Positions 1-64,000 of a stretch of DNA of 64,000 nt are shown piece after piece (within the stretch, counting starts at the first letter, position 1; the number at the start of each line of letters is the position of its first letter). The notes under the pieces are model-generated. The model saw nothing but the letters and a program-made list of their open reading frames with translations. It was not told the origin of the DNA and did no database searches. The stretch comes from Strix aluco (lineage: Eukaryota > Chordata > Aves > Strigiformes > Strigidae): the NCBI RefSeq assembly GCF_031877795.1, contig NC_133971.1:9339973-9403972 (forward strand), read 5' to 3'. The position numbers were made by a program, and so were the translations under genes.

Positions 1-1044
1 GACCTGCTCTGAGCAAGGACCTTCTAAAAATACCTGTTTCCAGATCTGGTATAAACCCCAGCACTCATATATCTGAGTCTCCAAGGGACATCTGTCCTCA
101 CGGCCTATATGACAATCTGCCCGAGAAAAAAAGCCCAATACAAGAATGCTCATAAAAGCTGTGTTGAGATCAGGTCTGAAGAATGCTAGTGGGATTTTGC
201 ATGCAAGAAACAAACTTGGCTCTTGCCTGTGCTGTGAGTTTAGCAGTGTTCCCAGCGAGTCTCAGAAACACCAAGTGAACACAAAGCATGGACAGGAGAG
301 AAACTGCCAAAAAGAAAATGGATGTACAGCAACCTTACGCAGGCCTGCTTCAGTGCAGTTCTGCAAAACAAACCACCACTAAAGACCCCAGCAACCATTG
401 CCAGCCCAGGGAGACCTGTATTTGCCCATTCTTATCATAAATACCAACACCAGCACAATGAAGGCTGCAGTCTCTCTATCAATGGTTTCAAACACCTTTG
501 AAAAGTGGCCCCATCCTCAGTCTCTGTTAAACAACCAGACTCTCTCGCAGTCCTTTTCCCCTTCCTATGCTAAATTGGTTCCCCCTGTTTGTTCAGCTAA
601 AGACAAATGAAAAAAACCAAGTCTTCAATCACCTTAGGGCTCAGACACACCTGACTCAATACGGAAGCACTTCAGTGATCAGTCTGAAGTGCTGAATTGG
701 TGATTCTGTGTATTTTACCAATTATTCACATAAATCTTCATGCCTAATATGTTGTTTTCAGAAAAATAAAACAGAATAATGGAAAGACTACTCTCTTCAC
801 ATTTTCTAACCTAAGAAAACAAGACAAAACACAATGCTAAGCTTGTCCCTTCAGATAACAGCACTCGAATTCACACAAGATTCTTGTTGCTGATAAAACT
901 GCATATTGCTTCCTTTTTTTTGAAAACAGATTCCTCCATTTTTAAGAACTGCAGAAGAACCCGGTAGAAGATACAGGAACAGACACACTCGGTGCTGGGA
1001 AGGCAGGGAGGATATTTAGGATTCAAAAAATTGCCTCAAATTAC
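1..1044. other. Intronic sequence of RGL1, no gene seen
   Basis: AT-rich sequence downstream of the last visible RGL1 exon in the minus direction. No further RGL1 exon, RNA gene or repeat family was recognised. Short open frames at 146-382 and 398-610 have no recognisable homology or splice context. Confidence 0.5.
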
Positions 1045-1131
1045 CTCGATATAGTCCTGAAGTGCTGTGTCAATCATGATGAGATCAGTGAGAAAGGTAC
1101 CAAGATAAGGTACCGTGCCTTGCATTACTCC
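1045..1131 (-). CDS. RGL1: RGL1 exon: CDC25/RasGEF helical hairpin region
   Basis: An 87-bp exon of 29 codons, phase 0 at both ends. The acceptor is GATCATTTGCAG and the donor GTAATTTG. It encodes [20 protein letters not shown] followed by DTALQDYIE. The PYLG-FLTDL motif is the most conserved element of CDC25-type domains, next to the helical hairpin that opens the GTPase switch. The next exon expected (INFEKRR type) is not visible in 1-1044 and should lie left of the window. Confidence 0.95.
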
Positions 1132-4100
1132 CTGCAAATGATCAGAGCAACGTTGGATTAAATGACTGAGAAATGGTAATAATTAGAATGCTAGAATACA
1201 CCTGTATAGGAAAATGAAATAAAAGCAGTCTGCTTAACCAAACAGTGGTCTTATGTTTTCTTTCATTGCATCCTCTCAGTATCTAATCTAGAATTCAAAT
1301 CAAATTCTAATGAGAGTGGGATGCTCTCACAGATATTGCCAAGTGGTTTTATATTACAATACTGCCACCACACCCTGGTTTCTAACAGTGGGTCACCAGG
1401 AAACCCCGCTTGTGGAAGACGCATTGAGCAGCAGGGACGATCTCTGCTACAAGAGGAGCAGCCGGGGAATGGTCCCGGCTAGCCTGTGTAAGCAGTTTCT
1501 CTCTCTGCCTCATTCCAGTGGATTTTTACTTAACGGTGTTATGCCATGTGACAGTCAAGTCAAATCAAGTCACACTTGTTCTCCTCTAAGAAGTGACCAT
1601 CTTCCTCAGCCATTCCTTTCATTTTAATACTAGTTATTCAAATTTTAATCTTTCTAGGCTGCTAGAAGTTGTAGAATTCAGGCTGTTTCTACACTTGTGA
1701 AGGAAACGCTTGTTTCTACCATCCAAAAGGATCTGTACTTTTTCCAGTCAAACAAATAGACAAAAAACCATATTCAGCACTTTTGCCTCCCTATCCCAGA
1801 TTTCTCTCCCCCTGTCCTTTTAAATCTTTGCCAACTTTGAGACAAAAGGCATTTGCACCAGCAGACTGGAAACTGGACACATTTTACAAAGCAATCTCTG
1901 TAAAAGTCTGTGCAATTTTCAAGCTGGTATGTCAGAAGCTTCATGAGCTTGCTTAAAAGTAAATGAGATTTCTGCTCTGCCAGAGCCAATTTTCTTTATC
2001 ACAAGAATTCCAGTATTTATATTATGCATTTTACTACATGAAAAAGTTTCCCTGTATTTCTCTCTAAAGGGTAGCAGGAGTAGTTAATGGAATTCTTTCT
2101 TGCAGGACAGAAACAAGACAGTTGAAAACAAAGAACACAGGTTTATATTCATCAATCATTTATCACTCTTCTATATGACAGATTTAGTACATTTCTGGAA
2201 GACCTGAAACTGAGGCCAAACCCTTGTCTCAGTGTCCACCCCCAACAGCTGATTGGGATGGGAAGCAAACGCAAGCGGGAGCAGCAAACCTGTCCACACA
2301 GTTACCCCCTTGCAGGGGACAGGGGAAGATTGGTGCCAGGGAACATAACGTGGCCCCTGTGTACAACCACCCAATCCTGAAATCTCCGAGCGTTCCCAGC
2401 ATCAGATCTCTGAACACACTGGCTATGCTGATGCTTTGCATACCTGTTTCCTCCGGCCTTTCAGTACACAGGCGGGTGTTACTGGAGTAGAAAGCCAGCT
2501 GGGTTGCACTAAAAACCATCGCTGTTACAGCGTGGCAGCTCAGTGTCGGCCATACAGCTTGAGCGGGGTGCAGCACGAATCCAGCTTTGGAGCTGTCTTT
2601 ATATACAGATGTATGTGGGGGGGGGGGATCATCTACATATATATGCACTTTATATACACACACGCAGGGTATTACCTGCTTACTATGATGCACAGCATAA
2701 GTGAAATACAGCTTTGGACATATATTTACAGGAACAAACATTCCGACTGCCTGTTCAGTCTAAACCTTTCGCTTCACTTGCTTTGCATCAGCTAATCAAT
2801 AGCATTGACGTGATTGTTTTTCTTGACAGAGGCACACTCAAGAGCTTTACCTACTGCACACTCTCTTTGTTAAATACCTTTCCAGTTTTTGCTCCTTATA
2901 TAATTCACCAGTTAGGGTTAATCATGTTATCAGTTCAAAACGGGGAGGAAAAGGACCCCAAACGCACCATATCTTTTTGAAGTTGCAGCTGCCTCTGTGT
3001 CCTTTTCTGATTTTCTTTCACACTGCTGTCCAGATTGGCAAATTTGGATGTTCCTTCCTGTGAGTTAAAAGAGAATTAAAGGCAATTAACAAAGGATCTA
3101 AGTGATAAGCTGGCAACTATGTTTGTGTAAAATAATTGCAAATACATTTAATGGGGCAAGCAAAAATATTTGCTGTATAGGTACATGCACGTGTACATAC
3201 ACGTGCTAAACTTCTGGGACTTGTACACTGATTGGGAATTGTGGACAAAATCCCACAAAATTACTATAAGGCAGTTTTTTCAGCAAAGTGCCTCTACTCT
3301 GGTCAAAGCTAAGCGCTGTTGAAAATCTCCTGAGAGTTTAAATCAGAGAAGCTTAGATGTACCTTCAGGTGGCCAGATGCTTCTCTGAACTCTATCCTGA
3401 CACTCTTGACCTCAGGATTTCTGTTTAACTTCCTAATCAGGGCTGCTACAAGTAAACATCTCTATCTTATGTAATGCTTTGTTGTTTTTCTTATGCCGCA
3501 ACAGAGATCCAGCAACTACCCTCTGTGCCTTACTGACTAATCCAAAAACACGCAGGAAATTAAAGGAATAGGTTTTCGTCTCCACAATTCAAGCTTTCCT
3601 GTGAATGGATGAGCTATTTCACAATAGATCTGTAGCCTTTATTTCCCTGGATCCATACGGGATGCTGGGAGTTACTGTTATTTTCTCCAGTGGTTGGACA
3701 GATGGGGCATGAATCATTATCAGTCTTTTTAAGAGGCACAAGACAACAGCCTGCACTTGTAAAGATCCTTTCATCACAACATTTACTTCTCTCAGTCACA
3801 GTTAAGGAACAGATCAAACTCAAATTGTATTTCCTTCCTCGGCTGGAAAACGGGAGCAAATGAAAAACGAGTGTTGTCTCAATGTCTTCAAGATACTGAA
3901 AGATAAACTGGAGATCCTCTAACAGCAGCTGGCGGGCAGGCACAGGAGCTAAAACTGCAGCCTGCAGCAGAGCCATTGTTCGGGGAGGAGAGAACACAGT
4001 GCTCCCTCTCCGTGCCAACCAACCTGTTTCATATGGCATTTTGTCTGCTTTACACTTAAATTTGTAGGATGGATAGGCAAGGTCAAACACGGCTTCCCTA

Positions 4101-7100
4101 GAGACACTATTTATAGTGAAAGAAAACAAAGACTTTAGGGATTCAGAGGACATTAATCCTCCAGTTGTTACAAAACAGTCCAAAAGGAGAAGTAGGAGAG
4201 AGGTTCTAGCTATTATGTGGAATCTTTCTCCTCTGCTTTCAGAATATTTTGCAAATCTACTTACGGCAGCTGGAGAGGGTCATTTGCTGGGAGCCAGAAG
4301 GTCTGGGCTCAGATTGAGTTGTTGTTTTGTCTTTTTAATTTTTAGTTTAATAAGCTGTTGTGAACACACATTTTCCCTCTATACTTATTATTGTCTCACC
4401 TGCTTTAAAATTTAGCTACAGATGTTGATAAATGGATGATAAACAAAACAGATTGACAGGTTTGAATGTGTTCACCCATCATTCCTGAGCAAAACACTGT
4501 GTCAAATACCAAGGCAAGGGGGTAAGGTACAAATGCCGGACTGACTGGATAGAACTGCCAAAAAATAAACTGGTCAGGCAGTTTATAGAAACATTTTTAT
4601 GCAGACAGAAAAAACTGCCACAAACATTCCATAGTTTCTACAGAATATAACCTTTCCCTGCTATTCTTCCTCACCCCTGTCAAGATCCTGAGCTTGTTGG
4701 GGTTCGCCCAGGAGAGTGCACAAGTCAAACTGTTTCAGACAGAGACTGCTTTGTTGTCCATCTGGCCACACACAGAGCAGGAAGCCTGTTCCTTCGAAAT
4801 TCCCAGCCCTGTTTTCTAGTTCCAAGAAAGGTACGGGATAGTCGGATAAACATCTTGGTTTAATTCCTCAGCTGAAGCCGAGTGGCATTGTTCCAGTGAA
4901 GTCAAAATCACTACAGCGGTGCAGCCCGCTTGAGAATCTCATTCGGAGCTGCTCGGCACTCACCAGTGCAAACCAGAGCCTTTCCAGGTCTGCTCAGAGG
5001 GTGCACGAGCTAGCAGTTCATCTCTCTGTACAGACCAGCGCAAAGCCAAAGGGCTAACTTGTAACTCATCTCAGTAAAATCCCACTACCACAGGTACGAT
5101 CACAGCTATTCTTGAGCTAGACATCACCCTGCACAAGAGATGTCTAACTACAGCAGTGGGGGCTCCAAGGCTCCTGACCTGCTGTCCTGTGAACAAGTCC
5201 ACACAGAAACTGTGCTGCTGCACCCTGCTGTATGTGGGTATCCAAGCTCAGCAGGCTAACACAAGCGTAGGTGCTTTCAGGAGCAACAGAATCACCTCTC
5301 ATCCCAGCAGGAAAGCACAGGTTTTACAGACCTCTCATCCCTGAAGCACTGCATACAGTAGCTCAGGGAGAGACGAGCTTTGACAGCTCATTAGAAAAAG
5401 GGCTAACCTCAGCTTTGATTGAGAACACAAGCCTTGCAACTCAAGCTAATTCTCACCTTCATTAGCAGCTCCCTGCTTGTCAAATAATTGTCATGGTTTG
5501 AGAAGATATCAGACAGCTCTTCGAACATCAGCATCATGTCCCTGTACAGGAAAAGATTAAATCATTTAGGTTATCAGTAAGCACTCTAATTCAGATCAGA
5601 TTACTGTTTTTTTTCCTCATGAATCATTAATAGTTGGGCATATAAAAGATACCACCACCAAAACGCATCCAGTGAGATGCTGCACATCAACTAGGAACTT
5701 TCCTGGGATCTTCTGGTGCTCCCCGGTAACACCAGCATCACAAGGAATGCCACAGGTACGCAGATCCTGGGCAGGGTTTTCAGTCACACTGAGGGGTATC
5801 AGATTGTTGTAAGAAAGTGGGTAAATGGATACAAAAACCCAGAAAAATAGCTGTGAGAGGTATCCTAAGTAGTACGTTTTTGCCCTGTGCCATGCACTCT
5901 GGAAAGCTAGAAGCCTTTAAGTGTACGAGCCCCTTTCTATTACCCAACACTACAAACACAAGATGGCAACATCTTGATCAGGAACAGGAACACGGGGCAG
6001 CAGAAGCAAAGACCCACTTCTCCTAGTGGAAATGCAGAAGTATACTGTGTGGCAGAGTGACGTTTTTCTTCGTTTATCAAAGACAATGGAAAAAATCTAT
6101 TCTTCACAAACTGAATGAGCAGAACACCATCTTTCCTCCACAGATTTCTGGTGTCTGTTTGGCATGCGGTAAATATACCAGTTGCACAAAAAGGTATTCC
6201 CCTGTAAGAAATACCATCTTCAATACAGGCTTGGATTTTGTAGTTTGGGGATATATTTTAAGGAAATGTCAGGACCAAGAGAGGATTAGTGAGGGTTTGT
6301 AGCAGCCTGGACCTCCTCCAACTTCACGGTAGAGTAGACAACTGTCAAGTATCATGGTGCCCTTTTGCTGACCTTCCAAGAACCGTGTGCTTGTGCTGGG
6401 TGAGTAGCTAGTCCCATAGTTCTTCAAAGTAGGTTCTGGAAGATCCAATATGCTATAAAGGACAGAAGAGACCCAGTACCCCTGAGGGCAGGTTGTCCTG
6501 TCAATATGAAAGAGGAGCTCACAGCAGTCAGAGGTCTGAGCCTCACAGGAATGAGAGTTATCTTCTAAGATAACACTTGTCCATGAAGGAGCAGAATAGG
6601 AAGACTGAGAAGAACAAGATGAAAAGAAAGAGCACTGAGCTTTTTGTCTGTGTTTGGGGCTAGCCACAGGAGCAGAGGGGGATGCTTACTTTGAAACACA
6701 CACCCAGGTCTTCTTTAGCCGATAGATGGAGTTGGACTGCAGTGCTGAAATGATGGCCCTCAAGGAGGAAAAATTCTTCAGGATCCTACATTCCTGTGAA
6801 AGGAGCGGTTAGAAATACAGGAGCATTAAATGTCAGCATTACGAATATGTTAGTGCTCTTCTGTTTGACTGGTGTCATGCTTGCTACACATTCTCACTGC
6901 TAAGCAGGCAGCTGTACAAATATTGAGCATCAAAAATATCACTCCCCCCCCCACCAGCCAACAAACACTTTATGGGCTTTGGCATTTATATCTTGTTTTC
7001 CTCATTTTCATGTATTTGTGGTGATGTTGCAGTGTTACAGCTTCCAGTTGTCCCAGTAAAAATAAAAGTGGAACTGAGTCCATGAAGCCAGGCTAAGAAG

Positions 7101-10100
7101 CACAAATATTACACTTCTTAAAAAGTTCTTTATAGTTACCAATCCCTTTTACCCTTTAGGGGAAAAAACAGGCTTTGCCTCTTTATGTGTGGTATTTAAA
7201 ATGTAAACCCTCAATCATCTAAGTGTCAATTAAAAATAAAGACATGCAAAGGAATAACCTGTTATTCAAGTACGTGCACACTGGTAAAGAGAAAAACCTT
7301 CCCAGCTTTTCCAGAGTCAGGATCAAATCCTAACAGAGGGACTGGTTCATAGACATTTCTTACACAGCTTCTCTGGGGCAAAAGGTTTGGTGGAAAAGGA
7401 TACTGAAAAACTTAATTCTCAAAAAAATAGCACAGAGTCCTGGTAAAGCAAATGGAAGCAAGGAGGAGAGGGAAAGTCTGGCCTGTGACTCTTCAAGGGA
7501 ACTCCTGTAAATCTGTTGGTGGCTCATGAACTAGAGCCCGGGCACCACAGACTTACACTCTTGCAAATACAAGCTCTCACTAACAGGTGTCTGTACACGC
7601 AAACAAAACATTAACAGACAAAACACGTGCCAATTTGACTGTTGCATGTAGATGAGAATATATTCAAACTACAATTCCACCTTGCAAATTTTTATGGGAC
7701 TGATTATTACACTATTAATGCTGATTATGTAAAGGATCCTTACAGTGAAAATAGACATAATTTATTTCCTTTGTAGGACTGAACCGACGTAAAGCAACGT
7801 TAACATAAACAAAAGTCAGACCTTAGTATATCAGCAACTCCGTGAGTTGCGTTAAAATTGACTGAACAACTAAGGCAAGTACATTTACTCCCATTTCTTT
7901 ACCTAAAAAAAAAAAAATCTTTGGGCAATTTAGGAGGCTACATTTAACAAAGTGTGGCTTAAGAAGACTGACTAAGCACACAGCACTTGAAGCAGGTTAA
8001 CAGTTAGGCTAGATAAAGACCAAGTTCAAGATCACACGGCAGGACATGCAAGACCTGAAAGCTATTCTTGCACACTTTGGAGCCAAAGGAACCACGTAAC
8101 AGCTCTTCTTCAGAGATTGACACATTTAAGAACACGACCCTTCTTTCTTTAAATTCAACTTGAAATTCAGACTGGGGAGAACATGGATTAGAGAGGCACA
8201 AATTCTCAGCATTTAGTTTTTTCAAATACAACAGGAGTTTGTACTGGAAGATCCAGTTTGGAACCATCTTGACTTAATTGCACGTTGCATAATTTAAAGC
8301 ACATTAGGAATTCAATATTGGATTTTGTGTTCTCAATGATTTAACTGATTGCAGACTAAACTTTAGCAAGCTTTCATTTATATATAAGAAGAATTTTTAA
8401 GACTGCTCTGAATAACATTGTTTCATGCTGTGTCCTTCACAAGAGGAAAGCCAGAAAGAATCCGTTGCAGAAGCAACTTTGATTTTAAAAGATTAAGCAT
8501 AACAGGGTATTAACGATTTCAATTTTACTTTCTATTTTTAAAGAAAATATTGTGTGAGTAAAATTGGCTGCTCCTGCTCAGGAACCCCAGATCTAGGCGG
8601 AGCAGAGAGGGCTGGCAGTTAGGAAAAGTATTCAGTTTATCTTGTAAACCAAGAAACTGGATCCAAAAGTCACGAACAAATAACAAACGTGGAACTCCAT
8701 GCTGCTTAGTTACAGAGTGAGCAGTCAGTGAATAACTGCACTTTAATGAGTGGATTATTTTCTAATTGAGGCATCTAACTACTCAAAACATTCATTTGCA
8801 TGCACAAAGCAAGCAACTTTCTTCAGAAGTGGGCAGCTAAGTATATATGCAACTAGCTGTTCTACATGTGCAATTATTTTGTAGAGCGTGCACATGCATT
8901 TTTCATGTGCTTAGCTAAGACTGGAGTATTTAATTGTGTGTATGAACTAAGTAAAGGGAGAAGCACTGAATCAACAGAGGTGGAGAACAAAGTTCTCCAT
9001 CCACACAACAAGTATGATGAGAGCAGTCCCTGTCCTGTCTTCCTGGGCCTCCCTGCTCCCTGGGACGAGCAGGAAGCTGCTTCATACTTGCTCGCCCAGG
9101 CTGCAGCCCAGGCTGCCCCATAAAGGCCCCTTCAGCTCGTACCCTCTGCAACTTAAAGGTCTGCACACAGAAAATAGGAATCCAACTTCCTAATCCATTC
9201 ACAGGGGCTATAAAGCAGCCATCAGATGATAACAAAAACGAGTCAATGTAAGTGCCAAAAGAGAGGTGAAAGACTTCTTCCCCATACCAGTTTCCTGAAC
9301 CATGCAGCTGCCAAAGCTTAGGTGCCAGGACTAGCAATGCTGCCGCTGGAAGCATAGAAGTGCATTGTCAAGGCTGGAAAGCCTCTGCTTGGCTTGAGCT
9401 TTTTATGACTGCTTACTTTGTATAGCTCGGAAAGAATCCATGTGATTCTTAAAAGTCAACACACAGCCATATGAAAGTGCTTTAAACGTTCTCTTCAAAA
9501 GAGAGATCTAGTTTGCTGCCAGCTGCCCAGTGCTCTGAGGGGAGTTAAAAAGGTTACAGTAAAATATTAAAGATAAAATCTAAGAAATTAGCAAACTAGA
9601 GTTATGTAAAGAAGTCATGAAAAACCCTTTCGCACAAAGATTAAGAAGCACACAATCTGCTACAAGACAAAGGAATTGAAGCCAAGAGTAAAAATGTGTT
9701 AGAGAAACACGTGCGACAATGATAAAGCAGAAAGGTAAGATGATGAGGAGTCTGGTACCATAGTGTAACTACTTGTTTTTTCTGGTCACTGCTTGCACCT
9801 CTCACCCCCTCCCAACTCAGCTGGTTTGCATACATGATGTGAACCATGAATAACTCAGTAGGCAAACGACCTTTCAGCCTCAAGAATTTTTCAAAACAAA
9901 AGAGTACAAACAATAATTTCATTTTTTCCATGTTAAAGAGGCTACTGCTTCCTAGAAGTAAGTTAGCTTTGTCTGCACTTACTTAAAACCTCGTCTTTAC
10001 TTTACTTTCATATGTCCACACACATACATAAATGTATAAAACACAAACAGTTGTGCTGTCTTCCACCACATCTGATTTCAAGTCCCATGGCGTTCATCGA

Positions 10101-13100
10101 CGCAGGAGAGGGAGCATGATGCTCATTGACTGAACGTGAATGGCCAAAGGCAGGCAAGTGCAAAGCTTATTCTGACTGTGCCTGCTGCTTGCACCACTGC
10201 CAGTCCTACTCCTTTTTTGTTAAACTTTCTTCTGCAAACAAGTCTAACCTTTGGATGATATCAACCATCACTTCTCTTCTTTCCCTGATATGAGCAGTGT
10301 TTAGTTCTAGGGAAGTGAACTGGTTGAATTGATCCCTATCTTACCATAAATGTTGCATTATCAAGTATATGGCACTCCCCAGCTGCAAGACACAGTATCT
10401 GCCTCACCCATTAATTAGCACTCCCAAACCTGTGAAGAGACAAGCAGCAACCCCATTTCCATGGTGGGGAAGCAACTAAGGAGAGGAAGGGCAATACTTC
10501 ATCTGCTCTTACAAAGAAAGTCAGTCAAAAATAGAATTAGAGCTAAGATGTTCACTGGCCTGGGACCAATGCATACAACCCCTTCCTCCCCTTCCAACTC
10601 CCTCACTCCAAGGCACCCATACAAGAAACATTAAACAGTCTAGAATAAATGTTTTACATGTGCAGTATGAATCCACTTCTCGATGATCTTGGCTCTTTGT
10701 CGTGTTTTGAGTTTCTTGTCCTTCAGGATAGTGCTGACAACACAATTGGTAACTGCATTGAACTGAGAGATGGTAGCCCTGATGGTCAGCGCCAGGTGCT
10801 TATTTTCTTTCTTATCCCTTTGAGACCAGATGCATCCCAAGCAGTGGTAGGGCACAACTTTCTTGAAGAGTTTCTAGAGGGAAATAGAGGTGTCTAGGTC
10901 AGCAGGGTTCACCTAAATCACTACTATTCACAAGAAGAAATGCATGTTTACATGGATCTAAATCTAATATGGTATTAAAAGGTAAATATTTGTTTTCTGT
11001 TTGAAATATACACTTTGGCAGTATATACACTTTATATTTTTTATATATAAAGTGTATATACTTTAATATATATTTGGCAGAAATATACACTTTATAAAAG
11101 GCTTGATGCCCTAAAAGAACTGTCAGCTAAACAGTCCTGGGAAAATAAGAGACACCATTATATCAGTTGCATAACCAAGGGGAAAATTTTTTATATAATG
11201 ATATTTTGAAGGAGATTGATACAGACAAATCAAATCAGAGCACTGCATTTAATAGTACCTATACATCTTTAGGCCAGGTAGCAATATCCTAAAAATGTGT
11301 TATTTCTCAGGTGTCAAATATTGAACTCTGCAAAAAAGGCTACACAGTATACATTCAAACTTCTTTTAATTAAAAAAAAAAAAAAAAAAATTCTTTGGAA
11401 TGACTGAAGGAAAAAGCCCAATGAATGAAGCAAGTTTAGATAACCAGGCAGAGCTGTGTTCTGTGTCCCAACACAGACCCTTTCTGGAACACTATACTTA
11501 CATTGACATATCTTTAAAAAAAATTTTTAGAAGCCCAGCACCATTTACCCTAGCATTTCAAGTAGTATATATACTCTACATACTGCATCAATGTATGTCA
11601 ACTGTTCTGCCACACGGTCTGCTTGGAAAAAAGAGAATTCTTCTAGACTGCTGATCTCCATTTCCTCTTCATCACACAGGTTACAGAGGGAAGTGATATA
11701 GAACCCATCTGTCCAGGATGAAAAACACCACTTAGTAAATTTATACAGCAAAGAGTGAATCAAAGCAGATGTTTATTTTAAACCACCACTGTATATATTA
11801 TAGCACAACGCCCGAAGAGTCCTGCCTGACCTAATGGCCCCACTGTGCTGCATATTTTAGTGAGAAAGATGATGACCAGAAGATTAAATTGGCAAAGAAA
11901 AGGTGGAAGAAAAAGAAATAGAGAGAACTGAGCTGTTCAGGGTCTCTTAGCAGAGAAGTGGCTTAACCCATTCACTAACCATTCTTCTGAAAGAATGCCC
12001 CAACAAAAATTCCTTATTAACATTGCAGAATTTTGTTAATCTACTTCTTAGTATTTATGCATTTTATAATCTGAAAAAACAAAAATAAATCGAACTGAAA
12101 AGGGACAAGACTGCAGTTATATCCCCAAAATACCGCATTAGGAGTGCTCTTATAGCCAGATTTCATCCCCCATGTGTGGAACTAAAAGGAGATATCAGAT
12201 TTCTTGGCACCATTTGTGGTTACATGAACTCTGTTGAAGAGAGTTTATTCCAGCATCCCTCACCTTCCCTCTCTGGGATTTTTTCCCAGAAAAGGGAGAA
12301 CAGTGAGCACCTACAGCATTCAGCTGAATGCTTCTTCTAAATTTGCACTGGGCAGCAATGAAGAGGTGAGAGAGGAGAGTTGTCCTCATCAAGGGACCAG
12401 ATCCCGTGCAGAAGGGAAAGGATTTCACAGAATTTCCCATGTCACCTTTTGGCTCCCACAGGTTGAGAACAGAGCCACATTAAACCACAAAGAAATATGC
12501 CCTTGTTTCCCATGGTAGAGGAGAAAGTCAAACAGAAAATCTCTGAAAATAAATCCTCTTCCTAATCCCTTTTACTGTAAGGCGACAGTAACTCCGTAAG
12601 AAGGCAGAAAAAAACCTGGACTTGTTGAAGACTAACAATGAAAGAACTGAGTTTACTACTAGTGAGATTTCATTAACAAAAACCACCAGTGCATTTCAGA
12701 GTATGTTATGCAATACTTCATAGCCAGTTAAAGCAGAACAGACATTAAAGCGACAAAAGCAGACTGTGATATTTTATCATTGTTTTTTGAAATACTTTGG
12801 GTTTCCTTTCTTTGTTAATTAGCAAAACCTAATCATAATGTAAATTGCTACAGTCCTGATGCAACAAATTATAACCAGAGGCTGTATCCAGATTTTCATC
12901 TGTACATGCCAATTGCACAATGTATTGACAGAGCTAAATGGAATAAATGGAGACCTCTGTTCCAGCATTATTTTTCTGTGCCTGTTTTGTAACAATGCGC
13001 ATAATTAAATGGATTTCTACCAAACTGTTACAAGAGTTACGCTTTTTTCTCTCTCTTTTTGGCTATGTAACTCCTCATTTTCCCTTCAGCCTTGAAATTC

Positions 13101-16100
13101 AGCTGAAAATCCTCATCACCAAGTTGCAACCTTACTCAAAATCTCACAGTGCCTTTAAAATCAGGTCCTGGAGGCTACACAAGATTTTCCTTTTCTTTTT
13201 TCATGCCTCTTGTTCCTCTTTTCTCCCTCACCTTCATAAATGTGTAACCAGTCTTTTCCCTACTCTCCGAGAAGCTGGAATTCTCTTGTACTCAAGTATC
13301 TCATCATCTTCAAATTGCTGATCCATTTAGGTTCCCATCAAAGCCCAGCTGCCCTCTTGACTTCACTGAGAGCAACCACGTGCCCCTTTTGGATTTGCAA
13401 TCTCTGACTCACCTTGATTTGTATTGCTCAAGCAGCAAGAATTGAGGCCAGAAACAGCTTTTACCTACGTATCTGGTACTGCAGTCTAATCTACTGGCAT
13501 GGCTGACAGCAGCACTGAATGGAGGTCTGATTACACAAATCAAACTGTAGGATTAGGACCCAAATTTGTAAATTCATAGCACAATATGAGTGCTTTGGAA
13601 CAATAATTATCAGCAAGTCTTGATGGCAGACAACACATTAAGAGTTTTGAAAGAAATCTCTGAAATGAGCAAAGATGGAGCTCTGATACAGTAAGTGACA
13701 ATTCTAAAACTCTTCTAACCCCACAGGTTACTTGCATTCTCCTCCTCTTTATTTTATTCTATAATTAACAGCCTCTCTTCTGCCACAATTTGGAAACTGT
13801 TATCATTCAAACTGACCCATCTATAACTCAGAAAAGAACCTTTTCAACTGTTACGTGAGGAAACAAATGCAGAAGCAGGGCTGCTGCGAACTTCTGTTCA
13901 CTTTGAACAACAGATGAACTCAAGTATAGCTCTCATGAGCTTTCCTTGTTTGACCTGGGGGAATCAAACCCAGGAAACGACACAAATAGGCACATATCAG
14001 CAATCCTGTTCACTTACCCATGTTCAATAAGGAAAATGCCTGGGCTCTCTGCAGTACTTCTTTTCATGTATGTGTTAATGACCGAGTTAATTTGGCATTT
14101 CACAGCATTATGCATTGACATGGTATTTCTGGAACATCCGTCAGACATGATTTTTATGGGATGAAATGGTTTTTTTCGCTGTCATTCCCTTTATCCTTTA
14201 TTACATGAATTATTCCCTCTTGCCCCTCTACCAAAGCTGGAAGTTGGTCTAGTTCTCATTCACACACTACGTGAGCTCCTATGATTTTTCAGCTTATGCC
14301 ACAGGAAGCTTTCTGACCAGGATAAGGGTACGTGTCAAGCTTGACGCTGCATGCAGCGTATTTGTGTTACTATAGTTCACTATTGTTTCAGCAGTCTGTG
14401 ACCCCCAGTAACGTAAGTTTTTCCTCTGTCCTTGCATACCAGCAGCCGACCACTCAAATAGGAAAAAACAGCCACAGACACTTCCTTTGTCATGATGGTA
14501 ACTAGGAAGAAAAGCTTCACGATAACAAGGTTTGTGACTCAAGCTGTATTTTGTCGCAGCTCTGTATTTTTCTTTTTGTTGGTTTGGGCTTTTCTTGGTG
14601 TATGTGTGGGGGGGGTGAAATGAAAAGACCAGCTACAGACCAGCTGTGTGTTTTAATTCCACGACATGGGAAGTGCGCTGATAATTAACGACTTAATTGT
14701 TGCAGCAATCTCAAAGTTTTGGCTAATTATTAGAGAAGTGCTGGATTTCCCAATCCACCCCACAATAAACAGGCATAGGCACCTACACTATAGGACTATT
14801 TCATCCCGCACAGAACCTGCAGCCTCACAGAGATATTTTTTTTAAAAAAAGAAACCAGAAAAAAGTCACTGGTGAGCCTCACGATACAATCAATTAGCAT
14901 ACAAGTTAATGTACTCCACACAAATCCCTGTGTCACCATACAGTCCGGGAGAACAGGAAGGCAGAAGGGAAAGGTAACTTACTGTCATTTTCAACTTCTT
15001 GGCTCTGGAACTCCTCCAAGAGGTTCTGCGCCCTCTTCTCCAGGTCAGAGTCAGGTATATTCCTTTTCAGGTAATCCAGCAACTTGATCAAGCACAGGTA
15101 GTCAGGTGGCTCTCTGAAATCCTCTGGGCACTGATCAAGCCAGGCTTGCAAGATTGATGTTACTGCACTAAGAGCAAATACACAAGAACACATGGGTTGT
15201 AAACAGCATGTATTGATGCAATCGCATGTATCGGTATCTAATACAATAATAAAAACACAGACATTCATACCCCACGTGAAGGCAGTATGAAGACTTTTTT
15301 GAGCAAGGAATTTAATTTTTATGCATGGAATCTTATTAAGATGTCACTCAGATTTTGCCAGGGACTTCAGTGAAGCTGCTCCTGATTTGCCCTCCTCCAA
15401 GTGGATCCCATTATAGTCCCCAAATGAAAACTAATAAAGAATCAAGTCCACTTATGCTATACTGAGACTCTTCTATTAAATTCAGGACATCAAATAATGA
15501 TAGAATAGAACAGATTATTTCAGTTGGAAGGGACCTACAACGATCATCTAGTCCGACTGCCTGACCACTTCAGGGCTGACCAAAAGTTACAGCATGTTGT
15601 TAAGGGCATTGTCCAAATTCCTCTCAAACACTGACAGCCTTGGGGCATCGACCACCTCTCTGGGAAGCCTGTTCCAGGGTCTGACCACCCTCTCAGTAAA
15701 GAAATGCTTCCTAATGCCCAGCCTGAACCTCCCCTGGCACAGCCTTGAACCATTCCCACGCGTCCTGTCCCTGGATCACAGGGAGAAGAGCTCAGCACCT
15801 CCCTCTCCACGTCCCCTCCTCAGGAAGCTGCAGAGAGCCATGAGGTCGCCCCTCAGCCTCCTTTTCTCCAAACCAGACAAGCCCAAAGTCTTCAGCCGCT
15901 CCTCACAGGACATGCCTCCAGCCCTGCCACCACCTTGGTTGCCCTCCTCTGGACACATTCAGGGCAGCAGCTTCCCCGTGGAAGCGCTAAATCAAACGCT
16001 TCCTTTGCTGCCCTTCCTCCCATCAATTGCTGGTGCCAGGTCTAGGGACCAAACTGAAGCTGTGTCGTCCTCCACACCGTACTACTCATGATCTGCTGTC

Positions 16101-19100
16101 TTAGTAGAAAGACTAAATGAAACCTTGGGTTCTGTGAAAAAGCAGTCTAAGCCTGAACCTAACCCCTGTGAACACACACAGTGAGATTGCCTCATCTGTG
16201 AAGATAAAACCCTAATCGTGACACGTGCAGCATGGGCAGCACTGTGCTGCCAGTGCCCAGTATCAAGCTTGAAGCGCCAAGATAGCTGAACCCAGAAGAC
16301 AGATTGGCCTTGCTAATCTCAGGATGAAATGCGTAACATGGTTTTCCAGAAATAACTCACAATGTTGTTGACAAATTTCAACTGAGTGTGAAAAAAACTG
16401 GACAAAGTCTGCAAAAATAACCAAATTTCTTCAAGTTTTAAGAAACTTCAAGCCTGGATAAAAAAAAGTAACAATCAACTTTTTTTTTTTTTTCCCTGCT
16501 GCATTTTCTGTGAGATCTTTGGTTCTTCATAGCAATGTGCCGGTAAATCAGCATGTATATTTTGGTGCACTATGAGCACTGGCCACAGCACATATTACAG
16601 GCTGGGAAAAGAGCATGTCAAAAAACTTTTTAAAGAGAATTTTGTTCACCTGAGCTGACAGAGAGATTAGGGAAAAGGACTTTTGTGTGCAGTCACATAA
16701 CATGACACACTGGCCACGGCCACAGTCTCTTAATCACCTACTGTGACAGAGTAGGACATAAAGTGGAAGGGAAAAAGCCCCTTGTTCCAGAATAAAAGGC
16801 ACAATAAACCTCTAAACTTCCTGAGAAAAGGAAGTCCTGACGATTTCCCCTGTGACACTGAAACCATCCCTGTATTTCAAAGCTCTTCCAGCCAGTAGCC
16901 GTAAATGCTGCTGCAGGCACGAGAGGTGACTTACAGGTATTGCTGTCGTGGAAAGCGGGGAAGATGTTTAGGAGAGAAGAAACAGGTTTATAGAGAAGCA
17001 GATCTCATGAGCTCCACTGCCACCAGAAAAACAGCTGAGATGACCAAGTGACAACAGCCCCGGTTTGCAGCAGGTCCTATTCACTTCTACAAATGCTTAG
17101 GGCCGTGATGTGTAGTTAGCTGTGAGAGCTCAGCCCTCCAATGACCGTATTTTTCACACCTACAGAAACCTTCCCCGATACCTGTTCCAACAACCCCATT
17201 TCACAAGACCCTCGTGCAAGAACAGTATCCCATACTCCCAATGATATTCCATGAAGAGAAGGGCCACGCTCTCAGTAAAAACCTCTAACCACGAGTATCC
17301 AGTCAGACACACTGATGTGTCAGCTCAAAGAACATCTGTGCTCTGTGCTCCTGACAATCAGGCAGTTCAAATCCTCAAAAAGACAGATAGAGTGGCTCAA
17401 GTCTATCGTGTTAAGAGCTGCACATGGACAAGCATACCAGGAGGACCTCTCCTTCCTCAATTTATGAGATCATGAGAGGAGTTCAAATATGAACATAGAT
17501 TTCACACGTAGACAACGAGGAACCCAAAAGCCAACCCACAAAATTCCATATCAGAGTGGCAAACAAATACTGGCACGTTTGTTCTGCAAGTAGGGAAACC
17601 ACAGTAATATGTGGTTAACTCAGCTGCTCAGTGGCATTCAAAATAAACCAATAGTTAAGAAAGAGTAAAGATAGTTTCTTCCACTCTCCTTGTCTCATCT
17701 TAGCTGTATTGGTTTTTCCTCAAAACTCAATTAACTTTCAATCCCATATAGATATCACTTTAGAAGTCCTATCCACTCTAGTCTCTTGCTTCTTCTGTTT
17801 CTTTCCCTGATATTGTGGCAACTTAGAATTTCTAATTAGAGTATTTGAAAATCCGTCAGTAATACTGTTTGGTTAGGCTTGCTCTCAGGAGAAAGTCTGG
17901 AATTACAGTTGTACAAAAAGTATTTACAACCAAAAATTAACATGCAAACATGTTCTGGATTTCAGGTTTCATTGCAAACATGAAACACAGATTGTGTAGC
18001 TTGGAAGACTCTCTTCACATCTGAAACCCATTTTGGACCGAATTTTCACAACTCTGCTCAGACAAGCTTCCACCATACAAGCAACAAGCACAGCCTTCAT
18101 AGTTTAGGTCAGTGGTGGCCAAACTTTTTATCTGGAGCTTCAGGACTATTTTTCTCAGTCAGGACAGGTGTCACACAACAGCCAGTGCTCCACGACCACC
18201 ACCGCGAAGCTAACAGCGCCAGCTCAGCTCCACAGCCCAAGGCGCAAGGAATGTGGATGTCAAAGAACAAATCCTGATGACCTAAGGCACATTTTACACC
18301 CGATGTCTAAAGATAAAATGCACTTTCACATGATGCTAGGAGGATAACCTAACCACTTTTTCCCCCTTTAACTGCACTTCAAAACAGCTTTGCTATTTTC
18401 TTGCAAATGGGATGACTTCAGAATTTAAATCTCACTCTTAAAAGCAACACTGTAAATCATAGGGGCACTAATGGCAAAGATACATGCATACACACATTGC
18501 CTGAAACAACCTCAGCTTTGGTCTGCAGACACTGTTGCTATGCAGAATGAAATCAGTCATAAGCAATAATCATTTACCACTATAGATAAAGCAGGGGAAA
18601 CAAACACTCCTCCCGTGTTTAATCAGCAAACTGTTGGCCTAGATGTGTTCATCTCATGTTTAATTCTGAGACAATTTCCCTGACAGAAAGATCTCTGGGT
18701 TATATGATTGGATATGTTACCAGACAGTTGAGAGCTGGCCTTTACACAAGCCTGTTTAAGCAAGCAGACCTGTGAAATTTCAAAGGAAACAACATCTATG
18801 CTGCCCACATCCTCCCCCAGTACCGAATCCTGACTGGGGCTTGTTGTGCAAAATAACAGTGCAAAACCACACTTACGTCCTGAGTACTGTTTTGGATTCG
18901 GAGCAATTCTGGCTTCCATCTTCTTCACAGCTTGGGGTCTCCAGGTTTCCGTGCCTGAAAAATGAGATGGGTGTTTAGAGGAACCCCTGCTGAATAAAAG
19001 CAAATCCTAAATAGCATAAGTCATATACAGTTCTCATAAACAACTAAAAAGCTCAAACTACAAATACAGAATCTAACACTTGGGTGAAATTAAGGGGCTT

Positions 19101-22100
19101 GAAGATTATTTCACTTAGGAGGAAAAAAATCCTAAAGAGACAGACGGTATCTTCCAACCTAATTTGTTAATTTATATGAAGCAGCCTGCACACAGGAGGA
19201 ATCAACAGTTCTTTGCTCACAGCTCCAAGACCCTTTCTGCCTGTTTGCACTCCATCCTTTCCCGGAGCAATATTCCAGTGTGCAATGAGGCTGTAACACA
19301 ACCACTTTCTCCAACACAGCTTCTGTTTCTCTAGTATTTGTCACTTCTTCTAACTCCAAGAGTGATTTCACACAAAGTTTTCTAGGTGGCAAGTGCCCAC
19401 TTGTGCCAAAACTACTGACACAGTTGTCACGAGTGGCAATGGCCCACGGCACTGTGAAAATTACCACTGGGAAAGAGGAAACCATGGGCACAACTCCAAA
19501 AGTGCAAAGCAAAATCTCTTACCTACACAGGCAGCGCATGTGCCTTGAAGGCAGGATTATGCACTTCACTTTCAATGGGAGTGCCCACTGCCTCAGATAT
19601 ACAGCTCCATAAAGAATTTCATGGTTCCTTCCAGCCAGCTTTAATGAAGGCGGACAATTACTCACAGTCCAGAATAAGGCAAGCTGATTTTACACATTCT
19701 GTGCTCAACTAATTGTGTCAGGCACCTGAATTTAATCTGAATAGTTAGGAGAATAAGTGCATCTTTAAGTGTTTGTGCTACAACATCCTGGTAACATCAG
19801 ACAGAGAACATGGAGCAGGCTGTCAGTTTGTGTCCAGGAGGTTCATGTCAGAACTGTAACAAATTCATCCAAGATGTTTCAAAGGACAAAAATAAGAGGT
19901 GGTAGTTTTATGCTCCGCTGAAGTATCAGTCCAAGGCTTCATATGCAAGAATCCCAGATCTGTACAGAAAGTCAACTAGTGTAACTGAATTCAAGCTTGC
20001 TCGCACCAGATCTGCTAGATTATAAATAAAAGGTTTTTGCACCGCCATCTATCACCCTCATACTGATATTCTACCCTACGATGGCTCAAAATCTCAGAAC
20101 TCCACAATACTTTAAAAAAAAGAACTTAAATTTCAACAATCTTATGACAAGGGCTTAATGCCGGACAATTCCACTGTGGGTGGGGAAGCTGAGGCAGAGC
20201 GAGATCAACGGTTTGCATACATTCCACTGCACTGCAAAGTAAACCCAAACTAATGAAGGCAAACAAGTAATCCCTCTGATAGGAGCAGCACAGCCACAGT
20301 CATGATGAGGTCAGCTTGGGCTTACTTAGCCTTGAGAATACTGCGCTAAGACCACTCTGAAACAGCTCATTTAAAACCAGATCTTGCATCTCCAACTAAA
20401 CTGCAGGTAGACATAACAAAAAATTATTTGCTTCAGTTGTTACCACATATCTGTGACAAATATGACTGCTTGACCCCAGTAGCTTAGTCTGACCAATACA
20501 TTGTCTCTCGTTCAACCCAAGTTCCCACATCAGTGGTGAAGACTTAAGAAATCTCAGCATTTTATCTGTTCAGAAAAAAAAAAAAAAAGTCATAGCTCAT
20601 GCATAAGAACTTGCAAACTTATGTTTTAAAGGGCCCACATTCTCAGTTATTCTGAAACAGTCCTTCTAGTCCTATAAGACAGCAGAAGTACGAGAGTAGA
20701 TTTTAAGGACTTAACAGAAAGGGTCCTTAGAGGTACATACAGGATAACCCATTTTGCCGTTGCCGTTTCACAGAGTTAATCCAAACATCTAAAGAAAAAT
20801 ATGCTTAGCTAAACTGACAGTGGGGTAAGAATCCACTTCCAAACATGCTGAACAACACCTCGATCCCTCGGTGGTCACAGTGAATCACAACAGGAGCATT
20901 CACAGAGGAACCACCACTGCTTGGTACAAGAATGGCTGTCAATCTTCTGAAATTTTTTTGGTGCATCAATGGCCTCTGTGCTTTCTCCTATATTCTCCCA
21001 AGGAATTTCACACCCTGTCTGTACTTCTTTTTTATTGGGATCAGCACTACCGAAGCTGTAAATCTGAGTAGATACCTTCTTTCCAACTCTCAGCTATGCC
21101 CAAATTCACCACTTGATCCTACCTGGCCTCTCTCAGCTCTCAGTCATACCCTAAACGCTCATTACTAGCGTTTGCAATTCAAAGTGAATGCAATTAACTA
21201 TTGGAGATACTTCCCACTGCTTTACTGCAAGGATGGAATACATGAGAAGAGCCTTAAGAACAATGCTTCCAACCCTTTGCTAAGCTGAAGTGTAAAGTTC
21301 AGCCTAATTTTACTAGATTTAATTCTATTGGTTTCAACATTTGCTCTTGCAGACCTGTAGATTGTCTGGCACTTCTAAATATGATAACACTGGGTAACAT
21401 ATCATTTTACCTAGAAGATACAAAAAGAGCAAAAGAGGGATATTTAGAGAACTATGCTGACGCCTCCTCAGTGGAGATTGCCCAGGACAGAATCGGGACA
21501 TGCTGCTGACAGGACGTACATTACATGCTATGATGGCTGCCCCTGTCCTGTTGCTAGTGATTTCACTCTCCACTGCCATCTGCTAGGTAAGATGACTCAA
21601 GTACTTCTTAGCCAATAGACAAAAGACATTTTTTTCCCCTGCTGGGAGAAATCTGCAAAGAAAGCTTCAGTTTTTGAATAACAATTACAGTTTTATATTC
21701 ATTTTTCAAAACTTGCCATTAATTCTTAGAGCAAAATTTGTTGAGATGACTCAGTGTCATTGTCCTAGTATTGTATGAAATATAAAATATGTATTTGAAG
21801 AACATTAGGCATTTGCATTTAAATCCCACTAGAGAGATACACGCTGATCCTTATAACATAAATGCATAACAGTAATAAAGAGCAGGCAAATTTTCTGTAC
21901 AAAATTGGGTAAGTATATAACACTTCGTTATATTGCCGGATGTAAACCTCTGCATGAACAACAGGTCATTAAATACAGGTTAGGAGGAGTTAATGATACA
22001 TCTGATGTAAAGAACAGCATTGCTGCAGACTTCCACTGCTCTGTTCTCACCAGCTCCTGGACAAAGAGCCATTCACTACCCAGCCTTGTATGAATGCTTT

Positions 22101-25100
22101 GCATACAAAAAGAGACATGAGAAACAAAAGGATCCTGTAGCCCACAGAACTTTTCAGCCTTGCTTGGCGTTTGGGAAGTTATAAACTCCACTCAAAGGGT
22201 CTGACTAAGCAAAAGAGACCAGAACGCAATGGGTAGTACTGAATATTTAAATACTGAAAAATAGAGTAGAAAATGCACCCCTGCATCTCTGTTAAGAACG
22301 GAAGGGAAGAAGAGGGAGGAAAATACTCTGAATAACTCGGAAATAATAAGGAAAGGTGGTTCTCTGCAAAAGCCCCAAACAAAGCCCTAAATAAGGCTTG
22401 TAAGCATTGAAACAAGCAACTTGGCAGCACAGATACTCAGCAAGAACCATAAGGTGTTCTGAATTATACACACACAGAATCATGGAAATGAAATTGCTTC
22501 TGTGGTTATGTAGACAAACCACCTGGTATAGAGGAAAACAACTGAGGAAAGAATAGATGCTACAGCAACAACAGTGAGCCAGATGCCATATAAAGCTGCT
22601 GTCCCAGGACACGTGGCTCTGCTGCCAAAGGACCCATTCCTTCAATGTCCCCTCTCTACCTTCATTTTCCTGTCCATTTACCCCCTATCAAGCCATTCTC
22701 CAGCAAAAGGCATGAACTGAAAATGTAAAACTAACTTTGCTATTTAGTCATTATCCAGCTCTAGCTCTCCCATCCAACAGTATCAATTCCCTTCTCTGTA
22801 CTCCTCGAGATAGGGACCGGTTGCTACTTTACATGTAACTGTTCTGAGCACAGCACGGCCCCACTTTTAAGTGCCATTGCAAGGAATGTGATTACCAGGG
22901 CAAAATAAAATATGTAAGAGAGGAAATCGGCCTGCTTCTGCTCTCATAGGGACAGATAAACATCTTTGGCTTCCATCACGCTTGTGAGCGGTTAATTCCA
23001 GCGTGCACCCAGCGACACTGGGGATACCGAAGGATCTCCAAGGAGGCACCATGCTGTATCTCACACCCAGGGGCAGAAGGAGCTGGTCTCTTCTTCCTCT
23101 CTCCAAGAACTTCCATCAAGTGTTTTCACATCAAAATGCCAACAAGATTTTTTCTTTTAAATCTCATTACCCACTTCTACCAAACAAAGAGAAAATATCA
23201 GAACATACAGTGTTAAAGACTTGGCAGGTTTTCAAAGCTGTCTGCTGCGTTTAGACGCCAAACCTCCATGAATACTAAAGGGATACGGATGTCCAATCAC
23301 TCTTACATAGCTTTGAGAATACAAGTCATCCCCCTCACTTTTCAACATACCAGCTTATGCCCAAGATTTTGTTTAGTTTGACATTTACTCTGTGTTAAAA
23401 GAAAACCTTTATAGGCTGAATCCAGCCAAAAGAATTGTCCTGGTTTAGCCAGGATAGGGTTATATTTCCCCAGCAGCAGGGGGGAAGCTCTAGCCGGGTT
23501 ATTCAGATACCATGCGGACGTCACATCCTGGCGCGAGAGCGCGGAGCGTGTGGTTTTGTACAACCGGTCCTCTCACTGCTGTATTGGTAGATACCTTGCT
23601 CTGTTCACTGTTATCACTGTTACTGTTATTGTTATTGTTGTTGTTTGTTGTGTTGCTGTTGCACTGCTGTATTAAACGTCTCCTTATCTCAGCCCCGGGG
23701 CTTTGTATTTCACTCCCTTTGTGGGGGAGGGGCAGCGGCCGCGTGGTCTCAGACCCTGGCAGGGGCTAAACCACCACAAGAATGAATAGGGCTCCAGTCT
23801 CAATTTTAAAAAAAAGCAAAAGCTTAATTTGAAGTCGGGGGAGGGGGGGAAGAACAGATTTATTCACAATCTCCAAGAAGTGTTAAAAGTTACTCAGAGA
23901 GCAAATAGCATATCTCTGATTTTACTGAAGACACAAGTTATCAAAGGTCCCAATTTAAAGTCCGTTCCAATAAGTAGCATAGCACTCAAAATCCGCTGAG
24001 TATCTTCCGACTGAACCACAGGGAACTACATCGGTCTTAAAATATTCTGAATTGTACATTAACAATTTAAACCTTTACACATGCCTCGTTCGACACTTTC
24101 TGTAAGTCCACTCACTGCACTAGATGATAGGGCAGAAACCACCTTTAGGCCTGTTCCTCTCTGCCCCGCTGGTTTGGGCATTGCTGTGACGACAATACCA
24201 GCCCGGGCTGTGGGAGTCAAAAACAAAGCAAGGACTAGCGCCGTGAAACGTGCGATTCCTGCTGTGACATGACCACAGCCATGGGTGTTTGGCTTTGGCA
24301 GGACTTCCTCCTGCTTCCCGACGTCACGTGAAGAGGAGTAAAGGCAGTGTAAGCAACACCCGTGTCCCTTTGGTCCATCCTGCCACACCACGAGAGAGAA
24401 AACTACCAACTCCTCCACAGCCATGCAGGAAATGAAGATTAGAGTGTGCAGCCCAGAAAAGGCTCTTTGGAGCTACCGATGGCTGCAGGGCCTCACATGT
24501 TCACAGGGCAGATCACAGCTTATTTTAACAGAGTAAGGTCCAAGCAAGGAAAAAGGTTTTGCCCAGAAGATTTCACAACACCTCACCGCAATGTGAACTG
24601 ATTTAACAAAAGCACGCATTATTCTGAATTATTCACACCTATATAAAGTTCTTTTTTTTCCCCGCCCTAACACTTCAGTTTCTCTTAAGTACAGCATCTG
24701 CCTCTTTATTTGCCTCTGTCACTCAGGGAAAAGCATCTCACCTTTTTTGGATGGAATAAATGTTTCATGTCCCAAATTTAGTTAATGCTTGCACTGCTTG
24801 GACAGGATACTCTGCAGACCACATCAACTGACCAACAGGTATCCCCCCACACTTAGACTACAATACATCCAGATTTCCAAGGACACTTTTCCAGAGTCCC
24901 GGACTCTCTTTGTCTAATCTGAATTTGTGTTTGCATACATCAGACAGTTCTGCAGCACTCACAGTGAGGGGTGTATCCAAAGCAAATCCAACATAAACTG
25001 AATACACTGGGGGCAACCCAGCTTCCACACACAGAAATTTTGAAGCAAGTTTGTCAATGTGTACTTTCCTACAAAAAAGCGCATCCTACAACTGGGAGAT

Positions 25101-28100
25101 GGAGATGCTGTTTTCTCCTACTCTATGTCAAGGGGCTGCTCACCTGGAAAAAGATGAAAGGGCCTTTTTTGATCTGACCACGTCACTGTTCTCCCTTGGA
25201 CCAAACAAGAGCCAAACAAGAGCTCAGCACTGCCATTCATGATTGTTCCCTTACTCTACGATCCTGCTCTATCACCAGGAATAAGAAACAGGGTTCAAGC
25301 TCTTCACATGAAACTAAAATTGACAACCAATGCCAAAATCTTATTGCTTTTTTAAGAGCGCCCTTTTCATTACTTTTTTACTTCACTGGAAAACAAAATA
25401 CAAGTACTCATAAAACACAGATTATGCACTGACACCTACTTTAGTCTCTGTACTGTTACTATTAACAAGTATCACTACCAAGAAAGTTGCAAAAATGCAC
25501 TCTCTTTGCTACTTATGCTACACCAATGAAAACTAAGCTGGTTAAATTAAATTACTATCCATTTCTCTTATTACTATTCATTTCTTTTATTTTTCCTTAT
25601 AACATCTGCTTTTCTTCACAAGTCCACACTCCGCAGCTGCATGTAAATCATGCTAACTTTTAGAGCTTAAATTTCATCTGTGTTTTGTCCCAAGCCATAA
25701 AATTCTAGATTATCCATGATATTCGAAAAGCCAAGAGAAACATCTATGGATTCTTAAGCACTACACTCCTCAGATTTGTGAGAGGGGAAGGAAGTGGTGA
25801 CCTCACAGTAGTAAATCTAACTGTACAGTCTGCTCCCCAGGGTGGCTGCTCTTTCCTCGTCTGACTTCTTACCTGGCTGTGAAGTTACTGCACTTGAGCA
25901 ACCACAGCTATTACTACAATCACAGCAGGACTGGCAGTTAGGCATTTCAACATCATTATTAATTGAGCCACATAACAACATCCCTACAAAGCAAGCAGTA
26001 TTATACTCCTTTCCAGATACAAAAGAAAAGCACAGATAGCTTATCCATGCCTTGTTCCTTATCTACCTGGTGGGAGAGCCAAAATTAAAAGCTAGGAGTT
26101 CTTATGCTACTCCTCTGTTCTAATTACTATATGCCAGAATAACTGTTTCTGTACATCACTTGATTTTGAAAACGCAATAAATACAGTCCTCCCAAAATAA
26201 GATCATCTCTGACCCAGTCATGTCTCAATTAGAGTTTAGGGTGAGAAAACTAATGTTGTGGGTTCTAAGCATTTATACAGACATAGCAGATGTGATTTAA
26301 CAGTCTTACCATAAGCTATTCTTGTAACATTATCCAGTTCTTGTGCTGTCTGCAAAAACTTATGACTGCATGCTCATGTGAAGTACTAGAAGGGGATAGT
26401 GAATTCTTTCTTATCTTTGTACAATCCCTGTCTCAAATCAGCAGCCCCCAAACAGGAGAGTAAGGTCCGAAAATATCAGTATCCCGAAAAACATAGTAAT
26501 CTATTCTAGGTATGACTTTGCAGCCCGTGCATTCTTTTTTTTTGTGGGGGGTGGGTGGAGGGAAGCTATATTCATTTGCTTGTGTTTGGCTCCCTAGCAG
26601 TCAGACTGGCACACTTTTACTGCCTGATGACTATGCTTTAATGACAGCTGGGATGTGGGCAGCATGTATTTACATATTTTATGTTTATGCTGAAATTCTG
26701 AATTTTGCAGTACTCTTGACATCTGTCCATTGGGTTATTAAGTCCATGTCCACTAAAAGTAATGGAAGAAATTGCTGACCACATCCCCCTATCACGTAAA
26801 TGATGGCTCAGTTTCCATTACATACTGGCTCTTACCTCTCAAGAAGCTCCAGTACTTCCTTAGCAGAAGTAAAGGCACGGTACGTTGATAGAAAGATACT
26901 GATATATGTGAAATCGTTGTCCCCAAAAGCTGTGACAAGGGTCTCCACAAGTTTTTCCACAGTGCCAGCTTTTATTGACCTTATCTTCTGTGTTTCATAC
27001 TGGCTGACAGTATGTTCAGGAGGTAACTCGTCCCCTTCAGCCTACAAAGTTGAAACAAAAACAAATCACAAAAATCAGACAGAAGCCAGATCCCTGACAC
27101 AGCTTTCACAATGAAACACAGATTAAATTCCATCTTTTCACATGAATACTCCACCTTTACTTACTAAATGATTTTGTCAATTTTGGCTATCTGAACACCA
27201 AATGCTGTACCAAATAACGGAGGTTTTCAGTAAGTTTATCTTTCAGATACTTCTCTGACACGCTCCACAAAATATTTTATAGTCCGACTGCTATTAAGTT
27301 ATCTTATGATCCCATCATATATTAGTATCTAAAAGAAAATCCATTATCCCACAAATAATAATATTACTGGAAGGAACAATAGTGATAACTCAGTGCCCCA
27401 TTAACTTCTGAATAAACATGAAAACTGACCACAACTTTAGCATCAGCACTTGCGATTCCCTTTCCGAAAATACCAACTTTGGGTTGCCACACAGAACCCA
27501 AGGTCATGAACACATTGGATGTGAAACATTCCATGATACTTTTGCAAGGAGGATGTCAACGTCATCTTGCAAACTTGCCATTCTAACATTTCAATTTTCT
27601 CTTACGGTTTTCGTTTGGCACAATATTTGTCAACAGATTTAGGGTTTGGTGTTGGGGGTGTGTGTGTTTTTTAAACAGCATTTGGTTTTAATGCTTACAG
27701 ACTGGTTTAAGTCTGAAATAACTAGAAACATTCCCTTAAATTCTGCCATTATTTAGAGGACGGTTCGGAAAATTATTTTTGGGACTACTTTAAATACTTA
27801 CTTGTTAAGCATGTGTGATAAAAACTTTAAAATGGGATTATAAATAAAAACCATCAACAAGAGCAACCAAACAGAAGGTTTAACCCACACAAGCGCACCC
27901 CACGGCTGCAGAAACACGCAGGCTGACGCAGGGAACACAAGCTTGGGTGCACGCTGTAAGACAATTTCTGGAAGCACCGTGGGTTTACATCTGTTCAAAC
28001 AGACTGGTAACTTGGGCTTGTGTCATGAACCCATTAATGCCTTTTATAAACAGAGAAGGCAATGCACAGTACTACTGCACCAAAGCCCACCGTTACCCCA

Positions 28101-31100
28101 AAGCAGCCCCACAGGGAATGAGTGAAATTACACCAGAAGAACTTGCAAAATTTTGTTCCATGGATCTTACGGCTGTTTTAAAGGTGTATAATTTGTTATA
28201 TACCTGACTTAAAGGTATATATAGAATTATATATGACATCACCATTACAGAAACACTATAAGAATACTGTTACTAGTGCTATATATCTCCTCCATTCAAA
28301 TTTTCCCTAAGCAAAACTTGCTCAGGAGAAGAAAAAATACTTAATTTTCTTGCTGACTTTTCATCTTACAATTAAAATATACTTTTGAAAATAACTAGTT
28401 ACACAATACAACCACTTTCAAACAGGGAAGAACGTCTGCACCACTGTATTTAACTATTAATTTTCTATCCAGCAGATTGTCCAACCCATGATGTATTGAT
28501 TTATGGCCATATTCTACTCAGTGTGTGTAAAAACATCTCATTCACTAATGTGAATGTGTACCAAACAAGGGCAGAATCTGCTTCCAAGTCTGATACATGC
28601 ACAAATTTTTCTGCTAATTGCAACACTGCAACTTCCCCAAGATTATAATTTTGGGAGAATGTTAAAAAAAAAAACCCAACACAAAAACAAAAACAAACAA
28701 AAAAAACCCCACACCAAAAACCAAAGCAAAACAAAAAAACCCCACCAAACACTGAAAATCTAAAACTGAGTTTGTCAGCAAAACATTAAACTGCTAGAAA
28801 ACATTTTAAGAGACTTTTAGGGATTGTCTGTGTTTGTATTATTTTAGCAATGCTGCCTGTAAGTTTAAAAGGAGAAAGGACTTGGCAGACCCGCTCAATA
28901 ACAGACTTTCAGAATAAGACATTGTGGGCTGAGTGAGCATGCTAACAGGAAACTGCTCAGTCTCTTCACTGACATAACCAGGCTACCCAAAGGCAAAGAG
29001 TTTTCATGTTTGCTTTTGCTTTGTCTGATCAGAGGAATACTGTATCTACTGCTATTAAAAGATGTTCCTAAAGCTGTTCACAAGTTCTGACAGCAGCACG
29101 TGGTGATCACTGTTACGTGGTACCAATTACAGCCACCAGAACTTTTGCACTGTTTTGTGCATCAAAAAGACAAAAAGGGCTCTCCGGCTCCTTCTGTTCA
29201 TCTCCTCCAGCAATGTGTCCAGCTGTCTAACAAAGATGCTAGACCCTAACATCTGGGGGCTTCAGTAAGATTTTCTTGGTCCTCTACAAGGCTAAAAGTA
29301 AAGAAATACGGCATTTTATAGTCTGACTTATTTTATGGTTTTTCAACAGTCTTACTTTGATTTTTTCAGGCAATGGATTATGGCCTTGACAATCTGCAAA
29401 TGTAACTGATGAGCACATAGCTTCCTACCAGGTAGACAGCATCTTTCAAAAGCAAATGTAGAAAGACTGAACTGAGGTATATTCTTGCAAGTCCTTATTT
29501 TTTGAGGTTGTGCAGGTACTGATCTAGTGTAATTCTAACATCCTTACTAATCCTCTGCAATGCTGTACCTTCAGAGGGGCCCACTCTCTTTTAAGGTGAT
29601 CGTCTTACTGCTATACAGCACAAAACATTACCCGCATATACACTTCTTGTTGAAACAATCCATGCAGACTAAAAACATTCAGGCTAAAAAGTTCCTTCAA
29701 ACACAAACCGACTGCAAAACCGGCTGCAGATGCCCTGGTGATGAAGGAGCTGTAATTCGGTTCCAAGCTGGTTACAATTAAGGTCCTGACCTTGCCCCAC
29801 GCAGGCTGGCTCCTGAACCCACACACAATCTCACTGACTCACCAAGGCATTGTGAAAGTGCAAGACAGCCACGTGCACAACTGCAGGATGAGGAAAAGAT
29901 ACGAGTATCGGCAGAATATCCAACAGACCTCTTCTCTCTGCTACAGCCACCAATACAGCGCTTGAGTAAGCAGGACCTCAGTTACAAGCACCTCGTTACC
30001 AGCACAGCTTGTTACTGGCTGTGTCAAAGCAACACTCCTTTATGAATCTGCTGAGACACCATGTGCAACCTTCGATACCACAGTCTCCATTTCCTATCAG
30101 TCCTTCTCTGCAAGAACGGGCCAAGATACGCTGATCTCTTGCCATTTTGCCTACCAGTGACAGGAAAATAAAGCAAAACCTCCACATGCCCCAAAGTTGC
30201 CAGGTATTTCACTCAGTTTGACAGCTAAAATACAGATCTAGATCCCACAGACTCATGGGCCAAAGGTACAAATGCTACCTGTTAACCTTCAATGGGATTA
30301 TCAATCAATTATAAACTCCACCATCTCCTAAATTAATGATACACCCTAGCAAGAGGGAGTAGACACTCAACGTAAAAAAATAATTCAAATTCTGAACAGT
30401 ACGAAAATAGGCTGTTACATAAATAACGACATACAGAATTGTAGTCATTATTTCAGAAATAGCACTGGAAGCAATCGCTTTTACCCAAAAAACCACTGGT
30501 CTGCAGTTTTTTTCCAGCGCAAATATTATCTGTTGAGATTCTGAAAGCGAGAACTGTGGAATGAAATCAGTATAATTGTTTTTCATTAGGCAGGCTGGAA
30601 AAAAATACCAGAAGAAAACAACTGGGATGAACAATAAGTAAATGAGATATCAAATATTCTTCAGGCTTAGTCATTTAAAACATCACCACTTCACTAAAGA
30701 CTTGCTTTATTTAGAAATTCTGCAAAATTATTTTCAAGAGCACCTAGCTAGTGTCTCAGACTCCATTTTAACCGATTCTGATGGATTTTTAAATGCTTTT
30801 GACTTTTCTTGAAACCTATAGCTTTTCCAGATGGGGAGTTTTCCACTCTACCTTTTTTTTTATTAACTTACTGGACAGACACTTTATGCTGGAATAAAAC
30901 TGCCTGAGATGTCTGAAGTGCAGTAACTTATAAGTTAACTAAAAATAGGGCACTCTAATCAAGAGTGTTTCATTTCACTGTTTGCCTGAATCAGCTTTAA
31001 CCTTGTGAACACAGGAGTAAGATGCTTTTGCCTTTATTTTGTGGATATTGCATTCTTACACACAGGCTCTCCAGCACAAGCCTTTAATATCTACACTCAT

Positions 31101-34100
31101 CTTTGACTGGGGGGGGGGGGGGGGGGAATAATCATCAAATCATGAAAAGATTAAGCTTCAAAAACTGCAGAAATACAAGCATCCGTAACACCAGCCTGAG
31201 AGAAGAAAAAGCTAAGGTATCCTTCATTAAACATGCAGTCATACATCACTTAAAGTAGCAAGACAGCTGAAACAGAGAAGTTTGAAGAACAACTGGATTC
31301 TTTGGCAAAACCACCAAACTTAATGTCTTCAAGATGCTACGTAAGCCTCCTACTCTCTTTTTAAATAACTGCAAAGATATTAACTTATTTGACAGTTTCC
31401 TTCCAACAAAGATCTTAATGAACTTTATAATTGAGCCTGCTCCCCTTAAAAGAAAGCAAGATTGCCTCCTGTGTATATTGACAGCTAAAATCCACAGCAG
31501 CTGACAATCATGCTGAACTGACTCAAGCTTGCACACATTGTGCTGACTCCCCCTGTCCACAGCACATGAGCAAGAAAAAAAAAAAACAAACCACAAAAAA
31601 AAATGAAAAAGTGGTAATTTTGCACTAACAATACCACATTAACAGTGCACATTAGAAAAAGCAGTGACAGGACTGAGATTATCAAATTAGTCACAACTAT
31701 TTCAAGTGTCATTTGGGTGTACACATCCATGCTTCCACTTGCAATGGGTTCTGCAATGCTGGCAGTATTTAAGAGCCCTGCATCCCACCACTCTCCTCTC
31801 TGTCCTTGCCCTCCACTCTGCAGAACTGTCAGCCTGGAAAACAGCTTGCATGAGATAAGACTCTGGATTGGAAGCAGAATTTCCAGTCTAGGAAACCGTG
31901 GCTTGAAATGCAGGATTTGGGTGATCAGAGGTAGGATCTCTTGCAGCCTGCAGACTTCAGGCAGCGCAGATGCTTGCCTTTGCAAGAGCGTCTGTTTGTA
32001 TCGTACAGTGCACTTGGAAATAAAAAGACAATGGAGCTCTCTGCAGAGCTCCTCCACCTCGCTAACTCCCATTTCCTCATGTTGGATGCTGCTGAAAATC
32101 ACAATTCTGCATGTTGACTGCACCAATCTCAGAAGCCAAAATAACTTTATGAGCTCTTTCCTACGATCCAACAGCTAGGGGTATTCCTGGATTTCCAAAG
32201 CTCCACCCTTTTCCTTTGCTTTCTTAACACATAAATAACCTTTCTTGGCAGCAGCCCAGAGTTTCCAGGACCAATTAATTCCATGATCATTATACAAAAA
32301 GCATTCTCGTTTTCTTGTATCCTTAGAGCTCACAGCCTGGCTGGTATCTGTCTGAAGAGCTGGCAAACAGTAACAAAAGATGTGGGTCAGATTTAGAGGT
32401 TAAAAAAAAAAAAAAAGAAAAAAAGCTTCTTACACAAATGCTGTTGCTCAGAACCCTTTCACTCAGGCACCTTGCAGCTACTTAAAGCCACTCTGGGGAA
32501 AATAAGAAACAACATGCATACCATGGTGCTGAGCTATGCGTTCTCACGCCTTCTGAAGTTATGCAAATTTATGATATATGATAATTACTGTTTCTGCTAA
32601 CAACCCTTATCTTAACTTCTCTTCCTACCTCCCCATATTCTCACTGCTTCCAGTCTGGCCTGGAAATTTGGGTGCCAAAGCCTGCTTATAGTTTCCAGGC
32701 TGAGTTACTTATTAGGAACCAAAAGGAGAAAGGAAGAGGAGTTGAGCCGGGAAAAATAGTACAAAAAGGTGGCAGACAACTCAAAAACTTCACTTGACTC
32801 TGAAACAGCTTTCCGTAATCCTGACTATAGATTACAACGACTGGTATACTGCACCTTCCATAGGAGGAATACTTAGAGGTTCAAGCTCACAGAAGAGGAA
32901 ATACTGTATTTACATACAGAATGCAAGCCTTAATTATGATTATCTGAAAACACAGCATAATCAAGCAGGATGTTTCTACTCTTCACCACTCTGGAAGTTA
33001 ACATCATCCATATCTATAAAACATTAGACAAATCAGATTATGCAGCCAAATATGCATTTGGCCACCACTAAGTTTAGCCAGAACTACCGGTCAACCTTTG
33101 CAAGAAGTGCAACTATTTGCTCTGCTTAGAGATTTTAACTAATTTCAAAAATTTTACCTGCACAAAGCAGAACATCTGTTAACTACAGATGGTTGGGAGT
33201 TTGGCTCTTCAGTTGACAGTTTTGCAGGAAGAAGAGCCCCTCCTGGGAGGCCCTCAAAGGTGGCTCAAGAGAGTCTCAGAACTCTGAAAATTCACACCAT
33301 GGTAACATTAGCCCTGGGTAGAGCCTTATGCAAGACCTATGTGTGCGTCAGTTTTCCCAGCTATGGAAGGGCAAGTTAACACCAACCTCCTCTGTAGAGT
33401 ACTTCAGAGTCCGTAGATGGACAAGTACTCTATAAAACTAAGCAGTCTAATTTCTACACTAAAGATGTAAAAGACCACCAAACCAACCCAGTTTTGTTGC
33501 AACAAGCAGATGAGGGAAGCTAAAAATGGCAACTGAAAACATGACAAATTCATATATTCGGCTCAAAAGGCCAGATCCCAGCTCAGTTCTTTGTAAGGTC
33601 TACTGGGAACTTGAAAACAAACCATCTCTTACCAAAATGAAAACTTCTCCCCAGTTCCACCTCACACATTTTACCACCTTTGGAAGAGTCACCTGCTGGT
33701 GTCATGCAATACCAGTCAGTCTAGATCTTAATAGAGGGTTGAGACACCAGAGTGTTCACCAGAAGAGACCTTCACATGGCTTTAGCTTTTGCATTGTTAC
33801 CGGGTGATTGCAGAATACTGTCACGAGCCAACAACTAAGGGCACAGCAAGCAAGGAGTAGGACAAACCCAGGTATGAACAAATACTTTGAATAAAGAATA
33901 CTGTCAAAAATCATTGTGATATTTTTGTTAAATAACATGACACGCTGATATGCATTGTAAGTAGCCAGGTTGAATACAGACAATGGAATTCCCTTATCAG
34001 TGTGTAAATCTCCTACAGAAGAGCTAACTAGACTCTGAAAATGTTGCATAAATGGCTAAGGCCATGTCAACTTCCCAACTTTAAGAGCATTTCTAACAAA

Positions 34101-37100
34101 CACGAATACGTACAGGTAATAACCGTCCTCACCCTAATAAGCTAGGCATCTTAAGCTAAATTACTGACATAAAAGCACATATTAGTCCCTTTTTGTCCTT
34201 CCAGGACTCCTTTTGTACGCAAATAGTAAAGAACTTTATACAACAAGGCAGACTGTATAAGCTAGAAAAAGTCAGGTTACCTGATTCAGTGACATGTAAG
34301 AACACTGTGGCCTCTACACAGAATACTTTCTCCTATTGTAAACTAATCTAGATTTTGAAGGCCTACAAAATTGGACCTTTCTCCCCATGTCACCCACATC
34401 AATATCCTCCCAGATATAAAAAAATACAGCTGCTAAAGTCATCGTCCAAGCTCATAAATAACTTATAGTCTACCTTGAAATAGAAAACCTTGTCCTTCAT
34501 GTGTTTCTATGTAACCCTTTCCCAAGACTCATCTCATACACCTTAATGCTTATGCTACAGTTACTGCATAACTGCAATTTTAATGTTGCATCCCCTCCCA
34601 TCTCCCTAATTCCTTATTTTATCGTTGTATGACCTTTGATTATTCTGACACAAGACTAGACATCACAGGAGTATTTCCAGTACAACTGAATTTTGATGCC
34701 ACTTCATACTGCTATTATATCAGCCCAGTGACATCACCACCACACAGAACTTGAAAATTCTCAATTATGCTCATATTTATAAGATGTCTGGATGTTAAAG
34801 ATGACAACTACTCTATGTCTATCCTAAGAAATATCAGAGGAAAGCTATTATACAAATTTTGTTTGTGAAACACTCATCAGTAAAGTCATCTGCCATGCTT
34901 CTTTCATGAAAAATGCTAAACTAAAAGATGCTGTCATTTTCTAATAAGTGCCAGGTATAGCAAAGAGAAGGGATGATTGATATTACCACTAACACAGTCA
35001 GACAGATTTAACATGCAAGAGTCATACCATTTTATGAAAATTATAGATCAACATGAACAAATTGTATTTTGACCATTCAGAACCATAAGGACCATTTTTC
35101 ACCAGTACCTGGGAAAAGTCACACTACTTTTCCCTTTCCAGGAATGTAATTTAATTTAATTGTGGAGCTCATCATCACTTTCTGCTCAGTCATTAGAAAC
35201 AAAGAACATTCTGTATGAGACAGCAGGCAACACTGTTGAACTCAAAATGTATTTTAGAATGCCACAAGTAATAGTTCTGTTGCATAACAGTAGCATGAAT
35301 GCACATTATATAACCCAAACTGGTTTGATTCATCCTGATTGTATTGTTGGCTCTCCTTTCACACTGCAAAGCTTGCTCAAACAGCACACAGAAATTAAAA
35401 TTATACTGACTCAGGAAACCAGTGTAAACTGCTACCGCACTCAGTGTAAACAACAAGGCAAGAGTGAGAGATTTTAATAGCGTGAATAGCTGGAGAACGA
35501 AACGGTAGGTGCGGGGAGATTAAATACATTCTGACAGAGGAGAAAATAATTAGCAGAAGACTAATTCAGATTTTAAAATAAACTGAACTTGAAACATAAA
35601 GTATTTTTGTGAAAGAAAAAATATCCAGGAAATGCTGTTACATGTTTCATAATAATTACTGTGAGCAATCTCTATTGCCAAGCTTCTTTAATCTTTTATT
35701 AAAAGAATAGGTTAGCAGTAAGTAACCATTTTTACGGCCACAGCACGAATACATACCTAACTGCATTATAAACTTCATTTCAATGGCTATGCTTTTTACT
35801 GCCCTGTGTTTTGAAACTAAGAGACCTCTCCAGGGTGGGGTCAGATTAGAAAAAACAGTAATAATAAGCTAATGTTACCTAATATTAAGAGTTACCAGCT
35901 TGAACATCTATTTAAGAGCAGAAAGAGACCAAAAGAATTAGTGCAATCATTAGTTCAGGCCAAACTAATTTTTACTATATTATCTAGACATCACAGGGGA
36001 CCCGATACGGAATCTCTTCGGATTCTTCTCTTGTACACATACACACACACATATAAAGAGTGTCTATGTATGACTACATGTGTGTCTGTATGTACTGTAC
36101 CTGTGATGGCAACATCCTTGTGCCGATTCTATAGGTATCTTCTCTATGTCAAATTCTGCATTTTGTATGACAAACTGTATAAGCAGATGGCATAAACATA
36201 CTGCATACCTACACAACTTACTGCATTCTTGTAACTACAGCACCTGGCCACTAACCCACCTCTTTTGACACAGCAGAAAGCAGCACGGGTTGCACGAGCT
36301 GGCACTGAACACGCTGCAGACATTTGTATATTTCAGTTTAAGAATGCTATGTGGCAGCTGAACTTAAATCCTCAGACAATGGACACAAATCGAAACACAC
36401 ACAATTATGTGGAAGTATTGAGTCACAATGCAAAATAAGTATAGCTTAAAAGTAAGGGGGAAAGAAAGAGCAAAAAAATGTCAGGCTGTAAGATAAAACA
36501 GAAGTCGTTCATGTTTACTGTCTGGTTTTGGTTCGGGAGGTTTTGGGGGTTTGGTTTTGTGTGTGCGTGTGTGCATGTTGTTTAATTACCCATCGGGAGT
36601 TAACAGCATAGCTCTGTTCTTCTCTGTCCTGTTCTAACTTTATAACCACCTGATGTTTTCTGAACAAAATGACTGTTTTCGCACAAAGAATGCAAGTCTC
36701 ATGATTTAATAAGTGTGCAAGAGTTCATTCACATTCTGTATGCTACAGGGAGCCAGCAGACCGAAAGCACAGCCAGAATCAGTCTGAAGCACTCAATGGG
36801 AGGAATGCAAAAGCGTAAGATCTGACTTCCAAAGGAAATACATTATTGTTACTTATGAAACATTTCCAACAGCAGCACAATGGCTGCCATGTCAAAACAT
36901 TAAGGCACCATCCCTGCCCTAAAGGGTTTCTACTCTAAAAATACAAAATGCACCGCAGGTAGAGCCAGAGATTACTACAAACCAAGCAAACAGACAAAAG
37001 GATGCGTAGGCATATCTTCATCATCGTTTACTTGTTGTATTTGCATGTAATATTTAAACTAGCTTCCAAATGCACCTCAGGAGCATTTAGTTAACTAATC

Positions 37101-40100
37101 TCTTTTGCACTGAAGACAACACTTAATCCTGAAGGGTGTACTGACTTGTCATTTGCATCCCAACACCAACAAAGCCTTGAAACGTTACCAACCTCATCTA
37201 ATAAGTTCTATCCACATGAATACTATAAACAACTGAAGGACATTCTGCACTTGACTCAACTCAGAACAGAAACTCAATACGATTCAACGCATGCAAGATT
37301 TTATGCGGGGCATAAACCGTATATAGGAGGAAATAAAATCCTAGATAGCTCTGTAATATGCGATGGTCTATCTCTGCTTTAGGATATATAGACACTCAGA
37401 AGTTTATTGATTTTTAAGAGTCAGAAGGAGCCACTGAGATCAGGAAGTCTAAGCTACCGCATGAGATATATCACAAGTCTTCAGTCTGAAGCCCAATAGC
37501 TGTGATAATTTGAACACATCTCAAAGCATTCATTCATTCCATATTGTTCAATAATTCTGAGACCTTTCAACAGAAAATGACACTTTATAATAAAAACATG
37601 TTGTTTTACTTGCACAAAGAGTCCATGGACTCCCTAGAAAGGAAGAAACAGCTATTGACTGGGAGAAAGGTTGAGCCTTCATAAGGAGAAAGGCAACTGT
37701 TCAAAGCAGCTGAGGGGGTAGGAGAGGAAAAGAAAACAACCCTTCAAACTGCTTTCACAACACAAAGGTAGGAAGAACTTAAGAGGAAAATAGAGGAAAG
37801 AAAAGAATATAATAACAGGATCACTCTGCAAAAGCATTTAAAATGCCTACACCTTAGTAGTGCCATTGTGGCCCAGTGGCAGCATCACTGGCTGTAGCCC
37901 ACAGGCCGTGTGCTGGAGACCCACGCAGCACTCGAAGCCACTGCAACCCACTCCGATACAGCAACCCACTCCTCCACGTGCTGCGTGGCACACTCCTGGG
38001 GTCCTGCTGGAAGGTTTTAAGAAGAAGGAGGTAAACTCCAGTGTCTCACCCAACACCCTTTCTCTTCACAGAAGGGATTAGAAGTGCCAGGCCCCTGCAT
38101 CTGTAAGCAGCAGAGTATATTGCTCTCCAAAATGTCAACAGTAAAGACTGGACAACAGAATCATAGGGCATATCAGGAGGATCGTGCTCTGCTACGGAAC
38201 TTTTCTTGCATGTCCAGCAGGGTAGGATAATTTTCGCTCTCATAGCTTTGAATGTTATACATTCATATTAAAGCACAAGAGTTTGCCTCTACACTCCTCA
38301 GATCACTAGATCTGAAAACAAATTCTGACAATATTACAGGTGAGAAAATTAAACCCTCAGAAGTTAAGTTGGTCAGTTCAAGCCCCAGGGCGAGTCATTA
38401 ACAAATGAATACTGGGCACAGCACTCCTGACTTGCAGTACCTCTCTAAATCCAGTATCACGATTATGCTCAAATTGCTATGACAGGGCCATTATACATAA
38501 TAATTCACGTGCTCAATACCATACGCAGCAAACAGTTTATTCTCAGTGAAGACTTCACGTTATTTCTGAGCCATGGGAGACAAGTGGAGCAGCAGCAGCA
38601 GCAGGACCACCACCACAAATTTCAGTGGTTTTTGCAGTATGCAATAACTTCTGCACTGATGCAGGGCTGAGCTACAGAGATGACTGCAAAAAATTTGGAC
38701 ATGAATTGGTATTTGGACACAAATTGGTGGCAAAGAGGAACAAGTACAATCTCCACCAGACTGTAACCCAGTAACCTGACAGAACAGAAGGTTATTGAGT
38801 GCTACCATGCAAAATGGCAGAAAGCTTCACACCTAACGTGGAGGCTGCCAAAGTTTAATTTTGATTGCCAAAGCTGTTAAAGCACTCTGATGGGCAACAG
38901 ATGGCTTATGCAACTAAATGTAGAGAAATGTAAGAGGCCAGCAAAAAAGTCTGTTGAAAGTACTACCCTCAAAGGTCACACTGTGGCACACAGATCAGGG
39001 AAAAGAGCTGAAGGGTTAGAGTAGGCAGAACATTCAATCTTTCAGCACAACGCTTGGAAGCAGCAACAAAAAGCAAACAATTCTGCAAAGTATAAATAAA
39101 GGGTACTGAAGCAAGTCAAAGGACATTATTCTTCCACTGCATAAAAGGTCTGATGAGACCACATGTAGAGTACCATACTCTGTTCTAGCTGCCTTATTTT
39201 TAAAGCCAATGCCTTGGGTGTAAATCATCAGCTGAGACAACACATGTGTACAGACAAGCCTTGATATTTAGGCTGTAAGTTCTTTTTAGTCAGGATACTG
39301 CTTTTGTGCAGCATCTGTCACAACACTGAGCTACCACTAGAGCTTTTAATATTTCATAATACTGTAGTGCCTAAAGTCTTAAGCTTCGCTAAATATTTTG
39401 TGACTAAGTATTTAGTGACAAAACCAGTAGCTATTATTGGCATCCTTTGATGTCTAAGATTAAATTTAAAGCTAAGAAATTTGGTGTTTATACAAAAGCT
39501 TCACACTTTTGAAAGTTATAGGACTGCTGATGACTGCATATGTCACAGCCTGTTTGTCTTTTTCTTTTATTAACTGTAGCAGTTTGAAACACAAGGAAGA
39601 CACTTCTGTATGTAAATAAGCAAGTGTTTACAGTGCTTAAGCTGTAATCTTATGATTGGCTTTTCAACAGACCATTCTCTCCTAACAGGGCCAACCATTC
39701 AAGAACCCTGGATGGGTTCCTAGGATAGAGAATTTTAAGAAATGTTTATTAGACTTCGAGACATAAAAGATAGAGGTTCATTCACTTACGGGTACCTGTA
39801 CACAAACATATTTGAGCAAGATTTCAAGCTTCTCAGTAATTAAAGGAATTGGTAATAAATCCCAACACACTCAGAGTAAGTAAGACGTGTTATATTCCTT
39901 TCAACACAGGTTCTGTAAGTTTTCAGTTAGATCTGCATTTCTCTCAGACACATCAAGTAATTTACCATCTAACGCTTTTCAACTGAAAAGCCTCCAAATC
40001 ACTTTACGAACGCAGCATCACTAAGAACTAAGCACTCTGGAACCGCTGGATCAAGCTCCTGCTCTGACACCACACAGTATTTAAAAGCCACATGCAACAT

Positions 40101-42392
40101 CAAGGTTTTAAAAGACCTGGGCTTCCCAAGTCACAAGGAACTTGACCTGAACCAAGAAAGGACGAAAAGCTCAGTGCCTCTGTGAAGGTCAAGCTGTTAA
40201 GTAGACCTCTACAGAACACCAACTGACATTGAGAAAGTAACTTTTTAAAAAGTAAATCCAGGCACGCATATAATCAGGAACAGAGGTACTACATTTGTTA
40301 CAAGAAAGGCTCAATACTTGCTGATGTACAAATTGGTTGTTCCCACACTCTTCAGCTGAATTTGCATCTTCAACCTAAGCGTGACTTAGAGCACCATCAA
40401 AAAAATAAGGCCAACATAGATAAACCCAATACTTTACGAATTCAGTGCTGTGGATTTCAAAGCATAGAAAAAAAAAAATAACATCCTAAAACCCCATAAA
40501 CTCCAGATTAAAAACCAAAAAAGTCACCTGATGATAATTATAAAAGAGACAATTAGGCTTTTCAAGGCAAAACTGCTGGGGGCAGGAATGGCTATTCATA
40601 AATAATGCTCTGGGTTAGAGGCTATTTATTAACTTTAGGACCACAGTAAAGCCATTAATAAAACAAGATCACAAAAAAAGCTTGAACTACTTTATGTTCT
40701 GAAGAGCTTAAGGAAACAAACAGCCCATATGTTTAAAAATATGTTTAAGTAATATGCATGAGATTTTTTGCTCATGAAAGACACCAGCCTGGAAGCTGAA
40801 GTCACCAATTTATGGCCAGAACAGGTGCAGACTTCTGACACGCTGCGTCCTTCCCCACAAACAGGGTTCACTTCTGACCTGAAAAAACTAATGCTAACCA
40901 CAGAAAGCTAAAAGTCACATTCGTGACCTTGTAAGTCCCTTGCCCTCCTATTAAGATTGGCACCATCAGCTGTGGTGATGATCTCAGGAACATAGATGCA
41001 CTCTTCCTTTGAGAATATCACCAAGACCTGGCAAATTCCTTCTACAGACTCGGAACAACATAGCCGACACAGGAAAAAAATTCTACTTTTCTAAAGAATG
41101 TTTATGGGACACAGACATCTTCAAAATCATCTCTACCTCTTACACAAAACCACCAGCTGGGAAATTCACAGGAGCTCAAAAATACTTTTGAATATTTTTC
41201 CTGGGAAAAACAGGAGGCAGAGATGGGAAATCTACCACTCGAAGGAAGCACATCTGAAATTATCTGTTCTGACTGGAACTCTGTGTACTTCTTGGAAACA
41301 TGGGAAGGGGAGATTCTAAGCACTATCTGCATGCAGGACAGAATTTGCTTATCTTTCTTGACTGTGGTTTCAGCGCTGCTGCACTGCTTTATGTCATGGA
41401 ACTTCACAAGAACATGATTTGATATAAATCTCAGGGCAGTTTTAAAAGCCTTTAAAATACCAATCTGGATACTACATCAAACCAAGTTCTTCCATCATTG
41501 CCTTTGATCCTGAAGAAAACATATAAACATAACAAAATAATATGAAAGTTATAGCCACCTCCTGAAGATCTGGCTCAAACTGCCACAGCTGCACTGATTC
41601 CAATGAAGTGAGGACATTTTATATCAGCTGGGGACTTGGCCTGACAAAGGTGAAGCACTCAGCAGCATGCCAAATTGAGTGCGTGTGCATTTAAGCTCAT
41701 TTTACTTACCACTAAAGCCTTCGTGCTTTGAAATATACGTCTGAAAAACAGTAGAGAGCTGTAATTCTTGCAGAAATGCAGACAATTAATTTCTCATCTG
41801 GCTGAGAAAGCACTACAAAAATAAGACCCAAACCTATATTCACTTAACTTTTCAGGAAGTTTCTGCTAACTTTTGACAGATCTTCATTAGTCAAAATACT
41901 ATCACTACCTATTTGGGAGACCTGAGATAGGTTCCTAACAGCAGAAACAAGCCACAGCCCAGTCTGAAACAACTGTTAAATGTTCAACTGCTCAGGCCAT
42001 AAGCTAAGATCCTTATTCCTGCACTAAGTATCATCTGACCCCTCACCACAACTGGTCAAATCTTTTTTACATGTCAAGAAAAGAGGAAGAGTCAACACAA
42101 GGAGAGAGTTATTTCAGATGACCCAGGCAGACAACTTCAGTGTTTGGGTTTTTTTGAAGAGTGAGAGCAGTCAGTGCTAAAAGTTAATATCATAACGATT
42201 TGTGTGGAATTCAGCTCCCTGGAGCAGGCTCCAAAGTCCATGAGCAGCCTTCCAAAATGCCACCGCGCCAGCTTTACTTACGCCTAGCCGTCTCTCTCCT
42301 TTGTTGGCAGCCTGTTGAATCTGTACTCTTTTCAGGGTCACATGGTAAACAGCTCCCTCTTCTACCTCTTCACCTCCGTCCTGAATTGTGCT
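1045..42392 (-). CDS. RGL1: RGL1, Ral guanine nucleotide exchange factor, partial gene (10 exons in window)
   Basis: Ral-GDS family exchange factor. Family members bind active Ras through a C-terminal RA domain and load GTP on RalA/RalB at membranes. Exons on the minus strand, 5' to 3': 42282-42392, 26836-27041, 18877-18954, 14983-15167, 11584-11708, 10658-10873, 6690-6793, 5457-5541, 2968-3057, 1045-1131. All have AG acceptors and GT donors. Phases chain without a break (0,2,2,1,0,0,2,0,0,0 at the ends), giving 429 codons without a stop. Recognisable blocks include [17 protein letters not shown], the REM segment [69 protein letters not shown] and [14 protein letters not shown]. As I recall it, this matches vertebrate RGL1 better than RALGDS, RGL2 or RGL3. 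The first coding exon, the end of the catalytic domain and the RA domain are not in the window or not found. The gene looks intact and functional. Confidence 0.95.
2968..3057 (-). CDS. RGL1: RGL1 exon: CDC25 domain insert
   Basis: A 90-bp exon of 30 codons, phase 0 at both ends. The acceptor is TTAACTCACAG and the donor GTGCGTTTGG. It encodes [20 protein letters not shown] followed by [10 protein letters not shown]. The basic, Gln-rich stretch is characteristic of RGL1 between the two halves of the catalytic domain. Confidence 0.93.
5457..5541 (-). CDS. RGL1: RGL1 exon: CDC25/RasGEF domain
   Basis: An 85-bp exon entering in phase 2 (one base completing Lys) and leaving in phase 0. The acceptor is TTTTCCTGTACAG and the donor GTGAGAATT. 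It encodes [20 protein letters not shown] followed by TSRELLMK. These match the FEEL-IFSD-NN--SRELL helix pair of Ral exchange factors. Confidence 0.94.
6690..6793 (-). CDS. RGL1: RGL1 exon: CDC25/RasGEF domain
   Basis: A 104-bp exon entering in phase 0 and leaving in phase 2. The acceptor is CCTTTCACAG and the donor GTAAGCATCC. It encodes [20 protein letters not shown] followed by [14 protein letters not shown]. The NFSSL-AI-SAL and I-RLKKTW pattern is a family signature of CDC25-type exchange factors. The end VCVSK differs from the usual AAVPK of the mammalian protein. Confidence 0.95.
6794..10657. other. RGL1 intron, non-coding
   Basis: About 3.9 kb between the 10658-10873 and 6690-6793 exons. 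It contains a possible old MIR fragment near 8010-8080 and a run of A at about 7905-7917. A slightly GC-richer patch at 9030-9120 has open frames on both strands and no recognisable product. Confidence 0.5.
8010..8080 (-). repeat. Possible MIR/CORE-SINE relic
   Basis: On the plus strand a short segment reads AAGTTCAAGATCACACGGCA. This resembles the MIR core box (AAGGTCACACAGC type) read in antisense. Only this core is recognisable, so the assignment is weak. Confidence 0.3.
10658..10873 (-). CDS. RGL1: RGL1 exon: core of the CDC25/RasGEF domain
   Basis: A 216-bp exon of 72 codons, phase 0 at both ends. The acceptor is TTCCCTCTAG and the donor GTAAAAC, which is a weaker donor. It encodes [50 protein letters not shown], then a basic run [10 protein letters not shown] and [12 protein letters not shown]. 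This segment carries the Ras-family-binding helices. The basic run replaces what I recall as a Gly-Gly-Lys-Glu type turn in mammals. Confidence 0.95.
11020..11062. repeat. Perfect 18-bp inverted repeat (hairpin) in RGL1 intron
   Basis: Arms at 11020-11037 and 11045-11062 are exact reverse complements (AGTATATACACTTTATAT and its complement) with a 7-base T-rich loop. The motif ATATACACTTT recurs just outside, near 11006-11016 and 11082-11093, so the patch also has a direct-repeat character. It lies between the exons at 10658-10873 and 11584-11708. It could be a miniature palindromic element or AT-rich slippage. Confidence 0.85.
11364..11391. repeat. Poly(A) tract
   Basis: An uninterrupted run of about 18 A follows TTAATT. 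No retroposed body or target duplication was recognised beside it, so it is reported only as a simple repeat. Confidence 0.7.
11584..11708 (-). CDS. RGL1: RGL1 exon: linker and start of the CDC25/RasGEF domain
   Basis: A 125-bp exon entering in phase 1 (completing Asn) and leaving in phase 0. The acceptor is TTCATCCTGGACAG and the donor GTATGTAG. It encodes an acidic linker containing [13 protein letters not shown], then [18 protein letters not shown]. The last part is the first helix of the catalytic domain, where the family has a conserved AEQLTYMDA-type motif. The linker differs most from the mammalian protein as I recall it, as expected for an unstructured hinge. Confidence 0.92.
11709..14982. 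other. RGL1 intron, non-coding
   Basis: About 3.3 kb between the exons at 14983-15167 and 11584-11708. No repeat family or RNA gene was recognised. Open frames at 12234-12518 and 12947-13321 lack splice context and homology. Confidence 0.45.
14983..15167 (-). CDS. RGL1: RGL1 exon: second half of REM domain
   Basis: A 185-bp exon entering in phase 2 and leaving in phase 1. The acceptor is ATTTGCTCTTAG and the donor GTAAGTTACC. It encodes [36 protein letters not shown] and [17 protein letters not shown]. This is the strongly conserved C-terminal half of the RasGEF-N module in RGL1. A CR1 repeat lies about 330 bp upstream, in the adjoining intron. Confidence 0.95.
15497..15975 (-). mobile_element. 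CR1 LINE 3' end (5'-truncated)
   Basis: Avian chicken-repeat-1 non-LTR retrotransposon. Read on the plus strand it is the reverse complement. It starts with the octamer tail (ATGATAGAATAGAAC), then the hallmark TTGGAAGGGACCTACAACGA and ATCATCTAGTCCGACTGCC. It continues with the GGGAAGCCTGTTCCAGGGTC region to about 15975. About 480 bp is kept, the usual 5'-truncated form. It sits in the RGL1 intron between exons 18877-18954 and 14983-15167, in the same orientation as RGL1. The open frame at 15594-16091 is its antisense and not a gene. Confidence 0.95.
15976..18876. other. RGL1 intron, non-coding
   Basis: Remainder of the intron beyond the CR1 element. It contains a T tract at about 16480-16493 and a single hAT-like terminus near 18110. 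No gene or RNA was recognised. Confidence 0.45.
18110..18130 (+). mobile_element. Possible hAT/Charlie-type terminal sequence
   Basis: CAGTGGTGGCCAAACTTTTT resembles the terminal inverted repeat of hAT (Charlie-like) DNA transposons (CAGTGGTTCTCAAACTTTTT type). Only this end was recognised and no matching opposite end was found nearby. It may be a degraded relic or chance. Confidence 0.35.
18877..18954 (-). CDS. RGL1: RGL1 exon: REM domain linker
   Basis: A short 78-bp exon entering and leaving in phase 2. The acceptor is CTCATTTTTCAG and the donor GTAAGTG. It encodes [20 protein letters not shown] followed by KTVLR, the acidic, Ser-rich loop between REM helices that is seen in RGL1. Joining it to the 26836-27041 and 14983-15167 exons keeps the frame open. 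Confidence 0.9.
20150..20230 (-). repeat. MIR/CORE-SINE relic
   Basis: The plus strand reads GTGGGGAAGCTGAGGCAGAG followed by CGAGATCAACGG. This is the antisense of the MIR segment with the pattern CAGTTTCCCCA plus the upstream CTTAACCTCTCTGTGCCT box. The match is clear over roughly 40 bases and blurred outside. Such relics are shared by amniotes and are not recent insertions. Confidence 0.5.
23436..23778 (+). mobile_element. ERVL-type solo LTR with intact 5-bp target duplication
   Basis: A 343-bp LTR starting TGTCCTGGTTTAGCCAGGAT and ending GGGGCTAAACCACCACA, with matched TG...CA ends. It is flanked by the perfect direct repeat AGAAT at 23431-23435 and 23779-23783; a 5-bp duplication is typical of ERVL integration. 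Inside are a T/G-rich (TTATTG)n-like stretch at about 23610-23650, an ATTAAA poly(A) signal at 23671-23676 and a GC-rich end. The ends and layout match the ERVL LTRs common in many birds. No internal viral genes remain, so it arose by LTR-LTR recombination. It lies in an RGL1 intron, antisense to the gene. Confidence 0.92.
26836..27041 (-). CDS. RGL1: RGL1 exon: start of RasGEF-N (REM) domain
   Basis: A 206-bp exon entering in phase 0 and leaving in phase 2. The acceptor is TTTGTAG and the donor GTAAGAG. It begins [19 protein letters not shown] and ends in the REM helices [20 protein letters not shown] and [12 protein letters not shown]. The REM domain packs against and stabilises the catalytic CDC25 domain in this family. 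Its last bases (AG) complete an Arg codon with the first base of the next exon. Confidence 0.95.
28670..28752. repeat. A/C-rich low-complexity tract
   Basis: Interrupted runs of A with CCC and CACA blocks. It gives rise to artefactual open frames on both strands (Lys/Asn-rich one way, Phe/Val-rich the other). Confidence 0.8.
31109..31126 (+). repeat. Run of 18 G
   Basis: An uninterrupted G homopolymer flanked by GACT and AATAATC. It is on the non-template side of RGL1 as C in the transcript. Long G runs are prone to length variation and to sequencing error. Confidence 0.9.
31485..32171 (-). other. Unassigned 228-codon open frame in RGL1 intron
   Basis: The longest intronic open frame that is not a repeat. 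It would start [11 protein letters not shown] and has a hydrophobic stretch ([20 protein letters not shown]) near codons 180-200. The opposite strand is open over nearly the same interval (31645-32178, 177 codons). The segment at 31740-32160 is somewhat richer in GC than its surroundings. I do not recognise a family, no start context or splice sites stand out, and it may be chance. It could also be an unannotated exon of RGL1 or a decayed insertion. Confidence 0.15.
33340..33445 (+). repeat. MIR1-type amniote SINE relic
   Basis: It reads CAGTTTTCCCAGCTATGGAA, then CCTCCTCTGTAGAGTACTTC, AGAGTCCGTAGATG and AAGTACTCTATAAAA. This follows the amniote MIR/CORE-SINE order: CAGTTTCCCCATCTGTAAAA, GTAAAGTGCTTTGAGATCTA, then GAAAAGCGCTATATAA. 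It is diverged and therefore old. Confidence 0.65.
37400..37550 (-). repeat. Old CR1-like 3' end relic
   Basis: The plus strand contains TTTTTAAGAGTCAGAAGGAG then CCACTGAGATCAGGAAGTCTAAGC. This resembles the antisense of old amniote CR1 tails, which run as CAGAAGGGACCATTATGATC followed by ATCTAGTCTGACCTCC. It is much more diverged than the CR1 at 15497-15975. Confidence 0.45.
37861..37925 (+). repeat. tRNA-like segment (SINE head or tRNA pseudogene)
   Basis: TGGCCCAGTGG at 37869-37879 fits the polymerase III A box (TRGCNNAGYNGG). About 32 bases later TGCTGGAGACCCA at 37911-37923 is a weakened B box (GGTTCGANNCC type). The middle (CACTGGCTGTAGCCCACAGG) looks like a damaged anticodon arm. The spacing is right for a tRNA, but arms do not pair well enough for a working gene. 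It is followed by an 11-bp inverted repeat. It is probably a tRNA-derived retroposon head; I could not name the family. Confidence 0.4.
37921..37988. repeat. 11-bp inverted repeat with 46-base spacer
   Basis: CCACGCAGCAC at 37921-37931 is the exact reverse complement of GTGCTGCGTGG at 37978-37988. Between them ACCCACTCC-like units are repeated. It lies directly after the tRNA-like segment. Confidence 0.8.
38335..38445 (-). repeat. MIR/CORE-SINE relic
   Basis: Read on the minus strand: AAGTCAGGAGTGCTGTGCCC, then GACTCGCCCTGGGGCTTGAA, then CTTAACTTCTGAGGGTTTAA and TTTTCTCACCTGT. This is the MIR order: GAGTCAGGACTCCTGGGTTC, core, CTTAACCTCTCTGGGCCTCA, GTTTTCTCATCTGT. Confidence 0.55.
38900..39215 (+). 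mobile_element. Degenerate CR1/L3-type LINE reverse transcriptase fragment
   Basis: The plus strand has CAACTAAATGTAGAGAAATG, decoding to the LINE motif QLNVEKC. Further on, ACTGCATAAAAGGTCTGATGAG then ACCACATGTAGAGTACCATA gives a (L)-RPHVEY motif like the C-terminal region of CR1-clade ORF2. Frames are broken between the two blocks. It is an old relic in a host intron and is not functional. Confidence 0.6.
39268..39372 (+). repeat. SINE 3' tail-like relic
   Basis: GGCTGTAAGTTCTTTTTAGT followed by TGTGCAGCATCTGTCACAAC resembles GACTGTAAGCTCTTTGGGGC then TACAGCGCCTAGCACAATGG, a common tail in old amniote SINE/LINE families. It lies just after the CR1-like fragment and may belong to the same old insertion. 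Confidence 0.45.
42282..42392 (-). CDS. RGL1: RGL1 exon: N-terminal segment (second coding exon by human order)
   Basis: A 111-bp exon of 37 codons, phase 0 at both ends. The acceptor is TTTTCCTGGCAG and the donor GTAAGT. It encodes [18 protein letters not shown] followed by [19 protein letters not shown]. This is the conserved stretch before the REM domain of RGL1. In the human protein I recall it follows a very short first coding exon ending in Met. No such exon was found to the right, so the start codon is unassigned. A CpG island begins about 440 bp upstream. Confidence 0.93.
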
Positions 42393-42829
42393 CTGCCAGG
42401 AAAAGGGGAAAGGAAAACAAAAAAGAGAGAGAAAAGAACATTTTCACTCCTCTGTAACCACAATCTATACCAGGTGCTGTGCTGCTTCACACAGAGCTGA
42501 GGGCAGAAGATGGGCTGCACAAAGTAAATACAACAATCCAAGCGATACAGGACACTTCTAGATTGAGGGAACACTGGAGATATTCTTGGCAAACTGTCCT
42601 TTCCTGTGGTATCAAGATACCCTGACTTTCCATTTAACTATTTTTTCTAGACTAGCACATATTTTAAATAGTTGTATAAAGTCTCTTCTAAGGAAATAGT
42701 TTGGTTTTGATTAGCAGTGTTCTCTTCCCTCTCCCTCCCCCTCCTCCCTTTCCTAAAGCAATTAATCTCTTTGGCCTTTCATTTATGGAAGGAATTGCAC
42801 TTTTTAAAAAACTGTAGAATTACTTAGGC

Positions 42830-43390
42830 AGGCAGCCTTTAAACGCCATGCGGCCCCTCGGCTCCGAGGGACGGGAGGTGGGAGGGCGGGCGGCCGCGCC
42901 AGGCCCCGCCTCGACCTCGGCCTCGGCCCCGCTGAGGGGCTTCCTGTTTACCGCCGGCTGAGAAGGGACGGTGGGTTCAGCCGCCCCTGCCCGGCCCCCC
43001 CGCTGGGGTTGTCGTGGTTCTGCTCTGCCCTCGCCCACCGGGCAGTTCAGGGGGCTCAGACAGGAGCAGAGCAAGGGCCTTTCTCCTCCTCCTCCTCCTC
43101 CTGCCCACCCCAGGCAGGCCGTGCCAGGGCAGGCAGCCCCCGCCATGCTGGCTGGGGGGCAGCCGGGGCCCCCCGCGGCTCTCTGCACCCCTGGGACCGT
43201 CAGCAGAAAACCTCCTCCCCCTGCCAGGGAGATGCAAGAGCAGGGACAGGGGATGTGCAGACGTGCGGCAGCAGATAAGAAACCCAAGAAAACCAGGGGA
43301 GCCATGAGGAGCGGAGACGGGGGCTGTGCAGGTCGAGATGTGGAGGGGCACGGGGCGGAGCTCCTGCTCTGGGGAGATAAGGTTTAGGGT
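42830..43390. promoter_or_regulatory. CpG island upstream of RGL1 exon; candidate alternative promoter
   Basis: GC-rich and dense in CpG, unlike the AT-rich surroundings. It contains GCGGCCGC, CCCCGCC/GGGCGG boxes and a (CTC)n tract at about 43084-43102. It starts about 440 bp upstream of the RGL1 exon 42282-42392 in the minus direction. A pyrimidine-rich run at 42720-42760 lies between them. Open frames on both strands here are GC-composition artefacts. A possible non-coding first exon could end at GTAAAC or GTAATT donors on the minus strand, but none gives a clear start codon in frame. Confidence 0.6.
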
Positions 43391-46300
43391 GATGGGAAAC
43401 AGGAGGCATGGGGAAAGTATTCCTACCCGTTGGACCTGTACAGCTGGCACTGGGAAACAAACCTTGACTTCTCACCTGTCTCACCTCAAGAGAATGACTC
43501 TTCCTATTGAAGAAGAAAAGTTTCTCATACTGATTCTGTAACCCATAGATTATCACATTTCCCACCTACCTCTTTACATAGACTAAACCCACAATGTCCT
43601 TAATTTTCATCTGTGGGAGCCCCTTGCTCACACACAAGCCTGTCTGAACCGTGACCATCCTCTTATACAAGCACTAGCTGCAGACATCAGCATGCTAACA
43701 CGAGGATCTCAAACCACCTTAAAAACACTGACTTAAGTTGCCTGTTGAGCTGTCTCTAGTTACCTGGTGTTTTGGACTTACAAAGGAAAGCAGAGGAGTC
43801 GAATGCACAAATTACTGTGCAAGTCAATGAAAGCAGTAAGACTTGAACCAGAAAGTTCAGACCTCCTGAACCTCCGCACTGACAGCCAGTATATTAACGT
43901 ATTTATACACAAGTGTTACTACCAATTATCTCAGGAGCAGTGCTGGTTCAGAGAGACTATTATCACTTGCAGCTGTTAACATGAGGAAGCATATGAAAGC
44001 AAGGAACGTTATTTTAAGCTATGAAACCAAGATTGCATTGTGTTGTCACGGTTGAACTGATCTGATTATTTGCCAGGCTGTGCATTTACTTTATTTGTGT
44101 AACACTGAAGTGATCCAGAATATGCTGAGGCAGATACAAGCTTTATTCATCTGACCAAAACGTATTGTAGAATACATATCAAAGTCTAGATTTTCCAAAG
44201 TCCCTTGGCTTCTCTTGTAAACCCCCACAGAGCATTTTGAATGCTTTAGATTTTGCAAACCAGTTTTCCACATCGTAATTTTTAGGTGCAAAAAACGGAA
44301 TCTGCATTGAATTCATGTAGCTGGCCCAGCAGGTGTGCAAGCAGTTTCAGAACAAATTGCTATTGAAAGGACAAACATACGAAAGTGGATATCCAGCTAC
44401 AAGGAATGTAACACCAAAGCCAAATAATTCTTTTGTACTGAAATAAAAGCTTTATCGTGATATGACGTTCTGCTGCCGCAGTAAGTGCACTTGTGCCGCT
44501 ACCATTACTTTGGATGGCAGTCACCAAAAAAATGACAATTATTTCTAACTATTTCTTCAAACAGAAGAAAATGGCAGTGAATTAGTACAGTGGGGAGGAG
44601 CACATTTAGCTTCTGCTGAATCACACATTTCAGACTGGATCCTTAGGGAACGCCTTATGGAGAGACAGGCTCAGGACTTTTCATTCCAGGCAGGGCACAA
44701 GCCCTCTCGTGGATGATGTTTCTGAAGCCTCTTGGTCACTGACAAGTGACAGAGAGAAGCTCTGTCAGGAAGGAGTGCCAGATGAACTCATCCAGTTTAG
44801 CAAGCAACGAAAAGCTACCCTTTTTATTAATTACATTTGCCATTAGTCCTGCTGAGAGTTAGGCTATTTTCCAGATAATTTTTAGTGAGATGTGGTGCCT
44901 AGCCTTTGTAACATTACACACAAATACAGCTTTCTAAAAGAAAAAAAAATCAAAATCACAGTGAAAGGTTACAGGAGGGACAGTAATCAGGAGTACGATT
45001 CTGTAGTATATTAAACTGCATCGTACTTCTGTAACAGTATTTTGAATTTACACGTTGTCTTTCACCCTAACAGACTGCAAGGACTGCACAAACAAGATAC
45101 TGTATAAACTGCACCCCGGGCGTGTGGTCACACCTGGGCTGCTGAACAAGAACCTGCAACACGCACAGTGGCACGCAGGGCGGTAAGGGGAGGCAGAAAC
45201 TTTGGCCAAGGTGATGAGGTCTATATGGCAGCAGATACACGTATTTTACAAGAACAAAGAGCTACCTACGCTCTTCCAGATCTGAAGTGGAGCTTTCAAC
45301 AGTCTAAATCACACACATGCTAATCTTTACCCCTAGATCTCAGCTCTGCCAACATGCACCTGAGATGGCAAATTGTTGTTATCTGGGTTTTGCCAGCATC
45401 ATCCCCCCTCTGCTGTCATGGGTGCTAAATGCACTTGTGAAGGCAGATTTACTTCAGAGGCAGCTATTTCCCAGCTCAAGAGATTTCTGAGGGAGCCTTG
45501 AAGATGATACATTTACAATGGGATATTTGGTTCCGTACTGTCGTCAGTCAGCTGGTCCGGGAGGGAAGTATCAGGATTAGCCTGAAGGAAAAAACTCATT
45601 GTCTGTGCTGAGAGTTACTGCTCTTTAAGGATGAGGCAAAAAAAACCCAACCCAATATTAAATAGTCTGTGTTTTGTAGAAACCTTCAGTATTCACTTGA
45701 TTGAAATCCTAATCTAGTTATTTTGTTTACTTATCCCTTAAATTAGTTTACATGATTAAGCTTCTAGAAACTGTTTCCATTAACTAGTTTAGCTGCAAGA
45801 GGAAAACTGCAAGATGGCCAGGACAATACACAGGGCAACCTAGCCTGAAAATTAATTTCATCTTTCTTTAGCCCCTAACTAGTATGCTAGTTCAGAAAAG
45901 CACGTAAGCAGTAGCTTTACTTTAGCATGAGCTTAAAACATTCACATCAAAGAAACTAAATTATTAAGATTCTTTGATGAACTGGAGCCTAGACCCTGAA
46001 ATCAAAATGAGTTGCAGGTTCAAACCTCCATGGGACTGAGTCTTCTCCCCACAAGAATTACATCAAACATTGCATTGCCAAGAGCCCAGCAATCACGTTT
46101 GCAACACATTTTCAGTGAAAAACTGTTTATCCAAATCCTGTGCCGATTCTAATATTTGCAGTTTTCTAGTTCCTTGGAAGTCTGGATTCTATTGATAACT
46201 GTCTCACTTGGGAAAGGGAGAGTTGTAGGTTGGGGTGGTTTGTTCATTAAAGCAGCTGACAGGGGATGGGATAGTGTTTTCCAACAGAGTGTGCCTTTCT

Positions 46301-49300
46301 TATGCCACAAGTATTTGCTTGCTTTCCAGCTAAACAAAGAGGTCAATTTAAATATACTACCTCTTTCAACAGACCTTGTCCATATTGATATCATCAGATC
46401 TCATAGCTACAACAATGTTGTTACATGGAATACAAGAAATTTCTCTCAGACTGGTAGAATCTTTCAAAGTGAATGAAACATACTGTCCTGACTCCAAATT
46501 TAACAGAAGGACCCATTTTGACTCCAACTCCTGTCATTAACTTTTACCAAAACATGCAGGTCTGTGTATGTATACATCACATGTATGTGTTTATTTGATC
46601 TTTCAGAGAGAAAGGATTATGCTCAGTCCAGGCTCCTAAAAATCTGACTTATAGCCAAATACTGATTATTTAATACTGAAAAGGAGGAAGAGCATATGTA
46701 ACATTTAACTTCCATTTAGTTGCATTCTAAGACCATTATGTAGTGTTCAACCCCTTATTTGAGACCAAGAGACAGGATCAGAATGCACAGGAAAACATTA
46801 ATCAGAGCCTGCTTTGTCTTCATCTGAAAGATGTTCTGTAAAGATTTCAAGGACCCAAAACAGCATGAAAAAGAATTAGAACAGTCTGCAACTCGGTTTA
46901 GTAGAACTGCTGCTTTGCTCTTTTAACAGACTTTAATCATGACATCGATCTACACCAATGAACCACACTCCTGGTTAACGTTGTGTTAAATATTTGGTTC
47001 TTTCCAAATCGTGTTCACATGCAATAGCTACATTCCTGCCATAATCAAGCTCTGTGCCTGCCCTTTCTACTGAATCAGAATTGTTCCTCTAATACATCTG
47101 AGCATGTATTCCCTCCACCTTGCAACAAGAAAGAAATACAAATCCACTTGTGAATGCAACCTTACACTTCCCACAGTGAAATGTTATCTAAGAAAATACT
47201 TTGAGGTCTGGAAAGTTCTCAAACTGCATATCATTGACCACTTAAGCCCAACGAGAACTTGCTGACTGTCCACGGAGAAATAAGTTAGTCACAGAGTGAT
47301 GATTTTTCCTTGTTTTCAGCTGTTGCTACAGCTGGCATGCAGACACTTTCATGAGAAGACAAAGCAAAAGACCTACAAACCAGCTGGAAATGAAGAACTG
47401 CCAGTCTTACTGCCTCTGCTAGGGGCCTAGCAGAAGGAGAAGAGGAAACAGAAGCCAGAGATACCCAAATAAGGCAAATATTTGGGACAGCAAAGGAAAA
47501 GGACAAAGTAACCAGGTGATGTAAGAATCGTCCCAGACAGCTTCGCTACCAGAGAAAGGCATCGAGCAGCCTAAAAGGAAAGAAGCCAGGTACCAGAGAG
47601 CTGCATGCAAATGAGCCTTACTGGGAAAGGATGCTCAGTGGGAGATAAGAGAAACACACAACTGCCTCCTTATTTTTTTTCCAAAAAAGGGAGAACACTC
47701 CTTGCATTACAAAAACCATAAGTTAGGCCATGGTTTCAAGACGTTCCTTTCAATGGCAGTGCCAGCTCAAGCAGTTTCCACTGTCTGGTGCTTGATTGTG
47801 CCAGGGGCTAGAACTGTTTGCATGTTGGAAATGCCAGACATTTCGTGGTAACCCTGCCTTTGCCTTAAACGGTTTTACAATATTACATATTTTTCTTTTT
47901 TTTTCTGTTTTGGCGTTTCTGTAGGGCACTACCTATACATGTGCAACTGTTAACTGGAAGAGAGGATTCCACGAGACAGTCTGTCTGTTCATCCTGTAGA
48001 AAATATGAGAATCTATCATATAGAATAAAGCCTGTCCAAAGAGACACCCCTGCAATGGATGAGGCATTAGAAGTGCATGCTTACAAAAGGAAATAAATGC
48101 TGTCTCATTAATTATTATTTGTCTGGTTTCTTTATAACCACATTTAGTTCTTGCTTTATGGCATATGCCATCAATTTGATAACTAACAGGTGCTGCAGAC
48201 TACAGTTCTTGAGATTGAAACTATTAAAAAAAAATCACACACAGATAAGCCACAAAAGCTGCAGAATGCGGACTATAGAAAGGCAAACACGTATCAGTTT
48301 TATATTGTGTTTTACTGACTGTGGACTCTGGCCTGTAGCTTGGCTGCAGAGAGCTCTTTGCCACAGTTACTGTATGAAAATCACCTGGTAGTACTCCTTT
48401 ACATTGTGCACACCTGAGTTCCTGCTTTCCACTCAGTTACACAGTTAGTTTGTCAGAGAGTGCTTTAGACCTGCTTAACATTCAGCGTGCTGCAATCTCA
48501 CCTACACTGAAGGTCCTTTACAGCACAAAGCGCCTCACAGGCACACACCTCATGCAGTCATTTCCATCAGCACAGGGGCAATACTTTTACATGCTGCGTG
48601 CTGATGTAGAGGGTAACCGAGGGGAGCCAGGTCCTCCATGTTCCTCATTTGGAAATAAATTAACTTGGATATTTATATTCTTTAAATGAATGAGTGCCCT
48701 GTCACTGCATGTCAGCCAGTAAGAAAAATTGTTGGGATCAAAAATTAAATTTGAATTTCAAACCACTAACTAACCAAAGCACAAGAAAGGTTACATTACA
48801 CACTGCATGTCTGATCTTCCACTGTCTGCAACCTTTGCAATCCTTATTCCTGTGCAAAAAGGGAAAAGCCATGCTCCCCGCTCACTCTGAACAGCGTTGA
48901 AAGATGTGACAATGCCGTAGCAGCTCAGTAAAGAACCAGATACACAAGTTCATCATAATCTGTCTTCGCTGACACCAGAACTAAATAGATGCCTTCAAGT
49001 AAGTGGAAGCATTAACCAGCTTCACTGTAAAATGCCAGAGGAAATGCAACAGAGCTCCCATACATAAAACTAAATTAATGATTCATAAGGCTGCATAATT
49101 AACAATGCTAATTCAAAAAATTATGTAGTTAAGGAAGCACATCCAGCCTTCCCTTGACCTCTCATTTCACATGTGATTGCAATTAGATAGGCATGCACTG
49201 TTTCCCAAACTGTGCAGTCCACGGGGATACGGCATGCTTTTGTATAATCTCAGATCTAGGTGGCATATCTCCTTCAGGAACAGCAAGTCCTTAGCCTTCC

Positions 49301-52300
49301 ATTTGTTAAGACTCCAAAGCAATGCTGCTTGCAAAACCATGGTCACATCACTGGTAAACTGCACCAGCTGCAACATCCTATGGAGAAACAACAGCGTGTT
49401 TTACTCCCTGTCCCCTGAGCCTTTTCACTCAAGAGGAGTGTAAGTAGTGCCAGCGTACCTCAGAGTCTGGTCTTATACCTGCCCCCTGCTCAGCCTGCAG
49501 AAACCTCTCTTGCTTCTTTGGAAACGACCTGGAGGAGCAGAGACAGCAGGTCCTAGGAACTGGAGTCTCAGTCGCATATATCGCAAAACACCCGGAAACT
49601 TTTCTTAGGCCATAAGCGCTTTACCAGGTCTTCTGTTCTTCTTCCAGCCACACGTGTCCCTGCCGCTTCAAAGCAGTATCTTTCTCTAGTTTTGTGCTCT
49701 ATAGCTACTCGGGTGTTCGCAGCAAATCCTCTTGACTGCCCCCTTCACAAGCTTTGAAGGAAGAAACAAAACCCTGAAGTGCATGCTGAGTACATGGTTT
49801 TCTAAGGCTGGTAACTCAGTCAAATCAAAGCCACAACTAAGACACTTCATAGTTATGGCTATTTCAATGCCAAATTCTAGCACACAGAGCTCAGCCAGTC
49901 ACGCTGCAGAGCTGTTCAAAAGAAGGCAGCAAAAAGTCTTTATGGAGGGAAAAATAGTTTTCCACTCTCCTCATACTCACACATAGATGAAATGTTTTCA
50001 CTCAAACTTTCCAAAAAATTCACCTTTGAGCAGAGTCCAAGGGCCTCATTTGAACAATTTAAAAACTTCCTGCAAAGAATAAATACTTTAATCGTATAAG
50101 AAAGCATTGCTCAATAACAAATTTGACTGTGGGTAGTTCTTCTGACGTCAATTCCATTTCTCCCAATTTACATTGTCACGAGACCACAATCAACCCCAGT
50201 GCCTACGCAGAACTATTAAAAATTATTACTCCCTTCTCCAACAAAAAGTTATGGAAGACTGAAAAGCGAAGGCTAACATACCCAGCAAGCGTTATATACC
50301 TGTAAGAACAGCACCATAAAAGAGCAGACCAAAATGCCTAAACCTCTAAGCTTCATACCAAAATCTTCATGTCACAAGATACATGAAAAGCGGTGGAGAG
50401 GGAGATCTCCGGAAGCATTTAAGGTTGAAGCGGACGGTGGCTCCTCATCAGTCCTCCCCGGCCAAGGTTTAACAGAGCTGGTCTTTGGCACACAGCAGAG
50501 TTCCAGGACAACCTGGTGACTTCAGCCAGATAGAGATTTGGATTCTGCGGCAGACTCTGCAGCAGCACAGCCCACATCTTGCTCAGCTGATAGTTTAGGC
50601 ATGGAGTTATACCTGAACTGCCTATGGGTTGCATGAGTTTACTACCCTTTCATGATAATTCAATAATATCTCAAAAAAACCCCACAAAGAAAACCTAAAT
50701 GCAATGTCACATGGTAATGTCTCTCAGTAATTTCTTTGTAAATAAGATGGTACAAACTAGGTATAACAGGTCAAGGGTTCAGGCCCGAAGAGGAATTGAC
50801 TGAAGCGTTCAGACACGGCACAGTGCTTGAAACAAGGCTATCCTGGGGGATAGCGGGGTATTAAAAAAGCGAAAGTTGCCTGTGTTGTTGAGATCTTTCT
50901 CTTTGTAAACAATGGGACCATGCTTCTTTATCTTATTACTGCTTCACAGAGGAATAAGCAAGTGTTGTTGTAAAGGAGAAGACAGGGAGATGGAGATCAC
51001 CAATTTCTTCCTTTTTCAAGGAAAGGACTGATTTTCCCATCTTTTACACACACATACACACCCACTTCCATTTAGTATCATCACTGTTGTAACCACAGAG
51101 TTTTCTGCCACAGCTCCTAGACAGCATCACAAAATAAGTCCAACAAACACAAGAAAAAAAATTCCTATGGACACTGTGATACAAAGAGGTCATTTTGTTT
51201 GCATCAGCTGAATTAAGGAAAAGAAAACCCCTTTCCTGATTTGTGAATCAAATGCCTCTCATATACAAGTGTCACTCAAAAGATTGCCTTCTCTGTATTT
51301 CAGATCTTCTTTTTTGCACAAACAGCTATTGGGTTGATTTAGCAAAATTCTCATTTTCCCTAATTGCTCTCTCATCTCCATGAACAGCCTCACTGTCCAT
51401 AAGAAGCTTCTTACTTTCAACACATTTACAAATTTGTTATTTATATTGTTGGCTAGTTGGTACTCAATCCTCCCCCTCATTCCCAAATTACTTGCCATAG
51501 GTCATGTTCTTTTCTAGCAAGCTTCAGTCTCCAGAACAAGAAATGTAACTATTTGATTAAATGAGCTCTCAGAACTTCCCATTTACAAACATAACTTTCT
51601 TTTTCCCTTCTGCTCTGTTTCAGTTTGCTTTGGTTACAGATATACTGCACATATGCCTTTTATGGCCCTGTTGCTGTGTGCTTAAACAGCAGAAATCTCT
51701 GTTGACTATGAGGATTTTCGTCTCCTTCACTTTCACTCTAGAGTCTTTTCCATTTTTCCTCTTAAAAAAGAAATATTTCCTTCCCTAGAAGACTGTATCA
51801 CTCCGGTATCCTTTAATCCAAGCACTCCCCAGAGGACTCTGGCTTTAAAGTTTCAGTTTAAATGCTGTTCCTACAACAAATCCTAGTAATCACATGTTTT
51901 CAGTGGCATTATGTACGTTAGAGGTCACAATTAAAATGTCCAAAAGGAACTCCATGGCTTAGACTTAAAACATGAGGAAAATCTGCACAAAGCGATCTTG
52001 GGAACTGTGAACCCCAAAACAAAGTTTGGCATTTCTGAATGTTGTGCACAAACTCAACACTCTTAACCTCTAAGAGATGATTAAAATAACAGGGATAAAT
52101 TAATCATAAAACCATGTATTACTATCATAGTTGATCCTATTCAATTTTTTATTCTAAATGACCCACATTAAACTTGAAAACTGTGTCCCCCTTTATTGCA
52201 GGACACATTTCAAAATACTCAGAAATTCCTAGACCCCATTTTAAGAAGCCAGTCATGTAAGAGAGGTCTTTTGGATGCTGAAGACTGTTGAACACCATGG

Positions 52301-53639
52301 TCAGATTTCTCAGTCAGATCTAAGACAAATTCTTTCAAGCGCTCATGGAAGATGGGCTCTCTCTGCAAGCCTCTGGTCTCACATCGCAATGCTGTTAGTC
52401 TAAGGCAACAAAGGATTCCCACTAGTGTAACAGAAAACAGAACATAGGCTTCAGTTCAGCTGAGAGCAAAGACATGGGAAAGAATCTCATTTTCCAGTTG
52501 GCTTGGGACCCTAACTTTTCCCCAGTGCTCAAGTAACAGTAAGACATAGTTGTCACCTTTTTTCTTCTCTTCATTCAGTTAAAAGGCAAATACCTGAAGA
52601 GAGGCAAGAATTCGGCTTATTTGTGGGTTACTTGTTTTGTTTAATGCTCCATTCGTTCTATCTGATTTCACCAAATCCTACAAGGATTTTATTACCCTCT
52701 TACAGCTCTGTACAGAGCCAAGTAGGCACCATTAAATCAGACTCCTACTCCAGAGCTTGCTCTTGAGCTCTGTTCAGATTTGCAGGGAGGAGCAAAGAAC
52801 AAGAGAACTGCAAACAAATATGTAACAATTAACTTGAGAAATATATATATATACTAGTCCCTCTGTAACCATGTAATGTTTTTTCATTATACACACCACT
52901 TGAACAAGTACAATTTCAGGGCTTTACTAACTACCACAGCCTTGAACACAGAAATCCCTAAATTAGACAGGGTATCTTTCAAGTGCAGTGCAATAAAACC
53001 CAGCTTTGGGGAGGCCGGGGTTTGGTTTTTTTGAGTTGTTTTTCTGTTTGATTGTTTTTACATCATCTCTAAAATATCCCATAGTCAGATATAACAGTCT
53101 GTACACCAGTGACTTGCCTCCTGCCTGCTCTCTGCTCCTTCTGCAGGCTCCACCTGTGTCTCAGTTTCGGTAATTTGTGGCTCAGGTGCAACTCTATTGT
53201 GTCTTCTCCAAAATCTCCAGAACAGATTCCTGAAGAACAAATTTCATACTTGTTTGAAAACAACAGAAAGGCAGTTTTGAAATGCAGATAACAATACATT
53301 TACTATTAATGTGCATTATGTTTCTCTCTTTCTTGTGAATCACAACAATTGACTAAAATCATTACACAGGTAAGGAAGATGCTCAGTCATGTTGATTAGG
53401 TGCGGTGCATCTAACCAATGGCATGGTTACATACACCCAAGCCCCCCTCCTAGCTCACTTAAATTTCTGCTTTCTGTGGCACTAGAGTGAGTACCGCTAT
53501 TGCAGTGGCCTAAACCAGTAACCTAGACATCACATCTACTTCTCCCTCCCTACACTGCATATGTAAGTGCAGTGATAAGACTTCCTCGACCAGGACACCT
53601 CTAGATTAAGAAAATGGGTACTACTAAACATGTTTCTGG

Positions 53640-53820
53640 AAGTCTCTAAGAGGCAACGGTGGAATGTTATGAGGATGAATATTACAGACAGGAACTGAAC
53701 CACTGGCAGCTAAAATACTGGGAGGGACTGTCTCTGTGCAAGAGCCAGGAATAAATCCTAGAAATACTGACTTGTGGTTCTTTGCTCTAGCCACTAGGTT
53801 CAGTCGGCACTCCTCTCCCC
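53640..53820 (-). repeat. MIR1-type amniote SINE relic
   Basis: On the minus strand: GTGGCTAGAGCAAAGAACCA, then CAAGTCAGTATTTCTAGGAT, then TTATTCCTGGCTCTTGCACA. This fits the MIR 5' and core order: GTGG-TAGAGC, GAGTCAGGACTCCTGGGTTC, then ATTCCCGGCTCTGCCAC. The 3' half is less clear. Confidence 0.6.
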
Positions 53821-54984
53821 GTAAGACCTTCATAGCACTACCCGAACAGCAATCAGGAGCTAACAGTTGAAGGAATGTTCATTTAAAATTTTCTTTTTCA
53901 GGCTACCATGCCATGTACGTTGTGCAGCGCAGTGTCAGAGGGAGGTCTAAGCCCAAATGGCAAGTTGGGACCTGAGTTCATGTCTGCTAAGGCCAGGGTC
54001 CTCCACCCTGCGAGTTTTTATCCAGTTTGCTAATGTATCAGCCAGACACAGTGAGGTAGGCAGCAAAGATCAGAGACTCCTCTTCTGCACAGCTTCTGCC
54101 AACCACGAATCTTGAAAGCAGAGTGGGGTATAACCAGGAGAACACTTGGGTGCTACTTAGAAAGGAAAAAGCACACAGCTCCTCCCCTTGGCTAGTGTTT
54201 CAAGAAAGTAATTGCACGTCCTTGAGGTACACTGCCAAAAAAACATGTCCTTTGAGACTGTGGTGACTGGACTAGGAAATCAGCAGCCCATCTCTCCCAG
54301 CTCACCCAACACTGCTGTGAGACCCAGCCCTCCTGTTTGCCCTGTGAGAGGGGTAATGTCTCAAAGCCACTTGGTGCTTTTCCCAGGCATGTTTCTGCCC
54401 TTTCAGAGGGAACATCTATACCCCAGACCTAAAAATATCGTAAGGCATTGAAAAATGCCAAAGGAATAATTCAGTGAAACTCATAATCCTGACATTTTTC
54501 CAAGCGGCAGACACCTACTCTAAAGATGATACAAATTGAACTGCTTTCAGGCTATCAAACTGAGATCAGAGATGGGGAAAAAAAAAAAAAATCAATAAAA
54601 TTACCTCCTACAAAAGTTAACCCACAGAATAACTGGGGGTCTCGAATAGCTGATTATGAAGATAGTATACTTTTCTTTTATTCCTGTTCCTTTCAAACAT
54701 AATCCTAGAGCAGTAAAACCAAAACCTCAGTATGTTCTGATTACCTCCTGGGTCTAATTTGTTTGTTGCCCTTAAACCAATTGCTACCAGAAAAATGTGA
54801 TCAGTCCACACGCTACAGCCACAGCTGCATTTGTAGCTTCCCAGCTGAGGCTACTTTGGTGGAACACATGACATATCCTAAATTCCTCCTCTATCAGGAA
54901 GGTGGTTCTGCAGGTGAGGCTGATCTATTAATAAAGTTTTCCCACCAGCTGTTTCCTTCATAATAGGGGGGTTTTATATACACT

Positions 54985-55022
54985 TATTTGTGTGTGTGTG
55001 CTTCCCCCCCCCTTCCCCCCCT
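54985..55022. repeat. GT run followed by C tracts
   Basis: A (TG)n stretch directly followed by long C runs with TT interruptions. Simple-sequence DNA likely to be length-variable. Confidence 0.8.
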
Positions 55023-56106
55023 CAGGTTCCTCCCATTAAGAGGAAGCTCACAAAGCTGTGTAATTTTGCAATTAATAATAAGTATCTAATAGGATAATAT
55101 AGATAACAGACCTACACAGTCCAAGTGTAACTTGAAAAAGAATAAAGAAGTTTCTACCATTTAGAGCAGTGTTTTCACTGCGTGATCCAGTACATTTGTT
55201 ATTATACTGAAGGTCTTAGAGAAGGGAGCAGCTGAAGTCAAGCTCATGCTGTTGCCGAGGGAAACTGGGGTTCCTCCCTAGGCAACAGCCCTTGCCAACA
55301 AACACACTGCCTAATGTTGTGAAGGCAGTGCTGCTGCTCCTTTTTTACTCTTTTTGTGGCATCTATTACTTAAACACGTATATCTGAGTAGAAAAAAAGG
55401 AGGTTGCTTCCCCCTGTGACCTTAATCACCCTTGACTTCAGCACAGGTGATCCCACTTGCAAACCCAAACGTTCTGCTGAGCCTCAACCAACATCACAGA
55501 GGCAGAACTGTGCTGAAACCCACCAGATCCCTTACTTTTACAACGCCTAGGCGCTTTTTTAGGAAAGCTTTCTCAAATTAGACCGAATCACTCTACACTT
55601 TCTGATCAGGTATTAGCGAGCATGGCCACAAGCAGCCACCTGTGCTGTAGCATCGCGGCGATTTTTTTTTTTGCTCGAATTTATAAAGCCAATGCTATTT
55701 TTTAACTCTTGCGGTACCTAAGCGGTGTTTGAGCTTGGACTTCCAAGCTCAGCACCAAACCCTGTTCCCCAGTGCCACTACCTTGTGCCACCCGCGCTCC
55801 GTGTCCCCTCCACAGGCCTGTTGGAGGGGGCGGCGGGCTCTCGCTTTGGCCAGAGCCTTCTGAAAACACGCCCTAGGCTGAGTCCGCACGGCATCGTGCC
55901 CTGTGGCCGTGTCCGCAGGACCAGATCACTGCCAGGGCTCCGCAGGACCGTGCTCGCCTGCAGCCCGAAGGCGATGGCCACTCCACCTCCTGCGGCGCCC
56001 GTCCAGGACTGCCGCGGTAACCGCAGCAACCGGACGCCCTGGCAACGGGTAGCCCCGCCCCTGCCGGGGGCTGCGCATGCAGCCGACCAATGGCAGAGGC
56101 ACGAGT

Positions 56107-56225
56107 GACATGGGGGCAGATGTCCCATTGTGACATCACCGCGCGGTGGACTGTGATGTCAGCGAGCGATGGACCATGACCTCATGTCCCTCACTGCTTA
56201 TATTTGGGCGCCGGCAGAAACCGGT
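56107..56225 (+). promoter_or_regulatory. CRE-rich promoter of the RING gene
   Basis: TGACATCAC at 56131-56139 and its exact inverse GTGATGTCA at 56153-56161 flank the palindrome CCGCGCGG. TGACCTCA follows at 56177-56184, and a further TGACAT lies at about 56106. These are one-mismatch versions of the cAMP response element TGACGTCA. A TATA-like TATATTT at 56199-56205 should place transcription start near 56225-56235. Spacing, GC-rich setting and position just upstream of the 5'UTR exon support a promoter. Which ATF/CREB/CREM member binds is not known. Confidence 0.6.
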
Positions 56226-56229
56226 CCAG

Positions 56230-56625
56230 TTTGGCTCGTGCCTGGACTCCTGCCGAGCGTGCCTGCGAGGTCTGGAGGGTCGAGCGAGGCTGCTCCCGGT
56301 GCTGGGTGGTGCTTTGGGGGCTGCTGTCGGCAGCTCTTGGTGCCCGTCCTGAAGCCATCCCCTGGGTTTCCCCGGCCCTGCCTGCGTCAGGCAGCTGGGC
56401 ACCGCTGGGTGCTTGCGGCAGTGGAGGTGAGCTGTGCGGGGAAGCGTCCCGCCGGGGTGGGCGAAGGGGCTCGGGGATCCGGAGGGTGTCCTCCTTCCTC
56501 CCTTCCCCTCCCCTTGCCGGGACAGCAAGTGACCAGCGCCTTTCTCCATTTTGCAGTGTGTGACACCAGCAAGGCGGACCAGCTCCTCATCCTCAGCTCT
56601 CCCCAACCTGCTGCGGCACGTGAAC
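56230..56625 (+). other. 5' untranslated region with a 130-bp intron
   Basis: A non-coding first exon runs from about 56230 to 56426 and ends GGAG before a consensus donor GTGAGC. The intron 56427-56556 ends with TTTCTCCATTTTGCAG. The second exon starts at 56557 and reaches the start codon at 56626. The first exon boundary is inferred from the TATA-like box only. Confidence 0.55.
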
Positions 56626-57747
56626 ATGGCCACAGAGACAGAGCAGATCTGCCCCATCTGCCGTGATGTGCCACGTAACAACGCTTACGCGATGCCCTGT
56701 GGTCACCGGTTCTGCCTGGGCTGCATCCTGCGCTGGGTACACAGGAAGCCAGAGTGCCCACTCTGCAGTCGACCAGTAGAGAAGGTCTGCTTTCATCTGT
56801 TTAGAGAAAATCGCTATCTAAGCTGTGTCATCAGAGACCCAGAAGAGTTGCCAGACATCAGCAGCCAGGCAGGCACAGCTCCCAGCCGCCCAGCCCAAAA
56901 CAGCCCCCATTGCCCTGTGGCGTCCCCTGCACCTTCTCCACAGGGGACACTGTCCCCAGATGAGAAGGGGACTGCAGGGCCAGAGGCAGAGCCAGTGGGT
57001 GGCATCCTGCCTGAGGTCTGGGTACAACTCTTCCAGAGATAGGGGTATCTTCTTCAAGCTGTGCTGCTGCCCTGGCTGTGTCAGGAGCTGCAGGCAATAT
57101 GTGGGGCCTGCTGGTGGCAGGCACATCATGCAGAGGCCAGAATCCTGCACACCCTGTGCATCAGCAGCCTGGTTGCGGAGGCCATGGTCCAGGTGCTGCA
57201 GCCTGACTTTGGGGAATGTGCAGCACCTCTGGTCCACGGCGTTATCAATATCATTGTGGATCAGTGCAGCCAGGACGCCCGGGGGCAGCTGCACAACCAT
57301 TCTGTGTGGGAAGAGGATGACAGCTCTAGGGCTGGCTCCAGCTCCACCAGCCCCAGCCCCACCAGCTCCCGGTGGGGGACTCCCCCCTCCCACCCGTCCT
57401 CCTCCAGCAGCTCTCCAGGCTCCGACGGGGAGAGGAGGAAGCCGGCACCTCGGAGGCCACCCTCCGCGGGGGTCCCGGCCGCCCCCCATCTGCTCCCACC
57501 TTGGCAGAGCAGGAGCAGCCTAGGAGGAGCCGGGGCAGGTGGCGGTGGCAGGTCCTTCTGCCCAGGGCTGCAGCCACAGCCCCCTCTGCTCCTGGCCATG
57601 GAAGGGACCGCTCAACTGGGGGGTCCCAGCGCCCCCCGAAGAGGAGGGCCCCCGGGCCCCAGGCCTCTCCACAGCCCTGCAAGAGGCCGCCCCACCGGCA
57701 GCACTAGCAGGGCTGTAGCAAGTCTTTTTTCAAGGAAAAGTCAATAA
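56626..57747 (+). CDS. TOPORS-like RING-finger E3 ubiquitin ligase, with in-frame stop
   Basis: Starts at ATG in good context (AACATGG). An N-terminal C3HC4 RING occupies residues 9-47: C9, C12, C25, H27, C30, C33, C44 and C47 are all present, with W37 and P45 as in E2-binding RINGs. This resembles TOPORS and the many short TOPORS-like genes of birds. The frame meets TAG at 57040-57042 (138 residues). It then stays open for 234 more codons to TAA at 57745. The second part has LPWLCQELQAICG and VQVLQPDFGE blocks like the helical region of that family, then a Ser/Pro/Arg-rich tail. A single CAG-to-TAG change would explain the break. Either the gene is a recent pseudogene, the RING half works alone, or a small intron removes the stop. 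The coding part is intronless. If family function holds, it tags nuclear proteins with ubiquitin or SUMO. Confidence 0.7.
57043..57747 (+). pseudogene. Open continuation of the RING gene after the TAG
   Basis: It lies in the same frame as the RING half, with 234 codons open. It contains the conserved-looking helical block (about 57061-57300) and a low-complexity tail rich in Ser, Pro and Gly. The tail is GC-rich, which also keeps other frames open by chance. Without read-through, splicing or reinitiation this part is not translated. Confidence 0.55.
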
Positions 57748-57765
57748 ATCGCTGTTTGTCTGACC
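57743..57765 (+). terminator. Poly(A) signal overlapping the final stop codon
   Basis: AATAAA at 57743-57748 contains the TAA stop at 57745-57747. A GT-rich element (GCTGTTTGTCTG) follows at 57751-57762. The predicted 3' untranslated region is therefore only about 15-25 bases. Confidence 0.7.
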
Positions 57766-60700
57766 CCATCTCTGGGTACTGCTTTCTCCCCCTTCTCCTG
57801 GTGCCTCTCCCTGTCCCACCTGCCACACTGTGGGTGACACTCGCCTGCTGGGGGGCATGGCCATGGGCCCCCGGAGCCCCAGGGCCATGCCCGTGGTGCC
57901 TCCTCCTGCAGAAAATCCTGCTGCAGCCGCCCACCCGCCACGCAGAAGATGCCGAGGGCAGAGCGGGCAGGAGGGGAAGCTGGTTTGCCGCAGGTCCGAT
58001 GGGGACCCGACTGGGCAATCCAAGGGTCGGGGTGAGCTGTAACCTTGCCCCCTCCAGCACTTGTCTCTGCACCCCACAGAGGGTGACACAGCAGGAACCT
58101 CTCCAAGGTGGGGAGATGTTTGTCCTGCGGGAGGTGTCTGTGCCTGTGTGTTCGCGTGTGTCTGCGCAGGGCTCAGTTTCGGGCGTCTCTGGAGGCAGTG
58201 AAGAAGCCTGCTGTGGAAGGGAGTGACCTGCCAAGGAACGGGCTGAATAACCCCCTGAGCTCCCCCGTTTCTCATGCTGCTCGTGCTCAACAGCTGCTGA
58301 CAGCAGCAGTGCTGCAGCACTCGCATCTGACCTGCTAGCTGCTTTTCCCTGCACACATGGCCTGCGGATTTGTGACACTGTCATCGTGCAGAACTTTCAA
58401 CAAGAGGGTGCAGAGAGCTCTGACCTTTCTGCTGCTGGTTTCAGCAGCTGGCACGTTCCATGGCAGTAGGAATCAGGGCAACGAGCTCCTTGGTAGATGC
58501 CCGATTGTTTCTCTCCCAGAAAACAGCATTCGAAGCACTGCTTCATCACTCAGACTCCTGCCTCCTCCGGCCGTGCCTTGGCGTTCAGAGGAGCCCAGCT
58601 ACTTCCACGGGAGCTGTGAGAACACACACAGACACACATATGCAGAATGGGGCTGTTAACAGATCTCATCCCAGCACCGTGCAGAGAAGCAGTTCCCGAG
58701 GCAAACTGGTGTTTACTCCCTGGGAGAGGCTTTGTCAGCTTTCTGCCCCTGCCTCTGAGGGGCTTTGGTTTAGGAGAGCGGTGACCTGAAATCAAGAGGG
58801 TGGGACTGGTTCTGACAGGGGAACACTGTCCTCTCTGGTGGTGCACGGCCCGAGGGGCAACAGATCCTCACCCACAGCCTGCCACGTCCCAGCGACTTGA
58901 CACAGCAACTGTGAGACTGACACACACTCTGTAACATCAAAACTATTGTTATTCACATATTCTTTAAGATTTTTGAAGAATTTTTTCTGGTAGACAAAAC
59001 AGCAAACAAAATATCCTGGCCCACAGTCCCAGGGCAGCAGCGCTCTCAGATTAGACAGCAACAACTTCCCATCCAGAGATGCAAAACAAAAAATAGCAAC
59101 CAGGAGATTCTACACCAAGTTCTATAAAACAAACCAGGGGTACAAATAACCTGCGTTAAAACAAACAACACACCAAACCAAACCTCCCCCAAGAAAACGA
59201 TACTGAAATTGCTACATTTCATTCCAGCATTGGTTAAAAGCCAAAGAGCAAACATAAAGGAGGAGAATACACTTAAAACCAGAGAGATGGGAACTTCAGC
59301 ACAGAATTAACTGCTGAAGATTCCCAGATAAGCTACAAAAATGCAGAAGGAAAGATTTCATGACATTCGTACCCTCGGTTCGGGGAGTTGCTGTGAGGCT
59401 CTTCAGGCTGAGGAAAGCCAAAGTACATTTCACACAAGCGCTTAATAATCTTGAGAAAAAAATTACACATGCTAAGGATACGTTATGGGTGGCACAAGAA
59501 AAGAGAACAGAGCAAACAGAGATGAACAGGTTCACTAAATAAATGCCACTTAATCTCCACCACAGTTACTAGTGTGCATGTGTGTTGAAAATCTAAAGAC
59601 TATTCAAAAGACTACTCAAAAAACTCTGAAAGCTCTAAAAGACTACTCAAGCTGTTAGAATAACTTGAGAGGCATCCAGGCAGGTGTCACGAGGCACAAT
59701 ATAATACAGAGAGCAGCTTGCTGAGCACCAGCTACCAATAAATAATAGCACAAATCTTTACATGCAAAACAAAGGTAAGTGTGGCTTGTTAAGTGTTTTG
59801 AAAATGCACACCAACTACAGCCCAAATATGTAGGAGCATTGCTTCTCTAAATCTTCTACAAGGAACACAGAAAACCAGATGGGAGCATCTGTATATAATT
59901 ACTCTAGAAATCATTTTCAAATTCAAATTTCAATTTCAAATTCAAGTCAAATGGACTTACAAGCTTGTCTTCCTTAGGTAACTAAGCTAAGAGAGCGTGT
60001 GATACTGCACGCGTACCCTCCAGTAAATTTAGCTGAATTTGTATGAGAGGCTCAGGAGCTGAGATTTCTGCCCCAGTGGTAAAAATATTTCATTCCTACA
60101 GGTTTCATGGAAATAGGCAGTCATAGAAAAGAGAGAAACCATGTATTCCAGCCTGCTGTAGCACAGCCCCAGAAAATTCACACGGACGAGGGACATTATG
60201 AATGGTCTAGCCACAGAAAAAGTTTCAGTTAGATCTTTAACGTTATGAAATATGGAAAGCATAAAACACGAGTGTATAAGGAGTCAGGTTTCAGCGCTGC
60301 TGAACCATATACCAGAAGAGTTTACAAACTAAAATGCCTTATAACCTTCTTTTTCATTTTAAAAAAGAAACACACATACACGTTTGCATCTTCTTGCTCA
60401 TACCCTGTTATTGTGGCAACAAAAACAACCACCTTCTCCAAAAGGAAGCTAGACGATTTTGGGGTGAGGAGTGTCAGAGGGGAAACCACAGTAATTTCAT
60501 TAGTTTATGCATACCGGTAGGAATTCCTTCTCAAATTTGGCACTTAACACTGAGAGTCGCCTTTAAAGCTTGGCAAGAAATTCTCTCCAGCCCACAAGTT
60601 TCCTCATTTCATCTTAGGACACGCTGCCTCTTTTGGATGCACTACCTCCAGAGAGACAGACAGCTCTAAATGTGTCAGGTTTACCTCAATTCACTTTGCT

Positions 60701-61529
60701 CCCTGTCAGTCAGATTTAACATCAATCAAAGTAAATATGTAAGTAAAACTAAACTTAAGGTCAGTTCCAAGTTTGGAAAAAACAAAGCTGTATGAAATTA
60801 AAAGCAACGCTAATACAGTTTAAGAACTGCAGTTCAGGGGTTGCAGCAGCAGCCAAATTTCTGAACACACCTTCTCCCCCGAACAAAACCCCAGACTCAA
60901 AGTCCAGTTATTTCACCCTCCCCAGGACTCCTGCTGCAGGCAACCCCCCCCCAGGTCCTCTCTCCTCCTTCTCCTTTTCCCTTCAGGTCTGACCTGGCTT
61001 CCAGCTTCTTGCTGTGCAAAAGTTGCTCACTCATCCACAGGCCTTACAGCTTCTTACAGCAGTAATGTTTCAGTAAAAACGTAACTGCACCTGTACAGAG
61101 TTGGGTTTATTCCACCAGACTTTTCTCCCCCGCTCTGTTTCTGCCTGCTGCAGCCTTTCAGGCAATCTGGACTTGCATTTCCCTACCCAAACGCCACCAG
61201 AGATACTAATACCACTTTAAATATTACACAAGATACCAGATACACTCACAGTCAGTTAAACTTGTGAGCTTTAGGCAGTCCCTAACTTTCCAAAGAAACC
61301 AAAGACAACATGCTTGGATACATTATTCACACAGGTGAAAGAACTGCTAAAACAGCCCCATCCCATAGGTCCTTGCTTCACCCAACTCACATTAATTTTG
61401 AGCCTTGCTTTTAGGAAGCTGTGCTTAAAGGTAGCAGGTTAATAGGCACCTATTAGCCCTCCCACAGGTCTGACAGGTTAAAAACTGACAGCAAAAACAC
61501 AGCTGACATACACCACTCCCCAGACTCAC
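57766..61529. other. Non-coding interval between the RING gene and the INSR-like exon
   Basis: GC-rich to about 58850, then AT-rich. It contains a 10-bp inverted repeat (GGGCATGGCC at 57853-57862, GGCCATGCCC at 57883-57892). A short decayed tandem AAAGACTACTCA occurs at 59594-59648, and TTTCAAATTCA repeats at 59914-59945. I looked here for the cysteine-rich exon 3 of an INSR gene on the minus strand and saw none. Confidence 0.45.
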
Positions 61530-62432
61530 CTCTCTGACAGCGATCGTGGGTCCAGCAGTGTTCAATGACAATGCCAGTTATCACAGTAGGTGGGCGGCTG
61601 CTCTTCCCTCCCACAGCTCCTGGACACACATCTCCACACTCTTCTTTGTCATCCTTGGCCACGATGTAATTATCTTCTGCAGAATCTAAAATCCTTGACC
61701 AGTTGATCATGGACAAGTCACACAATTCATTGTTCTTCTCCATCCACACAGAGCCTCGAGTAATGTTCATCAGGTTACAGAGGCAGATCTCCTTCAGGCG
61801 AACCATCTCAAAAATGACCAGCATGGAGGTAAAAAACAGATGAGCTCCTTGAATCACAGTGAGGTTGGGGAAAAGTCCCTTTAACCTTTCGAGGCCATAC
61901 ACGCCAAAAAGAAGCAAGTAGTCTGTAATCATAGTCAGTTTAGGAAAGCTGAGTTCATGCAAATCTTCACGCTTGGTGTCACGGTAGAGACAGACACGAC
62001 AACAAAAACTGGTGCAAGCAATGTCTCTAAAGTTTATTATTCACGTTGTTCTTATATATCCTCATTACAATACCATGTGCTCTTTTTATGGGTCATAAAG
62101 TTGTTTCTCAACATTACTATTGGCTAGTTCTTCTTCTTCCTTGTGCTTTGTGTAGACGTGCAAAACTGCAGCTTCTTCGTGCTGTTTCTCAGTTCACAGT
62201 TCCTCTTATCTTGCTTGTTCAGCTCTTCTTGGGACTTTCCGGCCCCTCATGGATACACTGGAATTTCATCAAGGCTAAATTCTTCTTCAATCAGGCTGGT
62301 GGCAGACCTGCTGCCTCCCCCGACAGCTTGGTTTTAAACATCAGCAATATTTGCAAGTGGCCCCCAATCACAGTGCAGTTCTCAAGCATGTTCAGCCGGG
62401 TCAGATGTTGGCGATGTCCATTCTTCTGCAGA
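61530..62432 (-). pseudogene. INSR: INSR-like exon 2 (L1 domain), broken by an LTR and a frameshift
   Basis: The insulin receptor L1 domain forms part of the hormone-binding face. On the minus strand the exon opens after TTGCCTTCCAG and ends before GTGAGTCTGG, phase 1 at both ends, as I recall for INSR exon 2. Motifs: [80 protein letters not shown] and [15 protein letters not shown] and DNYIV favour INSR over IGF1R or INSRR. Without the insertion it is 548 nt, against 552 as I recall for the human exon, which fits loss of one codon and one base. The one-base loss near 62404-62412 puts a TGA at 62401-62403 in the opening frame. A 349-bp LTR interrupts the rest. No flanking INSR exon was found, so it is a relic. 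Confidence 0.88.
61977..62325 (-). mobile_element. Solo LTR of an endogenous retrovirus inserted in the INSR-like exon
   Basis: A 349-bp element with inverted ends TGTC...GACA. It is flanked by the perfect 6-bp direct repeat GCTTGG (plus strand) at 61971-61976 and 62326-62331. On the minus strand it carries a TATA box (ATATATAAG), an AATAAA signal shortly downstream, and a short U5. A 6-bp duplication and this compact layout suit class II (alpha/beta-like) retroviruses of birds. No internal genes remain. It shares orientation with the host exon. Both duplicates are unmutated, so it may be fairly young. Confidence 0.88.
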
Positions 62433-64000
62433 CTGGAAGGCAAAGAACAATGTTATTTATCTATTTAATACAAGGTAATTGTTTTAGTTATCTAAATACA
62501 CAGTTTTGTCCAACCGCACAAGAATATAAGGCTACACTCAGAATTCACTGCCAGGTCCCTTTCAGTAAAGCATGCTTCAAGTGCTAAGAAATGTACTGTG
62601 GGGAACATTCCCTGGTATAGGATTACAAAATAAGACTGAAGGGGTATTTCATAACTTTTTCTGCCATCTTGAGTTTCTGGATGTTACCTCTATCACAACA
62701 GCAGTTGTAACACCAGTTCTTAGACGTCATTTGGCGTTTACAAAAGTAAGAGATGTCTATGCAACAGAGTCTGTTTTCTTTAGATATTGCCAGCAGCACA
62801 CCTACCTCATCTCAGGTTGTGCAATTAATGCCAGTGGATCAGAGAAAGTAATTTAGAATGGTTATGCAGGGAGGGGAAGATAGGAAAAGAGTAATGGCTA
62901 GGAAACGGTAGTGCTGCGGAAGAGAGCAGAAAAAGCTGGACACATGCACGAGTACAGCCTACACTCTTGCCCAGACTTTGCTGACAGGAGTAATTTACTC
63001 ACTAGTAATTTTTGCCGTAAGCATTCTGGTCAGATTCGGAGTTTGGGCTTTTTTGTTATTATTTTCCCAAGGTTGCGAATCTCCCTGCCTTGACTACCTG
63101 GACAGTTTATTTAGTACAACCAGTAACCCAAAGACCTGGCAAAGCGAACAATTACATGAAGCATAAATTAGAAGGTAAACAGAATAATATGAATCCAGGC
63201 ACCAGCAAAACGAAAAGACGGAGAGCAAAAAGGGGAATATTTTTTAAAACTCTAAGCACAGGTAAGAAATCAAGAAAGAAATTCAGGGCCCCATGCCTGT
63301 AGAGCACAACAAAAGCCCCGGTGATAACCCTTTTCAAACCAAACCTCATAGAAATACACAGCTGGACCTTGATGTTCAAGGGAGAAGCCTGTGGAAAGGC
63401 AAACCTGCTTGGCAACACAACGCTGCAAAACAACCGCTCCCCTGTCCTGTTCAGGGGGATTCTTTTTTAATGATTATCTTTTTAAGACTGCATCCACTTG
63501 AGGGATTCTCTCTTGACTACAGCTGAGACAGCCCAACCCTGTCTCCCTGCCCCCTAAGAATTAAAAGCAGAGGATCTTTGCTCTTTTTGTCACTGTATGT
63601 AAAGCTCACTGACTGTAAAATTACTATGCCACAGCTTCAAGAAATCACCCAGCAATAATCAGGCCTTACCAAACTGAGGTAGAGACAAATGTTTAATAGT
63701 GACAATTGTCTGACTCCTCATGGTTTTACACAGACCACTGCTGTGTGGGTTACAAATAAATTCTATGCAAACATCTTAATGATTATTCAAAAATTTGCTC
63801 CACTGGAATAAAAAAAATCAATAAATCTGGCAACACTAATATAGAATTTGAAGCAATGTTATTGCCCAGTGGGATTTTCTGTCACTATATCCAAGTCGTT
63901 TCATAAATTGCTTTCTGGAAGAAAAAATTAATGCACACAGTGCCTCAAAGATCAACTTTTTAAAACTGGGAAAGGAAATCTGATGACCAACTACCGGCAA
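62433..64000. other. Non-coding interval right of the INSR-like exon
   Basis: AT-rich sequence with no recognised exon, RNA gene or repeat family. An INSR exon 1 (signal peptide) would lie this way on the minus strand but is not visible. Open frames at 62046-62468 and 63152-63433 are LTR/exon antisense or unsupported. Confidence 0.45.

Follow-up and report, generated by a model that had tools for sequence, protein, structure and literature searches.

What is a piece of the insulin receptor gene (INSR) doing beside RGL1 on a bird chromosome, and what has become of it there? The window, the whole 64,000-nucleotide stretch of Strix aluco DNA analysed here (C41:9339973-9403972), holds an INSR exon 2 to the right of a run of RGL1 exons. 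We extended the reading to C41:9603972 and searched the 1.41-Gb assembly of 202 contigs. Positions above 64,000 are window coordinates continued past the right end.

A broken INSR exon 2 with a solo LTR

The exon lies on the minus strand at 61530-62432 and is broken, although both of its splice sites are kept: the acceptor, CCTTCCAG directly before the exon, and the donor, GTGAGT directly after it. With its insert the exon measures 903 bp. Subtracting a 349-bp LTR and one copy of a 6-bp duplication leaves 548 bp, compared to 552 bp for exon 2 of the INSR locus on C29. The best PDB matches are to the insulin receptor, which reached 225 bits with the 153 amino acids translated from the 3' part (61531-61989), against 159 for IGF1R and 137 for INSRR, and the same part matched the Pfam Recep_L_domain at 4.9e-17. 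The first-pass annotation had called this an INSR exon 2, and the splice sites together with the PDB and Pfam matches confirm that call.

The genome was then searched with exon 2 from C29, and all nine of the nine candidates were scored. Eight places carry an INSR exon 2: one each on C29, C32 and C39, and five on C41 at 8.91, 9.40 (the window copy), 9.52, 26.1 and 37.8 Mb. The query was 90-94% identical to the seven other INSR copies and 68% identical to the ninth candidate, an IGF1R-like sequence on C12. Since both these identities and the PDB scores favour INSR, an origin of the exon from IGF1R or INSRR was rejected.

The insert (61977-62325, unstranded) is 349 bp long, begins with TG and ends with CA, and is flanked by a 6-bp target duplication, GCTTGG, at 61971-61976 and 62326-62331. 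It is carried by three of the five C41 copies. The C29 exon and two of the C41 copies, those at 26.1 and 37.8 Mb, have the target site uninterrupted and free of LTR. LTR-related sequence occurs elsewhere in the genome at 71-95% identity. An LTR insertion with a perfect 6-bp target duplication had been reported from this exon, and both the duplication on either side and the empty sites bear it out. By its TG...CA ends and its target duplication the insert is the solo LTR of a class II endogenous retrovirus, a class assignment that follows a general length rule, in that we take a 6-bp target duplication to mark class II.

A DNA-based copy of the INSR 5' end

The exon does not stand by itself. 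Homology to INSR runs from 58918 to 68761, beyond the end of the window, and takes in exons 1 and 2 with intron 1 between them, the CpG island at the promoter and, at the other end, about 2.6 kb of intron 2. The in-window part (58918-64000, minus strand, identified by blastn against C29) consists of part of intron 2, exon 2 and part of intron 1. Against C29:2220001-2240000, blastn aligned the segment at 90.1% over 3074 columns, 90.2% over 4545 and then 81.5% over 2010. Exon 1 lies near 68340-68444, and both its donor and the CpG-rich island around it are kept in the copy. The earlier statement that no other INSR exon accompanies exon 2 is correct for the window, in which tblastn found no other, but not for what follows, where exon 1 and its CpG island come about 4.4 kb past the right end.

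On C29, exon 1 reads MGPRAAAAALAVAVVLAAWCGRSRGE followed by a GTGAGT donor, in a phase matching exon 2, and its ATG is present. Exon 2 there is open over its 552 bp, and a Furin-like exon at C29:2205656-2206021 follows exons 1 and 2 in order. Because C29 holds exons 1 to 3 in order, we regard it as the INSR locus and the C41 piece, by sequence comparison, as a copy of its 5' end. It had been proposed that INSR be sought elsewhere in the same genome; this locus is what such a search finds, so the exon 2 in the window is not the only one in the genome.

A retrocopy is expected to lack introns. Here they are present and align to C29 at about 90%, and the segment is therefore a DNA-based copy. The first-pass annotation had offered as one reading a segmental copy of a single exon with its splice sites. 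The copy is indeed segmental, as the aligned introns indicate, and does include the splice sites, but exon 1 and the promoter region were copied too.

The left junction, at which INSR intron 2 meets unrelated sequence, lies at 58830-58918 (unstranded); it is common to the copy at 26.1 Mb on C41 and absent from that at 37.8 Mb. A retrocopy of an unspliced transcript was also considered and rejected. No poly-A or poly-T was seen at the left junction, the C32 and 37.8-Mb copies extend further into intron 2, and the C32 copy includes about 1.2 kb of sequence preceding exon 1.

Loss of coding capacity

We found that the start codon has changed from ATG to CGG in every copy in which exon 1 was found, four of the five examined (the window copy, those at 26.1 and 37.8 Mb, and C32). 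On C39, exon 1 was not found within the 800 bp fetched. An early 1-bp deletion shifts exon 2 of the window copy so that its canonical frame runs into a stop at codon 10, and the LTR interrupts the exon as well. The canonical frame stops at codon 10 in all four C41 copies translated (8.91, 9.40, 26.1 and 37.8 Mb), and exon 2 is likewise frameshifted on C32, where it is 551 bp long, and on C39, where it is 548 bp. At 26.1 Mb a different frame stays open throughout exon 2, but we see no use for it without a start codon.

The Furin-like domain encoded by exon 3 (PF00757) gave four matches in the genome and none on C32, C39 or C41, with 24 of 24 candidates scored in a search that a badly decayed exon could escape. 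Of the start codon, the open exon 2 and the downstream exon 3 expected of a functional gene, none was found for the C41 piece. Judged from its CGG start codon and frameshifted exon 2, the INSR fragment is dead. Most likely it does nothing itself, and taken alone it is ordinary genomic debris. A further Furin-like exon, with one stop within the match, was observed at C200:11987-12322.

Divergence among the copies

Three of the C41 copies lie within about 0.6 Mb of each other and are nearly identical, and two of these are mirror images in a palindrome. Over the 3415 columns present in all eight copies, these three differ by 0.09-0.32%, and the window copy differs by 3.5% from that at 26.1 Mb and by 7.5% from C29. 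At a general bird rate of close to 0.0019 substitutions per site and million years, these differences would place the split from C29 roughly 20 million years ago and that from the 26.1-Mb copy roughly 9, ages that gene conversion would make too young.

In an unrooted tree the copies at 26.1 and 37.8 Mb were joined with 99% bootstrap. The copy at 37.8 Mb continues into intron 2 as C29 does; the window and 26.1-Mb copies both break at 58918. This misfit between tree and left junction needs either gene conversion or two identical events. A second misfit was seen when the window was compared with 26.1 Mb, where the 396 bp left of the junction are 7.6% different and the RING block about 10%, against about 4% for the INSR part. 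Putative gene conversion of the INSR part among the C41 copies would explain both misfits. We infer a single founder for the copies with the dead start codon; it may not hold for C39, where exon 1 was not found in the 800 bp fetched and no DWNN match was returned.

An RBBP6-like unit adjoins most of the copies

The copy in the window and that on C32 have more than INSR in common. The flank at 68765-72786 is present in both at 83-91% identity, and it has no match on C29 up to 2244000. It opens with an RBBP6-like exon (Pfam DWNN, 2.5e-13; PDB RBBP6, 1.4e-23) whose ATG, at 69495, stands head-to-head with the INSR start about 1.05 kb away. From this ATG and a donor we predict the exon to be the first of its RBBP6-like gene. 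Among the 40 of 82 candidates scored, a 2935-bp stretch taken from the flank recurs at full length and about 92% on at least C4, C10, C14, C16, C36 and elsewhere on C41, with arrays on C4, C14 and C36.

A search for the RBBP6-like family, in which 128 of 128 candidates were scored, returned 87 matches, 65 to the first exon and 22 to the next. The first-exon matches, which probably include RBBP6 itself, have no internal stop, and one is partial. They are spread over 16 contigs (C2, C4, C6, C9, C10, C13, C14, C15, C16, C23, C29, C32, C33, C36, C41 and C202) and are clustered on C14 (13), C36 (15 full and 1 partial) and C13 (8).

Such a first exon adjoins five of the seven extra INSR copies, namely the three near-identical ones on C41, the one at 26.1 Mb and that on C32, in a head-to-head layout that for the 8.91-Mb copy is deduced from positions. 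No DWNN match was found beside the 37.8-Mb copy or on C39 among the 128 candidates, and the majority of RBBP6-like first exons stand without an INSR neighbour. Because the first exon adjoins five of the seven extra copies, the INSR fragment looks like a passenger of an amplified RBBP6-like unit, and we infer that the unit carried it. A passenger beside one multicopy unit at more than one site is the arrangement expected of interspersed segmental duplication carried by an amplified unit, and it is seen here.

A large palindrome on a probable Z chromosome

The window (1-64000, unstranded) is part of the left arm of an inverted duplication in which window coordinates 1-112596 pair with 129874-242451. 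The arms show 141 mismatches in 112544 aligned bases, an identity of 99.8%, and are separated by a spacer of 17.3 kb. Each is at least 112.6 kb long, the outer end lying beyond the sequence read. The long inverted arms and very high identity of sex-chromosome palindromes are thus both present.

Several gene families occupy the palindrome. An RGL1-derived gene lies on the minus strand at 1045-42398 and continues to the left of the window; its exons match human residues 5-439, though not every residue. The exons were located with a putative human RGL1 sequence as probe, and with that probe the earlier naming of RGL1 as the neighbour of the INSR exon was upheld. Their well-matched parts contain no stop, one stop falls in the poorly matched flank of the exon for residues 117-141, and several GT/AG edges were recognised by eye. 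A RING-finger gene copy with one stop lies at 56620-57321 on the plus strand (Pfam RING, tblastn), and its mirror copy also has one stop; we take the gene to be a bird TOPORS-like one. Four open relatives lie near the palindrome centre at 93581, 113553, 128178 and 148198; the arms and the spacer hold two each. An acrosin-like exon, whose best PDB match is beta-acrosin, has four open copies (L011:6944-7858; window coordinates 91061, 98907, 143585 and 151435).

Related blocks were found on C41 at 26.0, 26.1, 75.2 and 83.7 Mb among the 7 of 238 candidates scored, which did not include the window's own place. In the same set, window 46986-54359 has two copies in opposite orientation, at C41:75.24 Mb and 83.68 Mb, with 95-96% identity. 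To the right of the pairable part of the right arm, a RhoGAP-domain open frame was seen at L028:6462-7376 on the minus strand.

C41 carries three DM-domain matches within 100 kb, presumably the DMRT1/2/3 cluster of the bird Z. Together with known gene positions, these matches suggest that C41 is probably the Z chromosome. A germline-restricted chromosome, an idea raised by the mixture of autosomal genes, was set aside as less likely given the DM-domain matches. The Z should recombine in males.

Origin of the fragment and alternative explanations

We consider it quite probable that the segment is a dead segmental copy, made at the DNA level, of an INSR 5' fragment with the following history: a single fusion joined it to an RBBP6-like unit that was amplifying, its start codon was then lost, copies of it reached C32 and the Z, and an LTR insertion preceded duplication within a palindrome. 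In this history a fragment reaching from the promoter region to intron 2 would have been copied out of C29, and this founder would have been joined to the promoter side of the scattered, amplified unit. Loss of the start codon would have followed that fusion, and the unit would then have taken its passenger to C32 and the Z. In the Z version a deletion may have removed the upstream part, and a new left junction beside the RING unit may have trimmed the fragment further. Once this version had parted from the 26.1-Mb copy, the LTR would have entered exon 2. Finally, the block would have been duplicated into the palindrome with its RGL1-, acrosin- and RING-family genes, with a third copy at 8.91 Mb that is still near-identical. 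On this history the fragment appears to be a fossil left by DNA blocks as they spread from chromosome to chromosome and no new receptor.

In a different reading the promoter and splice sites copied from INSR would still be in use. The CpG island would act as a two-way promoter, helping to drive the RBBP6-like gene on one side and, on the other, non-coding or chimeric transcripts with INSR exons spliced towards RGL1. The head-to-head layout over about 1 kb, the preserved CpG-rich island, the retained exon 1 donor and both exon-2 splice sites would all fit, as would the RGL1 exons downstream on the same strand, the first one seen lying about 19 kb from exon 2. However, the start codon is lost, exon 2 is frameshifted and cut by the LTR, an oppositely directed RING copy lies between, and RBBP6-like first exons mostly do without an INSR neighbour; we think this reading unlikely. 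A related proposal is that the INSR CpG-island promoter, once captured, became the germline promoter of the RBBP6-like unit, and that this explains why the unit reached fixation and multiplied on the Z beside RGL1. It would mean that the promoter of an ordinary metabolic gene had been recruited into a sex-chromosome amplicon, and we rate it as quite improbable.

The first-pass annotation had also raised the possibility of a last remnant of an extra INSR-family gene, that is, a once complete second gene on the Z of which only the 5' end is left. That the 37.8-Mb and C32 copies include more of intron 2 than is present in the window copy would agree with it. The evidence otherwise points away from such a gene, as none of the four Furin-like matches falls on C41, C32 or C39, four copies have the same dead start codon, and exon 2 is that of INSR and not of IGF1R or INSRR. 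We hold this origin to be decidedly improbable. Least credible is an assembly artefact, whether a false join of two chromosomes, which the same annotation had named, or a false duplication. Assemblers are apt to fail at a palindrome whose arms are 99.8% identical. Against this, the 264 kb read contain no N, junctions recur at separate sites with different divergence (the left junction at 26.1 Mb among them), the mirror arm repeats the arrangement, and the three near-identical copies do differ from one another. An artefact is very improbable.

Relation to known amplicons

The preferred history, a dead passenger of an amplified unit, has partial counterparts in birds. In the zebra finch, PAK3L ampliconic arrays on the Z are described as a truncated autosomal gene copy that was amplified, with testis expression for some copies (PMC13060935). 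A truncated autosomal gene copy has been amplified on the probable Z here too, but the amplified genes of the zebra finch are mostly free of frameshifts (PMC13060935), whereas the INSR piece is dead and rides along, among RGL1-, RING-, acrosin- and RBBP6-like genes, in a palindrome. In the chicken, testis-expressed amplicons are described on dot chromosomes and in a Z region of roughly 9 Mb, which resembles the present case in that amplified genes occupy small chromosomes and the Z (PMC9974502). The accessible part of that report names neither INSR nor RBBP6-like units (PMC9974502), and here one unit links small contigs with the probable Z. The palindromes of the duck W are large inverted repeats, formed from repeats and thought to hold pseudogenes (PMC7787181). 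Ours is likewise a large inverted repeat, but it lies on the probable Z and not on the W.

In titles and the beginnings of abstracts, a search of the open-access literature returned no account of INSR copies on a bird Z, nor of RGL1- or RBBP6-like genes amplified there, and the word RBBP6 was absent from the open-access papers returned by a follow-up search. The setting, a large palindrome on a probable Z combined with wide amplification of an RBBP6-like unit and its passenger, looks like a new variant of the known avian amplicons. In primates, core duplicons are amplifying gene units that pick up and spread flanking passenger segments, which produces interspersed segmental duplication. The passenger pattern appears to be the same here, in a bird genome and with a candidate RBBP6-like core.

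A dead fragment with a known source is a datable tracer of how sequence moved among C29, C32 and the probable Z. Because the fragment is dead and its source is known, the scars that copies have in common (the lost start codon, the left junction and the LTR) help to order the events. With 65 RBBP6-like first exons on 16 contigs and a large palindrome, birds become testable for core duplicons of the primate kind.
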